Positions 1 to 64,000 of a stretch of 64,000 nt of DNA are shown in pieces; position 1 is the stretch's first letter, and every line of letters starts with the position of its first letter. A model generated the notes under the pieces. It did not search any database. It saw only the letters and a list, made by a program, of their open reading frames with translations, and was not told the DNA's origin. The DNA is from Tropicibacter sp. Alg240-R139. GTDB lineage: Bacteria; Pseudomonadota; Alphaproteobacteria; Rhodobacterales; Rhodobacteraceae. The stretch lies in contig NZ_UNRA01000001.1 of NCBI RefSeq assembly GCF_900537075.1, positions 434,001 through 498,000 on the forward strand, given 5' to 3'. A program made the position numbers and the translations under genes.

Positions 1-1383
1 TGGTCCACCACTACAATGGGTAACACCTGGGCGAACGAACAAGCGCACGTCATCACGGGCTGTCGGATCTAGAGCCAGAACACTTTCATAGTAGTTTATT
101 GTTCCGTAGGCGGTCAGTGATCCGTCCATCCAACCATTGTCGAGGATGAGCTTTCCACCATTGGCCCTGAATTTGGAAAGGTCAGGATTGTCGGCATCCA
201 CCGAAGAACTGAGACGTTCGGCGTGATGAGCGTAGTCTGAGAAATCATAACCCTCATAAGTCCAATCAGGATCGTTGTAGAAGAAGTACTTCATCATCTG
301 CGTCGCAAATCCCCAAGTGGCATTCGGGATCGGGGGTTCTTCAAACGCGCTTTGTTCAGAGCCAGGGTGAAAGTCCATCTCTGCGCCTTCGACATAGCCT
401 CCGGAGATCCAAATCAACCAACCAAGCGGATTGCCGGGCAATTCCACACCCATCGGCGTTCCCGGCCACGAGATGCCACCGAACTCGGCTTCGCTGTGAA
501 TGGCTTTCGCTGCTGCAACCTGTTCCGGGCTGAGGCATTGATTGGTTTCGCCTTCGCCGCAGGTCAGCGACGCGACATCAAAGTCACACTGCCTCGGGTC
601 ATTCAGAATTCCATCCTTGAGTCCGTCCAGAGCGTCACAATGTTCCATGATCCCGCCACCCAGAATGGCAAGCGCGTCGGCATCAATCACGGGCGTCGTG
701 ATCTGGTTTGGATCTGGATACATGATTTGAGCATCGTGGGTCCAACGACCAGCCATTTCCTTTGTCCAGGAGTAAGCGGGGGCTCCAGCATAGATCCCGT
801 CGAACACATCGGGGGATCGCTGTGCTACCATCATTGCCTGGCCACCACCACGGGAACAACCAAGGAAAATGTTTCGCTGGCTTTCAGTCCCATAGAAGTC
901 GGCAATAATCGCCTTTGATGTGACGGCGGTCCTGTGAACGGCCTGAAACCCAAAAGAGACCTGACGCTCTAGGTTGTTCAACGCCCAAGATGCGACAATG
1001 TTGCTGCCCTTGTGCCCGGTATCGGTCGAGACCGTCGCCCACCCATCCGTAACGACGTTAAAGGCGTCGTTTGCCATGTTGTCGAAGTTGCCAGCGAATC
1101 CGCCGCTGCCACCCATGATGAACTTTCCGTTCCACTCATCCGGCAGCAGCAGTTCAAATTCGGTTTCTGTTCCTATTCTGCCGATGACGCGGCAGTAAGC
1201 AGCAGGTTCAGATACAGCTTCGGCCGAAATAACGCTCATATCGGGAAAGCTGGGAATGCCCGCAACATTGCATTCACCCGTGCTTGCGACTGACGCAGTC
1301 GCTGAGGCAGCAAGCGCGGTAGTTACGGCCATTAGTCTCATTTTGTGCGCACCAAAACCGGCAGCAATGGACTGTACCTTCAT
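1..1383 (-). CDS. Tannase/feruloyl esterase family secreted hydrolase, 3' end cut by window
   Basis: The minus-strand frame is open from 1383 to base 1 (461 codons) and lacks only its last residues. The ATG at 1383 follows AGGAAGAG. A signal-peptide-like N-terminus (hydrophobic about residues 15-33) indicates export. The serine nucleophile elbow GCSRGG is at residues 175-180 (Ser177). A late RLFVRPGVTHCSGG stretch near the cut matches the catalytic-His end of the tannase/feruloyl esterase alpha/beta-hydrolase family, and it contains a Cys as in the family's disulfide-linked triads. Members cleave esters of hydroxybenzoic or hydroxycinnamic acids, but the substrate cannot be told here. The downstream neighbour is outside the window. 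A second ATG at 1341 is possible but would shorten the signal peptide. Confidence 0.85.
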   Translation of the reverse strand, partial: MKVQSIAAGFGAHKMRLMAVTTALAASATASVASTGECNVAGIPSFPDMSVISAEAVSEPAAYCRVIGRIGTETEFELLLPDEWNGKFIMGGSGGFAGNFDNMANDAFNVVTDGWATVSTDTGHKGSNIVASWALNNLERQVSFGFQAVHRTAVTSKAIIADFYGTESQRNIFLGCSRGGGQAMMVAQRSPDVFDGIYAGAPAYSWTKEMAGRWTHDAQIMYPDPNQITTPVIDADALAILGGGIMEHCDALDGLKDGILNDPRQCDFDVASLTCGEGETNQCLSPEQVAAAKAIHSEAEFGGISWPGTPMGVELPGNPLGWLIWISGGYVEGAEMDFHPGSEQSAFEEPPIPNATWGFATQMMKYFFYNDPDWTYEGYDFSDYAHHAERLSSSVDADNPDLSKFRANGGKLILDNGWMDGSLTAYGTINYYESVLALDPTARDDVRLFVRPGVTHCSGGP

Positions 1384-1879
1384 TTTGAGCTCTTCCTCAT
1401 GATCTCAGACTTGTCTGATGCCAGTGTAATGATTGAAGACTGTAAATGTCGAGTAGCCACACCTTTGGCTTAGAGTTTGCCAGATGCTGTCTCTTTTTGT
1501 TTGCTAACAACGGTAGGTCTTTGGCTCACAAGTGTTTTTTTGTCGCGGTGCGAGCCGATTGTGATTTCGGCAACCTTGCCAGATGGACAAGCTTCAATGG
1601 CAATAGCCGAAGTTCAAAGCAACCACCAATACTGCGCCGCTGCTAACGGCGAGATTGTCCCGCATAGCAGAAATTGACGTCCCAAATCTTGCTGCGCTGT
1701 GGATGAACGGCCGCTTTCCTCTTTGCGGCGCTGTTTACAGTTTTAGTGTTCGTATTGCTGCATAAGCGAGCGTCAGCGGAGGAGCACTTCGGCTTTGGGC
1801 TCAATCCGAACCACCGCTGCGGCGCGATCGTAGGTCCGGTGTGAATTGGCGAACGGCAAACGCCGTCCGCCAACTCCAT
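1384..1879. other. Intergenic region between esterase and cyclodeaminase genes
   Basis: About 500 bases with short open frames only. A 78-codon minus-strand frame at 1643-1879 has no convincing ribosome binding site or recognisable domain. The promoter of the esterase gene should lie just above 1383. No clear hairpin or repeat was found. Confidence 0.5.
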
Positions 1880-2851
1880 TCATATGTCGATTTTCTCGGC
1901 GCTCTTTCCAACGCCAGCGGCCTCAGCCCGCTGAACGGCCAATACTGCTGCAGCATAATCCCCAAGTGCTATCCCTCGGAACGCAAAAGCAGTCGGCGCT
2001 CCAAGACTGCCCTCGGCAACATCCCCGGAGACCAACCCGGTCAAATCGGTGGTTATTTGCTCGTAAGGAAGCATTGGTTTTTCGCTTTCAGATTCCTGCT
2101 TCAAGTCATCCACAATCACAGTCTTGAAGGCCTCCAGACTTGCCGGAAGCCAGGGGATACAAGCATCGGTTATTGCGGCAAACGCGCTTGGTTTTAACCA
2201 ATTTGCATCCAGAAAGGGCTTAATCGAATAGTCCAAATTCACTGATGAAACGACAAGATCGGCACCCCGCAAAGTGTCTTCTGCAGTCGCGCTGCCTTCA
2301 GCTTCATATCCCATTTCCCGCGCCTTGTTACACAGCTTGTCGATGTTCGCCTGTCCACGGCCCAGCACACGAATCCGCTTCAAGGGGAACAACTCCGAAA
2401 ATGCGGCAAGGTGTGAGTGTGCCTGCACGCCGCTTCCCACAAAGACCAAAGTCTCGGAATCTGGATCAGCTAACCGACGAGCTGCGACAGCCGACAATGC
2501 AGCAGTACGTATCGCGGTGATCCAATTCGCCCCGACGATAGCACGGAGAAGGCCAGTTTCGGCATCCAGTACCATGATGGCACCGTTGATAGCCGGAAGG
2601 CCCCGTTCGGGGTTTTCGGGACAGACGCTGACCTGCTTCACCACGATGAAGCCATCATCCCCAACCGCCAGCGTTGACATCATGTATCGGCCACGACCCG
2701 GCAGGATAGCTGTTTTGGGTGAAGTGTGAAGCAGCCCTTGGGCCTTTGCGATCAGCGCTTCCTCGATGGCATCGGCAACTTCAGACGGAGCGATGTTCAA
2801 CGCCTTAAGCATTTCGTCTGACAAAAAGATGAAATCTTCGCCTTTGTGCAT
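1880..2851 (-). CDS. Ornithine cyclodeaminase / mu-crystallin family protein
   Basis: The product of about 323 residues belongs to the NAD(P)-dependent ornithine cyclodeaminase/mu-crystallin family. Members include ornithine cyclodeaminase (ornithine to proline plus ammonia), delta-1-pyrroline-2-carboxylate reductase and related imine reductases. Visible family features are a substrate-site Lys in VVKQVS (Lys72), the Arg of ITAIRTAALSAVAARRL (Arg115) and the Rossmann loop VGSGVQAHSH (residues 138-147). The length is normal. The ATG at 2851 is preferred over a TTG one codon earlier; a weak GGGGA lies about 11 bases upstream. The gene stands alone on the minus strand, so substrate cannot be assigned. 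Pyrroline-2-carboxylate reductase is as likely as true cyclodeaminase. Confidence 0.85.
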   Translation of the reverse strand: MHKGEDFIFLSDEMLKALNIAPSEVADAIEEALIAKAQGLLHTSPKTAILPGRGRYMMSTLAVGDDGFIVVKQVSVCPENPERGLPAINGAIMVLDAETGLLRAIVGANWITAIRTAALSAVAARRLADPDSETLVFVGSGVQAHSHLAAFSELFPLKRIRVLGRGQANIDKLCNKAREMGYEAEGSATAEDTLRGADLVVSSVNLDYSIKPFLDANWLKPSAFAAITDACIPWLPASLEAFKTVIVDDLKQESESEKPMLPYEQITTDLTGLVSGDVAEGSLGAPTAFAFRGIALGDYAAAVLAVQRAEAAGVGKSAEKIDI

Positions 2852-3082
2852 CAAAACGTCATTCCCCTATTATCTTAGTTTGGCACATCAGATACGGTAC
2901 TGAAGCATTTCCAAACCTCGCATCAATGTTCCATAGGCAGCGCCCGCAAGACACCCCAAAAGAAGCGTTCATTGGCTATGCAATTCTGGTTTGCGGTTTC
3001 AAGCTGTTCTACTGCTCAATGAAATCCACAAGAAAAGCTAGCCTGGCAACCAGCCATACTTTCTTAGGTCAGGCATTCCTGA

Positions 3083-3733
3083 CTATTCCCCCGACCACCA
3101 ATCCAAGAAACCCTCCATCCTCTTCCCTGCCGCGATGACAAGTTGCTCTGTGTATCCAGAGAGGTCGATTTCAGGTAGTTCGTCGACGTACTCGGCCGCC
3201 GCATCCCAGGCTTTCCCTGGCGCCGAAAGCATCCCTCCCCAAATGTCTTCAATACTTGGTAAGCCTTCTGCCTCTGGGATCAGTTCGCTGCACTCGAATT
3301 CTTCCATGGCCTTCTTTTGAGCTTCTTCAGGGTTGTCCGGATCAGAGATCACACCTTCTAGCCCCGCCATGTCCCTCGCCGTGTCACACGCATCCTGGAC
3401 TTCCAACGCAAGGCCGCCAGCGATCACCGCAACACCGATCAGTGGAATCGCTTCTCCAAAGGCAGTTGCTGTGTTCCTTGCTGCTCCTTTCGCCATTCTT
3501 TGAGTCACTCGGCTTGAGGTTCGCCTCACCGCCTTCTGTGCTGCTTTTCGTCTCGTCAGCTTCTCGCCGACCTCTCTGGCCGCAACCGTACTGAGACCCA
3601 CTGCAGATGCGGCACCAGAAACCGCCGAATACACACCGCTTATGGTCACGGTGGCAATGTTCAACGCGATCGAAGCAACAAGCAGCAAAGCAAACACGGA
3701 CTTTGCCGAAAATCGAAGAGTGCGGATAATCAT
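3083..3733 (-). CDS. Unknown membrane-anchored protein
   Basis: A 216-residue protein of no family I recognise. The ATG at 3733 follows AGGAAGG with a six-base spacer, which rules out the longer frame. An N-terminal hydrophobic segment (about residues 12-35) reads as a membrane anchor or uncleaved signal. It is followed by a basic stretch rich in Arg and Lys (residues 50-85) and a second hydrophobic patch (EAIPLIGVAVIAGGLALEV). The C-terminal half is acidic, with several Trp residues (EDIWGGM, LDWWSGE). It lies between the cyclodeaminase gene and another unknown gene in a region that looks accessory. No function is proposed. Confidence 0.65.
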   Translation of the reverse strand: MIIRTLRFSAKSVFALLLVASIALNIATVTISGVYSAVSGAASAVGLSTVAAREVGEKLTRRKAAQKAVRRTSSRVTQRMAKGAARNTATAFGEAIPLIGVAVIAGGLALEVQDACDTARDMAGLEGVISDPDNPEEAQKKAMEEFECSELIPEAEGLPSIEDIWGGMLSAPGKAWDAAAEYVDELPEIDLSGYTEQLVIAAGKRMEGFLDWWSGE

Positions 3734-3919
3734 CAGAAGCCTTCCTGGGTCGGGCAATAAAATTGGAATTAGTAGGCGTGCGTCACCAAGGAACCGACCA
3801 TTTTCTCATCCAAAAAAGTTTCCGGTTTCCCAATCCCACGCTTGTGGTTCGAAGGAAACCGTCAAGCCAAGTTCATATCCCAAGCATCAACCGGGCTTTT
3901 TTCTCGGGGCGGGCCTTGA

Positions 3920-5215
3920 TCAATTTCGAACCAGCGGCTGCAAAACTGGCCAAGGGCGTTCCGGTGGGTCACCGAGCGGGTCATATAGCTCGTCTTCGAC
4001 TGGAAAGAGCGGACAACCTTCGAACCGCGCCTTCCCTACGTCAACTTTTGTAAATTGATCCAGTTCTTCGACACGCGAACGAGCCCAGATCAGCATCCGC
4101 TCAAGTTCTGTTCCTGTCGATGGATGGCCTTCAGACTGGATCAACGTTAACCAATGCCGAATCTCTGAAGCCTCGTTGTGGTAGGCCAGCAGCTTCCGGA
4201 GATACTTGATCCGGTTTGCTTCTCGTTCTCGGCGGGCGTCAGCGAGTTGATGCCGTCGTTCAAGTGCTAGCCGTTCTTCTTCCAGCTTCTTCTGATCTTC
4301 TCGGCGAGCAACCCTAGCTAAGAATATTGCGTCAATTCCCGCTACAATCTTGGGGACGAACCTCTCGACACGTTGAATTTTTCCGTCACCCCAAGTTTTG
4401 CGAGGATCTTCCCTGTACCCATCGACTGAGAGCACAAGTTCTCCCGTACAGACGGAATCGTATTCGGGCCATGGTTTCTTGAAGGTAATACCAAGCCTCT
4501 CTGCCATACCTTTGTCCCATTTTAGTCGGAAATTGGCGTATGCCACCCGTTCATCCTCTAGCTCCTTTGGCGATGGCAAATGCTTCTGGCGTTTCACGCG
4601 TTCTACTATGGTGTACGAGAGCCGTTCATCGCCTTTGGAAACATACAATTTCTCACCATCTGTATGCGGTAGAAGGCCGACCAATTCCATGGTGTGTGAA
4701 AGACGATCAAGTATGTAGACCACTCTTTCGATGCTACGAAAGTTAACCTCGATCCCGCAGTGTGAAACATCCTTAGCCCGAAATCCCATCGATACGTCTG
4801 GATGGATTTCTCTCAAGACACTTACGACGGATTTGATGGAGTGATGAGGCCTCCTAACTGCCTGTCGTTCAGGATCGAGAAAGAGTTCAGCGGTTATCGT
4901 CAGTGTATTTTCGATTAAAGACCGACCGCCACCTTGTGCCGCCCTGGAATGCAGGGAATGTCGAATATGTTTGGGGATGCGCACAATGTTTAGTGAACTG
5001 TCGCCAACTTCAGGCAACCGCGGCTTAGCCATTTCCTGCCCAGCCGAAACCTTTGCCCAATACCCCCTTGGTGGGGTAGGAATGAAATGCTTGGCGCAGA
5101 TCTTTGCGAGGCCTCGGTCAGACAGCCCAAACTCGCTGGCCAGCGTCCTCAAAGGGGTCGACCAAGCCTTTTCAAAGAGTTCAGCCCTGCTGATTTCTGT
5201 ACTGCGGTCAAACAT
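3920..5215 (-). CDS. Unknown protein with HTH-like N-terminus, accessory-region type
   Basis: About 431 residues. The ATG at 5215 is preceded by GAGGGA with good spacing; earlier starts at 5227 (ATG) and 5278 (GTG) are less likely. The first ~60 residues read like a winged or simple HTH region: 'ELFEKAWSTPLRTLASEFG', 'SDRGLAKICAKH', then 'IPTPPRGYWAK'. I recall this pattern at the start of uncharacterised bacterial proteins, but its function is not established to me. A strongly charged, probably coiled-coil helix (residues about 325-365, many Glu/Arg/Lys) follows. The C-terminus is acidic and Pro-rich. It sits 700 bases before the ATPase/AlpA-like gene pair and may belong to the same element. 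Confidence 0.6.
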   Translation of the reverse strand: MFDRSTEISRAELFEKAWSTPLRTLASEFGLSDRGLAKICAKHFIPTPPRGYWAKVSAGQEMAKPRLPEVGDSSLNIVRIPKHIRHSLHSRAAQGGGRSLIENTLTITAELFLDPERQAVRRPHHSIKSVVSVLREIHPDVSMGFRAKDVSHCGIEVNFRSIERVVYILDRLSHTMELVGLLPHTDGEKLYVSKGDERLSYTIVERVKRQKHLPSPKELEDERVAYANFRLKWDKGMAERLGITFKKPWPEYDSVCTGELVLSVDGYREDPRKTWGDGKIQRVERFVPKIVAGIDAIFLARVARREDQKKLEEERLALERRHQLADARREREANRIKYLRKLLAYHNEASEIRHWLTLIQSEGHPSTGTELERMLIWARSRVEELDQFTKVDVGKARFEGCPLFPVEDELYDPLGDPPERPWPVLQPLVRN

Positions 5216-5704
5216 AAATTCCCTCATGCGTTGGCGGTTTGGTTTGGTTGTCCAAAAGATTCCTCTATGAGTGGGCACATAAACAGCTTATTGGAATGCT
5301 ATGACGAAAATTTTGGAACACTGAAAAACCAGATCGGCTCCCCAAACTCAGGGAAAAATGATTTCAACAGCTCGGCCTTAAGACCCAATTCCAAGCCATT
5401 TCAAATCGGCCTCACATCAGCCAAATAAATCCTTTCAACATTATGTTTTTAAGTAATTAAATTTGAAAACTTTGTGCGCAGCACAAACCAATTGTTAGAT
5501 CGATGCCTTAGGCAGTGCGAAGCAATGTCCATCGTGAAAATCGCGATCTACGGGAAAAAAAATCTGCGCGTGCGAGGAGAGACGGGTTTGGCTCATCGTC
5601 AACTTGAGGGATTTGCCCCCCCTCCCCACCCACAACCATTTCCAATTTGCAAGCGTCAGGCCATTGGCCAAACAACTTAGCATTTTTTGGCACCTTCTCT
5701 TAGA

Positions 5705-5753
5705 TTTTGGGTTCAAGGCAACTTTCGCCATTTTGTTAACCTTGAGCCCAAAA
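5705..5753. repeat. Imperfect 14-bp inverted repeat
   Basis: TTTTGGGTTCAAGG (5705-5718) pairs with CCTTGAGCCCAAAA (5740-5753) with one G-T mismatch and a 21-base spacer. Function unknown. Confidence 0.6.
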
Positions 5754-5880
5754 GCCAACATCGTCATCAAACCTGGCGCTTAGCATTAAGCTTTCCAAAC
5801 CAACTTGGATCAGTGAGGGATGGTTCCGGCGGCATATAAGGGAATAGCTATAAAAGCTTGGACACAGTGTGTAGCGTCCA

Positions 5881-5944
5881 CGGGGCTGGATCATGCCCCG
5901 TTCTGGCTACAGCCGCGACACCGTTGGGACATTCATCTGTCCCA
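5881..5944. repeat. Two adjacent hairpins
   Basis: CGGGGC (5881-5886) pairs with GCCCCG (5895-5900). TGGGACA (5925-5931) pairs with TGTCCCA (5938-5944) across a six-base loop. Both stems are perfect. Confidence 0.55.
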
Positions 5945-6065
5945 CTTAAGCCGCTGGCAAACTTGGTGTTTTCACCTTTGCAACACCCAACAGATCGTCA
6001 GAGTAAAGACATTGGGTAATCTCCTTCGTTGGATTTGTATGTGGATGTGCTGCGCGGTGCGTCGC

Positions 6066-6119
6066 AGATGTCCCAGGTCGTGATTTTCATTTTCTCTCAG
6101 AAACTTACCTGGGACATCT
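6066..6119. repeat. Perfect 13-bp inverted repeat downstream of the ATPase gene
   Basis: AGATGTCCCAGGT (6066-6078) and ACCTGGGACATCT (6107-6119) are exact complements around a 28-base spacer. The repeat lies 27 bases past the stop of the minus-strand ATPase gene. There is no T-tract, so it is not a canonical intrinsic terminator. It shares GGGACA/TGTCCC with the hairpin at 5925-5944. Confidence 0.65.
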
Positions 6120-6145
6120 TCTGTCACCGCTGGACGGCACTACGC

Positions 6146-8011
6146 TTAACCGGCCTCCTCTAACCCAAGGCACGCGAATGGGACCAGGACGACGCGATGT
6201 TGCTCATTTGGAGAAAACCTGATGGCGCTTTTGGGGCGTTCAACACCGTCGAGTTTTTGTAGTGCCGAGGCATGGGCTCCGTTGCGCCACTTCGTATCAG
6301 CATACAGTTTGGCTGTAGGTGTGGATTTTCCGGTCCGCAGCGCTAAGTATCGCCCGACGCCATAGAGATAGATCCCATGGCGTCTGAGAGCCCCTTCGGC
6401 GTCGTCCACGCCATACAACGGTTCCTCGCTCACCGCCGAGATAATCAACTCGCGGATTGTCCTTTTGATCCCGTGGTCTAACGACAGCGATGCGCTCAGC
6501 AACTGGTCCAGCACGTCGCGTCCTTCTGATCCCTCGTCGGCCTCAGCAGAGTCGTTGATCAATGCTTCCATAGGAGCTTGCAAGTCATCCAACCGGAGAC
6601 GGTCAATTTCCCCATCAAATAGAGCCAAGTCGAACCCAGCCAATGTGGTCGCGGCCGTAGCTGCTTGGCGTGCGTCGGCCCCAATACTCTGAGCTTTGGC
6701 AGCAATGACCCCATGAGTTTTGTCCCACCGCTCGCTTTGATGGAGCATTCTGCCACGAAACCTCGCAGACAGATCCTTGCACACCGAAAACAATCGTCCC
6801 AGATCTCTGGCCGCCGCCATAGGATCGTTACAGCGCGGTAGCGGTCGCAACTCCATTACCGCAAACCTGGACCTGTCTTGCGGTTCCAGGTGAATATGAT
6901 TGATCGACGTGACATAGGCCGATCCAAGCATCCGAAAGGACACTGGCGAATGATCCGAACCGCCGCGAGATATGCGCCCACCGCCGCCGCCGGACATCCG
7001 GCGGAACAATGCCAGCATGTTGTCCTGCCGCGAAGAATTGCGCGGATTATCGTCCGGCTCAAACTCGTCGATAAGCAGCGGTCGCGCCTGGTTGTTGCGT
7101 GACTGTCGAAGCCCAGCTTCGGTCGCATCATTAACAACGTCGCCAGAGAGATCGCCCAGCAGACAAGCTGCCAGTTCGATCAACTTGGACTTACCGCTTC
7201 CACGGCTGCCGTGGACATATAGATGCGACCTCCATTCCGGGAAGCCACCAAGGCTAGCGGCCGCAACCCACCCGAACCAAATTATTGGGTCTACTTCTCT
7301 CTGCCAGCCCCAAAGGCGCTCAATTTCATGCCAGACATTCTTCAGGCCATCAAAAGGCAATGAAGCAAAGTCCGGCTTCACAATCGGCCTGGCCCCAACT
7401 GTGATGTGTTTTGGGTAATGGGTAGCAACCGGAAAAAACTGGCCACCTGGAAGGGCAAGCTGATCTCCGCAATGCGCGACTGCACAGTCGCCTTCGTCCC
7501 GCCACACACCGATTGAACGCAAATCGGCGCTGCTCGGGTCAAACACACCTTTGGCGTTACACCTTTCTATGATCCACAAACCGGCTTGTTTATGGCACCA
7601 CCCGTTGTCCCTGATCGGGAATTCTGAGTGACACCATTTGTCGACTTCTGGGCCACTGCCTGCAAACAAAGAACGCACGCCTCGCCCAGCCTCCAGCGCC
7701 TCAGCCGTCATTCTTCTGAGTTGGCCGCAGGGCGGTATGAAATAATATTGGCCGCCATTGTGACCCAGTGGAACAATTGGTTGCGGCGCGTCAGCGACCG
7801 TTACCTCGACCCTTTGGGTCTCGGGTTGACCAAGTAGATCACGGCTTTCATGTGCAACAAGCAAGGGCTGCACTTCAACCACATCACTTGGGAGAATAGG
7901 CTCTGCTTCTTCAATAACTTTGCGTATCGGGTCCATGTGAACTTTGAATTCATGATCCATTTCTGGATTGAACCCCGTGCCGATATGGTTCTTCGATTTT
8001 TCCTGCGCCAT
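6146..8011 (-). CDS. P-loop ATPase, primase/helicase-like protein of a mobile element
   Basis: About 621 residues. The ATG at 8011 follows AGGAG and overlaps the stop of the preceding HTH gene by one base (TAATG), which suggests translational coupling. A Walker A motif HGSRGSGKSK is at about residues 268-277 and a Walker B-like PLLIDEFEPD at 311-320. A glycine-rich loop (RRMSGGGGGRISRGG) and an 'SRFAVMEL' stretch follow, as in superfamily-3-like helicase/primase proteins of phages, satellites and integrative elements. The N-terminal ~80 residues look disordered. I infer a replication ATPase for a small element; the exact family was not identified. A DNA-stimulated ATPase of another kind is possible. 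Confidence 0.65.
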   Translation of the reverse strand: MAQEKSKNHIGTGFNPEMDHEFKVHMDPIRKVIEEAEPILPSDVVEVQPLLVAHESRDLLGQPETQRVEVTVADAPQPIVPLGHNGGQYYFIPPCGQLRRMTAEALEAGRGVRSLFAGSGPEVDKWCHSEFPIRDNGWCHKQAGLWIIERCNAKGVFDPSSADLRSIGVWRDEGDCAVAHCGDQLALPGGQFFPVATHYPKHITVGARPIVKPDFASLPFDGLKNVWHEIERLWGWQREVDPIIWFGWVAAASLGGFPEWRSHLYVHGSRGSGKSKLIELAACLLGDLSGDVVNDATEAGLRQSRNNQARPLLIDEFEPDDNPRNSSRQDNMLALFRRMSGGGGGRISRGGSDHSPVSFRMLGSAYVTSINHIHLEPQDRSRFAVMELRPLPRCNDPMAAARDLGRLFSVCKDLSARFRGRMLHQSERWDKTHGVIAAKAQSIGADARQAATAATTLAGFDLALFDGEIDRLRLDDLQAPMEALINDSAEADEGSEGRDVLDQLLSASLSLDHGIKRTIRELIISAVSEEPLYGVDDAEGALRRHGIYLYGVGRYLALRTGKSTPTAKLYADTKWRNGAHASALQKLDGVERPKSAIRFSPNEQHRVVLVPFACLGLEEAG

Positions 8012-8226
8012 TACCGAAGGCTCCTGGTTGCCACATGTTGACCACAGGATTTCGAGTCCATCCAAGCGTCGAGATCCGCCCGCCGATACCGCACGGCACG
8101 CAAACCGACTTTCAGATAGCTGGGTCCGACTTGTAGCCCAGTGCCCATTCTCAGTTTGGCCAGGTAGCTTTCGCTGAGACCCAGGTATTCAGCCGCCTCT
8201 CCGGCTGTGAGGTCCACATTGTCCAT
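8011..8226 (-). CDS. AlpA/excisionase-like helix-turn-helix protein
   Basis: A 71-residue protein with the MerR-like winged-helix pattern of AlpA and phage excisionases: 'LTAGEAAEYLGLSESYLAKL' followed by 'VRYRRADLDAWMDS'. Such proteins bind DNA as excision factors or as activators of an integrase or element operon. The ATG at 8226 follows AAGGAG with an eight-base spacer. Its stop overlaps the ATPase start, so the two form an operon. The SD sequence lies inside a perfect inverted repeat (8233-8270). No integrase is adjacent; the nearest is at 12941-14020. Confidence 0.8.
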   Translation of the reverse strand: MDNVDLTAGEAAEYLGLSESYLAKLRMGTGLQVGPSYLKVGLRAVRYRRADLDAWMDSKSCGQHVATRSLR

Positions 8227-8232
8227 ATTCGT

Positions 8233-8270
8233 GCTCCTTCATGAATGTCCTGAAACGACCATGAAGGAGC
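8233..8270 (-). promoter_or_regulatory. Perfect 11-bp inverted repeat covering the RBS of the HTH gene
   Basis: GCTCCTTCATG (8233-8243) and CATGAAGGAGC (8260-8270) are exact complements with a 16-base spacer. On the minus-strand transcript the 3' arm contains the AAGGAG ribosome binding site of the HTH gene. The element could be an operator for autoregulation or an RBS-hiding hairpin. Confidence 0.6.
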
Positions 8271-8280
8271 GCTAGAATTA

Positions 8281-9126
8281 TCACATCGGTAGCAAATCCA
8301 AACCTTCTCTGTTGTTATCCACGAAGCTGTACCAGCCACTAAACGCCCCTTCCGGGGTGGTGGTGATCTCGAACAGGTCGAATAGGTCTTCCAGCAATTT
8401 GTGGAAAGGACTTGTGGGATTGAGAGATTTGGGAACATTTATTGTACCCGGTCGACTTCTGCAGATTGCTGCTGCCGCTTCAACCAATCGCCAAGCTTCG
8501 ATTGCTCGCTTTTTGTATTGAATGCCTTCGGGCAATTCCAAGGACGTCTTTTCGATGGCGGGAAGAAGGTGCTCGAAACTTTTACTCAACAACTCAAGCG
8601 ACCTCGATGCGACTTTCGGAGGAAAATCATTTTCTTCAACCGAATATTCTTCGTGATATTTGCTTGGAACGTATTTGCCTCGCACTACTTTCAGAGGCAA
8701 AGTAGCGTTCATCTCCATTTCCATCTGAAGCACCCAGTGGATTGAATTGAACGTTTCAGCCAGTTTTCGAATTTGGTGACTAATTTTCGCTAACTTCTTT
8801 CGTTCCTCTTCGCGGCACCATACTTCAGCCAGTCCAACTTCGTACACAGCCAGAAAATAGCTCGTCATACTAGAGAATTTGTGCGGGCCGAACTTTGAAA
8901 AATGCAGCTCAATAATGTTCGTCACATCGTTGTGCATTCGCCGGGCTTCTTCGGTGTCCCAATCCCAGCTTCTCCGTTCGTGGATTTTCTTCTTCCGAAA
9001 GTGGTCCCGCACGCTCAACTCCTGCCTGAAATCCTCCATCCCAGCTTCACCTTTTATGCGATCTGAGGCAATTTCCAACCGCTGATCGTACGTCACCGCC
9101 TTTCCATGCCACGACAGAAACCGCAA
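8281..9126 (-). CDS. Unknown soluble protein of the accessory region
   Basis: A frame of 281 codons beginning at a TTG (9126) without a good SD. An internal ATG at 9039, after AGGTGA, would give about 252 residues and may be the true start. The protein is helical and charged, with 'KKKIHERRSWDWDTEEARRM' near the N-terminus and several leucine-rich helices later. It has no signal peptide or membrane segment. It lies 54 bases upstream of the HTH gene on the same strand and may be part of the same element. I recognise no family. Confidence 0.5.
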   Translation of the reverse strand: MRFLSWHGKAVTYDQRLEIASDRIKGEAGMEDFRQELSVRDHFRKKKIHERRSWDWDTEEARRMHNDVTNIIELHFSKFGPHKFSSMTSYFLAVYEVGLAEVWCREEERKKLAKISHQIRKLAETFNSIHWVLQMEMEMNATLPLKVVRGKYVPSKYHEEYSVEENDFPPKVASRSLELLSKSFEHLLPAIEKTSLELPEGIQYKKRAIEAWRLVEAAAAICRSRPGTINVPKSLNPTSPFHKLLEDLFDLFEITTTPEGAFSGWYSFVDNNREGLDLLPM

Positions 9127-9286
9127 ACATGCGCAAGTCGAGCGCGGCGGATAGGAGCCTAACTTAGCTGAAATTCGTCATGCGATAACCCCGGCACTAC
9201 AACGGATCTTCGTTCCAACGCCATTTCTCGGCTTTGCCACATGTTTTGAACTGTTAATGAAACTAGTTGCTTGCCAGGCATTTTTT

Positions 9287-10303
9287 TCACGAGCGCCTAG
9301 TTGGCCTTGATGACTTCACGATGTCGCTCAGCGCCTCTGCGGCTATTTTAAAAGATCTTAACCTGGCGGCGTGATCGTGGATCATCCCGGTCACCATCAA
9401 TTCCTCGGGCTGGTATCGCTCAATCAAACGCGCAAGTTCAATCTGAACCGTTTCAGGGCTGCCGGTTGCCGAACAGGAAAGAGCTTGTTCCACCTGCGTG
9501 AGGACTGGCGCTGAAATCTCCGCTGACAGATCCTCGACCGGGAGGGGAAGTTTGCCCGGACGCCCTGTCCGTAAACGAGCGAAGGCAAGCAACTGAGATG
9601 ATCGCAGATACCGTGCTTCATCATCAGTCCCCGCTGCACAGACCCCGGCGGCCAGCATGAAGTACGGTTTCGCAAGCCACTTAGATGGCTGGAACGTCGA
9701 TCTGTAGGTCGCGATCGCGTCCTCAAGCATTGCGGGCGCGAAATGCGAGGCAAACGCGTAAGGCAACCCGAGATAGGCGGCGAGCTGCGCGCCATAAAGG
9801 CTGGAACCGAGTATCCAAACCGGAACATGGGTCCCTTGTCCGGGGACTGCCCGAATTCGCGCCTCGTCTGAAGCGTCTTCAAGATACCCCAAGAGTTCCA
9901 CTACGTCCTGCGGAAAGTTGTCGTTGGCTTCCATGTGCCGTCTGAGGGCCTGCGCTGTCGCCCCGTCGGTGCCCGGAGCACGGCCAAGTCCAAGATCAAT
10001 TCGCTCCGGATAAAGTGTGGCAAGCGTGCCGAACTGTTCGGCAACTACCAGAGGCGCATGGTTTGGCAGCATGATACCCCCGGCACCAACACGGAGGGTC
10101 TTGGTGGCCGACGCGACGGCTCCTATCACGACCGCCGTTGCTGCACTGGCGATGCCCGGCATATTGTGGTGCTCGGCCAGCCAGTAACGATGATAGCCGC
10201 TTGCCTCCGCGTGGCACGCCAAGTCGATTGTATTTCTTAGGGCGTCAGCGACGGTTCCGCCTTCCGGGATCGGTGACAAATCAAGTAAAGAAAAATGATG
10301 CAA
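9287..10303 (-). CDS. LLM-class flavin-dependent oxidoreductase
   Basis: A full-length 338-residue member of the bacterial luciferase-like monooxygenase superfamily (YhbW-like subgroup). It shows the family start '[11 protein letters not shown]', the barrel motif '[18 protein letters not shown]' and '[15 protein letters not shown]', then '[15 protein letters not shown]'. These proteins use reduced flavin and oxygen on unknown substrates. The gene is single and on the minus strand. No partner flavin reductase is nearby. Assignment to the superfamily is firm; the substrate is unknown. Confidence 0.9.
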
Positions 10304-10366
10304 CTTTGGCTCCTTGCTTCTTGAGCACCTACGCGTGTTTGAGCGGGCTAATCGCCACCAGCTCGC

Positions 10367-10798
10367 TTAACTATTGGCCAAGTCCTTAGACAAGGCATAA
10401 GCGCCTGAAAGATAAGCGTTCTTCAAATAGACAGGCAGATTCTCTGGGTACTCTTCAACTTTCTTCTTGGCAAAATGAGAAAGCGCCGCCGGACTGACGA
10501 AACTGGTTTGGCATCCTTCTACGAGCTGGATCAGAGTTTCGATTTTGAAGGAAACGGCTCCACCAGCCATTCGACCCTTCTTGGCTCGCGTTTTGATCAC
10601 AAAGGTATCAATTTCGTTTTCGCGGGAAAACTCATGGAGCGCCGCCAGGAATGATCGCAGATCGGCTTCAGACGTGTCATCTTCGAGCTCTATTCTCGTG
10701 GTCTTCGGCCGAAGCATCTCAATGTTGTCTTCATCATTTAGGTGGACAACAACAAGCCGAACCTCCTTTGCCGATATCTCACATCCGCATACATTCAT
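10367..10798 (-). CDS. DUF3010 family protein
   Basis: A 143-residue protein matching DUF3010: it starts with MNVCGCEISAKEVRLVVVHL and contains the hallmark 'FVIKTRAKKGRMAGGAVSFK' followed by 'IETLIQLVEG'. The fold resembles an RNase H-like ATPase half with 'VCGCEISAKEV' as the first strand pair; function is unknown. The ATG at 10798 is preceded by AAGGA. The gene is monocistronic between the oxidoreductase gene and an IS remnant. Confidence 0.8.
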   Translation of the reverse strand: MNVCGCEISAKEVRLVVVHLNDEDNIEMLRPKTTRIELEDDTSEADLRSFLAALHEFSRENEIDTFVIKTRAKKGRMAGGAVSFKIETLIQLVEGCQTSFVSPAALSHFAKKKVEEYPENLPVYLKNAYLSGAYALSKDLANS

Positions 10799-10865
10799 GA
10801 GAATTTTCCTTCGTGCGATAAATCCACGTTAAAGTCTCTTCTGACCTGAAAACCCAGATCTTAGG

Positions 10866-11230
10866 TCATGTTGACAAACGGCGGAGCCATAGGCGGATTG
10901 AGGTGATGTCGATGAAGCCCAGATAGCTCTTGGCGGTTTTGTCGAAGCGGGTTGCGACGCGGCGGGCATTTTTCAGCTTGTTGAAGCAACGTTGGACCAT
11001 GTTTCGTAGCCGGTAAAGCGTTTGATTAACGCCGACGCCCATCTTGCGGGTCTTACGCATTGGAATTTGCGTTAGAATATCGCGTCGCTCCATGGTTATC
11101 AGCGTCATCGCCACGATCCGCGAGCAGTACTTTGGGCTCGGGCAGATTGGTCTCCATGACCAAATCGAAGCCGAGATAATCCGACGTTTGGCCCGGCGTG
11201 ATCCCCGTTCGTATTGGCAGGCCAGGACGG
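10866..11230 (-). pseudogene. IS5-family transposase remnant (C-terminal part, frameshifted)
   Basis: Two minus-strand frames join to give the C-terminal third of an IS5-type DDE transposase. One reads 'ITPGQTSDYLGFDLV' and 'PKVLLADRGDDADN'. After a shift near 11100-11110 the other reads 'MRKTRKMGVG', 'LRNMVQRCFNKLKNARRVAT' and 'FDKTAKSYLGFIDITSIRLW' to a TGA at 10866. The second catalytic Asp and the C-terminal Glu-region helix are recognisable, but the N-terminal two thirds and the left inverted repeat are missing. The remnant abuts an antiporter fragment, so an insertion followed by deletion is likely. The right boundary is approximate. Confidence 0.8.
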
Positions 11231-11578
11231 CCCACAAACCCAGTGGCAAGAAAGACATGCTGATTGCACCAATGACAATCCAGCTTTGGGGCCAAGCGCC
11301 TGTCGCAGGAGATTACTTCGGGACAACGCCCCCCCTAGAAGAAAGGCCACCATTGTCAGGGCCACAATCGACAATTCGTCAAACCATTGAGAAACAGCGT
11401 CGGGCACCAATCTGAAACCAGAATTTCCCGCCGCGATGCCAAGCAACAAAAGTAATGTGACCCTTGGCAAACGAGTGACGCGACCGAGCTCATCGGTGAC
11501 CAACCCAGCCAGGAAAAGTACGCCAAGCGCTACGAGAAATCCGACAAGCTCCACAAGACGCAGTTCAACACCTGCCAA
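11231..11578 (-). pseudogene. Truncated cation:proton antiporter (N-terminal fragment)
   Basis: The minus-strand frame from 11578 encodes antiporter-like membrane helices: 'VGFLVALGVLFLAGLVTDEL', then 'LPRVTLLLLLGIAAGNSGF' and 'ALTMVAFLLGGALSRSN'. It then loses frame near 11300; a neighbouring frame continues with 'SWIVIGAISMSFLPLGLWAV'. After that the sequence is IS5 remnant. Only about 115 residues of an approximately 400-600-residue exchanger remain, so the gene is dead. It begins at a TTG and the true start may be lost. Confidence 0.75.
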
Positions 11579-11682
11579 TGGACGTTACTTTGATCGGTAT
11601 CATGCCTCTGTGAATAAGTCAGGACGGGCATAGATGACGTTTTTGTCCAAAAACTGGAGACGTCCTGGCGCAACCGGGCACC

Positions 11683-12849
11683 TTATCCCAGCGGCATGCG
11701 CCGTTCTGCCATTTCCGCGTACCAGCTACAGCCCACCGGGATTAGCTCATCGTTGAACTCATAGGCCGGATTGTGAAGGTCGGCACTGTCGCCATTGCCG
11801 ATGAAGAGATATGCGCCAGGGCGTACGGCCAGCATTTCGGAGAAGTCTTCGCCCGGCATGACTGGATCGAAGTCGCGGATTACATCGCCGGAGATCACCT
11901 TCGCAACCTCTGCAGCGCACGCGGCAGCCTCTGGGTCATTTACGGTGGGTGGCACGCGCGGGTTGTAGTCCAGATGGGCGTTGGCACCGTGGGCTTGCGC
12001 CGTCAGTTCGGCAATCTCGCGCAGACGCTTTTGAACCATCTCATGTACCCCAGGGTCAAAGTAGCGCACAGTGCCGCGCAATTTAATCTCATCCGGGATG
12101 ACATTGTAGGTATTGCTGTCGCTGCGCAGCCCGCAGGTGGACACAACCACGGACTTCAGTGGGTCGATATTCCGCGCTGCAATGGTTTGCAGAGCCACGA
12201 CCACATGGGCAACAGCCACGGTTGTATCCACAGCCTTGTGAGGCAGAGCTGCATGCCCGCCTTGGCCTTTGATAGTGAGTTCAAAAAACGCCGTGGCGGC
12301 CATCTGCGGACCATCTCGCACGGCAAACTGACCTGCCGGTATCCCCGGCCAGTTGTGCATTCCATATACCTCCTGAATGTCCCAGCGGGTCATCAGCCCA
12401 TCCTCCAGCATTGCGCGAGCGCCACCGCTGCCTTCCTCGGCAGGCTGAAAGATCAGAACCACAGAGCCGTCGAAATTGCGGGTTTCAGCCAGATATTTCG
12501 CCGCGCCCAAGAGCATCGCTGAATGGCCATCATGGCCGCAGGCATGCATAACACCGGGATGGGTCGAAGCGTGGGGTAGACCAGTGGCTTCGGGAATGGG
12601 CAGCGCGTCCATATCCGCGCGGAACCCGATCACTTTGCCCGACCCCCGCGCACGTCCATGAATCACGCCAACAACTCCGGTCCGACCGAAGCCCGTGACC
12701 ACCTCGTCACAGCCGAAACCGGTAAGCAATTCGGCAACCTTGGCCCCGGTGCGGTGTTCCTCGAACCGCAGCTCAGGGTGGGCATGAATGTCCCGCCGCC
12801 ATTCAGTGATCTCAGAGAGCAGTTCGGCAAAGCGGTTTCGGGCGGGCAT
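11683..12849 (-). CDS. M20-family amidohydrolase (aminoacylase/hippurate hydrolase type)
   Basis: A 388-residue M20D metallopeptidase-like amidohydrolase. It has the start 'WRRDIHAHPELRFEEHRTG', the metal motif MHACGHDGHSAML, 'LIFQPAEEGSGGARAM' with the catalytic Glu-Glu, and a C-terminal 'MPGEDFSEM' metal ligand region. The family hydrolyses N-acyl amino acids, hippurate or related amides with two divalent metals. The ATG at 12849 follows AGAGGAG, which excludes the 24-codon N-terminal extension. The gene is intact and cytoplasmic and lies between the antiporter remnant and an integrase gene. Specificity is not visible. Confidence 0.9.
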   Translation of the reverse strand: MPARNRFAELLSEITEWRRDIHAHPELRFEEHRTGAKVAELLTGFGCDEVVTGFGRTGVVGVIHGRARGSGKVIGFRADMDALPIPEATGLPHASTHPGVMHACGHDGHSAMLLGAAKYLAETRNFDGSVVLIFQPAEEGSGGARAMLEDGLMTRWDIQEVYGMHNWPGIPAGQFAVRDGPQMAATAFFELTIKGQGGHAALPHKAVDTTVAVAHVVVALQTIAARNIDPLKSVVVSTCGLRSDSNTYNVIPDEIKLRGTVRYFDPGVHEMVQKRLREIAELTAQAHGANAHLDYNPRVPPTVNDPEAAACAAEVAKVISGDVIRDFDPVMPGEDFSEMLAVRPGAYLFIGNGDSADLHNPAYEFNDELIPVGCSWYAEMAERRMPLG

Positions 12850-12940
12850 GAGTTGCTCCTCTCTTTGTCGGTCGCTCAGATTATGAAGACCGGTCTCCGC
12901 GCCCGCAACAGGATATGCCAACTCCGCCAGTTAAGATGTT

Positions 12941-14020
12941 TCATTGAGCCCAGATCCGAGCCGAAATCTCGTTGCACACGATCTCCATCGACGGCCTAAG
13001 CGCATCGAGCGAGGGCCTTGCATATCTCTGCCCGGTGATCGACAGCGGTGTGTGATTGAGTAACCGACCGACGATCTCCTCCAGCACGCCTGCCTCCATC
13101 GCGACGGTGGCAAAGGTCCGTCGATGGGCGTGTGGGCTCCACTTCAGCTTTTCTGGCCCGGTAACATAGCCCTTGGCGGATTTGGGTGACGGGAAGACCC
13201 AGGTACGGCTCAGCGCCCGCATCGGGGCCAGGATTTCGTGGTGTACTTGGACAATTGGCAGATCGAAGCTCCGGCCATTCTTCGTTACCGGCAAGTGAAT
13301 GCGATCTTCCTCGATCTGCTTCCATTGCAAAGTGAGTGCCTCGGTTTTTCGAAGACCCGTGAATAGAAGAAGCTCGTAGAACACCTTGTGGATCTGATTC
13401 TGAAGGCCGTCCACGTCCTGTCGCCATTCCTGAAGATCTTCGATAATCCTGCCGTCAGGTTTTTCTTCATACCATTCGATGGCTAGCGTTGGGCATTCCG
13501 GCAGATCATAGGTTCGCTTGGCATGATTGTAGATGGACCTGAAATGCCGAAGTGTATGATTGGCCCCTGAAGGTGTTCTGGCCATCTCCTGATGTCGCCG
13601 GACCACCATGGCCTTAGTGATCTCATCCAAAGGCAAACGCATCCAATCCTTGAGGTGTTTGTCCAGCGCGAGACGCGTTGAGTGTTTGTAGTCTTCGGAG
13701 CGCAGCTTGGGCCGCGCCAGGTAGACCTCCGTGGCAGCCTCCAACGTCGGAGCCCCGATCTGAGCCACCTTTCCTGCCCCGCGCCCCATTTCCAACGCTA
13801 GACCCATTGCCGTTTGCCTGGCGGCTTGCGACGAGATCATCGGAAACCGCCCGATCAGAATGCGTTTGGTCTGCCCGCCTATATCCTTCTGGAAGTACCA
13901 GGTCTTGGAACGCTTTCCGACAAAGAGCACCAGTCCCTTGATCTCGGCATCCCAATACTTGTCAGTACCGGTTTTCGACTGGGGCAGTTTCTTCGCAATG
14001 GTTTCGGAGAGCTTGGGCAT
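12941..14020 (-). CDS. Tyrosine recombinase / phage-type integrase
   Basis: A 359-residue integrase. The N-terminal arm-binding region 'WDAEIKGLVLFVGKRSKTWY' is typical of P4-like integrases, and a core-binding helical domain spans about residues 92-170. The catalytic set is complete: Arg224 in TGLRKTEAL, Lys247 in VTKNG, His297 and Arg300 in PHAHRRTFAT, His323 in LLNHT, and Tyr333 in GQRYA. The protein therefore should be active. No tRNA gene or obvious direct repeat is adjacent, so its target site is unknown. It may belong with the AlpA-like/ATPase genes at 6-8 kb, or be the relic of another element. Confidence 0.9.
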   Translation of the reverse strand: MPKLSETIAKKLPQSKTGTDKYWDAEIKGLVLFVGKRSKTWYFQKDIGGQTKRILIGRFPMISSQAARQTAMGLALEMGRGAGKVAQIGAPTLEAATEVYLARPKLRSEDYKHSTRLALDKHLKDWMRLPLDEITKAMVVRRHQEMARTPSGANHTLRHFRSIYNHAKRTYDLPECPTLAIEWYEEKPDGRIIEDLQEWRQDVDGLQNQIHKVFYELLLFTGLRKTEALTLQWKQIEEDRIHLPVTKNGRSFDLPIVQVHHEILAPMRALSRTWVFPSPKSAKGYVTGPEKLKWSPHAHRRTFATVAMEAGVLEEIVGRLLNHTPLSITGQRYARPSLDALRPSMEIVCNEISARIWAQ

Positions 14021-14321
14021 ATCTTTGTCGGCTTTTTGTCGGTTTTTGACTGAATAATGATGAAACTCAGTGCATCAGGATGGCATATAAAAGTCAACAA
14101 ATAGAATGACTAAGAATGAAAGAGAAGTTCTGGGAAACTCAAATCATGAGTTTGGAAGGCTCTTATGATACCATTTCACCATACCCGCCAAGAATTTTTG
14201 TTTGGTAAAACAGCCGGTCTGGGAGGTAAATAGCGATCCGGGCAGAACCGGTCATTACTCTGCAAAAACATCGCCAGCGAATTGAAGTTACTCGGAAAAT
14301 TTCAGAGCAACTTCCACATAG
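14021..14321. other. Intergenic region upstream of the integrase
   Basis: About 300 fairly A/T-rich bases with no gene, tRNA or clear hairpin. TTGTCGG occurs twice within 14 bases at about 14026-14042, next to the integrase start. Confidence 0.4.
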
Positions 14322-15170
14322 CTAGTCGTCGGCGCGAACCAGCTGGCGTTGCTGACCTAGGCCGTCGATCCCTAGCTCCATGACATCGCCAGCTTTCAAG
14401 TACACTGGATCGGGTCTGAACCCCATGCCAACACCCGGCGGTGTCCCGGTTGAAATGACATCCCCTGGATGCAGGGTGAACAACTGACTGAGGTGCGAGA
14501 TAATTTGCGCTACGTTAAAGATCATCTTCGCAGTGTTCCCGGTCTGCATCCGCTGACCGTTGACGTCCAGATACATCGACAGGGCATGCGGGTCCGGCAC
14601 TTCATCGCGTGTCACAAGCCAAGGGCCGGTAGGTCCAAAGGTGTCGCAGGATTTGCCCTTGGTCCATTGCCCTGTCAGATCGAACTGAAAATGCCGCTCA
14701 GTGACGTCATTGACGATGCAATAACCCGCCACGTGGTTCAGCGCTTCGCCTTCGCTGACATACTTTGCCTTGGTCCCGATCACGACGCCCAGTTCGATTT
14801 CCCAATCGGTCTTGGTTGACCTGCGCGGCATCACCACATCATCATTGGGCCCGACGATGGCCGAATTGGCCTTCATGAACAGAATCGGATGTTCGGGGAT
14901 GGGCAATCCAGCCTCAGCAGCATGATCTGAATAGTTCAACCCGATGCACAGGTATTTGCCGATGGAACCGACACAAGGACCCAGGCGTGGACTACCGTCG
15001 ACCACGGCCAGACTATCGGGATCAATGGCGCGCAACTGCTCTAATCCAGTATCCGACAAGGCGACACCCGAGATGTCACCCACGTGAGCAGACAGATCGC
15101 GAATAGTGCCATCATCGGCCAGCAATCCGGGCTTTTCGGCTCCGGCCCCTCCATAGCGCAAAAGTTTCAT
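14322..15170 (-). CDS. Fumarylacetoacetate hydrolase (FAH) family protein
   Basis: A 282-residue FAH-superfamily enzyme. It carries 'CIGLNYSDHAAEAG', 'PILFMKANSAIVGPNDDVVM', the metal-binding acidic set in 'WEIELGVVIG', 'VNDVTERHFQ' and 'ISTGTPPGVGMGF'. Members hydrolyse fumarylpyruvate, acylpyruvates or fumarylacetoacetate, or hydrate/decarboxylate related diketones, usually late in aromatic-ring degradation. The ATG at 15170 follows GGGGAG; the longer start is unlikely. It lies 142 bases past the MBL hydrolase on the same strand and probably belongs to the marR-sulfatase operon. A role in degrading a ring-fission product is inference. Confidence 0.9.
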   Translation of the reverse strand: MKLLRYGGAGAEKPGLLADDGTIRDLSAHVGDISGVALSDTGLEQLRAIDPDSLAVVDGSPRLGPCVGSIGKYLCIGLNYSDHAAEAGLPIPEHPILFMKANSAIVGPNDDVVMPRRSTKTDWEIELGVVIGTKAKYVSEGEALNHVAGYCIVNDVTERHFQFDLTGQWTKGKSCDTFGPTGPWLVTRDEVPDPHALSMYLDVNGQRMQTGNTAKMIFNVAQIISHLSQLFTLHPGDVISTGTPPGVGMGFRPDPVYLKAGDVMELGIDGLGQQRQLVRADD

Positions 15171-15312
15171 GATGTTTGCTCCCCTCATCCCGATCTTAGC
15201 ACGGCCGCATAATCACCGCTCAGAATGCGAGGTCAATGACTGTCCAAAAGGCGGAGGCAAAACACCGACCGCGAGTCGAGGGGAGATAGGAGTGCGCGGT
15301 CGATCTGGTCGA

Positions 15313-16161
15313 TCAGATCTCGAAAACGTCGAGATCTTCGACAATCTTTGCCGGGCCTGCAAAATGCTCCTTCAGCTCGTCATTGGCGCTGGAGTGCCCG
15401 TCTTCGCTGTCCATATGAATACGGAAGTGGGTGATCAGAAGCTCTTTGACACCGGCAGATTGCGCCATCTTGGCGATATGTTCTGGGGTGGGCGAGAATT
15501 CGGCGATCGCTGGATGGATATCATCGGTCGATAAGCGATAGCACCAGTGGATCAGCAAATCTGCGTCCGCCGTCAGTTCAGACAGCGCATCACAGATGCC
15601 GGCATCGCCGGAGTAGACGAACTTCTTGCCGCCCGCCTCGACCGAAAAGGCCATGCAGTCGAATGCAGGTTGGGCGTGGGGCACTTCGCAACTTTTCAGC
15701 TCCCACCCATGTCCCTGATAAGAAAAACCTGGCTTGATCTCGGTTACCTCAGGCGCAGGCCAGGCGCGCGGCAGAGTGCCACCGCGAGCGACCCAGACCT
15801 GTTGGCTGGGAGCCAATTCAGTGCGGGCGTATAGGTCGGGTGACAGCACGCCATCGCGACCAAAATAGCCTTCTGTCATGCGTGCAATCGGGCTCGGACC
15901 CCAAACCTTGAGCGGCGGCGCGCCCTCGTCCCAGGCGGCATGCACCAGGCGGGCGTAATCCATCATGTGGTCGGTGTGCAGATGGGTAAAAAACAGATGC
16001 GTTATATCTTTCGGCAAGCGTCCCGACCGCACGAGGTTGTCGAAAACCCCGCCACCGCAGTCGAACAGGATCTTGTCGTCACCGATTTCCAGCAGGTAAC
16101 CGGTCGAAGCACGGCGGGCGTAAGCTTCGGGAGAGCCCGAGCCAAGAATGGTCAGTTTCAT
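15313..16161 (-). CDS. MBL-fold metallohydrolase (RNase Z-like type)
   Basis: A 282-residue metallo-beta-lactamase-fold hydrolase. Residues 1-25 'MKLTILGSGSPEAYARR' open the fold, THLHTDH (residues 59-65) binds the two metals, and 'VYSGDAGICDALSEL' and 'ELLITHFRIH' supply the Asp and last His. The layout is that of RNase Z/arylsulfatase-type members (long-form, no exosite visible). The ATG at 16161 overlaps the sulfatase stop by one base (TGATG), so the two are translationally coupled and the 45-codon upstream extension is not real. Its job in the locus may be hydrolysis of a lactone, ester or sulfate ester. Confidence 0.85.
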   Translation of the reverse strand: MKLTILGSGSPEAYARRASTGYLLEIGDDKILFDCGGGVFDNLVRSGRLPKDITHLFFTHLHTDHMMDYARLVHAAWDEGAPPLKVWGPSPIARMTEGYFGRDGVLSPDLYARTELAPSQQVWVARGGTLPRAWPAPEVTEIKPGFSYQGHGWELKSCEVPHAQPAFDCMAFSVEAGGKKFVYSGDAGICDALSELTADADLLIHWCYRLSTDDIHPAIAEFSPTPEHIAKMAQSAGVKELLITHFRIHMDSEDGHSSANDELKEHFAGPAKIVEDLDVFEI

Positions 16162-17600
16162 CAGTTTGCTTCCATCTTTGGGGGTGGCGTCGCACCGGGC
16201 GCGCCAAGTTTCAGGGCAGCCTCTCGGCCCCCGTATCTGGCGATCAGGGCAGCCTGATCGTCGAAGGCTTGTTGATTGACCGCATCCGGGTCGCAAATCG
16301 TGCGCAAAGCGGTTTCCATCCTGATCAGAGTTTCGGAATGGGCCGGGTCGTCCGCCAGGTTGTTGAGCTCTTCTGGGTCAGTCTTCAGGTCAAACAGCTC
16401 GGGCGAAAAGCCTATGTAGTGGTGATACTTCCATCGCCCAATTCGCAGCAAGAATGCACCCGACACGGCGCCTGCTGCATGGTACTCCGAAAAGACAGGA
16501 CGCTCTGGCTTGGGTTCTTCAGACACGATTTTGTAAAGCGAACGCACTCCATCCGATGCCTCGAGCGGCGCATCGAAGTGGTCCGCGATGGTGGCGGAAA
16601 CATCCAGCAAGCTCACCGGTGTATCGCAGATACCTTGCCCCACGCCTGGACCCGCCATGATCATCGGGATGGCGGCACTTTCCTGATAGAGGTTGGATTT
16701 CCCCCACAGACCCCGCGCGCCCACGTTGTCACCATGATCCGAGGTGTAGATGACCGTGGTGTCGCCTTTAAAGCCCGCCTGTTTCAGACCCGCCATGATC
16801 TGACCAACGTTATGATCCAACCAACTGCACAGCCCGTAGTAGGACGCTATTGCGGTCAGGCGCTCGCTCTCGTCCTTGAACTTTGCCTCGCTGTCCATGA
16901 ACGCGTTTTGCTTTTCCACCCAAGGGTGGCGCACATATCCGCCGCGCGGGTTCAACTTTGGACCGGGCAGTTGGTCGTGCGGATAAAGATCATAGAATTC
17001 TTGCGGAACCACCAAAGGAAAATGCGGTGCCACCAGCCCGACATAGAGGCACCATGGGCGGTCATCGCTACTGGCTGCACGGTCCTGCAACCATTCAACC
17101 GTGCGCGTTGTCACGGCTGCATCATATTCGGTGTATCTGCTGGTCCCGGGTCCGATGTCGTCACCCAACATCCGGCCCTTGCCCATGATCCGTTCATCTT
17201 CCTTTCGGATCGAGGCCCAGACCATACCAACGCCGCCGGCCACCATCATCGGGATGTGTTCGGTATCAAAACCGGCCGCATCCTCTTCGGCGCGGTAATG
17301 CAGCTTGCCGATACTTTCGACCGGGACATCCTTGCCTTGTAGGGCATGCCCCCACCCAGGGATCGAGCCATCATAGGGCGTGGCATTGTCCCACAGGCGT
17401 GTTTCATGAGCATATCGCCCTGTAGCAAAGCTCGCTCGGGCGGGCACACAGATGGGCGATGGCGTATACGCGTTAGTGAACCTTGTTCCCCGCGCCGCCA
17501 AAGCGTCCAGATGCGGTGTTTTTGCAACCGGATGGCCCTCACACCCCAGAGCACGAGCCTGATGCTCATCCGACATGATCACCAGCAGATTGCCTGTCAT
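16161..17600 (-). CDS. Sulfatase-family hydrolase with formylglycine signature
   Basis: A 479-residue type I sulfatase/alkaline phosphatase-superfamily enzyme. The modification signature ICVPARASFATGR has Cys51, Pro53 and Arg55 (CxPxR), the site of formylglycine conversion. The N-terminal 'VIMSDEHQARALG' carries the first metal ligands and 'IYTSDHGDNVGARGLWGKS' the second set. There is no signal peptide, so it is cytoplasmic. It resembles choline-sulfatase and phosphonate-monoester-hydrolase relatives, but the substrate is unknown. It overlaps marR by four bases (ATGA) and the MBL gene by one. No formylglycine-generating enzyme is in the window. Confidence 0.9.
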   Translation of the reverse strand: MTGNLLVIMSDEHQARALGCEGHPVAKTPHLDALAARGTRFTNAYTPSPICVPARASFATGRYAHETRLWDNATPYDGSIPGWGHALQGKDVPVESIGKLHYRAEEDAAGFDTEHIPMMVAGGVGMVWASIRKEDERIMGKGRMLGDDIGPGTSRYTEYDAAVTTRTVEWLQDRAASSDDRPWCLYVGLVAPHFPLVVPQEFYDLYPHDQLPGPKLNPRGGYVRHPWVEKQNAFMDSEAKFKDESERLTAIASYYGLCSWLDHNVGQIMAGLKQAGFKGDTTVIYTSDHGDNVGARGLWGKSNLYQESAAIPMIMAGPGVGQGICDTPVSLLDVSATIADHFDAPLEASDGVRSLYKIVSEEPKPERPVFSEYHAAGAVSGAFLLRIGRWKYHHYIGFSPELFDLKTDPEELNNLADDPAHSETLIRMETALRTICDPDAVNQQAFDDQAALIARYGGREAALKLGAPGATPPPKMEAN

Positions 17601-18079
17601 GACTGGCTCTCGTCTTCAATCTGCTCCATTGCCAGCTCCAGCTTATCCATCGCTGTGAACATCACTTGGCGCTCAGAGGCGGTCAGGCTTCCCAGCAGTG
17701 CATTCTGACGCGCGCGCATGGCGGGACGTGCCTGCTGGAATATGGCGAAACCGTTGTCGGTGAACTCTACTGTGTGGCTGCGTTGATCCGATTCGCTGCC
17801 CTCGACCGAAATCAGCCCCTCGCGCAGCATGCCTTTGACCGTGCGGCTCACCTGCCCTTTATCAAAGTCCGTGCGCTTGACGATCTGCGCCGGGGTGATC
17901 TTGCCGTGGCTTTCAATCATCACAAATATTCGCCACTGCGACAGCGAAATACCCGCTGTTTCCTTAAGGATTCTAGCAGCTTGCGCATTGAGCTTGGCGT
18001 GAACCCGGCTCAGGCGAAACGTCACCATCTGCTGCAATGGAATGTCAAATTCGGTGTCCGTCACCTGATCCGCTGACAT
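17597..18079 (-). CDS. MarR-family transcriptional regulator
   Basis: A 160-residue MarR winged-helix protein. The DNA-binding core is 'LSQWRIFVMIESHGKITPAQ' followed by 'KRTDFDKGQVSRTVKGMLRE' and the wing 'SESDQRSHTVEFTDNG'. The ATG at 18079 follows GGGAGG with ideal spacing, so the upstream 18 codons are untranslated. It starts the leftward operon with the sulfatase, MBL and FAH genes and faces tctC across 122 bases that hold two matching palindromes. I infer that it represses both directions and is released by the locus substrate or an intermediate. Confidence 0.92.
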   Translation of the reverse strand: MSADQVTDTEFDIPLQQMVTFRLSRVHAKLNAQAARILKETAGISLSQWRIFVMIESHGKITPAQIVKRTDFDKGQVSRTVKGMLREGLISVEGSESDQRSHTVEFTDNGFAIFQQARPAMRARQNALLGSLTASERQVMFTAMDKLELAMEQIEDESQS

Positions 18080-18120
18080 GCGAAACCTCCCTTGTCTTAC
18101 CGTAACCGTGGCATCGTTTA

Positions 18121-18154
18121 GTTGATCCGTCAACTTTTTTGTTGACCAGTCAAC
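18121..18154. promoter_or_regulatory. Paired 14-bp palindromes, likely MarR operators
   Basis: GTTGATCCGTCAAC (18121-18134) and GTTGACCAGTCAAC (18141-18154) are both GTTGA-N4-TCAAC palindromes. Their centres are 20 bases apart, close to two helical turns. They lie in the divergent marR-tctC gap. Sites of this size and symmetry fit a MarR dimer pair. Confidence 0.75.
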
Positions 18155-18201
18155 CTTTTTTGACGCAGGCTTATGAAAACAACACGTTCAGGGAGGAACA
18201 C

Positions 18202-19152
18202 ATGAAACGCACACTGAAAGCGGCCATCGCCGCCATCGGCCTTGCCGTATCTGCAACCGCTGGCATGGCAGCGGACTGGACCCCACCCGGCCCCATCAAA
18301 CTGATGATCGCGTTTCGCGCGGGGGGCGGCGCAGACACACAAGCCCGCCTGATCGCCGAAGCGCTGGAAGAAAAGATGGGATGGAAATTCATCCCCGAAC
18401 AGGTCACCGGCAAGGGTGGCCTGAACATGGCCAACACGCTGAAAGGCCAGCCCAACGACGGCACCGCCATCGGCTTGGCCGTGACGGAAACCTTTGGCTA
18501 CAACATGGCCGCCGCAAATGCAGGCATGTCGCCCGAGGATTTCACCGGTCTGACCACCACTGCAGGCTTCCAGATGGGCATCGTTGCCCCGTCAGGCAAA
18601 GGCTGGTCCAGCTTTGAAGACATGATCGCTGCAGCCAAGGGCGGCCAGGACATCCGCTTTGGCGTCATGAGCCCCAAACTGGCCGATCTGGCCTATCTGC
18701 TCGGCAAGGCGCAAGGCGTCGATTTCAACATCGTGCAGGTCAAGGGCGGCAAGGCCGTGATGAACGGCGTGACCGCTGGCGACCTGGACGTAGGTTTCAT
18801 GGCCGGCATCCAGGCCAAGGGCGTCGCTTCGGGCGATCTGGTCAACCTGGCCTCGGGCCTGTCGCAGCCGCTGGTACAGACACCCGACGCACCGACGATG
18901 GCCGACCTTGGGGTCGACTTTGACTCGGACGGCTATTTTGTCTTTGTGGGCCCTGCTGGCATGCCCGACGACGCGCGCAAAGCCCTGTCCGAGGCCATCG
19001 CTGCTGTGGTGAGCGACGAAAGCTCGAAGGCGGGTGGTCTGGTGAAGAAGGCCTTTGGCGGTTCGGCCACCATTATGGGGAACGATCTGACCCAATTGAT
19101 GTCTGACGACTACAGCAACGCCGGCACCCTGATGGACGCGGCATCAGAATAA
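18202..19152 (+). CDS. tctC: TTT transporter solute-binding protein (TctC family)
   Basis: A 316-residue periplasmic binding protein. The signal peptide (about residues 1-23, ending GMAA) is followed by 'WTPPGPIKLMIAFRAGGGAD', the TctC ligand-loop pattern (P-x-x-AGGG-D). 'VTGKGGLNMANTLKGQ' follows as in the family. It delivers a carboxylated solute to TctAB. The ATG at 18202 follows AGGGAGGA; the 21-codon extension upstream crosses the operator and is rejected. A terminator-like hairpin right after the gene suggests extra binding protein relative to the permease. Solute likely matches the substrate of the divergent sulfatase/FAH operon (inference). Confidence 0.92.
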   Translation: MKRTLKAAIAAIGLAVSATAGMAADWTPPGPIKLMIAFRAGGGADTQARLIAEALEEKMGWKFIPEQVTGKGGLNMANTLKGQPNDGTAIGLAVTETFGYNMAAANAGMSPEDFTGLTTTAGFQMGIVAPSGKGWSSFEDMIAAAKGGQDIRFGVMSPKLADLAYLLGKAQGVDFNIVQVKGGKAVMNGVTAGDLDVGFMAGIQAKGVASGDLVNLASGLSQPLVQTPDAPTMADLGVDFDSDGYFVFVGPAGMPDDARKALSEAIAAVVSDESSKAGGLVKKAFGGSATIMGNDLTQLMSDDYSNAGTLMDAASE

Positions 19153-19168
19153 CTCCCCCCAAACTCGC

Positions 19169-19202
19169 GCGGGACTTGGCCCTAGGCAGTCCCGCCTTTT
19201 TC
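19169..19202 (+). terminator. Intra-operon terminator/attenuator after tctC
   Basis: GCGGGACT (19169-19176) pairs with AGTCCCGC (19188-19195) and is followed by CTTTTTCT. A partial terminator here would raise TctC over TctBA. Confidence 0.75.
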
Positions 19203-19219
19203 TGACTAAGGGGACAGCC

Positions 19220-19783
19220 ATGCGCCATTCCAACGGCAACCTGATCCTGGGTGCGGCAACCATCGCCTTTGCCATTTTGGTTATCTTTATCTGGATCCCG
19301 CTCGACACCCAAACCGGCCTGATCGAAAAGGTGCGCAGACAAGTCACCATCGGTGATGCCCTGGCCCCTACGATTGCTGCCAGCTTCCTGGCCATTGGTG
19401 GCCTCATGCTGGTGCTGTTCGAGCGTAACGCCGACGATCAACCCAAGGTTTCGCCGCAGGATGTGCTTTTTGGCCTGGCTCTGATCGCTTCGATCATCAT
19501 CTCGATTCTGGTGATGCGCTACGCCGGGCCTGCAACGGTTGGGCTATGGAACCTGCTCAGCGGAAGCGAGGCCGAGTACCGATTGCTACGCGATACGGCG
19601 CCCTGGAAATACATCGGCTTCCTACTGGGTGGCACGGTGATGATCACGATGCTGGTATCGCTAGTCGAGGGGCGGCTTCGGGTCAAAACACTGATGATCG
19701 CCTTTATCTCGGTCAGCGTCATGGCCGCAATCTACGACTTGCCGTTCGACGACCTGCTGCTACCCCCCAACGGAGACGTATGA
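19220..19783 (+). CDS. tctB: TTT transporter small membrane subunit (TctB family)
   Basis: A 187-residue membrane protein with four hydrophobic segments (about residues 8-26, 53-70, 88-107 and 137-180 containing two). The topology and position between tctC and tctA identify TctB, the poorly conserved small subunit of tripartite tricarboxylate transporters. AAGGGGA precedes the ATG. The stop TGA is directly followed by the tctA ATG. Confidence 0.9.
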   Translation: MRHSNGNLILGAATIAFAILVIFIWIPLDTQTGLIEKVRRQVTIGDALAPTIAASFLAIGGLMLVLFERNADDQPKVSPQDVLFGLALIASIIISILVMRYAGPATVGLWNLLSGSEAEYRLLRDTAPWKYIGFLLGGTVMITMLVSLVEGRLRVKTLMIAFISVSVMAAIYDLPFDDLLLPPNGDV

Positions 19784-21373
19784 ATGGGAACGCTGGACTA
19801 TATCTGGTTGGGGATTCTGGCTGTCTTTCAGGGGCCAGAGCTGTTTTCGATATTTGGCCTGCCGATCTCTGTAACCCTAGTGATGATCCTGTTCGGGTTT
19901 TTAACCGGGATTGCGGTTGGCGCCACGCCAGGGCTGGCTGGGCCAATCGCCATGGCCATCGCGCTGCCCATTCTGATCTCGATCTTTGGCTACACGCCCG
20001 ACGCCCTGTTGCCTGTCATGGGGTTCCTGATCGGCGTGATGAAAGGGGCGACAATTGGTGGGGCAGTTCCGGCCATCCTGTTCAACACGCCTGGCACGCC
20101 GGATGCCTACATGACCACGCTCGATGGCTATCCGATGACCCAGAAAGGACAAGCCCGCAAGGCCTTGCGCGTGGCGCATTTTGCCTCTGCCTCGGGTGAT
20201 ACATTCTCGGACATTGTGCTGATCATCTGCGCGCCTTTTCTGGCCCTGCTGGTCGAGGCTTATCTGGATTTCCCCGAAAAAACCGCCCTGCTGATCCTGT
20301 CGCTCAGCTTTATTGGTGCAGTGATCGGCGGTTCGCCCGCCAAGGGAGTGCTGTCCACCGGGCTTGGCCTGTTGGCCGTCTACATCGGCACCGGAGAGGA
20401 TTTCTATCCACGCATGTCGATGGGAAGCGACCAACTGAACCAGGGTTTTCCGATTGCCACCTCGGTTCTTGGAGTTCTGATTATCGGCGCGGTGTTCAAG
20501 GAAATGACCGATCTGTGGCACCAACGACGCAGCAGTGGCACCCGCCCTAGTTTCCAAGACGAGGGCAACCAGAGGCTGTCTCGCGCCGAGATTGGTCGAT
20601 TACTGCCTTTCGTCGGACGCTCGGCCCTGATCGGAACCGCGATTGGCGCCTTGCCCGGCATCGGATCGACCCTGGCGGCGACCTTGGGCTACACGGTGGG
20701 CCGCGCCCGTCATGCCCGCACCAAAGCCGAGGGCGCACCTGACTTTGGTGACGGCGCGCCCGAAGGGATTGCCGCGACCGAGGCCGCAAACTCATCCGTG
20801 TCCGGCGCCAATCTGATCCCGGTGCTCAGCTTGGGCATTCCAGGTAACGCGGCGGCCGTGTTTCTGATCCTTGCAGCTGAAAGCATCGGCGGTTTCAACC
20901 CGGGCCCATCGGTCTTTCGCTTTACCCAAGATGTAGTGAACCCAGAACTGGTCATCGCATTTGGCCTGTTCACGGCGATGTTCATCGCCAATGCTCTGAA
21001 CTGGACCATTGGGGGGCTGTTCATGCGCTCAACGGGGATCATGGTGCGCATTCCCAAGCACATCCTGTTGCCAACCGTTCTGCTTCTGACCCTGACCGCG
21101 ATCTATGTGCAGGAAGCCCGGATCGAAGCGATTTGGTTCGCGCTTGGATTCGGCGCCCTAGGCTACGTGATGCGCCTGCTGGCGATATCGCCCCTGCCCT
21201 TCGTGATCGCGTTTATCCTAGGCGGCAAACTTGAAGAAAGTGCGCGTCAGGCTTTTGCCGCCACGGGCGGGGACGCCTGGTTCCTGTTCGGCTCGCCCAT
21301 TTCCATCCTTTTCATCGCAGCTTCGGTCGCGATCATCCTCTTTTCCGCGCGCAGAAAGAAGCAAGAACTATGA
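19784..21373 (+). CDS. tctA: TTT transporter large membrane subunit (TctA family)
   Basis: A 529-residue, multi-spanning TctA. The N-terminal half has the family signature 'GFLTGIAVGATPGLAGPIAM' and the middle has 'GALPGIGSTLAATLGYTVGR' plus 'IPVLSLGIPGNAAAVFLILA'. These two related Gly/Pro motifs form the substrate/sodium sites of the TTT permease. Length is normal (about 500). It begins directly after tctB and overlaps the comA-like gene by four bases (ATGA), so all four genes are one transcript. Confidence 0.93.
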   Translation: MGTLDYIWLGILAVFQGPELFSIFGLPISVTLVMILFGFLTGIAVGATPGLAGPIAMAIALPILISIFGYTPDALLPVMGFLIGVMKGATIGGAVPAILFNTPGTPDAYMTTLDGYPMTQKGQARKALRVAHFASASGDTFSDIVLIICAPFLALLVEAYLDFPEKTALLILSLSFIGAVIGGSPAKGVLSTGLGLLAVYIGTGEDFYPRMSMGSDQLNQGFPIATSVLGVLIIGAVFKEMTDLWHQRRSSGTRPSFQDEGNQRLSRAEIGRLLPFVGRSALIGTAIGALPGIGSTLAATLGYTVGRARHARTKAEGAPDFGDGAPEGIAATEAANSSVSGANLIPVLSLGIPGNAAAVFLILAAESIGGFNPGPSVFRFTQDVVNPELVIAFGLFTAMFIANALNWTIGGLFMRSTGIMVRIPKHILLPTVLLLTLTAIYVQEARIEAIWFALGFGALGYVMRLLAISPLPFVIAFILGGKLEESARQAFAATGGDAWFLFGSPISILFIAASVAIILFSARRKKQEL

Positions 21374-22182
21374 CGCACCTTGCCTTTGACCAAATCCCAG
21401 TCCCTGACCGTGCCACCAAACCGCGACGCACGGGCGTCACGATGATGATTGATTGGGGCATTCCCTTGGCAAGCCAAACTGACATCATCACCAGCCAGGG
21501 GCATCTGGTGGACAAGGCCAAGATAGCTGGCGGCATTCCACGGTTCATGCCACGCGCGCTGTTGATGCAGAAACTGGCGGCCTACAAAGCAGCTGATATT
21601 TCGACCGCCAACGGTGGGCTTTTCACTGAATTGGCACTGGCACAAGGTACGTTTGACGCGTTGCTGCGCGAGATGGCCGAGGTTGGTTTCGCCTCTGTCG
21701 AAGTGTCAGAAAACCTTCAACCGCTGAGCACGATGGACAAAACCAATGCAGTGCGTCACGCCAAGCAAAGCTATGGTCTGGATGTGTTGGGTGAAGTTGG
21801 ACGCAAAGAAGGTGAGATGACTGATGATGAGATCATGGAAGACGTCGAAACCTATCTGAATGCCGGCGTCTCTTCGGTCTATTTAGAGGCCAACGAGCTG
21901 TTTGATGGGGACAGCGCGCGTGAAGGGTTGATCCGCCGACTGGCTGACAATTTCCCGCCAGAGGTGTTGATTTTTGAACTGCCTGTGGACGTTATTCCTG
22001 GCATCACAAAGTCGATCAAACACAAAACCGCTTCGCAGATGGTGGCGACGTTGGGCACCGATGTGAACCTGGCCAATTTGGAGCACGACGAGATTTATCT
22101 GCTGGAATGCCTGCGCCTTGGTGTTGCCGGGGACACACGGCACGCTCATGGCGCTTTCCGGCTAGCCGGTATCGGTGCCTGA
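21370..22182 (+). CDS. ComA-like phosphosulfolactate synthase family protein
   Basis: A 270-residue TIM-barrel protein of the ComA family, whose founder makes (2R)-phospho-3-sulfolactate from phosphoenolpyruvate and sulfite in coenzyme M synthesis. Family-like stretches are 'RRTGVTMMIDWGIPLASQ', 'DKAKIAGGIPRFMPRALL', 'STANGGLFTELALAQG', 'VGFASVEVSENLQPLS' and 'VYLEANELFDG'. The ATG overlaps tctA by four bases, so it is co-expressed with a carboxylate transporter and probably co-regulated with a sulfatase. Its role may be C-S bond formation or cleavage of a sulfonate, but other C-C or C-S lyase chemistry is possible. Some bacterial ComA homologues have unknown function. Confidence 0.75.
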   Translation: MTHLAFDQIPVPDRATKPRRTGVTMMIDWGIPLASQTDIITSQGHLVDKAKIAGGIPRFMPRALLMQKLAAYKAADISTANGGLFTELALAQGTFDALLREMAEVGFASVEVSENLQPLSTMDKTNAVRHAKQSYGLDVLGEVGRKEGEMTDDEIMEDVETYLNAGVSSVYLEANELFDGDSAREGLIRRLADNFPPEVLIFELPVDVIPGITKSIKHKTASQMVATLGTDVNLANLEHDEIYLLECLRLGVAGDTRHAHGAFRLAGIGA

Positions 22183-22256
22183 AGCTTTCGGCGCCCTCCA
22201 ACCTCGAAGCGCTCCCGCCCGTCGTCAACGTTTCTGGCGAAACGTATCCTCCCGTT

Positions 22257-22297
22257 GGGCCAGGCTCATGCGGGCAAAGCCCGCATGAGCCTGGCCC
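22257..22297 (+). terminator. Long perfect hairpin after the tctCBA-comA operon
   Basis: A 19-bp perfect stem, 22257-22275 with 22279-22297, closes on an AAA loop. No T-tract follows, so it may stop transcription with Rho, protect the 3' end, or be a dispersed palindrome. Confidence 0.6.
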
Positions 22298-22442
22298 CCG
22301 CCGTCCGCAGGACGCAAGACCGAAAGGCCGCGCAATTTGGTTACCGGCTCAAAGTGGATGACTCTGCCAGCCCAACGGTTTATCTCTCTAGGGTCGGCTT
22401 CGGCTTTGGCAGGTGTTATTCATAGGTTTCTTCAAACGCGTC

Positions 22443-23099
22443 ATGACAGATCACGACAATGACACTTACAGGGCGCAATTTGATCAGGACCCCGACAGCC
22501 TAATTGCCTGCCCCGCCTGCGATACCTTGCACAAGGCCGTTCCCGTTCAAGCCGGTCACATTGCGCGCTGCACACAGTGTCACTTTAAGCTGATGGACCC
22601 CAAACCGGACACTTTGACGCGCACGGTCGCCCTGTCAATCACCGCCTCGATCCTGATGGTCACGATGCTCTGCTTCCCGTTCCTGACCATTTCTCAGGCC
22701 GGTTTGACGGGCGAGGTGTCGATGCTCGAAATCATCTTTGATCTATCCCATGGCTGGTACAATATCTTGGCTGTCTTGGTGGCCGCTTTTGTGCTGGCCC
22801 TTCCCATCGTGCGTATGATTGCACTGATCTACGTGATGTGGCCGTTGCATCAAGGACGCCCGCCGCCCGCCGCTGCGCGTCAGGTTTTTCTGTTTGCCGA
22901 AAAGCTCAACCCTTGGGCCATGACCGAGATTTTCATCGTCGGCACCGTAGTGGCCCTGATCAAGATGATGGGGTTGGCGACCATCGGCTTTGGCATTGCA
23001 TTTTGGCTTTTTTGCGGCCTGGTGGTTGTTATTGCGCTCAAGAACGCGGCCGTATGTCGCTGGACAATCTGGACACTGATCCGAAAGTCGCCTTTATGA
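22443..23099 (+). CDS. pqiA: PqiA-family membrane protein, first half
   Basis: A 218-residue half-size PqiA. A zinc-ribbon-like CPACDTLHKAVPV...CTQCHF (four Cys within residues 23-50) precedes four membrane segments (about residues 62-85, 98-122, 152-172 and 180-205). PqiA proteins of E. coli have two such halves in one chain; here they are two overlapping genes. PqiABC forms an MCE lipid-transport system between the inner and outer membranes. The ATG at 22443 is preferred over a GTG at 22413; neither has a good SD. Confidence 0.85.
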   Translation: MTDHDNDTYRAQFDQDPDSLIACPACDTLHKAVPVQAGHIARCTQCHFKLMDPKPDTLTRTVALSITASILMVTMLCFPFLTISQAGLTGEVSMLEIIFDLSHGWYNILAVLVAAFVLALPIVRMIALIYVMWPLHQGRPPPAAARQVFLFAEKLNPWAMTEIFIVGTVVALIKMMGLATIGFGIAFWLFCGLVVVIALKNAAVCRWTIWTLIRKSPL

Positions 23100-23707
23100 C
23101 GCGCGCAATCGACATGGGATGGATCGGATGCCACACTTGCGGCACTGTGCATGAGGGGGACCAGACCCACTGCCGCACGTGTTCGGCACAGCTGCACAGC
23201 CGCCTGCCAAACTCGCTCCAACAAACTTGGGCCTGGTTGATCACAGGAGCGTTGTTCCTGATCCCGGCCAACATGCTCCCTCTGTTGTCAAACCTGGTTC
23301 TGGGCCACAACGAAGGCCACACCATCGCCGAAGGCATCGCCATCTTTTTTCAAACGGGTGATTATTTTGTGGCCATCGTGATCCTGGTCGCCAGTCTGTT
23401 GATCCCGTTTAGCAAGATTTTTGTCATCGCCATTCTGGTCCTCAGCATCCAGTTCCGCTGGCAGCTCGACAACAAAACCCGCCTGCTGCTTTATGAGTTT
23501 GTCGAGTTCATTGGCCGTTGGTCGATGATCGACGTTTTTGTCGTGGCGCTCTTGGCCGGGTTGGTCAAACTGGGCGCTGTCATCTCGATCCTGCCGGGCA
23601 CCGGTGCGATCTGCTTTGCACTGTCGGTGATTTTCACCATGATTGCCGCGTTGCGTATCGATTCCAAAACAATCTGGGATGCGCACCCCAAGGACACCAT
23701 CGAATGA
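23096..23707 (+). CDS. pqiA: PqiA-family membrane protein, second half
   Basis: About 203 residues. A Cys4 ribbon 'IGCHTCGTVHEGDQTHCRTC' is followed by four membrane segments starting 'TWAWLITGALFLIPANMLP', the PqiA hallmark with the 'PANMLP' turn. The ATG at 23096 overlaps the previous stop by four bases (ATGA). A start at 23054 would overlap the first half by 46 bases. A 4-base overlap with pqiB follows. The two halves together equal one full-length PqiA. Confidence 0.85.
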   Translation: MTRAIDMGWIGCHTCGTVHEGDQTHCRTCSAQLHSRLPNSLQQTWAWLITGALFLIPANMLPLLSNLVLGHNEGHTIAEGIAIFFQTGDYFVAIVILVASLLIPFSKIFVIAILVLSIQFRWQLDNKTRLLLYEFVEFIGRWSMIDVFVVALLAGLVKLGAVISILPGTGAICFALSVIFTMIAALRIDSKTIWDAHPKDTIE

Positions 23708-26118
23708 CCAAAAGCACTGAAATCCGCGAACCCGAGATGCACCAGCGAAAATCGCGCCTGTTCGGAGGGATCTCGCTGGTATGGACAGTGCCGATCGCGG
23801 CCATGCTGGGTGCCTTGGGACTGGCATGGAACGCCTACAATGAGCGCGACGTGGGTGTCGAAATTCAATTCGCCGAAGCCGACGGGATCGAGCCCGGTAA
23901 GACACAGATCAAGTTTCGCAATCTGGTGGTGGGCACTGTCGCGGATATGCGGTTTTCCAATGACCTGCAGAACGTCATTGTCGAGGCGGACATTCACCGC
24001 GACATGGAACGTTATCTGGACGCGGACACGCGGTTTTGGCTGGTGACCGCCAAAGTGACCGCCTCTGGTGTTACCGGCCTCAACACCCTGTTGTCGGGGG
24101 CTTATATCAACGTCGATTGGGATGCGACACAGGGCGAGCAAGCCCGCAATTTCGTTGCGCTAAAAGAGGCACCTGTGATTCAACCCGGTGTCAAAGGGAC
24201 CGAGGTCATACTGAGCAGCCCCAAGACTGGCTCGGTGTCAGTCGGGGCTCCGGTCCTGCACAAAGGTGTCACCATGGGCACGGTAGAGGCGGTTGACTAT
24301 GACGAACCCTCGGACAGCGTGCGCATTATTGTCTTCATCAATGCGCCTCATGATCGGCTGATCAACACCGGCACCCGGTTTTGGAACGCCTCTGGCATCA
24401 ATGTCGAACTGAACGACAAAGGCCTGCAATTGAACGTCGGCAGCCTGTCATCCGTTCTACAGGGTGGGGTTGAATTCGACACAACCCAATCGGGCGGTAA
24501 GCCCATCAAACAAAAGGCCGTTTTTGACCTATACGCCACCAAGGCGCTGGCCGAAGACAGCCGGTTGGACGACAACCTGCGCTCGACCGTCACGCTATCT
24601 TCCTCTTTCGAGGGATCGCTCAAAGGGCTTTCCGAAGGGTCAGAGGTTCTGTTTCGCGGGCTCAAGGTTGGTTTGGTGAAAAATCTGTCTGCTATCACCG
24701 AGATCAACGACGCCGGCGCACCAGAGATCCGTATTCTGGCCTCATACACGGTGCAGCCGAACCGGTTGGGTTTGGATGACATCGAGGATTCCGAGGAAAC
24801 GCTCAGCCTCATCGCCGCAATGGTCGATGCCTCTGGATTGCGCGCCCGCCTGATGCCGAATTCATTTCTGTCGGGGGGGCTGCATATCGAACTGTTCGAA
24901 GATCCCGAAGCCACCATCGCGACCTTGGACATTGACGCGACGCCAAACCCTATTCTGCCGTCTATCCCAACTCCGCCCGACACGTTGTCTGTTGCCGCCG
25001 AAGGCGTGCTGGACCGTGTCGCCAGCCTTCCGATCGAAGAGTTGATGGACCGCATCATCAACCTGGTCGGCGACGTGAACGGTATCCTTGCAGACGAGAA
25101 CACAAAGGCGATCCCGGCGGATGTGCGAACGCTGCTGGAGAATGTGAATTCGGTGGCCGCATCGGACGGCATTCAAACCCTGCCTGACGAGTTGAGCGGC
25201 ACAATCGCCTCGGTGCGGGACATTCTGCAACGGTTTGACGAGGCGCAGGGCGTCGACAACATGGTTGGTGCGCTCAAGGATCTGCGTGGTGTCGTTGCAA
25301 ACATTTCAACCGCGTCTGAGACGTTGCCTGAACTGCTTGCTGATATCGACAAGTTTGTCGACAAGGCCAATGGTCTGCCGTTGAACGATCTGGTCAAGTC
25401 GGCAGATGGTGTCCTGAAATCTGCCGATCATTTCATTAGCAACGAAGATATGGACAAGATCCCCGGCGCCCTCTCGGGTGCTCTGGATCAGGCCAAGCTA
25501 ACGCTTGAGGACCTGCGCGGCACGGTCACGCGGGTCGACAGCATCCTGACTGACATCGACCAGGCAGATACTGTGGCAAAAATTGTCGCCGCGCTTGAGG
25601 ACGTCAAAACCGCAGCCGCCAATATTTCGACTGCCAGTAACGGCCTGCCACAGCTGGTTGATGATATCGACGGCCTGGTGAACAAGGTCAACGAGCTGCC
25701 ACTGGACAGCCTTGTGACCTCGACCGACCAAGTGCTGCAATCGGCGGATGACCTGCTCAACAACGAAGACATGGACAAGGTGCCCGGTGCCTTGGCCGGG
25801 GCCTTGGATGCTGCGCAGGCAACACTGAACGAATTGCGCGAAGGTGGTGCCGCCGAAAACTTGAACCGCACGCTGCAGTCGGCAAGCGCCGCTGCTGATA
25901 ATATTTCTGCCGCAGTAAAAGACCTGCCAAAGCTGGCCGATCAGTTGGCGCAATTGGCAGATACGGCTGAGGCGACCATCGGCGCCTACGGTCCAAACTC
26001 GCCAGTGAACCGCGAGGTACATGCAGCCATTGCTGATCTGCGTAAAACGGTTAAATCTCTGAACTCGCTGGTGCAAGCCATCCGCCGCAAACCGAACTCT
26101 CTCTTGGTAGGACGTTGA
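23704..26118 (+). CDS. pqiB: PqiB-type MCE-domain protein
   Basis: An 804-residue inner-membrane-anchored MCE protein. One N-terminal membrane helix (about residues 20-40) is followed by three MCE domains: 'VGVEIQFAEADGIEPGKTQI', 'GVKGTEVILSS' and 'KQKAVFDLYATKALAEDSRL', and a long helical C-terminal region. PqiB hexamers form a needle-like channel for lipids across the periplasm. The C-terminal part is longer than in E. coli PqiB (about 546 residues) and contains an internal duplication of about 107 residues (bases 25252-25850). The start ATG overlaps the upstream stop (ATGA). Confidence 0.9.
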   Translation: MTKSTEIREPEMHQRKSRLFGGISLVWTVPIAAMLGALGLAWNAYNERDVGVEIQFAEADGIEPGKTQIKFRNLVVGTVADMRFSNDLQNVIVEADIHRDMERYLDADTRFWLVTAKVTASGVTGLNTLLSGAYINVDWDATQGEQARNFVALKEAPVIQPGVKGTEVILSSPKTGSVSVGAPVLHKGVTMGTVEAVDYDEPSDSVRIIVFINAPHDRLINTGTRFWNASGINVELNDKGLQLNVGSLSSVLQGGVEFDTTQSGGKPIKQKAVFDLYATKALAEDSRLDDNLRSTVTLSSSFEGSLKGLSEGSEVLFRGLKVGLVKNLSAITEINDAGAPEIRILASYTVQPNRLGLDDIEDSEETLSLIAAMVDASGLRARLMPNSFLSGGLHIELFEDPEATIATLDIDATPNPILPSIPTPPDTLSVAAEGVLDRVASLPIEELMDRIINLVGDVNGILADENTKAIPADVRTLLENVNSVAASDGIQTLPDELSGTIASVRDILQRFDEAQGVDNMVGALKDLRGVVANISTASETLPELLADIDKFVDKANGLPLNDLVKSADGVLKSADHFISNEDMDKIPGALSGALDQAKLTLEDLRGTVTRVDSILTDIDQADTVAKIVAALEDVKTAAANISTASNGLPQLVDDIDGLVNKVNELPLDSLVTSTDQVLQSADDLLNNEDMDKVPGALAGALDAAQATLNELREGGAAENLNRTLQSASAAADNISAAVKDLPKLADQLAQLADTAEATIGAYGPNSPVNREVHAAIADLRKTVKSLNSLVQAIRRKPNSLLVGR
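25252..25850 (+). repeat. Internal tandem duplication within pqiB, period 321 bases
   Basis: Two adjacent diverged copies of about 107 codons; matching anchors are VGALKDLRG/VAALEDVKT (codons at 25264 and 25585) and NEDMDKIPGALSGALDQA/NEDMDKVPGALAGALDAA (25441 and 25762). Each copy has 'ANISTAS', 'LPLNDL/LPLDSL' and 'SADHF/SADDL'. The repeat lengthens the C-terminal helical region. Confidence 0.85.
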
Positions 26119-26120
26119 AC

Positions 26121-26690
26121 ATGAACCGCCTGATCCGCCCCCTTTTCGTTGTAGCGTTGGTTCTTGCCGGGTGCAGCGGTCCAGTTGAACGTTATCTACT
26201 GCCTGAGATCACAGGCGTTGATACCTACCGCACCGGGGTTCGCACGGTAGAAGTAAGCACGTTGAACCTGCCTGCATATGCCGAAGACACCGAGATTTCC
26301 CTGCAAGGCGAGGATGGCGTGTTAAGGCCGACCAAAAGCGGGTTTTGGGCAGATGAACCAGACCGTGCGTTGACCGAGCTGTTGGCCGCAGGTCTGGATC
26401 AGGCGCTGTCGTCGAACGTCGCCGCAGAACCCTGGCCGTTTGATACACCTCCGGATGTTCAGGTAACTGTGAAAGTTGGCAAATTGTCCGGCGTTCCGGG
26501 ACAAGACCTCCGCTTTACTGGGCAGTATTTCCTGACTTCGCCCGCACATGGGCATCTGGAAAAGGCGTATCGCTTTGCTTACTCTGTGCCGATGGCCGAC
26601 GACAGTGTCGCCTCGGTGGCAACCGCACAAAGTAACGCGATGAAGCGGCTGGTCAACGACATCGCCAAGAGGATCGCAACGGGGCGGTAA
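26121..26690 (+). CDS. pqiC: PqiC-family outer-membrane lipoprotein
   Basis: About 189 residues. The signal 'LIRPLFVVALVLAGC' has a lipobox ending LAGC with Cys18, as for outer-membrane lipoproteins. The mature part 'YLLPEITGVDTYRTG...VEVSTLNLPAYAED' and 'VGKLSGVPGQDLRFTGQYFL' matches the PqiC/ABC-type transport auxiliary lipoprotein family. PqiC caps the outer end of the PqiB channel. The ATG at 26121 is preferred (AGGA eight bases upstream) over the TTG at 26115. Confidence 0.9.
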   Translation: MNRLIRPLFVVALVLAGCSGPVERYLLPEITGVDTYRTGVRTVEVSTLNLPAYAEDTEISLQGEDGVLRPTKSGFWADEPDRALTELLAAGLDQALSSNVAAEPWPFDTPPDVQVTVKVGKLSGVPGQDLRFTGQYFLTSPAHGHLEKAYRFAYSVPMADDSVASVATAQSNAMKRLVNDIAKRIATGR

Positions 26691-27088
26691 GGCAGGTTAC
26701 GGACCCCAAGGATTACATTTTTGCCCATCTTCGATGGCGCTCCGGATTGCTTCCGGTAAATTCTTTTGGATGGTATGTACAACTAAGCCTTGTGAAACCA
26801 ATTGGATCGTCCAGACAAACGCGAGAAGACTGCGGTTTGGAAGTCAGTCCCGACATGTCTGTTAAGGTCGACCAGTCGTGTTCATGACCTCGCGCGGGAC
26901 AATAATCCTGTGCAGCTTGGATATCCCAGAGCAACCTGAACGCTCTTTCCAGCCCGCGACCGTTACATCGAAGGCAGGCCGACCTTTGCCGCAGACCAAG
27001 GTCGCGACAAGAATTGATAAGTATTGATACAAATTGGCCATTCGCTACACTGGTCACATTATTGTGTGAACAGTACGAGGATTTTGAA
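26691..27088. other. Intergenic region between pqiC and the Pro-rich protein
   Basis: About 400 bases with no credible gene on either strand. The promoter for the next gene should lie at its right end. No clear hairpin was seen. Confidence 0.45.
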
Positions 27089-27403
27089 ATGACAATACCC
27101 AAGTTATTTTGTGCGGCGGTGATTAGCGTTGGGCTGGCTTGCACCGGTGGTTCGATCGCTCTGGCTGCGGATGACGCCACCGCTGGGGCCGCTCCCAAAC
27201 CGGCTCCTCCGGCGCCGCCGCCTCCCAAAGATCAACCGCCCAAAAAGAACGCAAACGCACCCAAGAACCCACCACCACCGGCGCCTCCACCGCCGAAGGA
27301 TCAGCCGCCGAAGAAAAAGAATGCAAACGCGCCAAGCACAGCGCCTGCGCAACCTCCTACAAATCAACCGCCGCCCAAAAACGCGCCCAAGCCAGAAGGA
27401 TAA
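27089..27403 (+). CDS. Small secreted proline/lysine-rich protein
   Basis: A 104-residue low-complexity protein. A standard signal peptide (residues 1-26, ending in IALAAD) is followed by a repeat-built tail: 'PPPPKDQPPKKNANAP' at two places, spaced about 27 residues, plus further Pro, Lys and Asn. No folded domain is expected. Such tails can cross the periplasm or bind peptidoglycan, but function is unknown. The ATG at 27089 follows GAGGA; an upstream in-frame extension of 25 codons is rejected for lack of an SD. Confidence 0.65.
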   Translation: MTIPKLFCAAVISVGLACTGGSIALAADDATAGAAPKPAPPAPPPPKDQPPKKNANAPKNPPPPAPPPPKDQPPKKKNANAPSTAPAQPPTNQPPPKNAPKPEG

Positions 27404-27999
27404 TAGCAAAAGCGCATGAAATTCTCGGGTTTGCCCGCGTCTGCGGGCAAACTGCTTGGCTGCGAACGATGACCTAAAGCTGGTGCCTCGATTTACCGAG
27501 AGCGCCTGAGGTTTGTGCCTGTGACATGCCATGTCCGGGCTAGGGTGTTGAAAGCCTACCCTGCGGTGCCAGCCCGGGCTCTAGCCAAGGCTTTCTGTAA
27601 AAAAAAAACCGGATACTTGGACAAAGTTGTCTAACAGGGAACCATCTGTTTCCAGTTTTTGATGGTGGTAAGAAAGCACAGTGCTTTCAATCAGTGGAAT
27701 GCTGACTGCTGTATCGACCATGATCCTTTGATCCATCAACATACTGAACCTGATGCAGAAACCATATCTACGTACGCCTGCCGGTTTGGATCTCGGCGGC
27801 CCATGCTATCAGGGTCAAAGGTAGAGTTATCCTAAGGCCGCCCCGAACCGATTGATTGGCACGCGGCCCGCACGCATGACGCTCAAACGCTAGCAACGCA
27901 GGGGCATTGTCAGAAAACTGTCATCTTTTGGTTGCCATTGGCACAATTTGTCTGGATGACAGGTGCAACCGACTCCTCAAGACTTCCAAGGGTTCTCTG
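27404..27999. other. Intergenic region upstream of psd
   Basis: About 600 bases without a gene. It contains the hairpin 27429-27452. Further right, GAAAGCCT (27550-27557) pairs with AGGCTTTC (27588-27595) around the palindrome AGCCCGGGCT (27571-27580). An A-rich run follows at about 27598-27609. The psd promoter should lie in the last 150 bases. Confidence 0.5.
27429..27452 (+). terminator. Hairpin after the Pro-rich protein gene
   Basis: GTTTGCCCGC (27429-27438) pairs with GCGGGCAAAC (27443-27452), loop GTCT; no T-tract. The 16-mer at 27428-27443 recurs exactly at 60233-60248. Confidence 0.5.
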
Positions 28000-28692
28000 A
28001 TGAACATGCTCAAGATCGTGGCGGTGCCCATGCACCCCGAAGGCCGCAAATTTGTGGCCACATTTGCCGCTATCAGCGTTGCGGCAGGGTTGCTCTTTGA
28101 GCCGCTCTTTTGGATTGGGCTGGGGCTGACGGTCTGGTGCTATTACTTCTTCCGCGATCCTGTGCGCTCTGTTCCTGTGGATGACAGTTTGCTCGTGTCA
28201 CCAGCTGATGGGATGGTGTCCCTGATTACCGAAACTGTGGCCCCGCCTGAGTTGGAGTTGGGGGACGAACCGCGCATGCGCGTTTCCGTATTCATGAACG
28301 TGTTCAATTGTCATGTAAACCGCGCACCCTTTTCGGGCACCGTCAGCAAGATCGTCTACCACCACGGAAAGTTCCTCAACGCCTCGCTCGACAAGGCCAG
28401 CGAGCACAATGAGCGCAATGTGCTGGCCATCCGCCGAGATGACGGCACCGACATTGCAGTCGTGCAAATCGCGGGTCTGGTCGCGCGCCGAATTGTTTGT
28501 TTCGTGAAAGAAGGCGAGCGTGTTACCACAGGCGGACGGTTCGGCCTGATCCGCTTTGGCAGCCGACTGGACATCTACCTGCCGCCCGGAGTACAACCTC
28601 TGGTCACTTTGGGGCAGACCACAACCGCGGGCGAGACCATTCTGGCACAGCTGGGCGGTGAGCAAACGAGACGATCGGGAAATATGGTATGA
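28000..28692 (+). CDS. psd: Phosphatidylserine decarboxylase, short (archaeal-type) form
   Basis: A 230-residue proenzyme. It has an N-terminal membrane helix pair ('[20 protein letters not shown]'), '[12 protein letters not shown]', '[10 protein letters not shown]', '[17 protein letters not shown]' and the self-cleavage Gly-Ser in [14 protein letters not shown], which yields the pyruvoyl group. It decarboxylates phosphatidylserine to phosphatidylethanolamine at the inner membrane. The ATG at 28000 follows AAGGG. A four-base overlap (ATGA) links it to pssA, as commonly found in alphaproteobacteria. Confidence 0.95.
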
Positions 28693-29420
28693 ATTCACGC
28701 TCACCCTGGCCGCAAGGCGGTCCGCTCAAGCGCAACATCCCCAATGCATTGACGATCCTGTCGCTGTGTTCGGGGCTGACGTCGCTGCGGATGACGCTGA
28801 CCGACCGGGTGGAGCCTGCAATTTACTTTATCTTGATCGCGATTGTTCTGGACGGTCTGGACGGTCGCGCCGCCCGACATCTGAACGCCGAAAGTCATTT
28901 TGGAGCCGAGCTGGATTCGCTGGCCGATTTCCTGTGCTTTGGGATCGCACCGGGCATGTTGGTCTATACCTTCATGTTTCACGGCACCCAGATGGGCGGA
29001 ATCGGCTGGGTGGCTTGCATGCTGCTTGTGGTGTGCTGCATGCTGCGGCTTGCGCGTTTCAACGTCTCCGGGGCTGAGGTGGCAGAGACTGGCCAGCCGG
29101 TATTCACCGGCGTTCCTGCACCCGCAATAGCCTTTCTGGCGCTGATGCCAATCTACTTGCTGCAGTGCGGTTTTACCGCGACTGGGTTCTTTCACTATAT
29201 CTTTGTGTTCTATTTGGTTGGGGTCAGCTTTCTAGCTGTAAGCCGAATTCCCACGTTCTCACCCAAGATGGTCTCGTGTCACACTGCCGGATCACGGGTA
29301 ATCGCGGCGCTTGGGCTAGTCGCACTGCTGCTGATGATGTCCGTCACTTGGTATGCCTTTGTGCTGCTGGCCGCTGTTTACCTGCTGTCGATCCCGTTCT
29401 TGGCGCGCCACTTCCGCTGA
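28689..29420 (+). CDS. pssA: CDP-diacylglycerol-serine O-phosphatidyltransferase
   Basis: A 243-residue integral membrane CDP-alcohol phosphatidyltransferase. The catalytic motif is [15 protein letters not shown] followed by [11 protein letters not shown] (DGxDGxxAR...GxxxDxxxD). The N-terminal '[20 protein letters not shown]' is typical of PssA. It makes phosphatidylserine, the substrate of the Psd encoded just upstream. At least six hydrophobic segments are visible. No strong terminator was seen before the convergent protease gene. Confidence 0.95.
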
Positions 29421-29584
29421 CCCTTTCTCAATGGCTTTTGGCAATTCAGGCGACAGGGATACAAACGCGTATCTCTGCTCGAACATTGCGCGAAACCACC
29501 GAAAGAGACGATTGTGGATCTAACGCCTTTCTGATGGCAATCGCCCTTGCGCCGCCTGTGTTTCACTGATCGTCAAGACCTAAG

Positions 29585-30970
29585 TTAGTTTGTGAGGCCA
29601 CCGACGGCAGCCACCGCACTTGGTATGCCAGCTCCGAAAACACTGTCTTTGCCAGGCTTACCAAGATCGGTCGCGCTGTTTTCCAGCAATGCCCTAAGCG
29701 TCGCATAGTCGGCCTGAGGATTGGCTGACAAAGTCAACGCGGCGATCCCACTGATGTATGCCGTCGCCAGCGAGGTACCTGAAGAAGTTCGGAACCCCGA
29801 GCCACGCCCCAACACCAAAAGGCCGACACCTGGGGCCGCTATGTCAACGTGATCGCCGGTATTTGCCTGGGAATAGATCTGGTTTTCCGTATCGGTTGCA
29901 GTCACGGAGACCACAGTTTCATAGCCAGCCGGAAAAAGCGCTGCGGCCTCAGGCCCATCGTTGCCAGCGGCAGCAACCGGCAGGATATTTCGCTTCTTTG
30001 CTCCCTCCATTGCGTCTTTCAACAAAGGATCAGCAGGGCCTGCAAAGCTCATGTTTAGGATGTCGACATTCTGCTTGTGAGCCACATTTGTGGCCTCCAG
30101 AATTGTCCATGTGTTTCCAACAGTTTTGCCCGCCGCATCTTTTGAAAAGGCCGCAATGCTGACGATCTCTGCGGCAGGAGCAACCCCAGTCAGCTTTGCA
30201 TCTGCGGCCAAAATACCCGCAATCGATGTGCCGTGAGGATCAATATTGCCGCCCTCATCAGTGACATCAAACGAAGAGATGCGTGTGTTTGAAAGCTCTG
30301 AATGTGTCCCATCCACCGCCGTATCAATGACTGCGATGCGTGTATTGCGCCCCTTTGTTCTGGCGTGGGCTTCGCTCAAACCGACTTTGTCATTGCCAAA
30401 CTGGGGGAGCTTGGTGCTGCTGTCGCTTTGCTGAAGCACATACAAGTAATTCGGCTGGGCGTTTACCACTGCCGCACTAGCTTCAAGTCGTTCGATCACT
30501 GTTCGCACATCGACGCCAGGAGAAAGCCGGTACCGATGGACCGTAACGCCGGGCAAAACAAATGTGCGCCCTTGCAAGTGCGTCATACCCAGCCCCCTGA
30601 TCGCCCGATTCCGCGCCCCCGACGTCGAAGAAAGCTGAAACCTGACGATTACTTCGTCGGCAATAAACCGTGTTTCCTCCGCGGGCGGTTGTCCGCTCGG
30701 CGCCGTTTCAACAACGCGTCGGGGTCTTGGTTGACTTCTTCTTACCGGTGTCGGTGCGGTGGTCGCTTTTCTCTGGGTTGTGGGTCTTGTCTGTTTCTTC
30801 TTGGGTGGTGCAGCACTTTGAGGTTTGGACGTCTTCGCCGGGGATAGGATTTCCGCGTTCCCCCCTTCGCCGCCTTCCGAAAGTGCAAACTGCGCCGGTA
30901 GTGCCATCGCGTAAGCGAGGACTAAAATGCCTAAGTAGCGTGTTGATGTGCAGGTGATTTTCTTAAGCAC
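29585..30970 (-). CDS. Secreted subtilisin-like (S8) serine protease
   Basis: About 461 residues from the GTG at 30970, which has GGGAGG seven bases upstream; an ATG at 30988 has no SD. After a signal peptide the mature N-terminus begins near 'SEGGEGGNAE', then a Lys/Pro/Arg-rich linker (about residues 45-90) and an inhibitor-like propeptide (about 100-175). The S8 catalytic triad is complete: Asp216 in AVIDTAVDGTH, His246 in DPHGTSIAGIL, and Ser399 in SSGTSLATAYISG; the oxyanion Asn is in AAGND. It is the last gene of the sigma/anti-sigma operon. A role in processing surface proteins or regulating the anti-sigma factor is inference. Confidence 0.9.
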   Translation of the reverse strand: MLKKITCTSTRYLGILVLAYAMALPAQFALSEGGEGGNAEILSPAKTSKPQSAAPPKKKQTRPTTQRKATTAPTPVRRSQPRPRRVVETAPSGQPPAEETRFIADEVIVRFQLSSTSGARNRAIRGLGMTHLQGRTFVLPGVTVHRYRLSPGVDVRTVIERLEASAAVVNAQPNYLYVLQQSDSSTKLPQFGNDKVGLSEAHARTKGRNTRIAVIDTAVDGTHSELSNTRISSFDVTDEGGNIDPHGTSIAGILAADAKLTGVAPAAEIVSIAAFSKDAAGKTVGNTWTILEATNVAHKQNVDILNMSFAGPADPLLKDAMEGAKKRNILPVAAAGNDGPEAAALFPAGYETVVSVTATDTENQIYSQANTGDHVDIAAPGVGLLVLGRGSGFRTSSGTSLATAYISGIAALTLSANPQADYATLRALLENSATDLGKPGKDSVFGAGIPSAVAAVGGLTN

Positions 30971-30991
30971 GGTCGTCCCTCCCAGCATGTT

Positions 30992-31654
30992 CTAGTTTAC
31001 AGGCAGTGCGAATTCGAAAACGTCTGCTTTGGCACCCGTTCTTTCGGCAAGATCTTCAACCGATTGAAACTCCAATTCATACAGACCGTCAGCGGTTGGT
31101 CCCTTTATGACCTGTCCACTGTTTTCCTTTAGAAACGCATCGATGTCGGCCCAGGATACATCAGATTTGAATTTTACCAGCATACGCGCCTTGTCACTGG
31201 CGACAGCCTCTCCTCCGGTTGCTGTTTGATATTGATTGGGTTGCTGGCTTCCTACGACATAGGAAATAATCCCGACCGCCGGTACCAACACCACAAACAT
31301 AGCCATAACAAAGGCATAGGCGCGCGGCTTAGCAGGAAACAGAACAGAGAGCAGGCGGGCGATCGCGCCTTCACCCACAGCTTGCGGCTCGACGCTCGTT
31401 TCCGGCTCCGTCTGTTCAGCGTGCAAAGCAGCCTTGAACCGTTCCGCCATGGAAACAGGTACTTCCTCCTCGGATAGCAGTTCAACCACGGCGGCCTGGT
31501 CTTCCAAAACAAGATCAAATTCGCGCGCAAGCTCTTCATCCAGGGCCAACGCCGCTTCGACTTTTTGGCTGTCTTCATTGTCCAGCGTGCCATTTGCATA
31601 CCATGGCAACAGCAAGGACAGTTCTTGTCTTTCGGTTTCGCTCAGAGTGCTCAT
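30992..31654 (-). CDS. Membrane-anchored anti-sigma factor-like protein
   Basis: A 220-residue protein with the anti-sigma pattern: a cytoplasmic helical N-terminus with 'LLPWYANGTLDNEDSQKVEA' (anti-sigma domain without a Cys/His zinc site), one membrane helix (about residues 113-136, 'AYAFVMAMFVVLVPAVGIIS') and a ~80-residue outer domain. The outer domain reads 'ARMLVKFKSDVSWADIDAFL', an alternation of strands and helices like the protease-inhibitor propeptide fold. The ATG at 31654 overlaps the sigma-factor stop by four bases. The pairing with an ECF sigma gene and a protease suggests stimulus-driven release of the sigma factor. Confidence 0.8.
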   Translation of the reverse strand: MSTLSETERQELSLLLPWYANGTLDNEDSQKVEAALALDEELAREFDLVLEDQAAVVELLSEEEVPVSMAERFKAALHAEQTEPETSVEPQAVGEGAIARLLSVLFPAKPRAYAFVMAMFVVLVPAVGIISYVVGSQQPNQYQTATGGEAVASDKARMLVKFKSDVSWADIDAFLKENSGQVIKGPTADGLYELEFQSVEDLAERTGAKADVFEFALPVN

Positions 31655-32214
31655 GGCCACCCCCTATCAAGACCTTGCTTGGCCATCTCTGCGGACAATT
31701 GTTTGCGTGCGTGAAAAGTCCTGGTTTTGACAGTGTTCTTCGGAATATCGAGGACCTCTGAAACCTCTTCAATGGACTTTTCGTGATAGTAAATCAGTTC
31801 CAGAATGATCCGGTGATCCCGTGAAAGGGATGCGATACACCGCTTGATCGCGGCCCCTTTGTCCCGTTTTTGCGTGACCATTTCCGGGTCATCTGCATCA
31901 TCTGCGAGCGCATCCAGGATCTGTTCAGACTTTGAATGAACCGGCTTTCGCTTGCGAACCTCTGAAAGTGCTTTGTACCTGGCGATGCCCAAAAGCCAAC
32001 TTGAAACCTTGGAGCGCCCTTCGTAAGCGGATGCCTTGTGCCAAACCTCGATGAAGACGTCATTTGTAAGGTCTTCGGCGGCTGCAGCGTCATTCACGTA
32101 GCGTCGGACAAAGTGAAAAACCCGCTTGTTGTACCGTTGATAAAGAACCCCTATCGCCTGCCGATCGCCGTTGGCGACCTTTGAAAGCTGCCGATGATCG
32201 TCGTCTGCCGACAT
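31651..32214 (-). CDS. ECF-family RNA polymerase sigma factor
   Basis: A 187-residue ECF sigma factor. Region 2 includes 'ALYQRYNKRVFHFVRRYV'-like sequence (IGVLYQRYNKRVFHFV) and 'LTNDVFIEVWHKASAYEGRS'; region 4 has 'SLSRDHRIILELIYYHEKSI', 'VSEVLDIPKNTVKTRTFHAR'. The ATG at 32214 follows GAGG; the 49-codon extension to 32361 runs through a stem-loop and is rejected. It heads the operon sigma-antisigma-protease, with each junction overlapping or touching. Target promoters are not identified; no clear -35/-10 pair was found upstream of the neighbouring repeat-protein gene. Confidence 0.92.
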   Translation of the reverse strand: MSADDDHRQLSKVANGDRQAIGVLYQRYNKRVFHFVRRYVNDAAAAEDLTNDVFIEVWHKASAYEGRSKVSSWLLGIARYKALSEVRKRKPVHSKSEQILDALADDADDPEMVTQKRDKGAAIKRCIASLSRDHRIILELIYYHEKSIEEVSEVLDIPKNTVKTRTFHARKQLSAEMAKQGLDRGWP

Positions 32215-32355
32215 TCCCTGCCTCGCCCGTATCCCTTTGGTCACTGTAACCGGGTGCGACCGGTAGAGCAAAACGGGCATGGGAGCTGCGAATGTTTTGG
32301 TCAAAATCATCTTCTGCAAAGCCGGAGTAACGGGCCTGATTCTATCAACCCGGCT

Positions 32356-32478
32356 GATCACGCCGTCAGTCTTTGGACTGATGAAGGCGTGATCTGGGCG
32401 TGTCCTCTGCCCGAGTACATAGGCAGCTCATTTTCGCGGTTCGGTCATCTTGTTGGACCATCCGACCGATCCGCGAAA
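32356..32478 (-). other. Two strong tandem hairpins between repeat-protein and sigma genes
   Basis: Hairpin one pairs 32432-32446 with 32464-32478: a 15-bp stem with one mismatch and a 17-base loop. Hairpin two pairs GATCACGCC (32356-32364) with GGCGTGATC (32386-32394), with an inner CAGTC/GACTG stem. No T-tracts flank them. They probably separate the transcript of the secreted repeat protein from that of the sigma operon. Confidence 0.6.
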
Positions 32479-32490
32479 TCTGGACTAGTC

Positions 32491-33084
32491 TTACCGGTCG
32501 TTGCTCGTCACGGTGCGGCTGCTTCCATCCGGATTGTGGATGGTGATGAACGCGGTGGTCGGACGCGTGGGGGTTGTTACCGTGTGCGACGATCCATCCG
32601 GATAGTGCCGGGTAGCAGAGTCCGCCCGACGGCTGGGCTCGGTGACGGTGCGGCTGCTGCCGTCGGGGTTAAACATGGTGATGAACGCTGTAAGTGGACG
32701 GACAGGGTTGATCACGGTGTGGGACGACCCATCCGGGAAGTGACGTGTGGCAGAATCCACCCGGCGGCTGGGTGTCGTGACGGTGCGGCTGGTCCCATCG
32801 GGGTTAAAGATGGTGATGAAAGGATTGCGGTTCCGGTTGACCTGCTGTTGACCGACAACACGACCGTTTTTCTTACGGGTGACTGCGACAGTATTCGCGC
32901 CATTGCGACCGCGCACTGTAGTGGTCGAACCATCGGCATTTCTGGCCGAGGCCGAGCTGAAGCGACCTTCACCGCCTTCGCCGCCGCCTTCTCCGGCGTA
33001 TGACATGTTGGTTGACAGGCTGGTGGCAACGATGGCTGCGGCCAGAGTGGACATGAAGGTTTTGTTGAAGGTCGAGGTGAACAT
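32491..33084 (-). CDS. Secreted tandem-repeat protein with PDG-SRTVT repeats
   Basis: A 197-residue exported protein. A signal peptide (residues 1-30) is followed by a Gly/Glu stretch GEGGGEGGEG (31-40), the same kind of sequence that begins the mature protease in the sigma operon. The C-terminal half is 2.3 copies of a 45-residue repeat with NPDG at residues 94, 139 and 184. Each repeat holds two sub-repeats: 'NPDGSSRTVT' and 'HFPDGSSHTV'. The pattern recalls beta-strand-turn (YD/RHS-like) repeats, but I recognise no family. The ATG at 33084 follows GGAG. Its position next to an ECF sigma/protease operon suggests it is a target or substrate. Confidence 0.8.
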   Translation of the reverse strand: MFTSTFNKTFMSTLAAAIVATSLSTNMSYAGEGGGEGGEGRFSSASARNADGSTTTVRGRNGANTVAVTRKKNGRVVGQQQVNRNRNPFITIFNPDGTSRTVTTPSRRVDSATRHFPDGSSHTVINPVRPLTAFITMFNPDGSSRTVTEPSRRADSATRHYPDGSSHTVTTPTRPTTAFITIHNPDGSSRTVTSNDR

Positions 33085-33816
33085 TTTTGATCTCCGTAAG
33101 TTTCAGCCATGCGGCTTGTTTTGTTGCGTTACGGTGATGTGTCGTTTGGGGATCGAAAAAGGTTCAAACAAAGTTGGAAAAATTTCCAAAAAAGGGCGTC
33201 AATATTTTACAAATAAATGATATTATTTCTCCACGCCGCTTCGGAATTGATCTTCTGCTGAGCGTTGTTAACTCTTCCGGAGCGCAGGCTCTTTGTAGCG
33301 TCAGGGGTCGTTATGATTGTCAAAGGTGTTTCGTTCACGCACGCATCCAGCACGTAGCTGTGGAATCTCTCTTCAAGGTTCCCCTGCGCAGATGCAACGA
33401 ACTATGCGCCGACTCAATCCTGCAGTTTTCCTGCCACCGCAGGGCGGCACCCAATGGCGGCTCGCCCCTTTCATCGCAGAGCTCATTTAGCGTTTGCGTT
33501 CTTCCATTTTGAAGGGAGCCTCGGCTTGGCTCAACGTGAACGCTTACAACCGAAAGTGGGTGCTAATTGGGCCCGTACAATGCTAGGTATCATCGTCGAT
33601 GGCGTTGCGCCTGAAACTCGAAAGCCGAGAGATCATTGTGTTTGCCGCACCCACGCAAACCCTTTGAAACCCATGAAAAAATCGCACAGCCGAAAAAACG
33701 CCGGTGTTTCCTCAACAAATCCACAGTTTCTTGACAAGGAAACACCTGTTACTCGCAGTTGTACCGCGTGCGGACGTTACTGCCTAGCCTGCCCGCTGAG
33801 AAACGGGCATGCGCTA
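33085..33816. other. Intergenic region, 730 bases, partly A/T-rich
   Basis: No gene is supported on either strand. A palindrome TTGGAAA-AA-TTTCCAA is at 33174-33189, about 90 bases upstream of the repeat-protein start, and may be an operator. The long plus-strand frame through here is a shadow of the small gene at 34234. Confidence 0.5.
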
Positions 33817-34077
33817 TTAGCTCATCCCCAGGGCTTCTTTGTACATTTCAAGAACTGCTTCTTCCTCGGCAATGTCGTCCTTGTCGCGCTTGCGCAGCGC
33901 GATAACCTTGCGCATCACCTTAGTGTCGTAGCCACGCGCTTTTGCCTCGGCCATCACCTCTTTCTGCTGCTCGGCGATGTCCTTCTTCTCGACATCCAAC
34001 CGTTCCATCCGTTCGACAAATTGGCGCAGTTCACCCGCGGTCACGCGGTAGTTGGCTTCGGACTGGGACTCTTCCAT
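33817..34077 (-). CDS. gapR: GapR family nucleoid-associated protein (DUF2312)
   Basis: An 86-residue helical protein matching DUF2312/GapR: 'YRVTAGELRQFVERMERLDV', 'EKKDIAEQQKEVMAEAKARG', 'DTKVMRKVIALRKRDKDD' and 'EEEAVLEMYKEALG'. GapR binds A/T-rich, overtwisted DNA and helps replication and chromosome segregation in alphaproteobacteria. The ATG at 34077 follows GGAG; an ATG eight codons earlier is less likely. Confidence 0.92.
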   Translation of the reverse strand: MEESQSEANYRVTAGELRQFVERMERLDVEKKDIAEQQKEVMAEAKARGYDTKVMRKVIALRKRDKDDIAEEEAVLEMYKEALGMS

Positions 34078-34233
34078 GTTCACTTCTCCGTCGATGTGCA
34101 AATTGAGGCGTCACGCGAGATACATCGCCCCTGCCCTTGCCGCAAGCACGCATTGACGCATCTGTCGTTCGGGTTGCGCAAAAGGCCTCAATCCGCTAAC
34201 CGCAACGCCGAAACTGTCAACGATAGGTGCACC

Positions 34234-34452
34234 ATGTTCGAAATGATTGTCTGGGGCGGTGCGGCACTGTCCTTGGCCGGGCTTGTTGGCCTGATCTGGT
34301 GCATTCTGCGCGTAAACAAAGCGCGCAAGGCCAACCTTAGCGATGACGGGCTGCGCGCAGCTGTTCAAGGCGTGCTGCCTTGGAACCTGGGCTCGTTGTT
34401 TCTGTCGGTCCTGGGCCTCATGATGGTGATCATGGGCATCTCGCTTGGATGA
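34234..34452 (+). CDS. Small two-helix membrane protein
   Basis: A 72-residue protein with two membrane segments: 'MIVWGGAALSLAGLVGLIWC' and 'LGSLFLSVLGLMMVIMGISL', joined by a basic/acidic loop 'RVNKARKANLSDDG'. An AGG lies eight bases before the ATG. Function unknown; conserved-looking composition but no domain. It is divergent from gapR. Confidence 0.7.
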   Translation: MFEMIVWGGAALSLAGLVGLIWCILRVNKARKANLSDDGLRAAVQGVLPWNLGSLFLSVLGLMMVIMGISLG

Positions 34453-34475
34453 TCAGGGCTTACGAGCCCGGTTAC

Positions 34476-34691
34476 TCAGATTGGCATGTTGTCAAAGCGG
34501 GCCTCGATCGCCTCGTCGCACAGTACCGCATCCAACCGCTTGAGCCGAGCAGGAACATGTGCGCCATTTGTGCGCAAGTTCTCGATCACCCTGCTCAGCT
34601 TGGGTTGCAGTTCCAGCCGCAAGGATTGATTGGCGCCATTCAACCGCGCCTCGATCGTTTCGGCCTGTTGCAAAAGTTCATGATCTGACAT
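34476..34691 (-). CDS. Small helical protein of unknown function
   Basis: A 71-residue protein, mostly helical: 'HELLQQAETIEARLNGANQS' and 'PKLSRVIENLRTNGAHVPAR'. GGAGGATC precedes the ATG at 34691. No membrane segment. It runs convergent to the small membrane protein gene. I recognise no family. Confidence 0.65.
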   Translation of the reverse strand: MSDHELLQQAETIEARLNGANQSLRLELQPKLSRVIENLRTNGAHVPARLKRLDAVLCDEAIEARFDNMPI

Positions 34692-34852
34692 TTCGATCCT
34701 CCCCTATAAGTCGATTAGACCAGATACGGGTAACAAGAATACAAAACCGGCTGATTTTTGATGGCATCCCGCGATACGCCCAAATCCACAGCACAGCCAG
34801 GTGATTTGGCCTACTAATGTGGCAATGCTAACATCCAACAAAGACTTGTCGC

Positions 34853-34868
34853 CTTGACCCACGTCAAG
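34853..34868. promoter_or_regulatory. FNR/Dnr-like palindrome upstream of the sulfide operon
   Basis: CTTGACCCACGTCAAG is a perfect 6-bp inverted repeat with TTGAC-N4-GTCAA, the spacing of FNR/Dnr/FnrL boxes. It is about 90 bases upstream of the blh start. It may link the operon to low oxygen. Confidence 0.55.
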
Positions 34869-34956
34869 CGCGATGCTGTGAATCCAACATCAAACCCTAT
34901 TGCAACACATTCAGCCACCCATATATGATAATGCGAGACATCGCGGGGAGAGATCC

Positions 34957-35820
34957 ATGACACCATTCGTGAAGGCCTTTTTTGATAAGGCAACATTCAC
35001 CGTGTCCTACCTGGTGCGCGAGCCCGATGGGCGGGCCTGCGCCATCATCGACAGCGTGCTGGATTATGATCAGGCAGCAGGACGGACGGACACGTCATCG
35101 GCGGATGAAATCATTCGTTATGTTCGCGACAATGATCTCAAAGTGGAATGGCTGCTGGAAAGCCATGTGCACGCCGACCATCTGTCCGCCGCCCCCTATC
35201 TGCAAGAGCAGTTGGGCGGCAAGATCGGAATCGGGCAAAACATCACCATCGTTCAGGATACGTTCGGCAAAGTATTCAACGAAGGTACCGAATTTCAACG
35301 CGATGGCAGTCAGTTCGATGCACTGTTTACTGACGGAGACAGTTTCCACATCGGCCAAATGCGAGGCGACGTTCTGGAAACACCGGGGCATACGCCTGCT
35401 TGCCTGACCTATGTGATCGAAGAGACAGCCTTTGTCGGGGACACGCTGTTCATGCCCGATTTCGGGACCGCTCGATGTGACTTTCCCGGCGGGTCATCTG
35501 AAACACTCTACAGTTCCATCCAAAAAATCCTAACTTTGGCAGATGAAACGCGCGTCTTTGTCGGGCATGACTATAAGGCACCAGGCCGGGATGAATATGC
35601 GTGGGAAACCACGGTGGGCGAGCAAAAGGCGCTGAATATTCATATCGGCCAGGGTCGACCGATCGAAGAGTTTGTCGAAATGCGCGACGCCCGCGATGCT
35701 ACTCTGGCGATGCCGCGGCTGATATTGCCATCTTTGCAGGTGAACATGCGCGGCGGCCGGATGCCCGAACCTGATGAGCAGGGCGACGTCTTCCTCAAGG
35801 TGCCGATCAACAAGCTTTGA
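34957..35820 (+). CDS. blh: MBL-fold persulfide dioxygenase-like protein (Blh type)
   Basis: A 287-residue ETHE1-like MBL hydrolase: 'FFDKATFTVSYLVREPD', SHVHADHLSAA (HxHxDH at residues 70-75), 'VLETPGHTPACLTYV', 'AFVGDTLFMPDFGTARCDF' and 'RVFVGHDYKAPGR'. Such proteins oxidise glutathione persulfide or similar sulfane sulfur with one iron. Blh of the BigR regulon carries an extra rhodanese/DUF442 domain; here that part is a separate downstream gene. The ATG at 34957 follows GGGGAGAG; the 19-codon extension is rejected. It leads the operon blh-pmpA-pmpB-DUF442. Confidence 0.88.
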   Translation: MTPFVKAFFDKATFTVSYLVREPDGRACAIIDSVLDYDQAAGRTDTSSADEIIRYVRDNDLKVEWLLESHVHADHLSAAPYLQEQLGGKIGIGQNITIVQDTFGKVFNEGTEFQRDGSQFDALFTDGDSFHIGQMRGDVLETPGHTPACLTYVIEETAFVGDTLFMPDFGTARCDFPGGSSETLYSSIQKILTLADETRVFVGHDYKAPGRDEYAWETTVGEQKALNIHIGQGRPIEEFVEMRDARDATLAMPRLILPSLQVNMRGGRMPEPDEQGDVFLKVPINKL

Positions 35821-35856
35821 CTGGTCACGAAACGCGCAAACACTAGGAAAATCACT

Positions 35857-36285
35857 ATGCCAATGGATTGGATATGGGGGCTGATCGGCGGTTTGCTGAT
35901 CGGCGCCGGAGGAGCGGTTCTGCTTTTGGGTAATGGCCGGGTCATGGGGGCCAGCGGAATCCTGGGCGGTCTTGTGGACAGATCCGGTTGGGGCAACGCG
36001 GCAGAACGCGCAGCATTTGTGATCGGAGTCATCGCGACGCCCTTGTTGATGATCCAGATCTTTGGACTGCAGGCAGACACTCACCTGACGTCGAACTGGT
36101 TCGTGGTGATCGCCGCCGGGCTGCTGGTCGGGACGGGCACGCGGATCGCCAATGGCTGCACTTCTGGCCACGGCGTCTGTGGCATTTCTCGGTTTTCCCT
36201 GCGCGGAATTGTGGCAACCGTGTTTTACATACTGGCAGGCGGGCTGACCCTGGTCCTGTTTCGCCACATCTTGGGGATGATCTGA
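35857..36285 (+). CDS. pmpA: YeeE/YedE-family membrane protein (PmpA type)
   Basis: A 142-residue membrane protein, half of the YeeE/YedE fold. It has the conserved Cys motif [16 protein letters not shown] (two Cys near residues 97 and 104) on a helix end and three or four membrane segments. YeeE proteins move thiosulfate or sulfide-type sulfur through Cys relays. The stop overlaps the pmpB start by one base (TGATG). Confidence 0.88.
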
Positions 36286-36716
36286 TGCGTGTTTTGGTTG
36301 CCTTGTTGTCTGGCTCGCTCTTTGGCGCTGGCCTGCTGCTGTCAGGAATGACCGACACGACCAAGGTTCAGGGCTGGCTTGACGTGTTCGGCGCCTGGGA
36401 TCCGACGTTGGCCTTTGTCATGGGCGGCGCGATCCTGCCAATGCTGGTCGCATGGCGATTGACCACAAAAGGCGCGCCCATGACCGGGGGCACATTTCCC
36501 GACCTGCCGCGCCCCGAGCTGGACCACCGCCTGATTACTGGTTCCGTTCTGTTCGGTATGGGATGGGGCTTGGCTGGTCTGTGTCCGGGTCCGGCCATGG
36601 CATCGCTGACATTCGGTGGCATTGGCGGCCTGATTTTTGTGCTTTCGATGTTGGCGGGCATGAGTTTTGCACCAAAACTCGGCTCGCAACTGGACAGACT
36701 CGCCGCTGCGACCTAA
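36285..36716 (+). CDS. pmpB: YeeE/YedE-family membrane protein (PmpB type)
   Basis: A 143-residue partner half of YeeE. Motifs: 'LFGAGLLLSGMTDTTKVQGW', 'DPTLAFVMGGAI' and 'GWGLAGLCPGPAMASL' with the conserved Cys of the second half. Together with PmpA it should form one YeeE-like pore. It lies nine bases upstream of the DUF442 gene. Confidence 0.88.
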   Translation: MRVLVALLSGSLFGAGLLLSGMTDTTKVQGWLDVFGAWDPTLAFVMGGAILPMLVAWRLTTKGAPMTGGTFPDLPRPELDHRLITGSVLFGMGWGLAGLCPGPAMASLTFGGIGGLIFVLSMLAGMSFAPKLGSQLDRLAAAT

Positions 36717-36725
36717 GGAATGGGC

Positions 36726-37151
36726 ATGGATATTCGACCGATCACCGACCGCTATTCCGTCTCGCCGCAAATCTCGGTTGACGACGTGCCTGCCATCGCC
36801 GAGGCGGGCTACACCAAAGTTATCTGCAACCGGCCAAATGCCGAGGTGCCCCCAAGCCATCAGGCGGATACTATTGAGCAGGCCGTACGTGCCGCAGGGC
36901 TGGAATTTGAGGTGTTGGAATTGACTCATCAGACAATGACGCCTGACAACGTGGAACGTCAGCGCCAGATGGCGGATTGCGGCACTGGCAAGGTCCTGGC
37001 CTATTGCGCGTCCGGCACGCGGTGTTCAGTGGTTTGGGCGTTGGGGCAATGCCACGAACTGGCCCCAGACGAGATTCTGGCCAAAACTGCGGCGGCTGGG
37101 TATCAACTTGATGGGCTACTCCCTACGCTGGAGCAGCTACGCAAAAGTTGA
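36726..37151 (+). CDS. TIGR01244/DUF442 sulfur transferase or phosphatase-like protein
   Basis: A 141-residue protein with the DUF442 (TIGR01244) fold related to dual-specificity phosphatases: 'SPQISVDDVPAIAEAGYTKV' and 'LAYCASGTRCSVVWALG' with the active-site Cys94 loop. In other bacteria this domain is fused to Blh; here it is free, at the end of the operon. It probably transfers sulfur as a rhodanese-like protein. The ATG at 36726 (AAGGA six bases upstream) is preferred over 36720. Confidence 0.85.
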   Translation: MDIRPITDRYSVSPQISVDDVPAIAEAGYTKVICNRPNAEVPPSHQADTIEQAVRAAGLEFEVLELTHQTMTPDNVERQRQMADCGTGKVLAYCASGTRCSVVWALGQCHELAPDEILAKTAAAGYQLDGLLPTLEQLRKS

Positions 37152-37158
37152 GTGCGCC

Positions 37159-38340
37159 TTATCCGGCGGCGTCTACCCCATCTAGCTCGGCAGGCAATCC
37201 CGCCAATTCCGATATCTCGGCCACGGCCTGCTCGGGGCTGAGATGGGAAAAGTTCTGGTCCGTCTCAGTTGCAGGCTGACCTGAACCAGCCGACCCCATA
37301 TCATCACCGCCAAGGGTATCGGCCGCGATTCCGACACTTGACGTGTGTTCGATTATATCAGGATCCACCAGCGATAGGGTTGTCACCTCAGGTGTACCGT
37401 GTTCTGAGAACCCTGCATCAGGACTTGGTGGCTCCAGCTCCGGCAAACGTTCGTTTAACCTCAATGCGCGCATGCCACGGCACTGTCCCAGTCGGGCCAC
37501 AGCGATCTTCTGCCCCTCAATCGTCAACACTTCGGTCCTGTCGAGCTTGTCCCCGATCAACGGCAACAAATCTCCGGGCTGCATTCCAGCAAAGGCTGAA
37601 AGTGGAAGCTGCACCCGCGAGATGACTGCAGTCAGCTCAGCCCGCACGGCTCCAAAGCTTTTTTCCAGACCCGACGTATCCGAATTTCCCAAACCATCAA
37701 CGGCTGCGTCTTTAGGCTCAGGCTGATCAGGCAGTATTAGTGTAATCTGCCCCTGGGCTACCCCACCGCCAATTTCAACGGTCAGATCGAACAGGCGAAA
37801 ACTGTCGTACTCAAGTGACAGGATCAGATTTCGCCAATCCTCGGCCCGAGCTGCGAATTGGTACCCATCCAGACACAGCCGATCCAAAGTGGCCTCGCAC
37901 AAATCCCTGGCTCGCGGTAAGAAGGCATCGATCAACGGAGCAATCATGGCTGCATCGGTTCCGGTGAAAACACGCTCTCCGGCAGGAACGGAAAATACGG
38001 TGCCCATTGTCTGCTGCTGAATGACTGACGTCACACAGACCCGATCGAAACAAGCCGCACCCAACAACCCATCGGGTCCAGCCAATAGGGCATACAGCCG
38101 ATTTTTGGGCACGCAATCCTGTAACTCGTCCTGAGGGCGTCGGCATTGCGTGGCCCCGATCACCGTCATCGGCATATCCAGCGTGTCCGCAGCTGCACGC
38201 GCCAGCCCCAATCGCATCGCACGCAGGACCGAGCGCGGCGCGCCCTGCCTTTCGTCACGCGCAACAGCCAGTTTGCGCTGAATTGCTGAATCTGTTTCCG
38301 CCTCTGGTGGCATAAGCCCTGACCTGCCTTGTCGGTCCAT
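37159..38340 (-). CDS. FliM/FliN-family flagellar motor switch protein
   Basis: A 393-residue protein with an N-terminal FliM-like region ('SVLRAMRLGLARAAADTLDM', 'YALLAGPDGLLGAACFD') and a C-terminal SpoA (FliN-like) domain: 'VRAELTAVISRVQLPLSAF', 'GMQPGDLLPLIGDKLDRTEV' and 'GQKIAVARLGQCRGMRALRL'. It ends in an acidic, Pro-rich tail. It is the only motility-type gene in the window and lies convergent to the sulfide operon. SpoA domains also occur in type III secretion. Confidence 0.85.
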   Translation of the reverse strand: MDRQGRSGLMPPEAETDSAIQRKLAVARDERQGAPRSVLRAMRLGLARAAADTLDMPMTVIGATQCRRPQDELQDCVPKNRLYALLAGPDGLLGAACFDRVCVTSVIQQQTMGTVFSVPAGERVFTGTDAAMIAPLIDAFLPRARDLCEATLDRLCLDGYQFAARAEDWRNLILSLEYDSFRLFDLTVEIGGGVAQGQITLILPDQPEPKDAAVDGLGNSDTSGLEKSFGAVRAELTAVISRVQLPLSAFAGMQPGDLLPLIGDKLDRTEVLTIEGQKIAVARLGQCRGMRALRLNERLPELEPPSPDAGFSEHGTPEVTTLSLVDPDIIEHTSSVGIAADTLGGDDMGSAGSGQPATETDQNFSHLSPEQAVAEISELAGLPAELDGVDAAG

Positions 38341-38393
38341 TCATCCCCTACCGGTCTAACCGTCAGGTGGTTACGAATGTCTTTACGAAAGAC

Positions 38394-41072
38394 TCATTGC
38401 GCAGCGAGTTGATAGCCCGAGGGAAAGCTGACCCGGAACGCGGCGCCCTGATGGCCGTTCAGATAGGTGATGTCGCCGCCAAGGCGCTGCATGATCTCGC
38501 GGCAGATCGCCAGACCCAGCCCCGCGCCCCCAGCCCGTTCCGCGCTGACACGGGCGAACTTTTCGAATACCAGCTTGCGGGAATCACGCGGGATGCCGCT
38601 GCCGTTGTCGACCATGTCGACAACCACCTTGCCGCCGACTTCGTGCACTCGGATCGAAAGCTCCGGCGTGTTCGCATCGCAATACTTGCGGGCGTTGGCG
38701 ATCAGGTTAATGAAGACTTGGGTCAGCCGATCCAAGTCCGAATGAACCGGAATGCGCTCGTCCGAAACATGGCGCAGAATACGCATGTCTCGCGAGGCCC
38801 CAGTCATGGCCGTGGACACCGCACGATCCAGAACCTCAGTCAAAAGACCCTCGCCCATGTTCAAATTCACCTGACCGTTTTCCAACACGCTGAGATCCAA
38901 CAGATCATCCAAAAGCCGCGTCAGACGCAGTGCCTCGTCATGAATGATCGTGGCGTAGCGCGTCTGCTCTTCGGGTTCCAACCCTTCTGTATCGCGCAAG
39001 ATTTCCGAAAACGCGCGAATTGACGTCATCGGTGTGCGCAGCTCATGACTGACCTGACTGAGGAAGTTGTCTTTTTGCAACGAGATTTGGGTCAGCTTTT
39101 CGTTGGCCTCGCGCAGCTGGTGCGCGGTGCGACCCAACTCATCCGACTTCGCTTCGAGCCGACTGGAATACTCCAACAATTGCGCCGATTCATCGGCCAC
39201 AGCCAGCAGATCCTCGACCGATACAGACGAGCCGCCAACGATCTGCCCGATCATTGCATGGGCCGTAGCCGCCCCCACCGAACCCGCCAGCTCACGCTCC
39301 AGCCGCTCCAAGAACTTAGGTGTCGGCTCAGGCAGATAGCCACGGGCGCCCTGTCGCTGTGCCTCGGCGTGAAAAAACACCTGCGCCTCGCGCGCGCCCA
39401 AAATGCGCTGCGACATGATCATCAGATCCTCGCTTTGGGCCACCGAACCGACCCAACCACGCGGACCGGCGGAATGTTCGAACACGTTGACAAATTGCGC
39501 CGCCTGCAACCGTTCGATTGGGCTGGGAAAGCCAAAGAGCGACACGACGCAAAAGGCCGCAGCGTTAAGGGACAGGCTCCACATCACCGAATGCACCATC
39601 GGGTCCAGTCCGTCGATCCCAAAGAGCGCCTGAGGCCTTAGCCAGCTCAACCCGAATGGTCCGCTTGCCATCACATTGGCGGGCATCGCCTCGCCCCCGA
39701 TACCGGGCAACAGCAGGGTGTAGAGCCATAAAACAAATCCAACCGTCAACCCGGCCAACGCTCCGGTACGTGTCGCTCCGCGCCAAAAGAGGCCGCCCAC
39801 CAAAGCGGGCAGGATTTGGGCAATTCCAGCAAAAGCGATCAAACCGATGGCGGCGAGCGCCGCGCCTCCGCCCGACAGGCGATAATAGAAATAGCCAAGG
39901 GCCATGATCGCGGCGATGGACACGCGGCGCGACAGCAATACGATAGAACGGACATCGCCCGAAACCGACGCCCCGGTTCCACGCGAGCTTAGCCAAATCG
40001 GCATCACGATGTGGTTAGACACCATGGTCGACAGCGCCATGGCGGCCACGATCACCATCGACGTGGCCGAGGAAAACCCACCAAGGAACGACAGCATCGC
40101 CAGGCCCTGTTGTCCTTGGGACAGTGGCACGGTCAAAACGAACAGATCCGGGTTGGCCCCTTCGGGCATCAGGTCCAGGCCAACAACGGCGATGGGAACC
40201 ACAAACAGGCTCATCAGCAGCAAATAAAGCGGAAACGCCCAGGCGGCTGTGCGCAGGTGCCGCTCGTCATCGTTTTCAACCACCATCACTTGAAACATAC
40301 GCGGCAGACAGACAAAAGCCGCCGCCGCAAGAAAGGTGATCGTGGCCCATCTTCCGCGGTCGATGTTCCACTGCCCAATCTCAGAGGCGTCGATACGCGC
40401 CATCGTTTGGCCGACGCCGCCTGCAACACCCCAGACGACAAAGATCCCGACGGCCAACAGGGCGACCAGCTTGACCACCGCCTCTATCGCTACGGCTGTT
40501 ACAACGCCGTGATGGCGTTCGTTGGCGTCCAAGTTTCGAGTCCCGAACAAGATGGCAAAGACCGCAAGCCCCGCCGCAACCCAGAACACACTGGCGATCT
40601 CGTTGTAGGAATTGTTGGGATCGGCCTCGGCGAAAATCGAAAATGACAGCGTAATCGACTGCAATTGCAGAGCAATATAAGGTGTCACGCTGATGACGGC
40701 CAGAATGGTCACACAGATCGCAAGCGTGTTCGACTTGCCATAACGAGACGAGATCAGATCAGCGATGGAGGTAACGCGCTGACTGCGCCCCACACGCACC
40801 AGCTTGCGCAAGCCCCACCACCAGCCAATCATAACAAGTGTGGGACCAACATAGATGGTCACAAACTCCAACCCCGACCGCGCAGCGTACCCAACCGCGC
40901 CGTAAAACGTCCAGGCTGTGCAGTAGATCGACAGCGACAGCGTATAGACCAGAGGCGAGCGCAGCCAAGTGCTGCGTCCAGTTGCGGCCAGACGATCAGC
41001 GGCAAAGGCCACCAGAAACAGCAGGGCCACGTAACCCAAACACACCAGCACAAGAACATTTAGGGACGCCAT
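38394..41072 (-). CDS. Solute:sodium symporter-histidine kinase hybrid (CbrA-like)
   Basis: An 892-residue hybrid sensor. The first about 500 residues hold a sodium/solute symporter (SSS) domain with 12-13 membrane segments: 'GLEFVTIYVGPTLVMIGWWW', 'ADLISSRYGKSNTLAICVTI', 'FVCLPRMFQVMVVENDDERH' and 'FLGGFSSATSMVIVAAMALS'. A coiled linker ('LREANEKLTQISLQKDNFL') leads to HisKA with SHELRTPMTSIRAFSE (His about 676) and an HATPase with NLIANARKY, 'MVDNGSGIP' and 'GGAGLGLAICREI'. Such proteins sense or carry amino acids and phosphorylate a separate regulator. The ATG at 41072 overlaps the previous stop by one base (TGATG). Confidence 0.92.
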   Translation of the reverse strand: MASLNVLVLVCLGYVALLFLVAFAADRLAATGRSTWLRSPLVYTLSLSIYCTAWTFYGAVGYAARSGLEFVTIYVGPTLVMIGWWWGLRKLVRVGRSQRVTSIADLISSRYGKSNTLAICVTILAVISVTPYIALQLQSITLSFSIFAEADPNNSYNEIASVFWVAAGLAVFAILFGTRNLDANERHHGVVTAVAIEAVVKLVALLAVGIFVVWGVAGGVGQTMARIDASEIGQWNIDRGRWATITFLAAAAFVCLPRMFQVMVVENDDERHLRTAAWAFPLYLLLMSLFVVPIAVVGLDLMPEGANPDLFVLTVPLSQGQQGLAMLSFLGGFSSATSMVIVAAMALSTMVSNHIVMPIWLSSRGTGASVSGDVRSIVLLSRRVSIAAIMALGYFYYRLSGGGAALAAIGLIAFAGIAQILPALVGGLFWRGATRTGALAGLTVGFVLWLYTLLLPGIGGEAMPANVMASGPFGLSWLRPQALFGIDGLDPMVHSVMWSLSLNAAAFCVVSLFGFPSPIERLQAAQFVNVFEHSAGPRGWVGSVAQSEDLMIMSQRILGAREAQVFFHAEAQRQGARGYLPEPTPKFLERLERELAGSVGAATAHAMIGQIVGGSSVSVEDLLAVADESAQLLEYSSRLEAKSDELGRTAHQLREANEKLTQISLQKDNFLSQVSHELRTPMTSIRAFSEILRDTEGLEPEEQTRYATIIHDEALRLTRLLDDLLDLSVLENGQVNLNMGEGLLTEVLDRAVSTAMTGASRDMRILRHVSDERIPVHSDLDRLTQVFINLIANARKYCDANTPELSIRVHEVGGKVVVDMVDNGSGIPRDSRKLVFEKFARVSAERAGGAGLGLAICREIMQRLGGDITYLNGHQGAAFRVSFPSGYQLAAQ

Positions 41073-41380
41073 CAGCGCGGCTCCGGTCCCGGCACGTCCG
41101 AGCTGCGGCCCAAGCGACGAGCACCGTATCCAAATACTGCAGCCAATATGATCAACCCGGCCCAAACGCCAAAGATGTAAATGATGGCAGATGACAGACT
41201 ATAGGGCGCCTCGGTCTCTCCAACACCCGGCCACAGCAGAGGGACAGCAAAAAGCCCTGCCCCAATCAGCGGCAATACGCGGGCCGCATCCATCAGGCGA
41301 CGTCGGCGATATCCTTGGCGTTCGAGAAACACCGGCGGATGAGGAACCTGGCTAGGATCATTGTCCGGCTCGGCACTCAT
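41072..41380 (-). CDS. Small membrane protein coupled to the symporter-kinase
   Basis: A 102-residue protein with two membrane segments ('VLPLIGAGLFAVPLLWPG' and 'IIYIFGVWAGLIILAAVFGY') and a charged N-terminus of about 30 residues. It overlaps the receiver gene by four bases and the kinase gene by one, so the three are coupled. The composition resembles small accessory subunits of solute:sodium symporters, which would fit a kinase with an SSS domain. Function not established. Confidence 0.8.
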   Translation of the reverse strand: MSAEPDNDPSQVPHPPVFLERQGYRRRRLMDAARVLPLIGAGLFAVPLLWPGVGETEAPYSLSSAIIYIFGVWAGLIILAAVFGYGARRLGRSSDVPGPEPR

Positions 41381-41757
41381 GTCTGCGTGGCCTGTGCGTG
41401 TAGATCCCGCACAGCCGTTAACACCTCAGAGTTGGAGAACGGCTTGGTCATGAAACGGCTGACACCCGCCTTTTCGGCCATGTCCCGGTCGCGGGATTGC
41501 CCGCGTGCCGTCAACATCAGGACCGGCAACCCTTTCAGGTCATCGCGCGCGCGCAAGTCGGTCAGAATTTCCATCCCGCTTTTACCCGGCAACATCACGT
41601 CTAGGATAACCAAGTCAGGCTTGGCGGAACTGATCACCTCGACTGCATCAGTCCCATCGGCGTGGGTTTCGACCTCCCACCCGTCGCGGATCAACAGAAA
41701 ACGGATTGCTTCGGTGATGTTCGGCTCATCCTCGACCAACATTACGCGTCGGCTCAT
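41377..41757 (-). CDS. Single-domain response regulator (receiver only)
   Basis: A 126-residue CheY-like receiver: 'VMLVEDEPNITEAIRFLLIR', phospho-acceptor Asp53 in LVILDVMLPG, 'VLMLTARGQ' with Thr, and Lys in FMTKPFSN. It has no output domain. It sits directly upstream of the symporter-kinase genes and is the probable phosphate partner, passing the signal onward by protein interaction. It lies 88 bases from the ScfR-type gene with a terminator hairpin between. Confidence 0.9.
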   Translation of the reverse strand: MSRRVMLVEDEPNITEAIRFLLIRDGWEVETHADGTDAVEVISSAKPDLVILDVMLPGKSGMEILTDLRARDDLKGLPVLMLTARGQSRDRDMAEKAGVSRFMTKPFSNSEVLTAVRDLHAQATQT

Positions 41758-41774
41758 GCTTGCCCTTCCTCCCC

Positions 41775-41801
41775 AAAAAAGGCTCGGGGGGGTTGCCCCC
41801 C
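41775..41801 (-). terminator. Terminator after the ScfR-type gene
   Basis: A G7/C6 stem (41786-41792 with 41796-41801, loop TTG) lies to the right of an A-run at 41775-41780, which is a T-run on the minus strand. The gap between stem and T-run (about five bases) is longer than ideal. Confidence 0.5.
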
Positions 41802-41845
41802 GTCGCTGCGGCTCGGTTCAACTTAGCGCCGCTGTCACGGAACTG

Positions 41846-43144
41846 TCAAAACCCTTGTGACAGGATCGAGGGTTCGCGTCGCGCGCCACAGGCGTCACGG
41901 GGACACACACGGCAACTGCTGCCAACAGGTTGCGCGTCTTCGGCCCCCGTCTGCGCGGCTGGAACTGGCAGAATCAACATGATCGACCGATACACCGGAT
42001 CACGGTCGAATCCTGGCATCTCTTGTGGCCATGAAACCGCAAGACAGTCGAATTCGCCCGCCGTACGCCCCAGCTGCGAAACACGCCTGCGGATCGGTAC
42101 CAACGGACGGTTCAACGCCGTGAAGAGCGGCCAAAGTGGGCAGCTTTCGCCATATCGCGGCAAGGCGAAACCGGAAATGGACTTGCGAAACAGAATGCTG
42201 CCGGAGGCATCACAGATCACTAGGCCCACATCCTGGTGCAAAACCCCTTGCGGCAGGTTGGCAAGACGCCGGAAGACTGCAGGCATATCCACATGAAATT
42301 CACGCGATAAGGTCAGCGGGTCGATCCCATGCCGCGTTACCGCCGCCTGAAATTCAACCAGAGGCATGGCCCGTGCGTCCGCTGCGTAAATGTTGAGCAT
42401 CTCGCGCGCAATGGTTTGCGCCGCCGAGGACGACAATCCGCGCAAGGTCTGATCCTCTACTGCCCCACCAGCCTCAAGTTCAGGGAAGTGATGGCCTTGG
42501 GCCGCGATGTATGCTTCGGCCTCTTCCAGCGGCACACCGCGTCGTTCTTCGCTACTGTCGCTTTCGTCCAGATATGTCACCAGAGCCTTAGAGCTTTCGG
42601 CCAGACGCTCGGCATCTTGGTTGATATTACGATGAAAACGGTCGCGCCATTCCGGCTCCAGCTCTCGGGTTTCTGCCAGGATCGAAGCGGTCGAGCGGAT
42701 GGCGGCAGCCGTCGACAATACCTCGTGCAACGAGGCCGCCAGATGCGGGTCGTGGGTCAAACGATCCGACAACGTTTCAACCGTGCGCTCAAGTCCCCCG
42801 GCCCGGCGATGTTCCTGTGCCAGCACCTCGGCCCAGCCTGGGAAGCGGCCGGCAAATTCCTCGACTCTGTCCACTTCGGCCGCAACAGCTCCCGCATCAG
42901 CAGCCGCCTCTTTCAGCGTTGCGATCAATGCCGCTTCGGCCCCTTCGGTGAGCATCGAGGGTTCGACCCCCAACTCTCCAGCGATATCCACCAGCAATTT
43001 GCCGCCGATTCTGCGCCGGTTATGTTCAATGAGGTTGAGATAAGAGGCCGAAATTCCCACCTGTCGTGCAAGATCGGCCTGCCGCAATCCCGCGATCATC
43101 CTTCGTTCGCGTATACGGCTACCTGTCAGCGTGTCCCGCGCCAT
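41846..43144 (-). CDS. XRE-family regulator of the ScfR (short-chain acyl-CoA) type
   Basis: A 432-residue regulator. The XRE helix-turn-helix covers about residues 8-63 ('RIRERRMIAGLRQADLARQV', 'SASYLNLIEHNRRRIGGKLL'). The C-terminal part (DUF2083-like) has 'FHVDMPAVFRRLANLPQGV' and a Cys-rich end 'VGSSCRVCPRDACGARREP'. ScfR-type proteins (PccR, RamB relatives) bind TTTGCAAA-like palindromes and respond to short-chain acyl-CoA. The ATG at 43144 follows GGGGG. The gene diverges from the liv operon across two TTGCGCAA palindromes. A role as its regulator and its own is inferred. Confidence 0.85.
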   Translation of the reverse strand: MARDTLTGSRIRERRMIAGLRQADLARQVGISASYLNLIEHNRRRIGGKLLVDIAGELGVEPSMLTEGAEAALIATLKEAAADAGAVAAEVDRVEEFAGRFPGWAEVLAQEHRRAGGLERTVETLSDRLTHDPHLAASLHEVLSTAAAIRSTASILAETRELEPEWRDRFHRNINQDAERLAESSKALVTYLDESDSSEERRGVPLEEAEAYIAAQGHHFPELEAGGAVEDQTLRGLSSSAAQTIAREMLNIYAADARAMPLVEFQAAVTRHGIDPLTLSREFHVDMPAVFRRLANLPQGVLHQDVGLVICDASGSILFRKSISGFALPRYGESCPLWPLFTALNRPLVPIRRRVSQLGRTAGEFDCLAVSWPQEMPGFDRDPVYRSIMLILPVPAAQTGAEDAQPVGSSCRVCPRDACGARREPSILSQGF

Positions 43145-43248
43145 GATCGCCCCCGAGGTATTCTGTTGCCTTATCAACGGCTTTCTGCACCGCGACATAA
43201 GGTTATTTACACCATTGGTATTATTCTTGTTTATGAATTTACAGAATT

Positions 43249-43278
43249 ATTGCGCAAAATAAAGGGTTTATTGCGCAA
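43249..43278. promoter_or_regulatory. Paired ATTGCGCAA palindromes between ScfR-type gene and liv operon
   Basis: The nonamer ATTGCGCAA occurs at 43249-43257 and 43270-43278; each holds the perfect palindrome TTGCGCAA. The repeat step is 21 bases, two helical turns. The sequence resembles the TTTGCAAA-type sites of the ScfR family. It is the probable operator for both directions. Confidence 0.7.
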
Positions 43279-43373
43279 TTTTCCAACTCCGCCCCATACT
43301 TGGTTTGCACAACTGTGCCTGTGCCGTGCGGAAGAGGAGCCGCGCGGTGCAAATCACGAAATGGGAGGAATGA

Positions 43374-44720
43374 ATGACCAAATCTGATGTCACACGTCGT
43401 GGCGTGCTGAAATCTGGTGCCTTTGCGGGTGCCGGTGTTGCACTTCCAACGATCTTTACCGCCTCATCCGCGGCCGCATACACCAACGAGCCCACTGGCG
43501 GTTCGGTCACCCTGGGTTTCAACGTACCGCAAACCGGTCCCTACGCCGACGAAGGCAATGATGAATTGCTGGCGCAGCAGCTGGCCGTCGAGCACCTGAA
43601 CGGAGAAGGTGACAGCGGTTGCCTGAATACGTTCACCTCGAAGGCCCTCAAGGGGAACGGCATCCTGGGCAAGAAGGTCGAGTTCGTCACGGGCGACACC
43701 CAGACCAAATCGGACGCAGCACGTGCATCTGCCAAGTCGATGATCGAAAAAGACGGCGCGATCATGATCAACGGCGGCTCGTCCTCGGGTGTGGCCATCG
43801 CGGTTCAGGGCCTTTGCCAAGAGGCTGGCGTTATCTTCATGGCCGGTTTGACCCACTCGAACGACACGACCGGCAAAGACAAGAAAGCCAATGGCTTCCG
43901 CCACTTCTTTAACGGTTACATGTCGGGCGCCGCGCTCGCACCTGTGCTTGAAAAGGAATACGGCAAAGAGCGTCGCGCCTATCACCTGACCGCTGATTAC
44001 ACCTGGGGTTGGACGCAGCAGGAATCGATCGCTGCCGCAACCGAGGCTGTTGGTTGGGAAACCGTTAACAACGTTCTGACGCCGCTGGCATCGACGGACT
44101 TCTCGTCCTACATCGCCCCGGTCCTGAACTCGGGCGCTGACGTGCTGGTTCTGAACCACTACGGCGGCAACATGGTCAACTCACTGACCAACGCGATTCA
44201 GTTTGGTTTGCTTGACAAGGTCGTGAACAACAAAGACTTCAAGATTGTTGTTCCGCTCTATTCCGAGCTGATGGCCGCTGGTGCGGGCGAAAACATCAAA
44301 GGCGTGTTCGGTTCGATGAACTGGAACTGGCAGCTGCAGGACGAAGGCACCAAGGCCTTTGTTAAGTCCTTTGGCGAGAAATACGGCAAGCCGCCGTCGA
44401 ACTCGGCTCAGACCTGCTATGCGCAGACCCTGCTTTATGCTGACGCGTGTGAGCGCGCGGGCACGTTCAATCCTTGTGGCGTAGCAGAAGCGCTGGAAGG
44501 TTTTGAATTTGATGGTTTGGGCAACGGTCCGACACTGTATCGCGCAGACGATCACCAGTGCTTCAAGGACGTGCTGGTTGTGAAGGGTGCTGAAAACCCG
44601 ACCAATGCTTATGACACGCTGGAAATCGTCGAAAAGACACCACGCGCGCAGGTCGAATATGCACCGGATCACCCAATGTTCGCCGGTGGCGATCTCGGTT
44701 CATGTAACCCTGGCGCGTAA
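43374..44720 (+). CDS. Liv/amide-type ABC transporter substrate-binding protein, Tat-exported
   Basis: A 448-residue periplasmic binding protein of the HAAT (branched-chain amino acid/amide) class. The N-terminus has a twin-arginine motif TRRGVLKSG and a hydrophobic stretch ending SSAAAYT, so Tat export is likely. The mature domain starts 'TLGFNVPQTGPYADEGNDE' and holds 'GAIMINGGSSSGVAIAVQGL' and 'YHLTADYTWGWTQQESIAAA'. It supplies LivH/LivM. It has five or more Cys residues in the mature part. The ligand (amino acid, amide or short acyl compound) is not visible. Confidence 0.88.
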   Translation: MTKSDVTRRGVLKSGAFAGAGVALPTIFTASSAAAYTNEPTGGSVTLGFNVPQTGPYADEGNDELLAQQLAVEHLNGEGDSGCLNTFTSKALKGNGILGKKVEFVTGDTQTKSDAARASAKSMIEKDGAIMINGGSSSGVAIAVQGLCQEAGVIFMAGLTHSNDTTGKDKKANGFRHFFNGYMSGAALAPVLEKEYGKERRAYHLTADYTWGWTQQESIAAATEAVGWETVNNVLTPLASTDFSSYIAPVLNSGADVLVLNHYGGNMVNSLTNAIQFGLLDKVVNNKDFKIVVPLYSELMAAGAGENIKGVFGSMNWNWQLQDEGTKAFVKSFGEKYGKPPSNSAQTCYAQTLLYADACERAGTFNPCGVAEALEGFEFDGLGNGPTLYRADDHQCFKDVLVVKGAENPTNAYDTLEIVEKTPRAQVEYAPDHPMFAGGDLGSCNPGA

Positions 44721-44740
44721 GGTTCGCATCTACGCCCATA

Positions 44741-44808
44741 GGCTAGTCCATGCCCCCAGGCCTGGACTAGCCAACCCCGGACCGCGGAAGGGGAGAGCCG
44801 CGGTCCGG
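44741..44808 (+). promoter_or_regulatory. Two hairpins between binding-protein and permease genes
   Basis: GGCTAGTCCA (44741-44750) pairs with TGGACTAGCC (44763-44772). CCGGACCGCGG (44777-44787) pairs with CCGCGGTCCGG (44798-44808). Such paired hairpins often raise the binding protein over the permease by RNA protection or partial termination. Confidence 0.75.
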
Positions 44809-44855
44809 TTGGACTTACGTAAAAGCCACATCCGGCTAACCCAAAGGTGGGGACA

Positions 44856-45878
44856 ATGGACGCCTTTCTAATTCAAATTCTAAACGGGCTCGACAAGGGC
44901 TCGGCCTATGCGTTGATCGCGCTCGGACTGACACTCATCTTCGGTACATTGGGCGTTGTGAACTTCGCCCACGGGGCGTTGTTCATGGTTGGTGCATTCT
45001 GTGCCGTCACCCTGCAACGCGTTCTGACACTATCGTTCGAAACCGTCGACGAAACGCAAAAGGACTTTCTGGGCAACCCGCTGAAGGTCAAAACGCCTTA
45101 TGTGGAATCCTGGTTCGGCCCCGAGGCCGGGGCCTGGATCATCGACTGGGCTGTTCCTTTGGCTGTCCTAATCGCCATTCCGATCATGTTGCTGGTGGGC
45201 TACGTCATGGAACGCGGCCTGATCAAACACTTTTACAAGCGTCCCCACGCAGATCAGATCCTTGTGACCTTTGGACTGGCCATCGTCATTCAGGAAATCG
45301 TCAAATACTTCTTCGGCGCGAACCCGATCCAGACCCCTCCGCCTGATGCGTTGAACGGGGTTGCCAATCTGGGTGCCGCCCTTGGCATGGAAATCGTCTA
45401 TCCGGTCTGGCGCATCGTCTACTTCTGCTTTTCCGTACTCATTATCGGTGGCATCTTTGCCTTCTTGCAATTCACCACATTTGGTATGGTCGTTCGGGCC
45501 GGTATGGCCGATCGTGAAACCGTGGGCCTGCTGGGCATCAACATTGATCGCAAGTTCACCATCATGTTCGGCATCGCCGCAGCCGTCGCCGGATTGGCCG
45601 GTGTGATGTACGGGCCGATCAACCCGCCGAATTATCACATGGGAATGGACTTTCTGGTCCTCAGCTTCGTCGTCGTTGTTGTCGGCGGCATGGGCTCGCT
45701 GCCCGGAGCAGTTCTGGCTGGGTTCCTGCTGGGTATTCTGGAAAGCTTTGCATCAACCACCTGGGCCACCACCACCATTCCCGGCATCAATCAGATCATT
45801 ATCTATCTCGTCGCAATCATCGTCCTGCTCACCCGTCCACGCGGGTTGATGGGTCGCAAAGGCGTGATGGAGGAGTAA
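44856..45878 (+). CDS. livH: Branched-chain/amide ABC transporter permease, LivH type
   Basis: A 340-residue permease with about eight membrane segments. The N-terminal '[20 protein letters not shown]' and '[17 protein letters not shown]' are LivH hallmarks, and '[15 protein letters not shown]' follows late. The ATG at 44856 is preferred (GGGG three bases upstream) over the GTG at 44847. Pairs with LivM to form the translocation path. Confidence 0.92.
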
Positions 45879-45882
45879 GCCA

Positions 45883-47091
45883 ATGTTCGGACTCGACAAA
45901 AAAGACACATCCCTACTGATCGTCGTGGCGCTCCTGACGTTGCTGGCGCCCTTTATCCTGAACCCATTCCCCTCCGACAGCGCGATGGCGCAGTTCAACG
46001 CGGGGTATCCCGATCTAATGCAGCGGTTCGTGATTTTCGGGATCTTCGCCGTGGGCTTTAACATCCTGTTTGGCCTGACCGGGTATCTTTCCTTTGGTCA
46101 TGCCGCCTTTCTGGGCGTCGGTTCCTACTCGGCCGTGTGGATGTTCAAGCTGCTCAGCTACAACATCATCCCAGCCGTCGTGCTGGCCGTGATCATTGCG
46201 GGGCTATTTTCCTTGCTGATCGGGTTTATCAGCCTGCGCCGTTCTGGCATCTACTTCTCGATCCTGACACTGGCCTTTGCCCAGATGTCATTTGCGCTAG
46301 CCTATTCGGTGTTGTCGAACCCAAAGTTCAACCTGACCAATGGCGAGACGGGTCTGCAGGTCTATGCCGACGATCCGCAGTGGTTGCACGGGGCCAACAT
46401 GCCCGACGTGCCCCACTTGTTCGGGCTCAGCATGCGTTCGACATACACCTTGGAGCTTGGCCCCTGGGCGTTTGACTTTAACACCGGTTACTACATCTGC
46501 GCCATTGTGATGATGGTGGCGTTCTACCTGGCAATCCGTATCTTCCGCTCGCCCTTTGGCATGATGCTGCGCGCGGTGAAATCCAACCAGCAGCGGATGA
46601 ACTACACCGGCCTGAACACCCGCCCCTACACTTTGGCAGCCTTTGTGATCTCGGGCATGTATGCCGGCCTGGCCGGTGGCCTGATGGCCGCGATGGACCC
46701 ATTGGCAGGCGCCGAGCGCATGCAGTGGACCGCATCCGGCGAGGTTGTTCTAATGACGATCCTTGGCGGTGCTGGCACCCTGATCGGTCCGGTTCTCGGC
46801 GCTGGTTTCATCAAGTACTTCGAAAACATCTTCTCGAAAATCAACGACAACGTCCTGCACGGTTGGTTCGCCTTCCTGCCTGATGGTCTGGAAGATTTTG
46901 TGGTCACCATCATTCATCCCTTTGTGGGCAAAGGCTGGCACCTGACGCTGGGTCTGTTGTTCATGATGGTTGTGATCTTCCTGCCCGGAGGTCTGGTCGA
47001 AGGTGGCCAACGTCTTGCGGCTTGGGTGCGCAGCAAGCGCAACAAGGGCCAAGACGATGAAACCACCGGCAAAACCGAACCTGCGGAATAA
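45883..47091 (+). CDS. livM: Branched-chain/amide ABC transporter permease, LivM type
   Basis: A 402-residue permease: '[20 protein letters not shown]', '[20 protein letters not shown]', '[20 protein letters not shown]' and a C-terminal basic tail. It follows livH by four bases. Larger than many LivM (about 330) because of a ~50-residue insertion between segments (about residues 155-200) and the charged C-terminal tail. Confidence 0.92.
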
Positions 47092-47102
47092 GGAGACGCA
47101 TC

Positions 47103-47858
47103 ATGGGCATTCTTGAAGTCAAAGGCGTCAATAAACGGTTTGGTGGCCTGCAGGCCCTGGGCGACGTGAACCTCAGCGTGGCCGAAAACACCGTCCACGC
47201 CATCATCGGCCCAAATGGGGCAGGCAAATCCACGTTGCTCAACTGCTTGGTGGGCAAGCTGATCCCCGACACCGGATCGGTCATGTTCGACGGACAATCG
47301 GTACTGGGTCGCGCGCCTTATGAGATCAACCAGATGGGCATTTCCCGGGTATTCCAAACGCCCGAGATATTTGGTGATCTGACGGTGATGGAAAACATGA
47401 TGATCCCTTGTTTTGCCAAACGGGACGGTTCGTTCGAATTGAACGCCATGCCCTCGGTCGGCAGTCAGAAGGACATCATCGAAAAAGCCGAGAGCATGCT
47501 TGACGACATGAACATGGCCGACAAGCGCTACATGCACGCGGCAGCATTGTCGCGTGGGGACAAACGACGGCTTGAGATCGGCATGTGCCTGTCACAGGAA
47601 CCGCGTCTGTTGCTGCTGGATGAACCCACTGCCGGTATGGCGCGGGCAGACACCAACAACACCATCGACTTGCTGAAACAAATCAAGGACGAACGCGACA
47701 TCACTATCGCGATCATCGAGCATGATATGCACGTGGTGTTTAGCTTGGCCGAACGGATCACTGTTCTGGCCCAGGGCACGCCGCTGGTCGAAGACACGCC
47801 GGAAAACATCAAAGGCCATCCTAAGGTGCGCGAAGCGTATCTGGGTGAATCGGCGTAA
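47103..47858 (+). CDS. livG: Branched-chain/amide ABC transporter ATPase, LivG type
   Basis: A 251-residue ATPase. Walker A GPNGAGKST, signature LSRGDKRRLEI, Walker B LLLLDEPTAGMARADT and the switch His in IEHDMHVVF. The signature is LSRGD, not LSGGE, a variant common in this subclass. Start ATG at 47103, eight bases after GGAG. Confidence 0.94.
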   Translation: MGILEVKGVNKRFGGLQALGDVNLSVAENTVHAIIGPNGAGKSTLLNCLVGKLIPDTGSVMFDGQSVLGRAPYEINQMGISRVFQTPEIFGDLTVMENMMIPCFAKRDGSFELNAMPSVGSQKDIIEKAESMLDDMNMADKRYMHAAALSRGDKRRLEIGMCLSQEPRLLLLDEPTAGMARADTNNTIDLLKQIKDERDITIAIIEHDMHVVFSLAERITVLAQGTPLVEDTPENIKGHPKVREAYLGESA

Positions 47859-47870
47859 GGGAGAAGATCA

Positions 47871-48626
47871 ATGAACGTTAAACCGGACTTTTCCAAAAAC
47901 GCCAATCGGGCCAAGACTGCGCCTGCCTTTCTGTCGGTCTGGGACATGCACTCCTACTACGGCGAAAGTTACATCGTGCAGGGCATTTCCTTTAACGTGC
48001 ACGAAGGCGAGATTTTGGCCCTGCTGGGCCGCAACGGTGCAGGCAAAACCTCTACCTTGCGTTCGATTGCGCGCTTGGGTGACCCTGAGGTCCGCCAAGG
48101 TGAAATTTGGCTGGATCATCAGCCGTTGCACAAAATGGCCAGCCACGAGGCGGCAACCGTCGGCCTTGGCCTGGTACCAGAAGATCGCCGCATCATTCCG
48201 GGGCTGACCGTCGAAGAGAACCTGCAGCTGGCGCAGATTGCCCCCCCTGTCGGCTGGTCGCTGGATCGCCTCTATGACTTATTCCCGCGTCTGGGTGAAC
48301 GCCGCAAGCAAGAGGGGGTGACGCTGTCGGGCGGCGAGCAACAAATGCTGGCTATTGCGCGCGCGCTGGCGCGGGATATCAAAGTGCTGCTTCTGGACGA
48401 ACCTTACGAAGGCCTGGCGCCGGTCATCGTGGACGAGATCGAAAAGACCCTCATCCACATCAAGGAACAAGGCATGACCACCATCATTGTCGAGCAGAAC
48501 GCGGTGCGGGCGCTGGAGCTGGCCGACCGCGCGGTCATCCTGGACACTGGCGGCATCGTCTTTGACGGCTTGGCCTCAGAAGTTCTGGAGAACGAGGAGC
48601 TGCGCGCCGAATATCTGGCAATTTAG
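47871..48626 (+). CDS. livF: Branched-chain/amide ABC transporter ATPase, LivF type
   Basis: A 251-residue ATPase: Walker A GRNGAGKTST, 'VPEDRRIIPGLTVEENLQLA', signature LSGGEQQMLAIARAL, Walker B LLLDEPYEGLAP, and 'TTIIVEQNAVRALELADRAV'. It has a 25-residue N-terminal extension before the first strand. It ends the operon before a clear terminator. Confidence 0.94.
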   Translation: MNVKPDFSKNANRAKTAPAFLSVWDMHSYYGESYIVQGISFNVHEGEILALLGRNGAGKTSTLRSIARLGDPEVRQGEIWLDHQPLHKMASHEAATVGLGLVPEDRRIIPGLTVEENLQLAQIAPPVGWSLDRLYDLFPRLGERRKQEGVTLSGGEQQMLAIARALARDIKVLLLDEPYEGLAPVIVDEIEKTLIHIKEQGMTTIIVEQNAVRALELADRAVILDTGGIVFDGLASEVLENEELRAEYLAI

Positions 48627-48672
48627 GAAACCCTCCCCGTCGCACGGAACAGTTCGTGTGAACACCTGTCAT

Positions 48673-48705
48673 GGCCGGCCCCACCCAAGGGTCGGCCCCT
48701 TTTTT
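48673..48705 (+). terminator. Rho-independent terminator of the liv operon
   Basis: GGCCGGCCC (48673-48681) pairs with GGGTCGGCC (48689-48697) with one G-U pair, followed by CCTTTTTT. Confidence 0.85.
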
Positions 48706-48769
48706 GGAAACTCGGGATTTGGCAGAACGAGATATTCCAAAATCAATCCAAAGCGCGTTAAATGCGGTC

Positions 48770-49636
48770 ATGAAGATTTGCGCGATCACAATGGTTTACC
48801 GCGACTACTGGGCGCTATCGCAATGGTATGCGCATTATGGCAGACATCTTGGGCATCAGAACCTCTATGTCGTTTCACACGGTTTCGACCCCGAAGTTGC
48901 ACGGCTTTGCCCCAAGGCCAGCGTCATCAACATCCCACGCGATGATCTTTCTCATTTTGACAAGAGCCGCGGCAGGATGCTGAACGACATTCAAAGGGGG
49001 CTGGCCGAGATATACGATTGGGTCATTCGCACCGATGCAGACGAGTTGATCTGTTTGTCCCCCCAACACTATTCGGGCTTTGACGACCTCTTGTCTGGCC
49101 AAGACGCCAATGCGGTGTTTGCCTTAGGGTTCAATCTGGGTGAAGAGCGTGACGACCCAGTTCTGCAAGACGGCGAACCAGCTCTGAGCAAGAGGCGCAG
49201 CGCTGTATTTACCGGCCACTACAGCAAGGCCTGGGTTGTACGCAAACGGGTTGGGCTGATGCGACACGGCATCGAGGTCCGCCCGAGGTTTGTGCAAAGG
49301 CACCCTTTTGTCATGCCACGCGGCGTCTTTCTGGCCCATCTGAAGTTTGCCAACACCAGGGCGCTCTCGGCCGCCAACAGCATCCGCCGTGAAGTTGCCA
49401 ATTCCGACGGCGAGGGCCTGCCTGGGGCTGCTTGGCAAGATCCGTCATCCGAAAACCGCAAATTTTTCAAAATGCTAGAAACACTTCCGCATCAGGATTG
49501 GAACGAGATTGAGCCGTCGTTCCATGCACGGATCAGTCAGAACCCAATCCGAGAGCCGAACAAAGGGTTGATCCGGGCGCGCAGCTACTCAAGTCAAGTC
49601 AAGACAACCCTACCCGATTGGTTTGCCTCAGCCTAG
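48770..49636 (+). CDS. Glycosyltransferase family 2-like protein
   Basis: A 288-residue cytoplasmic protein with the fold of Glyco_tranf_2_4 members: 'ICAITMVYRDYWALSQWYAH', 'VINIPRDDLSHFDKSRGRML' and the metal-binding DxD in VIRTDADELICLSP. The ATG at 48770 lacks a good SD; the frame opens earlier through the terminator, which is not translated. It probably adds sugar to a surface polysaccharide. It stands alone. Confidence 0.75.
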   Translation: MKICAITMVYRDYWALSQWYAHYGRHLGHQNLYVVSHGFDPEVARLCPKASVINIPRDDLSHFDKSRGRMLNDIQRGLAEIYDWVIRTDADELICLSPQHYSGFDDLLSGQDANAVFALGFNLGEERDDPVLQDGEPALSKRRSAVFTGHYSKAWVVRKRVGLMRHGIEVRPRFVQRHPFVMPRGVFLAHLKFANTRALSAANSIRREVANSDGEGLPGAAWQDPSSENRKFFKMLETLPHQDWNEIEPSFHARISQNPIREPNKGLIRARSYSSQVKTTLPDWFASA

Positions 49637-49887
49637 AAAACGTCCTGCGGTCAGGCAACCGTCGTTTACCGAACGCGGTTTCGAGGCGATCCTCACTAGC
49701 AAAATGTGATGCCTGAACTTCTGGACTTCCCCTGGATTCTGCCGCCTGTCGTCGATGCTCCTGCCCCCGCTGCTTGGCCCATCGCGGCAACAAGCGGCGC
49801 GCTCTCTGCTGGCACAAAGTTCGTTACACCCAAATCAACATACGATGCGTTATCACCACGCCAATAGCCCTACCCGAGTGCCGATAC

Positions 49888-51051
49888 TCACACCTTAAGT
49901 CCCTCAAGCACAGACGCATAGTTCGCCACGCCGGATCCGCCCATGTTAAACACCAGCCCCAACTCGGCACCCGGATGCTGCATCGCATCCGCCTGCCCAA
50001 TAACCTGTCGTGCAATCAGCGTGTGCATGGACACGCCTGTTGCACCCACCGGATGCCCCTTGGCCTTGAGCCCGCCGCTTAGGTTCACGGGCAGTTTCCC
50101 GCCTGCGTGAACCATGCCGCCCTCCAGCACGTCCGCCCCATGCCCGTGGTCTGCAAGCCCCATCGCCTCATAGATCAGCAGTTCGGCTATGGTGAAGCAA
50201 TCGTGCACTTCGGCCACATCCAGATCGTTTACCGTGATCCCCGCCTTGTCATATGCCTGTTTCATCGCCCTACGTGGTCCTTCGAACGCCAACACATTGC
50301 GCTGCGACATGGGCATGACGTCGTTGACTTGGGCCACTGAACGCATCCGCACGGCCTTTTGTGCGTCCCCCACCAGATCATCGGCGACCAACACCAACGC
50401 CGCGGCCCCGTCCGAGACCAGCGAGCAGTCCGTTTTTTTGAGCGGCGCTGCGATTATCGGGTTGCGATCCGACACCTCGGCGCAGAACGATTCCTCCATC
50501 GGTTTTTGCAGCTGCGCCAGCGGATTGTTGACCGAATTCCCATGGTTCTTGGCTGCAATCTTGGCCAGCGCATGGGTGTGGTCGCCGTATTCCTGGAAAT
50601 ATGCTTGCGCAAACTGAGCGAAAACACCCGGAAACGACAGCCCTGCCTCTTCTTTTTGATAGGCGGCGTGACCCAAGGCCGACGCAACTTCGGGCGTGGG
50701 CAGGTGGGTCATCTTTTCGACCCCGATCACAAGCGCAGCCTTGCATTCCCCTGACAAGATCGCTTGACGCGCGGCAAACACAGCGGCTGACCCCGACGCA
50801 CAGGCGTTTTCGAGCCGTGTTGACGGTTTAAACCGCAAAGCGGGGTCAATCGACATTGCCAGCGACGACGGAAACCCGTCCGCTACCAACCCCGCATTGA
50901 AATGTCCGACCCAGATTCCGTCGATGACCTCAGCGCCAAGCCCGGCGTCTTGAATCGCCTCACGACCGGCCGATACGATCAAGTCCTCAAGCGACATATC
51001 CGTGAGCTTGCCGAATTTGGTGTGACCCCATCCCACAATGTTTACCATCAT
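49888..51051 (-). CDS. Thiolase-family acetyl-CoA acetyltransferase (SCP-x type)
   Basis: A 387-residue thiolase-like enzyme. Active-site Cys in RLENACASGSAAV (about residue 89), 'EVHDCFTIAELL' and 'LKAKGHPVGATGVSMHTL' with the His of the second half, then 'FNMGGSGVANYASVL'. The arrangement is of the SCP-2/non-specific thiolase subgroup that acts on branched or unusual acyl-CoA. Two adjacent ATGs (51051, 51048) share the SD GGGGAGAGG. It diverges from a PAS-LuxR regulator. Confidence 0.9.
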   Translation of the reverse strand: MMVNIVGWGHTKFGKLTDMSLEDLIVSAGREAIQDAGLGAEVIDGIWVGHFNAGLVADGFPSSLAMSIDPALRFKPSTRLENACASGSAAVFAARQAILSGECKAALVIGVEKMTHLPTPEVASALGHAAYQKEEAGLSFPGVFAQFAQAYFQEYGDHTHALAKIAAKNHGNSVNNPLAQLQKPMEESFCAEVSDRNPIIAAPLKKTDCSLVSDGAAALVLVADDLVGDAQKAVRMRSVAQVNDVMPMSQRNVLAFEGPRRAMKQAYDKAGITVNDLDVAEVHDCFTIAELLIYEAMGLADHGHGADVLEGGMVHAGGKLPVNLSGGLKAKGHPVGATGVSMHTLIARQVIGQADAMQHPGAELGLVFNMGGSGVANYASVLEGLKV

Positions 51052-51133
51052 TCCTCTCCCCAATCTGTTATGGTAACTTTAGGAAAGAGTGATCAGTCCT
51101 TTCAATTCCGTAGAAATACCCGGCATTTATACC

Positions 51134-51670
51134 ATGAGCGATCCAGCCTTCGAATATGCACCCATCGGCCTTGTCGAGCTTGAAAACCGGATAATCCGGC
51201 GCTGCAACCTGCAGTTTTCGATGATGTTTGGCGGGAGCGAGGAAGATTATCGCGATATGCCGCTTTTACATCTATATCCCAGTCATGAGGATTTTGAACG
51301 TATCGGCGCACGCGGCCTGCAAGCCATGCAGGAAACCGGATACTATAGTGACGAGCGGATCATGCGTCGGCGCGACGGTGATTTGTTCTGGTGCCGCGCA
51401 CGAGGAAAATCCTTGACCCCGGATGACCCGTTCCGCCATGGGATCTGGAGCTTTTCGGACATTTCCGAAGACCGCCCCGTGATCGAACTGACGCCGCGCG
51501 AGCGCGATGTGGCCATCATGACCTGCCGGGGGCTGTCCGCCAAGGAAGTCGGGCTGGAACTGGGCCTGTCCTATCGCACAATCGAAGCGCACCGGGCGAG
51601 ATTGCTTGAGAAATTCGGGGCGCGCAAACTACCGGAACTGGTGGCGAAACTATCAGGGATGCCTCTCTAG
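51134..51670 (+). CDS. PAS-domain LuxR-type transcriptional regulator
   Basis: A 178-residue regulator. A PAS domain spans about residues 1-110 ('FEYAPIGLVELENRIIRRCN', 'RRRDGDLFWCRARGKSLTPD') and a LuxR-type HTH the end: 'LTPRERDVAIMTCRGLSAKE' and 'GLSYRTIEAHRARLLEKFGA'. The ATG at 51134 leaves 82 bases to the divergent thiolase, whereas a GTG at 51089 with AGGA upstream would leave only 37. The thiolase gene is the likely target. Confidence 0.85.
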   Translation: MSDPAFEYAPIGLVELENRIIRRCNLQFSMMFGGSEEDYRDMPLLHLYPSHEDFERIGARGLQAMQETGYYSDERIMRRRDGDLFWCRARGKSLTPDDPFRHGIWSFSDISEDRPVIELTPRERDVAIMTCRGLSAKEVGLELGLSYRTIEAHRARLLEKFGARKLPELVAKLSGMPL

Positions 51671-51817
51671 GGTCCTAGCTCTCGCAATTTTTGCCGCATA
51701 CTCACATCTATCCTCCTTGTACGGTGCTTTTCATGGCTGATGTCATGGCCTATAACGCCGGGTAATCTACGCAGCCCGCACATCAGACGGGCACCAAGGG
51801 AACCGTCGAGGACACTC

Positions 51818-52303
51818 ATGAGCGAAACCAAACACGAAGCGGACGTGGCATTCATCAAGGCGCTGGCCGAATTGCTGCGCGATAACGATCTGACCGAGTT
51901 GGAGGTCATGCGCGAATACAGCGATGACGACAGCCTGAACGTCCGCGTCAGCCGCGCGGCGCCCGCTCCGGTCATGGCCGCAGCCCCTACACAAGTTGCA
52001 ATACCTGCCGCGGCACCAGCAGCAGCCCCAGCAGCCGCTCCCGTGGTCGCAGATGATCCAGCCAGCCACCCTGGCGCTGTAACCTCACCGATGGTGGGCA
52101 CCGTTTACATGCAGGCTGAACCCGGCGCTCCGTCGTTCATCAGTGTGGGCGCACAAGTTAGCGAAGGCGACACGCTGCTGATCGTGGAGGCCATGAAAAC
52201 CATGAACCATATCCATGCGCCCAAGTCGGGCACTGTGAAACGCATCCTTGTCGATGACGGAGCCGCGGTCGAGTTCGGGACGCCTCTGGTCATCGTCGAA
52301 TAA
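51818..52303 (+). CDS. accB: Biotin carboxyl carrier protein of acetyl-CoA carboxylase
   Basis: A 161-residue AccB. The N-terminal oligomerisation helix region (residues 1-45) is followed by a Pro/Ala linker (about 48-78) and the biotinyl domain '[18 protein letters not shown]' with EAMKTMNHI, where Lys127 is biotinylated. GAGG precedes the ATG at 51818. It precedes accC by 11 bases. Confidence 0.95.
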
Positions 52304-52314
52304 GGCGGTCCTGC

Positions 52315-53664
52315 ATGTTTGACAAAATCCTGATTGCCAACCGGGGCGAAATCGCCCTGCGCGTCATCCGCGCCGCTCGTGAGATGGGGATTGCCACGGT
52401 CGCCGTGCATTCCACCGCCGACAGCGACGCGATGCACGTGCGCATGGCCGACGAATCGGTCTGTATTGGCCCTCCGCCCAGCCCGCAAAGCTATCTGTCG
52501 ATCCCAGCCATCATCTCGGCGTGCGAGATCACTGGCGCACAAGCAATCCATCCCGGTTACGGCTTCCTGTCGGAAAACGCGGGCTTCGTGCAGATCGTCG
52601 AAGATCATGGATTGTCCTTTATCGGCCCCACCGCCGAGCACATCCGTGTCATGGGTGACAAGATCACCGCCAAAGACACCATGAAGGATCTGGGCGTGCC
52701 ATGCGTGCCGGGCTCGGACGGTGGTGTACCTGATTTGGACGCGGCGAAACGCATCGGCGAAGAGATCGGCTATCCCGTGATCATCAAAGCCACCGCAGGT
52801 GGCGGCGGACGCGGCATGAAAGTGGCGCAAACCGCGGCTGACATGGAAAGCGCCTTCATGACCGCACGGGCCGAGGGCAAAGCCGCCTTTGGCAACGACG
52901 AGGTCTATATCGAGAAATACCTTACCACGCCCCGCCATATCGAAATCCAGGTTTTTGGCGACGGCAAAGGCACTGCTGTGCATCTGGGCGAGCGCGACTG
53001 CTCGTTGCAGCGCCGTCACCAGAAGGTGTTCGAAGAAGCTCCCGGCCCCTGCATCACGCCCGAAGAACGCGCCAGAATTGGCAAAGTCTGTGCCGACGCA
53101 GTTGCACGCATCAACTACGTCGGAGCGGGAACAATCGAGTTCCTGTATGAAAACGGTGAGTTCTATTTCATCGAGATGAACACCCGGCTGCAGGTGGAAC
53201 ACCCGGTGACCGAAGGTATCTTTGGCGTCGATCTGGTACGTGAACAAATCCGCGTGGCCGCTGGACAGCCCATGTCGTTTGGTCAGGACGATCTGCAGAT
53301 CAATGGCCACGCGATTGAAGTGCGCATCAACGCCGAGCGTCTGCCGAACTTTGCCCCCTGCCCAGGCAAGATTTCGGCCTATCATGCGCCCGGTGGTCTG
53401 GGCGTGCGGATGGATTCGGCGCTGTATAACGGCTATTCGATCCCACCCTATTACGACTCGCTTATCGGCAAGCTAATTGTGCAAGGTCGTGACCGAGCCG
53501 AGGCTTTGGCTCGACTGAGCCGTGCCTTGGGAGAGCTGATCGTCGACGGAGTGGACACTACAGTGCCGCTGTTCGACGCCCTACTGCAAGAGCCCGACAT
53601 CCTCAGCGGAGACTATAACATCCACTGGCTGGAGCGTTGGCTTGAGGCAAACATGGGTGAATAA
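52315..53664 (+). CDS. accC: Biotin carboxylase subunit of acetyl-CoA carboxylase
   Basis: A 449-residue ATP-grasp enzyme: '[20 protein letters not shown]', '[13 protein letters not shown]', the glycine loop '[11 protein letters not shown]', '[18 protein letters not shown]' and '[18 protein letters not shown]'. It carboxylates biotin on AccB, the first step of fatty-acid synthesis. Normal length. A weak GC-rich hairpin lies between its stop and aat. Confidence 0.97.
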
Positions 53665-53712
53665 CCCCTGCCGTCGGGCGGGTTCTTCCTGCCCGGCAGT
53701 CAAGGCTTGCGC

Positions 53713-54345
53713 ATGACCCTGTCACCCGAATTGCTTTTACACGCCTATTCCATTGGCATTTTTCCGATGGCCGAGCACCGTGATGACCCCGAAGTTTTCT
53801 GGGTTGATCCCAAGCTGCGCGGCGTCATTCCCCTGAACCGGTTCCATATCTCCCGTTCGCTGGCCCGGCGTATGCGTCGCCTGCACTATACCATCTCGAT
53901 CAATCGCGATTTTGCGGGGGTTGTGGATGGCTGCGCAGATCGGGCAGAAACATGGATCAATGCCGATATCCGCGCCCAATACATGGCCCTGCACGAACGC
54001 GGCTTTGCCCATTCGTTGGAGGTGCGCGAGGCAGATGAGCTGATCGGTGGAGTTTACGGCGTCACCCTGGGTGGTGGATTCTTTGGCGAAAGCATGTTCT
54101 CACGTCGTACAGATGCCTCGAAGCTCGCGCTGGCTTATCTGGTAGATCGGCTGAACCAGACCGGCTTTACCCTGTTTGACACGCAGTTTCTAACCGCACA
54201 TCTGGCGTCTCTGGGCGCAATTGAAATCCCTCGCGCAAGGTATCATCTGTTGCTGGAAGACGCCGTGAGCCAAAGTGCGGACTTCACGGCGCCGATCCGT
54301 CAATCGGCGGAGGGCGTGATACAACGGATTACCCAGACGTCGTAA
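53713..54345 (+). CDS. aat: Leucyl/phenylalanyl-tRNA-protein transferase
   Basis: A 210-residue Aat: 'LLLHAYSIGIFPMAEHRDDP', 'WVDPKLRGVIPLNRFHISRS', 'HSLEVREADELIGGVYGVTL' and 'GGGFFGESMFSRRTDASKLA'. It adds Leu or Phe to proteins bearing N-terminal Arg or Lys, marking them for ClpAP. The ATG at 53713 is chosen over a TTG two codons earlier. Its 3' end overlaps the convergent DUF2155 gene by 46 bases. Confidence 0.95.
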   Translation: MTLSPELLLHAYSIGIFPMAEHRDDPEVFWVDPKLRGVIPLNRFHISRSLARRMRRLHYTISINRDFAGVVDGCADRAETWINADIRAQYMALHERGFAHSLEVREADELIGGVYGVTLGGGFFGESMFSRRTDASKLALAYLVDRLNQTGFTLFDTQFLTAHLASLGAIEIPRARYHLLLEDAVSQSADFTAPIRQSAEGVIQRITQTS

Positions 54346-54671
54346 CGATTGTGATCCAGCGCGTTCAGCGCCGGTGCGGCCGCAATCATCCAGCCGTCAA
54401 ACAGTGCCTGCTGTTGGCCCTGCTCCCAGATCGTCAAAAACGCGAAAGCATCGCCCGTGGGGTTGTCTGCAGGATAACGGCAGTCGCCCAAGGCGACATC
54501 CAAGCCAAACACCTGGGCCGTCTCACCGCTGCCCAGTTCCACGTCAACGGTTTGCCCATTCACCTTGTCCAGGCCGCGCAGCATGGCCCCGGAAGCTGAA
54601 ACCACCTGGTCCTGAGCCCAGACCGCACCAGCCGTCACAACCGCCGTTGCCACGATCAGAGCGCGAATCAC
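54300..54671 (-). CDS. DUF2155 family exported protein
   Basis: A 123-residue protein with a signal peptide (residues 1-20, 'ALIVATAVVTAGAVWAQ') and the DUF2155 core 'GAMLRGLDKVNGQTVDVELG', 'LDVALGDCRYPADNPTGDAF', 'DGWMIAAAPALNALDHNRYD' and 'VWVIRC'. Two Cys are conserved. Function unknown. It follows mlaD-like gene with a four-base overlap (ATGA). Its 3' end overlaps aat. Confidence 0.88.
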   Translation of the reverse strand: MIRALIVATAVVTAGAVWAQDQVVSASGAMLRGLDKVNGQTVDVELGSGETAQVFGLDVALGDCRYPADNPTGDAFAFLTIWEQGQQQALFDGWMIAAAPALNALDHNRYDVWVIRCITPSAD

Positions 54672-55123
54672 TCGCTGCTCCCGTCGCCCGCGACGAACTT
54701 CACCAGAAGGGAAATCAGGCTCACCGCACCTTGTGTATCCTCTACCTCATCCCCCGCCTCGAAATAGAAGAGAGAGCCACCAGGCATGACCTCAACAAAG
54801 TTGCCACCCAGCAACCCCTCGGAGGAGATCACCACGGCGCTATCGTCGGGGATCTGAATGCCATTGGCCACGCTGAACGTCGTGTCCGCGCGATAGCTTT
54901 CCGGATTCAAATCGACGCCCGTGACGGTGCCAATCTTGACGCCAGCCAGACGAACATCGGTACCTACGGTCACGCCTTCGAGCGAGCGAAAGGAGGCACC
55001 CAGCTCATAACCCGTGCTGCTTTGCGACAGTCCGGTGGCTTGGGTGGCGAAGACGCCAAATCCGATCGCCGCGGCCAAAACCACGCCCCCGACCAGAATT
55101 TCGGCAGTGCTGTGTGTGGACAT
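54668..55123 (-). CDS. mlaD: MlaD-family MCE protein (lipid asymmetry transport)
   Basis: A 151-residue short MCE protein: one membrane anchor (about residues 8-28, 'ILVGGVVLAAAIGFGVFAT') and one MCE domain, 'YELGASFRSLEGVTVGTDVR', 'LAGVKIGTVTGVDLNPESYR', 'SEGLLGGNFVEVMPGG'. MlaD forms the hexameric periplasmic ring of the MlaFEDB phospholipid transporter. The rest of mla is not in the window. The ATG at 55123 follows GAGGG. Confidence 0.88.
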   Translation of the reverse strand: MSTHSTAEILVGGVVLAAAIGFGVFATQATGLSQSSTGYELGASFRSLEGVTVGTDVRLAGVKIGTVTGVDLNPESYRADTTFSVANGIQIPDDSAVVISSEGLLGGNFVEVMPGGSLFYFEAGDEVEDTQGAVSLISLLVKFVAGDGSSE

Positions 55124-55136
55124 AACGGCCCTCTTG

Positions 55137-55520
55137 TTATTCTGGGCTCCAGGCTTCGTAATCGCGACGTTCAACTGGTTGCCCCTGACGCAAGGAGCCC
55201 GCAGGTGCATAGGCCAACGCGCTGCCGGTCAGGTTTTCCTGATGCGGCTTTTCCCAGTCTTTGTGCACGAGCGGCTTGTCGGTCGGCGGCTCGTCCCATG
55301 TTCGGTGCAGCCAGCCATGCCAGTTCGGATCGACTCGGCTGGCCTCGGCCTCGCCATTAAAGATAACCCAGCGTTTGCTGTCGTCAGCAGTACGATAGAA
55401 CACGTTACCCTGATCATCCTCGCCCACCTTCACGCCTTTGCGCGAGGTATAAATACGAGTGTTCAGCGTCGATCCGTTCCACCATGTGACGGCGCTCAGC
55501 AAAGTGTTGAGAATGCCCAT
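55137..55520 (-). CDS. NDUFA12 (B17.2)-like NADH dehydrogenase accessory subunit
   Basis: A 127-residue protein: '[20 protein letters not shown]', '[13 protein letters not shown]', '[20 protein letters not shown]'-type stretch ([17 protein letters not shown], then [15 protein letters not shown]). This is the bacterial homologue of mitochondrial complex I NDUFA12, typical of alphaproteobacteria. It follows by 13 bases the mlaD start in the same direction. Confidence 0.93.
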
Positions 55521-55598
55521 CGGCTACTCCTTGATCCGTTGATCGAAGTTATGGCGAATTCCCACCGCAAGGTCCAGACCCCTGCGGTGATCGGTCTC

Positions 55599-55964
55599 TT
55601 ATGCTTGGGGGGCCAGGGCGGTGACTTCGATCTCGATGCGGAATTTCGGGTCGATCAGATTGCATTCGATCATTGTTGCTGCCGGCGGATTGTCGCCAAA
55701 GGCCTCTCGCAGTAGCGGCCAGCAGGGTTCAAATTCGTGCCTGTCGGGCAACATGTATGTCACCCGCACCACATCTACAAAGGATGCGCCCGCTTTCTCT
55801 AGCGCGGTGCCAATGACATCCAGCGCTGAGCGGCACTGGCTGACCACATCATCGCCCTGACCCACGGTTCCTGCCACATGCACAAAGCCCCCCGCCACAA
55901 CGGCACGGCAATAGCCCACCTTGGCCTCAAACTCGCTGCCCGTTGAAATGCGCTCAATGCCCAT
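55599..55964 (-). CDS. RidA-family protein (YjgF/YER057c/UK114)
   Basis: A 121-residue protein with the RidA pattern: 'GFVHVAGTVG', 'QCRSALDVIGTALEKAGASF', 'VVRVTYMLPD' and 'AATMIECNLIDPKFRIEIEV'. Canonical RidA has Arg105 in a CR(V/I) context; here the equivalent stretch reads CNLIDPKFRIE, so deaminase activity is uncertain. It belongs to one of the many Rid subfamilies. Confidence 0.88.
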   Translation of the reverse strand: MGIERISTGSEFEAKVGYCRAVVAGGFVHVAGTVGQGDDVVSQCRSALDVIGTALEKAGASFVDVVRVTYMLPDRHEFEPCWPLLREAFGDNPPAATMIECNLIDPKFRIEIEVTALAPQA

Positions 55965-56041
55965 AATCTTCCCCTTGCGTCAAACATCCCCGGGGGAGTC
56001 GCGCAGCGACAGGAGCAAAGCCCCCTTCCCCGTCATACAAA

Positions 56042-56074
56042 CAAAAAAACGGCGCGATCAGTTTCGCGCCGTTT
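56042..56074 (-). terminator. Rho-independent terminator of clpX
   Basis: An 11-bp stem, 56047-56057 with 56064-56074, is followed on the minus strand by a run of seven T (A at 56043-56049, partly in the stem). Classic form. Confidence 0.9.
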
Positions 56075-56094
56075 CTATTTCAGTCTCCGAAATC

Positions 56095-57363
56095 TCAGCC
56101 CGCCGAGGCCGGCTCTTTCTCCGCGTCCGCGTGGATCATCAGCGGCTGCGCATCCGAGGTCACGGCCTCTTCGTTCACGACAACCTTTGTCACGCTGTCC
56201 AGACCCGGAAGTTCGAACATTGTATTAAGCAGGATGTCTTCGAGGATCGAGCGCAGCCCGCGTGCACCCGTCTTGCGCTGGATAGCGCGTTTGGCGATTG
56301 CCTTGAGCGCATCGTCAGTAAAGTCCAGCTGGGTCTCTTCCAGCTCGAACAGGCGCTGATACTGTTTGACCAGCGCATTCTTGGGTTGGGTCAGGATCGT
56401 GACCAAAGCGTCTTCATCCAGATCTTCGAGCGTTGCCAGAACAGGCAGACGACCGACAAATTCTGGGATCAGGCCGAATCTCAGCAGATCTTCGGGCTCT
56501 AGATCAGTAAAGATCTCGCCAATGCCGCGCGCATCTTCGTCGCGCACATCTGCGCCAAAGCCCATGGCCGAGCCCTTGCCGCGCTGCGCGATGATCTTGT
56601 CCAGGCCCGCAAAAGCGCCACCACAGATGAACAAAATGTTGGTGGTGTCGACCTGCAGAAACTCTTGCTGCGGATGTTTACGCCCACCTTGCGGAGGAAC
56701 AGATGCAACCGTTCCCTCCATCAACTTCAAAAGCGCCTGCTGCACGCCCTCGCCCGACACGTCGCGGGTGATCGAGGGGTTTTCCGACTTGCGGGTGATC
56801 TTGTCGACTTCGTCGATGTAGACGATTCCGCGCTGCGCACGCTCGACATTGTACTCTGACGACTGCAGCAATTTGAGAATGATGTTCTCAACGTCTTCAC
56901 CCACATAACCAGCCTCGGTAAGCGTGGTGGCATCCGCCATGGTGAAGGGCACATCCAGGATGCGCGCCAGCGTCTGCGCCAGCAGCGTCTTGCCGCACCC
57001 CGTGGGGCCGATCAGCAGGATGTTGGATTTCGCGAGCTCGATATCACCGCCCGATTTTTGGGCGTGATTAAGACGTTTGTAGTGGTTGTGGACGGCAACC
57101 GACAGCACGCGCTTGGCCATCGACTGGCCAATCACGTAATCGTCTAGAACCTCACAAATGTCCTTGGGTGTGGGCACGCCATCCGAAGCCTTCAGGCCGC
57201 TGGCCTTCGTCTCTTCGCGGATGATGTCCATGCACAACTCGACACATTCATCGCAAATGAACACAGTTGGGCCTGCGATCAGCTTGCGCACCTCGTGCTG
57301 GCTCTTGCCGCAGAAGCTGCAGTAGAGGGTATTCTTGCTGTCACCGCCGGAATTTGTCGCCAT
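56095..57363 (-). CDS. clpX: ATP-dependent protease ATP-binding subunit ClpX
   Basis: A 422-residue AAA+ unfoldase. The Cys4 zinc domain has Cys15, Cys18, Cys37 and Cys40 ('LYCSFCGK', '[10 protein letters not shown]'). Walker [16 protein letters not shown], Walker [11 protein letters not shown], pore loop GYVGED, and '[20 protein letters not shown]' of sensor 2. It unfolds substrates for ClpP, which is encoded upstream on the same strand. Confidence 0.97.
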
Positions 57364-57486
57364 GGTCTACCTTTCGGTCTCGTCTGAACCGTGCTGTCTA
57401 AGCCGTCTGTCGTATTGTCCCCGTTGCCAGAGACTCTGCTGCCGTAGTTCGGTCAGCTTAGGCCAGTGCCGTGACCTCTACAATCG

Positions 57487-57518
57487 CAAAACGCACCCCC
57501 TGGGCTTACGACCCGGGG
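57487..57518 (-). terminator. Probable terminator between clpP and clpX
   Basis: CCCTGGG (57498-57504) pairs with CCCGGGG (57512-57518), loop CTTACGA, with one wobble. On the minus strand it is followed by GTGCGTTTTG. Weak T-run. Confidence 0.5.
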
Positions 57519-57539
57519 AGGCGCTTGTTAACAATCTGT

Positions 57540-58166
57540 TTACGCGTCTTCACCTTTGGGACGGCTTTCAACGATCTCGTCGATGTGACCCCAATCCTTG
57601 GCCTCTTCAGGGCTCATGAAGTTGTCGCGATCCAGCGCCTTTTCAACCGCTTTCTTCGACTGGCCAGTGTGTTTGACATAGATGTCATACAGGCGGTCCT
57701 TGAGTTTCTGGGTTTCCGCCGCGTGGATCATAATGTCGCTCGCCTGGCCCTGATAGCCACCGCTGGGCTGATGCACCATGATACGGCTGTTGGGCAGCGA
57801 GAAACGCATGCCTTTTTCGCCGCCGGCAAGAAGGACGGAACCCATCGACGCCGCCTGACCAATCACGAGGGTCGAGCATTTGGGTTTGATGTACTGCATG
57901 GTGTCGTAGATCGACAGGCCACTTGTCACCACGCCACCAGGGCTGTTGATGTACATCGAGATCTCTTTACTGGGGTTTTCCGCCTCAAGGTGCAGCAGCT
58001 GCGCCACGATCAGATGGCTCATGCCATCATGGATCGGACCGTTGATGAAAATGATCCGCTCCTTCAGCAGGCGCGAAAAAATGTCATACGCACGTTCGCC
58101 CCGGCTGGTCTGTTCAACGACCATGGGGACGAGCGTGTTCATGTAGGTTTCAACTGGATCGAACAT
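57540..58166 (-). CDS. clpP: ATP-dependent Clp protease proteolytic subunit
   Basis: A 208-residue ClpP. Catalytic Ser107 in [12 protein letters not shown], His132 in [13 protein letters not shown], and Asp in [11 protein letters not shown]; '[20 protein letters not shown]' is the family motif. Forms the degradation chamber with ClpX or ClpA. The gap to clpX is 176 bases and may carry a separate clpX promoter. Confidence 0.97.
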
Positions 58167-58432
58167 ATGGGACCTGCCTGCTCATTTGCGATGGATCGGG
58201 ACGCTACCCGATGAAGGTTACTTGAGTCTTAGTATCGCCGCTTGGGGCCTGCAAGGGCTGGCGGTTGAATTCATGCCTCCGACACACGCTGTGTCGCAAT
58301 GTTGTTCCCGAGTGCCGCACGGTTGACGCTGTGACGCACTGTCCCCGAGGTATACTCAATCCAACTTGCCCCACCTGCAACCCGAAGGAGTTTGCCGCCG
58401 CCGGTTTCCCGTTCCGTCGCTGGTCGTAACCC

Positions 58433-59437
58433 ATGTCCCGAGATCCGTTTGTTCAAAAAGGCGCATCCGCCAACCTGCCGCTGCATTTCGATGGGCCGCC
58501 GCAAAAGTTCTGTTTTGTGCTACTGCCCAAGGTCACGATGTTGGCATTGGCCGCTGCCATCGAACCCCTCAGGATCGCCAACCAGCTGACCAAAAAGCAA
58601 CTCTATACTTGGCAGACCATGACCGAAGACGGCGCGCCAATTACTTGTTCAAATGGGTTGAAGATCACCCCTGACGAGGCGCTGGCCCCTCTGGATGTTG
58701 ATACCGTCGGATTTGTTTGTGCAGGTGTAGAGCCCGAAAAGTCGGCCTCGCCGGGCGTGTTGAACTGGTTGCGGCGCGAGTATAGATTTGGTCGATCCCT
58801 GGGTGGCATTTGCACCGGCGCCTTTGCGTTGGCCCACGCGGGCCTGCTAAAAGATCGCAAGTTTACCCTGCATTGGGAAAACCAGACTGGCTTTACCGAG
58901 GCATTTCCGACGCTGGAGCCTTCGCCCAACATCTTTGAAACTGACGGGCGCATCACCACCTGTGGCGGCGGCAATACATCGATCGACATGATGCTGGCGT
59001 TGATCGAACGGCGCCACGGCCCTGAATTGGCCATCATGGTTGCCGACATGTGCATCCACATGCGGTCGGGCACCAAGTCGCCGCAACGGTCGGCCCACTC
59101 CGTCGCCATCGGCAGCCGCAACCCGGCGCTGCTGCGCGCCATCACCCTGATGGAGCAAGAGCTGGAAGAGCCACTGTCCAGCCCGGACCTGTGCGATCGG
59201 CTGAACATCTCGCGCCGTCAGTTGGAGCGGTTGTTCAAGAAATATCTGGGCCAAGGCCCGATGGCCTACTATCTGGACCTACGTATATCGCGCGCGTTTA
59301 CTTATCTGAACGAAACCAACATGACCGTGACCGAGATCGCCGCAGCCACCGGATTTGCCAACACCAGCCATCTGTCTCGACAGTTTCGATCAAAGTATGG
59401 CGACTCTCCCCATTCGTTTCGCAAAGCATGGTCGTAG
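58433..59437 (+). CDS. GlxA-family AraC-type regulator
   Basis: A 334-residue regulator. The N-terminal DJ-1/PfpI-like domain (about residues 18-200) has 'FCFVLLPKVTMLALAAAIEP' and 'GRSLGGICTGAFALAHAGLL' with a Cys at the nucleophile-elbow position. The C-terminal AraC domain has 'LSSPDLCDRLNISRRQLERL' and 'MTVTEIAAATGFANTSHLSR'. Relatives include GbdR, CdhR and SouR of quaternary-amine metabolism. The target genes are not nearby. No strong SD was found for the ATG at 58433. Confidence 0.88.
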   Translation: MSRDPFVQKGASANLPLHFDGPPQKFCFVLLPKVTMLALAAAIEPLRIANQLTKKQLYTWQTMTEDGAPITCSNGLKITPDEALAPLDVDTVGFVCAGVEPEKSASPGVLNWLRREYRFGRSLGGICTGAFALAHAGLLKDRKFTLHWENQTGFTEAFPTLEPSPNIFETDGRITTCGGGNTSIDMMLALIERRHGPELAIMVADMCIHMRSGTKSPQRSAHSVAIGSRNPALLRAITLMEQELEEPLSSPDLCDRLNISRRQLERLFKKYLGQGPMAYYLDLRISRAFTYLNETNMTVTEIAAATGFANTSHLSRQFRSKYGDSPHSFRKAWS

Positions 59438-59869
59438 AGCACGCAACCGGCATGCTCAATTTCTGATCGGCACGTCTTTTGTTGGCCGATCAGCTGCCAA
59501 GGGGACCCAAGATCGACTTTTCCCCCATGTCTGGTTTCTTCGGCTCGCAATCTCGCGATCAGTTGTATCAGCTTGGAAGATGCAAGTGGCGGGATGCATC
59601 GAATTTCCACGTTCACACTCGTAGGTTTTTACCAAATATCATGACGTTGCAGGGTTACTGTCAGCTTAGAAACCACTGAAGACATTTCGAACCACCCCAA
59701 TTCCGATGTGCAAGTTATAGTAATGTAAACACGGGAACTTGTACGATCATATCGGACGAGAATGTAGATTTACTTGGACAAATGCTGTATGCGACCGCTC
59801 CTATCGAAGCGAAACATGGAATGGATCGCGAAAACGCCCCGGATAAGCCGGGTACGAAGGACTGAATAT
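59438..59869. other. Intergenic region upstream of the BigR-type gene
   Basis: About 430 bases. It starts with the terminator at 59463-59493; no gene is visible. The BigR-type gene's promoter and operator should lie in the last 150 bases, which are A/T-rich; no clean palindrome was recognised. Confidence 0.5.
59463..59493 (+). terminator. Hairpin after the GlxA-type gene
   Basis: CTGATCGGC (59463-59471) pairs with GCCGATCAG (59485-59493) around 13 bases. No T-tract follows. Confidence 0.55.
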
Positions 59870-60205
59870 ATGGCTCTCCCACAATTTTCCAGCCAAATGG
59901 ACGAACAAGAACTCGACAACATGGTCGAGAATGCAACAACAGCATCGAATTTCCTGAAAGCGATCAGCCACGAAGGGCGTCTGATGATCCTGTGTCACCT
60001 GGTAACAGGTGAGAAATCGGTGACAGAACTAGAAAACCTGCTGTCTGCCCGTCAGGCAGCAGTGTCCCAACAGCTATCGCGCCTGCGCCTCGAAGGACTG
60101 GTAACACCCCGCCGCGATGGCAAAGCGATCTATTACAGCCTCGCCGATGAACGGCCGCGCCGCATTCTCGAAGTAGTCTACGACCTATTCTGCAAACCCA
60201 AATAA
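59870..60205 (+). CDS. bigR: ArsR-family persulfide-sensing repressor (BigR/SqrR type)
   Basis: A 111-residue winged-helix protein: 'ASNFLKAISHEGRLMILCHL', 'LENLLSARQAAVSQQLSRLR' and 'RRDGKAIYYSLAD'. Two Cys only, Cys42 (MILCHL) and Cys108 (DLFCKPK), match the persulfide-sensing pair of BigR/SqrR, which form a di- or tetrasulfide and leave DNA. Start ATG at 59870 follows AAGGA. The regulon of this type (blh, pmpA, pmpB) is at 34.9-37.2 kb, so the regulator is separated from its likely targets. Single gene ending in a hairpin. Confidence 0.9.
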   Translation: MALPQFSSQMDEQELDNMVENATTASNFLKAISHEGRLMILCHLVTGEKSVTELENLLSARQAAVSQQLSRLRLEGLVTPRRDGKAIYYSLADERPRRILEVVYDLFCKPK

Positions 60206-60209
60206 GGCA

Positions 60210-60242
60210 CGGGCAGAGCTGTCACTTTGACAGGTTTGCCCG
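60210..60242. terminator. Two-part hairpin between bigR-type and znuA genes
   Basis: CGGGCA (60210-60215) pairs with TGCCCG (60237-60242) and CTGTCA (60219-60224) with TGACAG (60228-60233), loop CTT, around an internal loop. It lies between convergent genes and probably serves both. Confidence 0.65.
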
Positions 60243-60256
60243 CGTCTGATGTTTGG

Positions 60257-61300
60257 TTATTGGGCGCAACCAACAAATTCGTCAGCCATGGCGGCAACCA
60301 GTTGACCATAAAGTGCGGGTCCGGTGTCCAACTTGCTGCCCAGTGGATCAATCACTCGGATTTCCACCTCGCCAGATTCGGTCGCGGCCTCAAGCAGGCG
60401 CTGATCGTACTGCGGCTCGGCAAAGGCACACGTTACCCCTTTTCCAACGATCTGATCCCTCAATGCCGCAACCCGGGCGGGGCTTGGGTCACTCGCATCC
60501 CCGATGGCAACCGTTCCGGCAATCTTCAAACCAAAGCGGTTTTCAAAATATTGATAGGCATCGTGAAAGGCTACATACGGATGGTCTGACAAGTCCTGGA
60601 GTTGCTTGGCCAACACCTCTTCCTGTGTCTTGAGATCCTCGACCGTCGTCTTGGCATTCAGCAGATAGACCTCGGCGTTCTCGGGATCCAATTCAGCCAA
60701 CTTCTCGGCAATCGTCAACACCCAGACCTGCGCATTTTGCGGGTCCAACCATGCGTGCGGATCCACACCATCATGATGGTGATCATTGTGATCCGCATGA
60801 TCGTCATGGTCATCATTTTCAACGTGCTTGTCGTCGTGATCATCGTGACTTTCATGATCTTCAGTCGCTTTGTGATCGTCGTGATCATCATGGTTATCAT
60901 CATCCGCATGATCATCATGGCCATCGTCATCATCATGGCCATCATCCCCCAGATCACGATAATCCAGATGCATCGTCCCCGCCACGTCCAACAACTCCAA
61001 GGTCATTGCGTCTTTGGCCAATGACGACAGCGGCTTTTCAAACCACGGCGTCAATTCGGGACCAACCCAGACAACCAGATCCGCGTTCTGCAAAGCGCGC
61101 GCCTCGGATGGGCGCATCGAGTAGCCGTGCGGTGACGCCCCCTGACGCACGATCAGCGACGGCTCGCCAACGGTGTTCATGACCCGCGCCACCAAGCTGT
61201 GAATAGGAGCGATATCTGTTGCCACCTTTGGCGGATCAGCATAAGCCGCTACCGAGGCGAGCGAAAGGGAAACGGCAGAAAGCGCGATACTGCGGAGCAT
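60257..61300 (-). CDS. znuA: Zinc ABC transporter substrate-binding protein ZnuA
   Basis: A 347-residue periplasmic zinc-binding protein. Signal peptide about residues 1-21. Metal ligands: His in PIHSLVARVM, 'GASPHGYSMRPSEARAL', and 'YVAFHDAYQYFENRFGL'. A very His/Asp-rich loop covers residues 119-179, a zinc-collecting segment of ZnuA. 'ALYGQLVAAMADEFVGC' closes. The ATG at 61300 follows GAGG; the 30-codon extension over the Zur site is rejected. Divergent from zur. Confidence 0.95.
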   Translation of the reverse strand: MLRSIALSAVSLSLASVAAYADPPKVATDIAPIHSLVARVMNTVGEPSLIVRQGASPHGYSMRPSEARALQNADLVVWVGPELTPWFEKPLSSLAKDAMTLELLDVAGTMHLDYRDLGDDGHDDDDGHDDHADDDNHDDHDDHKATEDHESHDDHDDKHVENDDHDDHADHNDHHHDGVDPHAWLDPQNAQVWVLTIAEKLAELDPENAEVYLLNAKTTVEDLKTQEEVLAKQLQDLSDHPYVAFHDAYQYFENRFGLKIAGTVAIGDASDPSPARVAALRDQIVGKGVTCAFAEPQYDQRLLEAATESGEVEIRVIDPLGSKLDTGPALYGQLVAAMADEFVGCAQ

Positions 61301-61312
61301 GAGAACCTCGAA

Positions 61313-61359
61313 TGTTATAGTGTAACAGTGATTGCGCTTGTTAGTTCGGACGTTATAAC
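61313..61359. promoter_or_regulatory. Zur-box-like palindromes in the znuA-zur gap
   Basis: TGTTATAGTGTAACA (61313-61327) matches the Fur-family zinc box core TGTTA-N5-TAACA. GTTATAAC (61352-61359) is a second, shorter palindrome of the same type. They lie in the 93-base divergent gap and probably bind the adjacent Zur. Confidence 0.75.
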
Positions 61360-61393
61360 ATATCAAGCACCAAAACCTCCGGCAGGACAAATA

Positions 61394-61870
61394 ATGAGCA
61401 CAATCGGCTTTTCAGAGCATGATCACGGTCACTGCATCGACACCGCAATGGCCCGGGCCGAAGGATTTTGCGCAGAGAATAAGCTGCAGTTCACCCCGGT
61501 CCGCCGCCGCGTGCTGGAAATTCTGCTTGGCAAGCATCAGGCCATGGGCGCTTATGACATTCTAGGCATTCTGTCCGATGAGGGGTTGGGCTCACAGCCT
61601 CCGGTTGCTTATCGCGCGCTGGATTTTTTGGTCCAGAACGGGTTTGTGCATCGGATCGAACGTCTGAACGCCTATACCGCCTGCGCTCACCCGGATCACG
61701 AGCATATTCCTGCGTTTTTGATCTGCCGTGAATGCAAGGCAGTGGCCGAGGCGGATACGGAAATGTCCCACAGCGATCTGAGCAACGCAGCGCAAAACTC
61801 GGGATTTACCATCGAAAAGATCGTGGTCGAGGCCGAAGGCATCTGCCCGTCTTGCGCCGAGGTGGCCTGA
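61394..61870 (+). CDS. zur: Zinc uptake regulator Zur (Fur family)
   Basis: A 158-residue Fur-type repressor: 'LQFTPVRRRVLEILLGKHQA' and 'PPVAYRALDFLVQNGFVHRI' form the HTH; 'CAHPDHEHIPAFLICRECKA' and 'ICPSCAEV' supply a structural zinc Cys4 set. 'HDHGHC' at the N-terminus is extra His. AGGA is eight bases before the ATG at 61394. The stop overlaps znuC by one base (TGATG). Confidence 0.94.
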   Translation: MSTIGFSEHDHGHCIDTAMARAEGFCAENKLQFTPVRRRVLEILLGKHQAMGAYDILGILSDEGLGSQPPVAYRALDFLVQNGFVHRIERLNAYTACAHPDHEHIPAFLICRECKAVAEADTEMSHSDLSNAAQNSGFTIEKIVVEAEGICPSCAEVA

Positions 61871-62625
61871 TGACCACACCGCTCATCATGACCGAAAACC
61901 TTAATGTCCGGCTAGGCGGGCGCACCGTACTGCACGACGTCAGCGTCCGGATCACTCCGGGAGAGATTGTAACCATCGTTGGTCCAAACGGATCAGGGAA
62001 ATCGACGTTCTTACGCACTCTGATCGGGGCGCAGCCGCCGACCTCGGGTCGGGTGACGCGCGCGGATGGCCTGCGCATTGGCTATGTACCGCAAAAGCTG
62101 GCCATCGACGCCTCGTTGCCGATGACCGTGCACCGTTTCCTGGGCCTGCCGCGCCGCATCTCAGGCACCAAGGCGCGTGAAGTATTGGAAACGGCAGGCG
62201 CACCGGGGTTGAAAGACCAGCAAATGTCGCAGCTGTCGGGCGGGCAGTTCCAACGGGTTCTGCTGGCGCGCGCGCTGCTGGAAACCCCAGACCTGCTGCT
62301 GCTGGATGAGGCGACGCAGGGGCTGGACCAACCTGGATCGGCGGCGTTCTATCAACAGATCGAGGAGGTGCGCCAAACCCTGGGTTGCGCCGTTGTCATG
62401 GTCAGCCACGATCTGCATGTGGTCATGGCCGCATCCGACCGGGTGCTGTGCATGAACGGCCATGTCTGCTGCGAGGGCACACCCGAGGTGGTGGCCGAGG
62501 CGCCGGAATACCGCGCGCTGTTCGGTTCTGGCACCAAGGGCGCGCTGGCGCTGTACCGCCACCAGCACACGCATGATCATGATCACTCACACGACCACCC
62601 TACAGAACACGGGCACACCCACTGA
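61870..62625 (+). CDS. znuC: Zinc ABC transporter ATPase ZnuC
   Basis: A 251-residue ATPase: Walker A GPNGSGKST, signature LSGGQFQRVLLARAL, Walker B LLLLDEATQGLDQPG, 'VVMVSHDLHVVM'. A His-rich tail ('HTHDHDHSHDHPTEHGHTH', last 20 residues) is typical. Start at 61870 overlaps the zur stop; the frame opens earlier inside zur. One-base overlap with znuB. Confidence 0.95.
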   Translation: MTTPLIMTENLNVRLGGRTVLHDVSVRITPGEIVTIVGPNGSGKSTFLRTLIGAQPPTSGRVTRADGLRIGYVPQKLAIDASLPMTVHRFLGLPRRISGTKAREVLETAGAPGLKDQQMSQLSGGQFQRVLLARALLETPDLLLLDEATQGLDQPGSAAFYQQIEEVRQTLGCAVVMVSHDLHVVMAASDRVLCMNGHVCCEGTPEVVAEAPEYRALFGSGTKGALALYRHQHTHDHDHSHDHPTEHGHTH

Positions 62626-63416
62626 TGCTTGACGATTTTATGGTCCGCGCCGCGCTTGCCGGCGTCGGTGTTGCCTTGGCTGCGGCCCCCATGGGCTGTT
62701 TCGTGGTCTGGCGCCGAATGGCGTATTTTGGCGAGGCGACAGCCCACGCCGCCGTTCTGGGCGTGGCTCTGGCGCTGTCCTTCTCACTGCCGATCCTGCC
62801 TGCGGTGATCGTGGCCGCGCTTGCCATGTCCTCTGCCGTGACCGCGCTGAGGGGGAGAGGGTATGCCATGGACACGCTGCTTGGCGTGATGGCGCACAGC
62901 GCGTTGGCCGTGGGGCTGGTGGCCGTGGCGATGCTGTCCAATGTCAGGCTGGATCTGATGGCGTTCCTGTTTGGCGACATCCTGGCCGTGAACCGCATGG
63001 ACCTGGCGACCATCTGGCTGGGTGGTCTTGGGGTCGCGGGGCTGATCCTGTGGCGCTGGTCGGCGCTGATCCTGTCGACGCTGAACCCTGACCTTGCGCG
63101 TGCATCGGGCATTGATCCAAGGCGAGAAGAGGTCTGGCTGACGCTGGCGCTTGCGCTGATGGTGGCCGTTGCAATCAAGGTGGTGGGCGTTCTGCTGATC
63201 GCCGCGATGCTGGTGATCCCGGCCGCTGCCGCACGGCCCCTTGTGCGCACCCCCGAAGCCATGGCTGTGACAGCGGCCATAATCGGCGCGCTGTCGGCAT
63301 TGGGGGGGCTATACGGAGCCTATTGGTTCGACACCCCCGCAGGCCCCAGCATCGTCTGCGGCGCCTCACTGGCCTTTGTGGTGACAACTGTGGTGGGGAG
63401 TGTGGTGCGGCGATGA
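62625..63416 (+). CDS. znuB: Zinc ABC transporter permease ZnuB
   Basis: A 263-residue permease with about eight membrane segments: 'AAPMGCFVVWRRMAYFGEAT', 'AHAAVLGVALALSF', 'LFGDILAVNRMDL' and 'VVGVLLIAAMLVIPAAAARP'. Completes the zur-znuC-znuB operon. Overlaps znuC by one base. Confidence 0.95.
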   Translation: MLDDFMVRAALAGVGVALAAAPMGCFVVWRRMAYFGEATAHAAVLGVALALSFSLPILPAVIVAALAMSSAVTALRGRGYAMDTLLGVMAHSALAVGLVAVAMLSNVRLDLMAFLFGDILAVNRMDLATIWLGGLGVAGLILWRWSALILSTLNPDLARASGIDPRREEVWLTLALALMVAVAIKVVGVLLIAAMLVIPAAAARPLVRTPEAMAVTAAIIGALSALGGLYGAYWFDTPAGPSIVCGASLAFVVTTVVGSVVRR

Positions 63417-63616
63417 GCAACTAGTGTCAAAAAACTCAATCCAATCGTGTATATTTTTCACAAAAGTCGACCGAACCTTGGTCTAATTTCAGGAATGACA
63501 AACCCTGTCCAAGCGGTGCACAACTTCTCAGAAACACATGCGTTGTAGTATTGCCATTTACGAATTCTAGATCTACCTATAGTTGATTGAATTTAGTCGC
63601 ACTAGAGGTTGGTAAG

Positions 63617-64000
63617 TTGGTTAAGCATCAAAAAATCATTTCGGTTTTCATCTCTTCTCCAAGCGACGTGACGCAAGAGCGCGCCACGGTGATCGAGATA
63701 ATAGAGGATGTAAACAAGTTAATTGGAGACCAGCATGGCTGCAATTTCCAACCAGTCACTTGGGAGAATGATGTACTACCCACATTTGGCAACAACCCGC
63801 AGGCAACGATTGATGCGGAGGTCGGCGACGAATATGATTTGTTTCTAGGCATTATGAGCACAAAATTCGGAACTCCAACAGAAAGCGCCTCATCTGGAAC
63901 AGAGCACGAGTTTGAAAGAGCCTACTCAAGAAAAATGAACAACCCAGAAGCTGTAGAAATCCTCTTCTACTTCCAAGAACCCGGGCATTCAGGTCGCCAA
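63617..64000 (+). CDS. DUF4062-domain protein, 3' end beyond the window
   Basis: An open frame from a TTG at 63617 (GAGG eight bases upstream) runs 128 codons to the window end without a stop. The N-terminus 'VFISSPSDVTQERATVIEII' is the DUF4062 signature, followed by 'YDLFLGIMSTKFGTPT' and 'GTEHEFERAYSRKMNN'. DUF4062 is a TIR-like/nucleotide-related domain often found at the N-terminus of large NTPases and of proteins in defence islands. The gene is visibly more A/T-rich than the zinc operon and starts 200 bases after it, suggesting transferred DNA. Its C-terminal domains are unknown. Confidence 0.75.
   Translation, partial: MVKHQKIISVFISSPSDVTQERATVIEIIEDVNKLIGDQHGCNFQPVTWENDVLPTFGNNPQATIDAEVGDEYDLFLGIMSTKFGTPTESASSGTEHEFERAYSRKMNNPEAVEILFYFQEPGHSGRQ

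Follow-up and report, generated by a model that had tools for sequence, protein, structure and literature searches.

In choline-O-sulfate catabolism (BetC; 6fny), a small ester is imported intact, a cytosolic formylglycine sulfatase of the S1 type acts on it and the carbon skeleton is used; the pathway employs a choline transporter and BetI. The locus described here lies within the window, i.e. the whole 64-kb stretch of DNA that was analysed, and resembles that system in its sulfatase, but has a tripartite tricarboxylate transporter (TTT) importer and a MarR-family regulator. In gene order and in its TctA and TctC families the importer is like the described TctCBA systems with Bug receptors, although its receptor is divergent (44 bits) and its TctB weak. 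Two further proteins recall other known systems: a ComA-like enzyme has the fold of phosphosulfolactate (PSL) synthase, represented by ComA of M. jannaschii (1qwg) and YitD of B. subtilis (1u83), and an FAA-hydrolase family protein (FAH) is closest to the hydrolase of the L-rhamnose/L-fucose diketo-hydrolase pathway (8gsr). From sequence comparison, we give a probability of roughly 0.5 to the reading that the genes of the locus, under MarR control, serve to take up and degrade a small hydroxy-carboxylate bearing an O-sulfate group. The features of the locus are as follows.

14322-15188 as called, or 14322-15170 with the likely true start at 15170, minus strand: FAH; PF01557, 251.9 bits
15313-16161, minus strand: MBL-fold hydrolase, RNase Z-like, HxHxDH motif (read by eye); PF12706
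16161-17600, minus strand: S1-type formylglycine sulfatase, CVPAR motif; PF00884, 149 bits
17597-18079, minus strand: MarR-family regulator; PF12802 (MarR_2), 53.6 bits
18121-18154, no strand: twin operator GTTGA-N4-TCAAC in the divergent gap, centres 20 bp apart
18202-19152, plus strand: tctC, periplasmic solute receptor of the TTT system; PF03401, 44 bits
19220-19783, plus strand: tctB, small membrane subunit; PF07331, 21.2 bits against a gathering score of 29.1
19784-21373, plus strand: tctA, permease; PF01970, 308 bits
21370-22182, plus strand: ComA-like TIM-barrel enzyme; PF02679, 173.5 bits against a gathering score of 25.2

The matches to PF01557, PF12706, PF00884, PF12802, PF03401, PF01970 and PF02679 exceed the Pfam gathering scores. 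TctC, TctB and TctA are encoded together, the first and last above gathering and TctB below it but in place; the name TctB thus rests on position and size, and the position is conserved in relatives. The gene overlaps given in the earlier note are correct to the base: 4 for marR/sulfatase (17597-17600), 1 for sulfatase/MBL (16161) and 4 for tctA/comA (21370-21373). The MBL and FAH genes are 124 bases apart, or 142 if FAH starts at 15170.

The divergent set, with marR, sulfatase and MBL genes on one arm and tctCBA and comA on the other, is also present in L012, L013 (possibly misbinned), L025, L026 and L027, and in reshuffled form in L015. Carriers of the layout belong to the same genus and to Roseobacter and Hyphomicrobiales MAGs; in another genus the layout is retained with comA broken, and in Sulfitobacter brevis the gene set is reshuffled. 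According to the earlier note, its proposal would be refuted if the association were unique to one genome; the neighbourhood comparison shows that the layout, with its ComA-like, TctA and sulfatase genes, recurs in others, so the proposal survives this check. Between the window and its congeners used for comparison (L025 and L027), dN/dS is 0.03-0.10 for each gene compared (comA against L025 only), which indicates that these are not chance open reading frames. The gene cluster is a real, conserved set, and its description as a single divergent unit under one MarR, operators included, is upheld by the same set in relatives, the retained operators and the low dN/dS. Synteny with both congeners stops at 14149, beyond which sit genes for an M20 amidohydrolase (11683-12921) and an integrase (12941-14020); both were rejected as pathway members, having no match in L025 or L027. 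Full-text literature searches, judged by titles and abstract openings, returned no prior description of the gene set, and in the available part of PMC12421959 ComA appears in the reference list only.

The 64-kb window has two copies of the palindrome GTTGANNNNTCAAC, where 0.09 would be expected by chance. They lie at 18121-18134 and 18141-18154, both inside the divergent gap with a spacer of 6 bases, and the whole genome has three sites of the motif. The gaps of relatives carry two copies each in L012, L013, L025 and L027 and one each in L015 and L026, so that the twin operators proposed from the window sequence are both present and conserved alongside the regulator. The motif is absent from the gaps of eight more distant loci (L131, L132, L159, L160, L163, L164, L165 and L166), which makes the operator specific to the window's branch. 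The gap of L159 has a different palindrome.

The sulfatase has both the C-x-P-x-R maturation motif and the PF00884 domain of formylglycine (S1) sulfatases, and its residues C51, P53, R55, K99 and H101 are conserved in 98-100% of 44 alignment rows. With no signal peptide seen by eye, the protein is probably cytosolic. A phylum-wide sample of 398 genomes, in each of which no more than four candidates were scored, had it in only 3 at E 1e-90, its own genome counted. Although its three best solved relatives are choline sulfatases, it scores below the BetC choline sulfatase model TIGR03417 (274.4 versus 433.45 bits), and the Val and Glu of choline sulfatase 6fny are replaced by Arg103 (95% of the 44 rows) and Arg367 (100%), a change that suits an anionic substrate. 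Members of the alkaline phosphatase superfamily are promiscuous, and the protein has a further match, well below the cut-off, to the model for the phosphoric/sulfuric ester hydrolase PehA; it is nevertheless quite improbable that it hydrolyses phosphoric or phosphonic esters, or that its role is to scavenge sulfur and not to take part in carbon catabolism, given the CVPAR motif, the choline sulfatases among its relatives, an FGE gene near the sulfatases in L165, L166, L169 and L173, and ten proteins scanned at the locus that include no phosphonate gene product. The window's genome itself encodes a protein of the FGE-sulfatase family (234 bits at G000:C2), a candidate for the maturation enzyme, although the family is broad.

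The comparison came upon 20 loci whose sulfatase has 60% or more identity to that of the window (L170 ends at a contig edge; L171/L172 and L165/L173 are near pairs). MarR is found in 19 of them and TctA in 18, and the core of the module is marR, the formylglycine-type sulfatase and the TTT importer. A GlcD/LldD-type (glycolate/lactate-type) 2-hydroxyacid oxidase is encoded at seven of these loci, and comA or its remnant at seven others. Taken with the core gene set, the oxidases point to an O-sulfated hydroxy acid. The mutual exclusion of comA and GlcD/LldD has a Fisher P of 0.044 over the 20 phylogenetically non-independent loci (0.011 over the first 16), and the idea that one replaces the other is weakened by L033, where ComA and a GlcD homologue (31%) share one stretch, about 8 kb apart. 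In Sulfitobacter sp. SK012, L159 encodes MBL and GlcD proteins, and L159, L160 and L161 gave no ComA match. GlcD/LldD genes are also present at 6 of 38 other sulfatase loci, one at just 25% identity. For more distant sulfatases, TctA is found at 6 of 34 loci, against 2.7% expected per locus (P ~3e-4); these 34 are the loci fetched, fewer than those listed (G931 and G905, for example, are left out), and some come from genomes picked for having ComA. The class-wide sample alone gives 3 of 20 (P 0.015), and all such co-occurrence P values count related loci as independent. The sulfatase-TTT linkage recurs beyond the window's genus, a pattern consistent with import of a sulfated organic acid followed by its desulfation, and the TTT-MarR-sulfatase module is carried on plasmids of several Rhodobacterales.

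Some neighbours suggest different acids and count against the hydroxy-carboxylate reading. Homogentisate genes (hmgA, fahA and maiA) adjoin the cluster of Sulfitobacter mediterraneus (L166; sulfatase 51%), L120 has a diaminopropionate ammonia-lyase neighbour and L121 a class II aldolase. The first of these raises the alternative that the imported compound is a sulfate ester of an aromatic (phenolic) carboxylate, from which the sulfatase would free a phenolic acid; MarR would sense this acid, as is the way of HpaR-like MarR proteins. The regulator (P0004) does match the models for HpaR and for BilQ, in each case below the cut-off, and the PDB matches of TctC, among them Bug27 (E=1.4e-11), include the terephthalate-binding receptors 8hk9, 8hka and 8hkb. 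We consider a phenolic substrate unlikely, as the recurrent partners at the 60% loci are GlcD/LldD oxidases, the window's FAH is nearest to a sugar-acid diketo hydrolase, and none of the ten proteins scanned was named as a ring-cleaving enzyme.

The second candidate class in the earlier note was sulfonated acids, and the note gave the joining of PEP and sulfite as the reaction of ComA. Comparison with known ComA supports the fold: the AlphaFold model (pLDDT 81) has 1qwg as its best PDB match, with a TM-score of 0.80 when normalised to the query and 0.86 when normalised to the target length, at 29% identity. The family-wide acidic and lysine residues are kept as well (Asp28, Lys51, Glu87, Glu111, Ser113, Glu142, Lys146, Glu173, Glu176, Glu203, Asn233 and Asn236). 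The sequence departs from ComA and YitD in that EANELF and SEN stand in place of the E-[GA]-R-E-S-G motif and the S-[DN]-G glycine common to M. jannaschii ComA, B. subtilis YitD and CoM-cluster homologues, and there is an extra stretch after Glu203 (ELP...). The gene also sits with an importer and a sulfatase and not in a coenzyme M cluster. Loss of the RESG motif and the SxG glycine makes PEP plus sulfite chemistry unlikely, and on this ground a working PSL synthase was rejected for the locus; the score against the archaeal PSL synthase model TIGR03849, 139.6 bits for a cut-off of 280, agrees, although bacterial PSL synthases may also fall short of it. It is accordingly very improbable that the locus encodes a sulfonate pathway in which the ComA-like protein makes or breaks a carbon-sulfonate bond, PF02679 membership notwithstanding: its partner is by family a sulfate-ester hydrolase, and the ten proteins scanned include no CoM-type lyase like those in L022-L024. 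Nor does Pfam assign any of the ten to sulfite handling, as would be expected if sulfate is released. The sulfonated half of the original proposal is not supported.

From the residues retained and lost, the ComA-like protein is most likely a metal-dependent lyase or dehydratase. Its gene is broken in L026 and L027, where the other reading frames are open, which implies that the step is non-essential to the module, and comA looks like an accessory member. Association with TctA and the sulfatase extends to distantly related, non-orthologous ComA-like genes: of 28 such loci (L028-L034 and L060-L080), TctA lies in the stretch at nine (2.6% expected, P ~2e-8) and this sulfatase subfamily at three (P ~3e-7, or 1e-4 with a stricter background). 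The sulfatase background takes each genome as 3.7 Mb. Window orthologues were excluded from this set. So were L055 and L056 (below the family cut-off), L017, whose contig is that of L029, and L016, L018 and L020-L024, which had been found in other ways.

FAH has 8gsr as its best PDB match (E=1.8e-99), and its nearest relative is 2,4-diketo-3-deoxy-L-rhamnonate hydrolase, although it falls under the cut-off of the NCBIfam model for 2,4-didehydro-3-deoxy-L-rhamnonate hydrolase (NF053535; 430.4 bits against 500). Among loci with the layout it is confined to the genus (L025 and L027) and absent from L012, L013, L015 and L026, while FAH matches in L131 and L132 (28-31%) are of another kind; it was therefore dropped as a core member and is not integral to the set. 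That same FAH suggests a sulfated deoxy-sugar acid of the fuconate or rhamnonate type, which is a narrower version of the hydroxy-carboxylate reading: a sulfatase, a lactonase, a dehydratase-like ComA and FAH would act in turn, the last giving pyruvate and lactate from a 2,4-diketo-3-deoxy acid. Beside the ComA-like gene of L018 lie an FAH homologue (65%), an IlvD/Edd dehydratase and an SDR, a gene of L123 has L-fuconolactonase as its closest match (under cut-off), and an SMP-30 gene adjoins the sulfatase in L120. The narrower version is rather unlikely in view of the loci with no FAH of the window's type, and the other enzymes of the L-rhamnose/L-fucose pathway, including its dehydratase and dehydrogenase, are not among the ten proteins scanned. 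The MBL protein, 95.7% identical in L025, has as its top Foldseek match the MBL-fold arylsulfatase 8gyg (on a model of pLDDT 71; sixth by profile), followed by YhfI, ELAC-like proteins and RNase Z. Identity as RNase Z itself was rejected (TIGR02651, 98.3 versus 292.95 bits).

For the O-sulfated hydroxy-carboxylate, the following route may be proposed. MarR would bind the twin operators and repress both arms until a pathway acid is present. TctCBA, judging from its family and recurrent linkage, would import the sulfated acid intact, and the cytosolic sulfatase would cleave the ester to sulfate and a hydroxy acid. Another hydrolysis would fall to the MBL protein, acting either as a further sulfatase or as a lactone/ester hydrolase. 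The hydroxy acid would then become a 2-keto acid, a step for which several relatives encode the GlcD-/LldD-type oxidase; the window's branch may instead rely on the ComA-like enzyme, whose residues suggest that it would take the alpha proton beside a metal-bound carboxylate and eliminate a beta substituent, much as if the PSL synthase reaction ran backwards, though with neither PEP nor sulfite involved. In the window's genus, FAH would finally split a diketo-acid into pyruvate and a smaller acid, if it acts like its nearest characterised relative.

Aerosol, algae and the breakdown of polysaccharides all supply the sea with small sulfated organic acids, and to our knowledge the enzymes that import and desulfate them whole are poorly known. 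The recurrent TTT-MarR-sulfatase module offers a concrete genetic handle on their use. Glycolate and lactate sulfates occur in aerosol, and a wider, tentative proposal is that many bacterial ComA-like proteins outside CoM clusters might be unrecognised catabolic metal-dependent lyases or dehydratases acting on 2-hydroxy (or 2-acyloxy) carboxylates, one of which would here work alongside a cytosolic sulfatase and a TTT importer; together they would form a pathway, so far undescribed, that degrades sulfated 2-hydroxy acids such as those two esters. If so, the label 'phosphosulfolactate synthase' would be misleading on many bacterial genes, and this TIM-barrel family would have a new reaction still to be described.

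All eight genes of the divergent locus lie where the earlier note had placed them, within 14322-22182 and with the same overlaps: FAH (FAA-hydrolase family), MBL (metallo-beta-lactamase fold), sulfatase and marR on the minus strand, and tctC, tctB, tctA (tripartite tricarboxylate transporter, TTT) and the ComA-like gene comA on the plus strand. Pfam backs every gene name except TctB, whose score falls under the family gathering score. The twin operators noticed earlier are present as two GTTGA-N4-TCAAC sites with centres 20 bp apart; 0.09 are expected by chance in the whole window, and three occur genome-wide. The eight-gene layout with its operators is thus confirmed, and dN/dS of its genes against two congeners is 0.03-0.10 (comA against L025 only). 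Coordinates of further features are as follows.

12941-14020, minus strand, phage-integrase-family gene, its start 129 bases from the end of synteny
14149, end of synteny with both congeners (L025, L027)
18080-18201, divergent gap between marR and tctC, holding both operator sites

An integrated element seems to have been inserted just past FAH (12941-14149); no tRNA gene was found in the window.

The sulfatase carries the C-x-P-x-R maturation motif, shows no signal peptide by eye, and is accompanied in its genome by a protein of the formylglycine-type sulfatase maturation enzyme (FGE) family. Its Arg103 and Arg367, Val and Glu in choline sulfatase, agree with an anionic substrate. Homologues at E 1e-100 occur in 27 of 372 class-wide genomes (own counted; scoring was limited to four candidates in each genome). 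Outside the window's branch, TctA lies within the stretch at 6 of 34 fetched sulfatase loci, against an expectation of 2.7% at each (P about 3e-4); part of these loci came from genomes chosen for carrying ComA, and the class-wide sample alone gives 3 of 20 (P 0.015). In two genomes of a different family (G763 and G867; L131, L132), marR-sulfatase (68-69%) is divergent from tctCBA (TctA 64-66%), and neither ComA nor MBL was found at these loci. The clearest arrangements lie on plasmids of named isolates (// marks divergence): sulfatase2-tctABC // marR-sulfatase-MBL with a GlcD-like gene adjoining on one plasmid of Sulfitobacter sp. SK012; tctCBA // marR-sulfatase-GlcD-like on another of its plasmids and in Paracoccus seriniphilus; and LldD-type oxidase-sulfatase2-tctABC // marR-sulfatase, plus an FGE gene, in Alisedimentitalea scapharcae and strain M382.

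Among the loci covered, those whose sulfatase reaches at least 60% identity, the window counted, make a set of 20. Of these, 19 carry MarR, 18 TctA, eight MBL, seven ComA or a remnant, and seven a 2-hydroxyacid oxidase of GlcD or LldD type (GlcD calls all below the equivalog cut-off, the LldD call above a subfamily cut-off). ComA and oxidase never occur together in this set (0/20, Fisher P 0.044; most loci with ComA fall into a single branch of the sulfatase tree). Among 38 less similar sulfatase loci, 6 have an oxidase match. Loci of this subfamily often hold another S1 sulfatase as a partner, always of a single kind (57-71% to the L131 protein; L123, L124, L125, L126, L131, L143, L170); in L124-L126 a MarR gene lies between the two, which are transcribed divergently. 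Elsewhere in the window's own genome (L086, C7), a gene for an AMP-binding enzyme is immediately followed by another sulfatase of the subfamily (43-44%), suggesting another sulfated acid.

ComA-like genes are rare: of 390 order-level genomes 4 hold PF02679 above cut-off, and of 385 class-level genomes 17; the window's ComA-like protein as query matches 9 of 394 family genomes at E 1e-3 (own counted throughout), with one close match among the nine, a congener at 90%. In the genus it matches 3 of 4 (own counted), G394 by a remnant only. A contig scan for the protein gave seven loci. When window proteins were compared with fetched loci by tblastn, this divergent arrangement was found in the congeners L025 and L027, in a Roseobacter MAG (L012, ComA 73%), in a Hyphomicrobiales MAG (L013, 68%) and in a different genus (L026). 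The combination marR-sulfatase-MBL // tctCBA-comA, described earlier from a single genome, therefore recurs beyond it, but FAH, counted then as part of the locus, stands alongside in L025 and L027 only. In Sulfitobacter brevis (L015) marR-sulfatase-MBL-comA runs one way and tctCBA the other, and this reshuffled order argues for functional linkage; its comA is split across the ends of two contigs (L014, L015), in a layout unlike that of other relatives. Most of comA is gone in G394 (L027), and in G200 (L026) it has a big internal loss and a stop; since the remaining ORFs are open in both, comA seems to be an accessory element.

Outside the window's branch, TctA lies within the stretch at 9 of 28 ComA loci (2.6% expected, P about 2e-8) and this sulfatase subfamily at three (P about 3e-7, or 1e-4 using the density in ComA-bearing genomes), P values that count related loci as independent. 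These three are L033, with GntR-ComA-TctC-TctB-TctA-sulfatase on one strand (GntR, TctB, TctC by eye); L078, with ComA (54% identical) divergent from TctC-sulfatase (TctC by Pfam); and L079, with GntR-ComA-TctC-TctA convergent with the sulfatase (GntR, TctC by eye). Other ComA neighbours include MmgE/PrpD-like genes (L066, L069 by eye; L080 scanned), TAXI transporter genes (L029, scanned) and, flanking ComA in L077, an S15 hydrolase (scanned) before it and an RNase Z-like MBL (by eye) after it. In L066 and L069 the ComA-like gene adjoins two or three MmgE/PrpD-like genes and one ornithine-cyclodeaminase-like gene (by eye), and TctA is within the stretch there and in L065. A protein of about 750 residues recurs near ComA-like genes without a close sulfatase (L028, DUF3604 match; L029, L032, L077, resemblance by eye). 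On an Arthrobacter ERGS1:01 plasmid (L021) the flanks are a CocE/NonD hydrolase on one side and thioredoxin reductase, thioredoxin and a UGSC (seleno)protein family gene on the other.

The likeness to ComA holds for the fold: the predicted structure (pLDDT 81) best matches M. jannaschii ComA (1qwg; TM 0.80/0.86, 29% identity), and twelve residues equal those of phosphosulfolactate synthases (Asp28, Lys51, Glu87, Glu111, Ser113, Glu142, Lys146, Glu173, Glu176, Glu203, Asn233, Asn236), but the motif arginine is missing. An alignment of 40 proteins told three kinds apart. In six, both S-[DN]-G and E-[GA]-R-E-S-G are intact (those of M. jannaschii, B. subtilis (YitD) and L062, and the Mycolicibacterium, Nocardioides and Xanthobacter proteins from CoM clusters); two (L063, L064) retain the glycine and the arginine but have EGRADASA; and 32, the window's included, are without the arginine of the second motif, the glycine being Asn in 23 and another residue in nine. 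L063 and L064 form a small branch with EGRADASA replacing RESG, and in L063 ComA (9349-10155) follows a gene (8624-9328) that by eye is ComB-like, a 2-phosphosulfolactate phosphatase. In L065, L066 and L069 Glu173 and Glu203 are replaced by Gln, perhaps a further reaction type. The M. jannaschii structure is reportedly enolase-like, from which we infer that the window's protein might act on a hydroxy acid by abstracting its alpha proton with the help of a metal and by beta-elimination.

Of all the proteins in the set, MBL differs least between the window and L025 (95.7%); in L013 this does not hold. It carries an HxHxDH motif. A curated model ruled out RNase Z. The top fold match is the MBL-fold arylsulfatase 8gyg, with several RNase Z-like proteins nearly equal (model pLDDT 71), and 8gyg ranks sixth by profile. 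Because the TTT arm ends with an additional S1 sulfatase in several relatives (L131, L159, L165, L166, L170, L173), MBL may be a second sulfatase; L159, which has both, counts against this. The alternative, a lactonase, would fit the SMP-30 gene (L120) and fuconolactonase-like gene (L123) beside the sulfatase. The closest relative of FAH is 2,4-diketo-3-deoxy-L-rhamnonate hydrolase, and a 65% homologue in L018 belongs to a dehydratase-SDR-FAH set adjoining a ComA-like gene.

For the pathway as a whole we infer that TctCBA would import an O-sulfated hydroxy acid, sulfate would be removed in the cytosol, and MBL would perform a second hydrolysis; the product would be converted to a 2-keto acid, in several relatives by the flavin 2-hydroxyacid oxidase and in the window's branch perhaps by the ComA-like enzyme, with FAH cleavage as the putative last step in this genus. 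Gene content and order, the operators, selection, the kept and lost residues, and recurrence are established by the analysis; every substrate and reaction in the scheme is putative. Contrary to this scheme are the decay of comA in two relatives, the restriction of FAH to the genus, the joint presence of ComA and GlcD in the more distant L033, and mixed neighbours (homogentisate genes in L166, diaminopropionate ammonia-lyase in L120, class II aldolase in L121).

The component families are already known. A full-text literature search, with most subscription journals outside its reach, found no description of this gene combination; neither it nor a catabolic role for ComA-like proteins seems to have been described so far. 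The locus itself is placed within a known kind of metabolism, the catabolism of small organosulfates.
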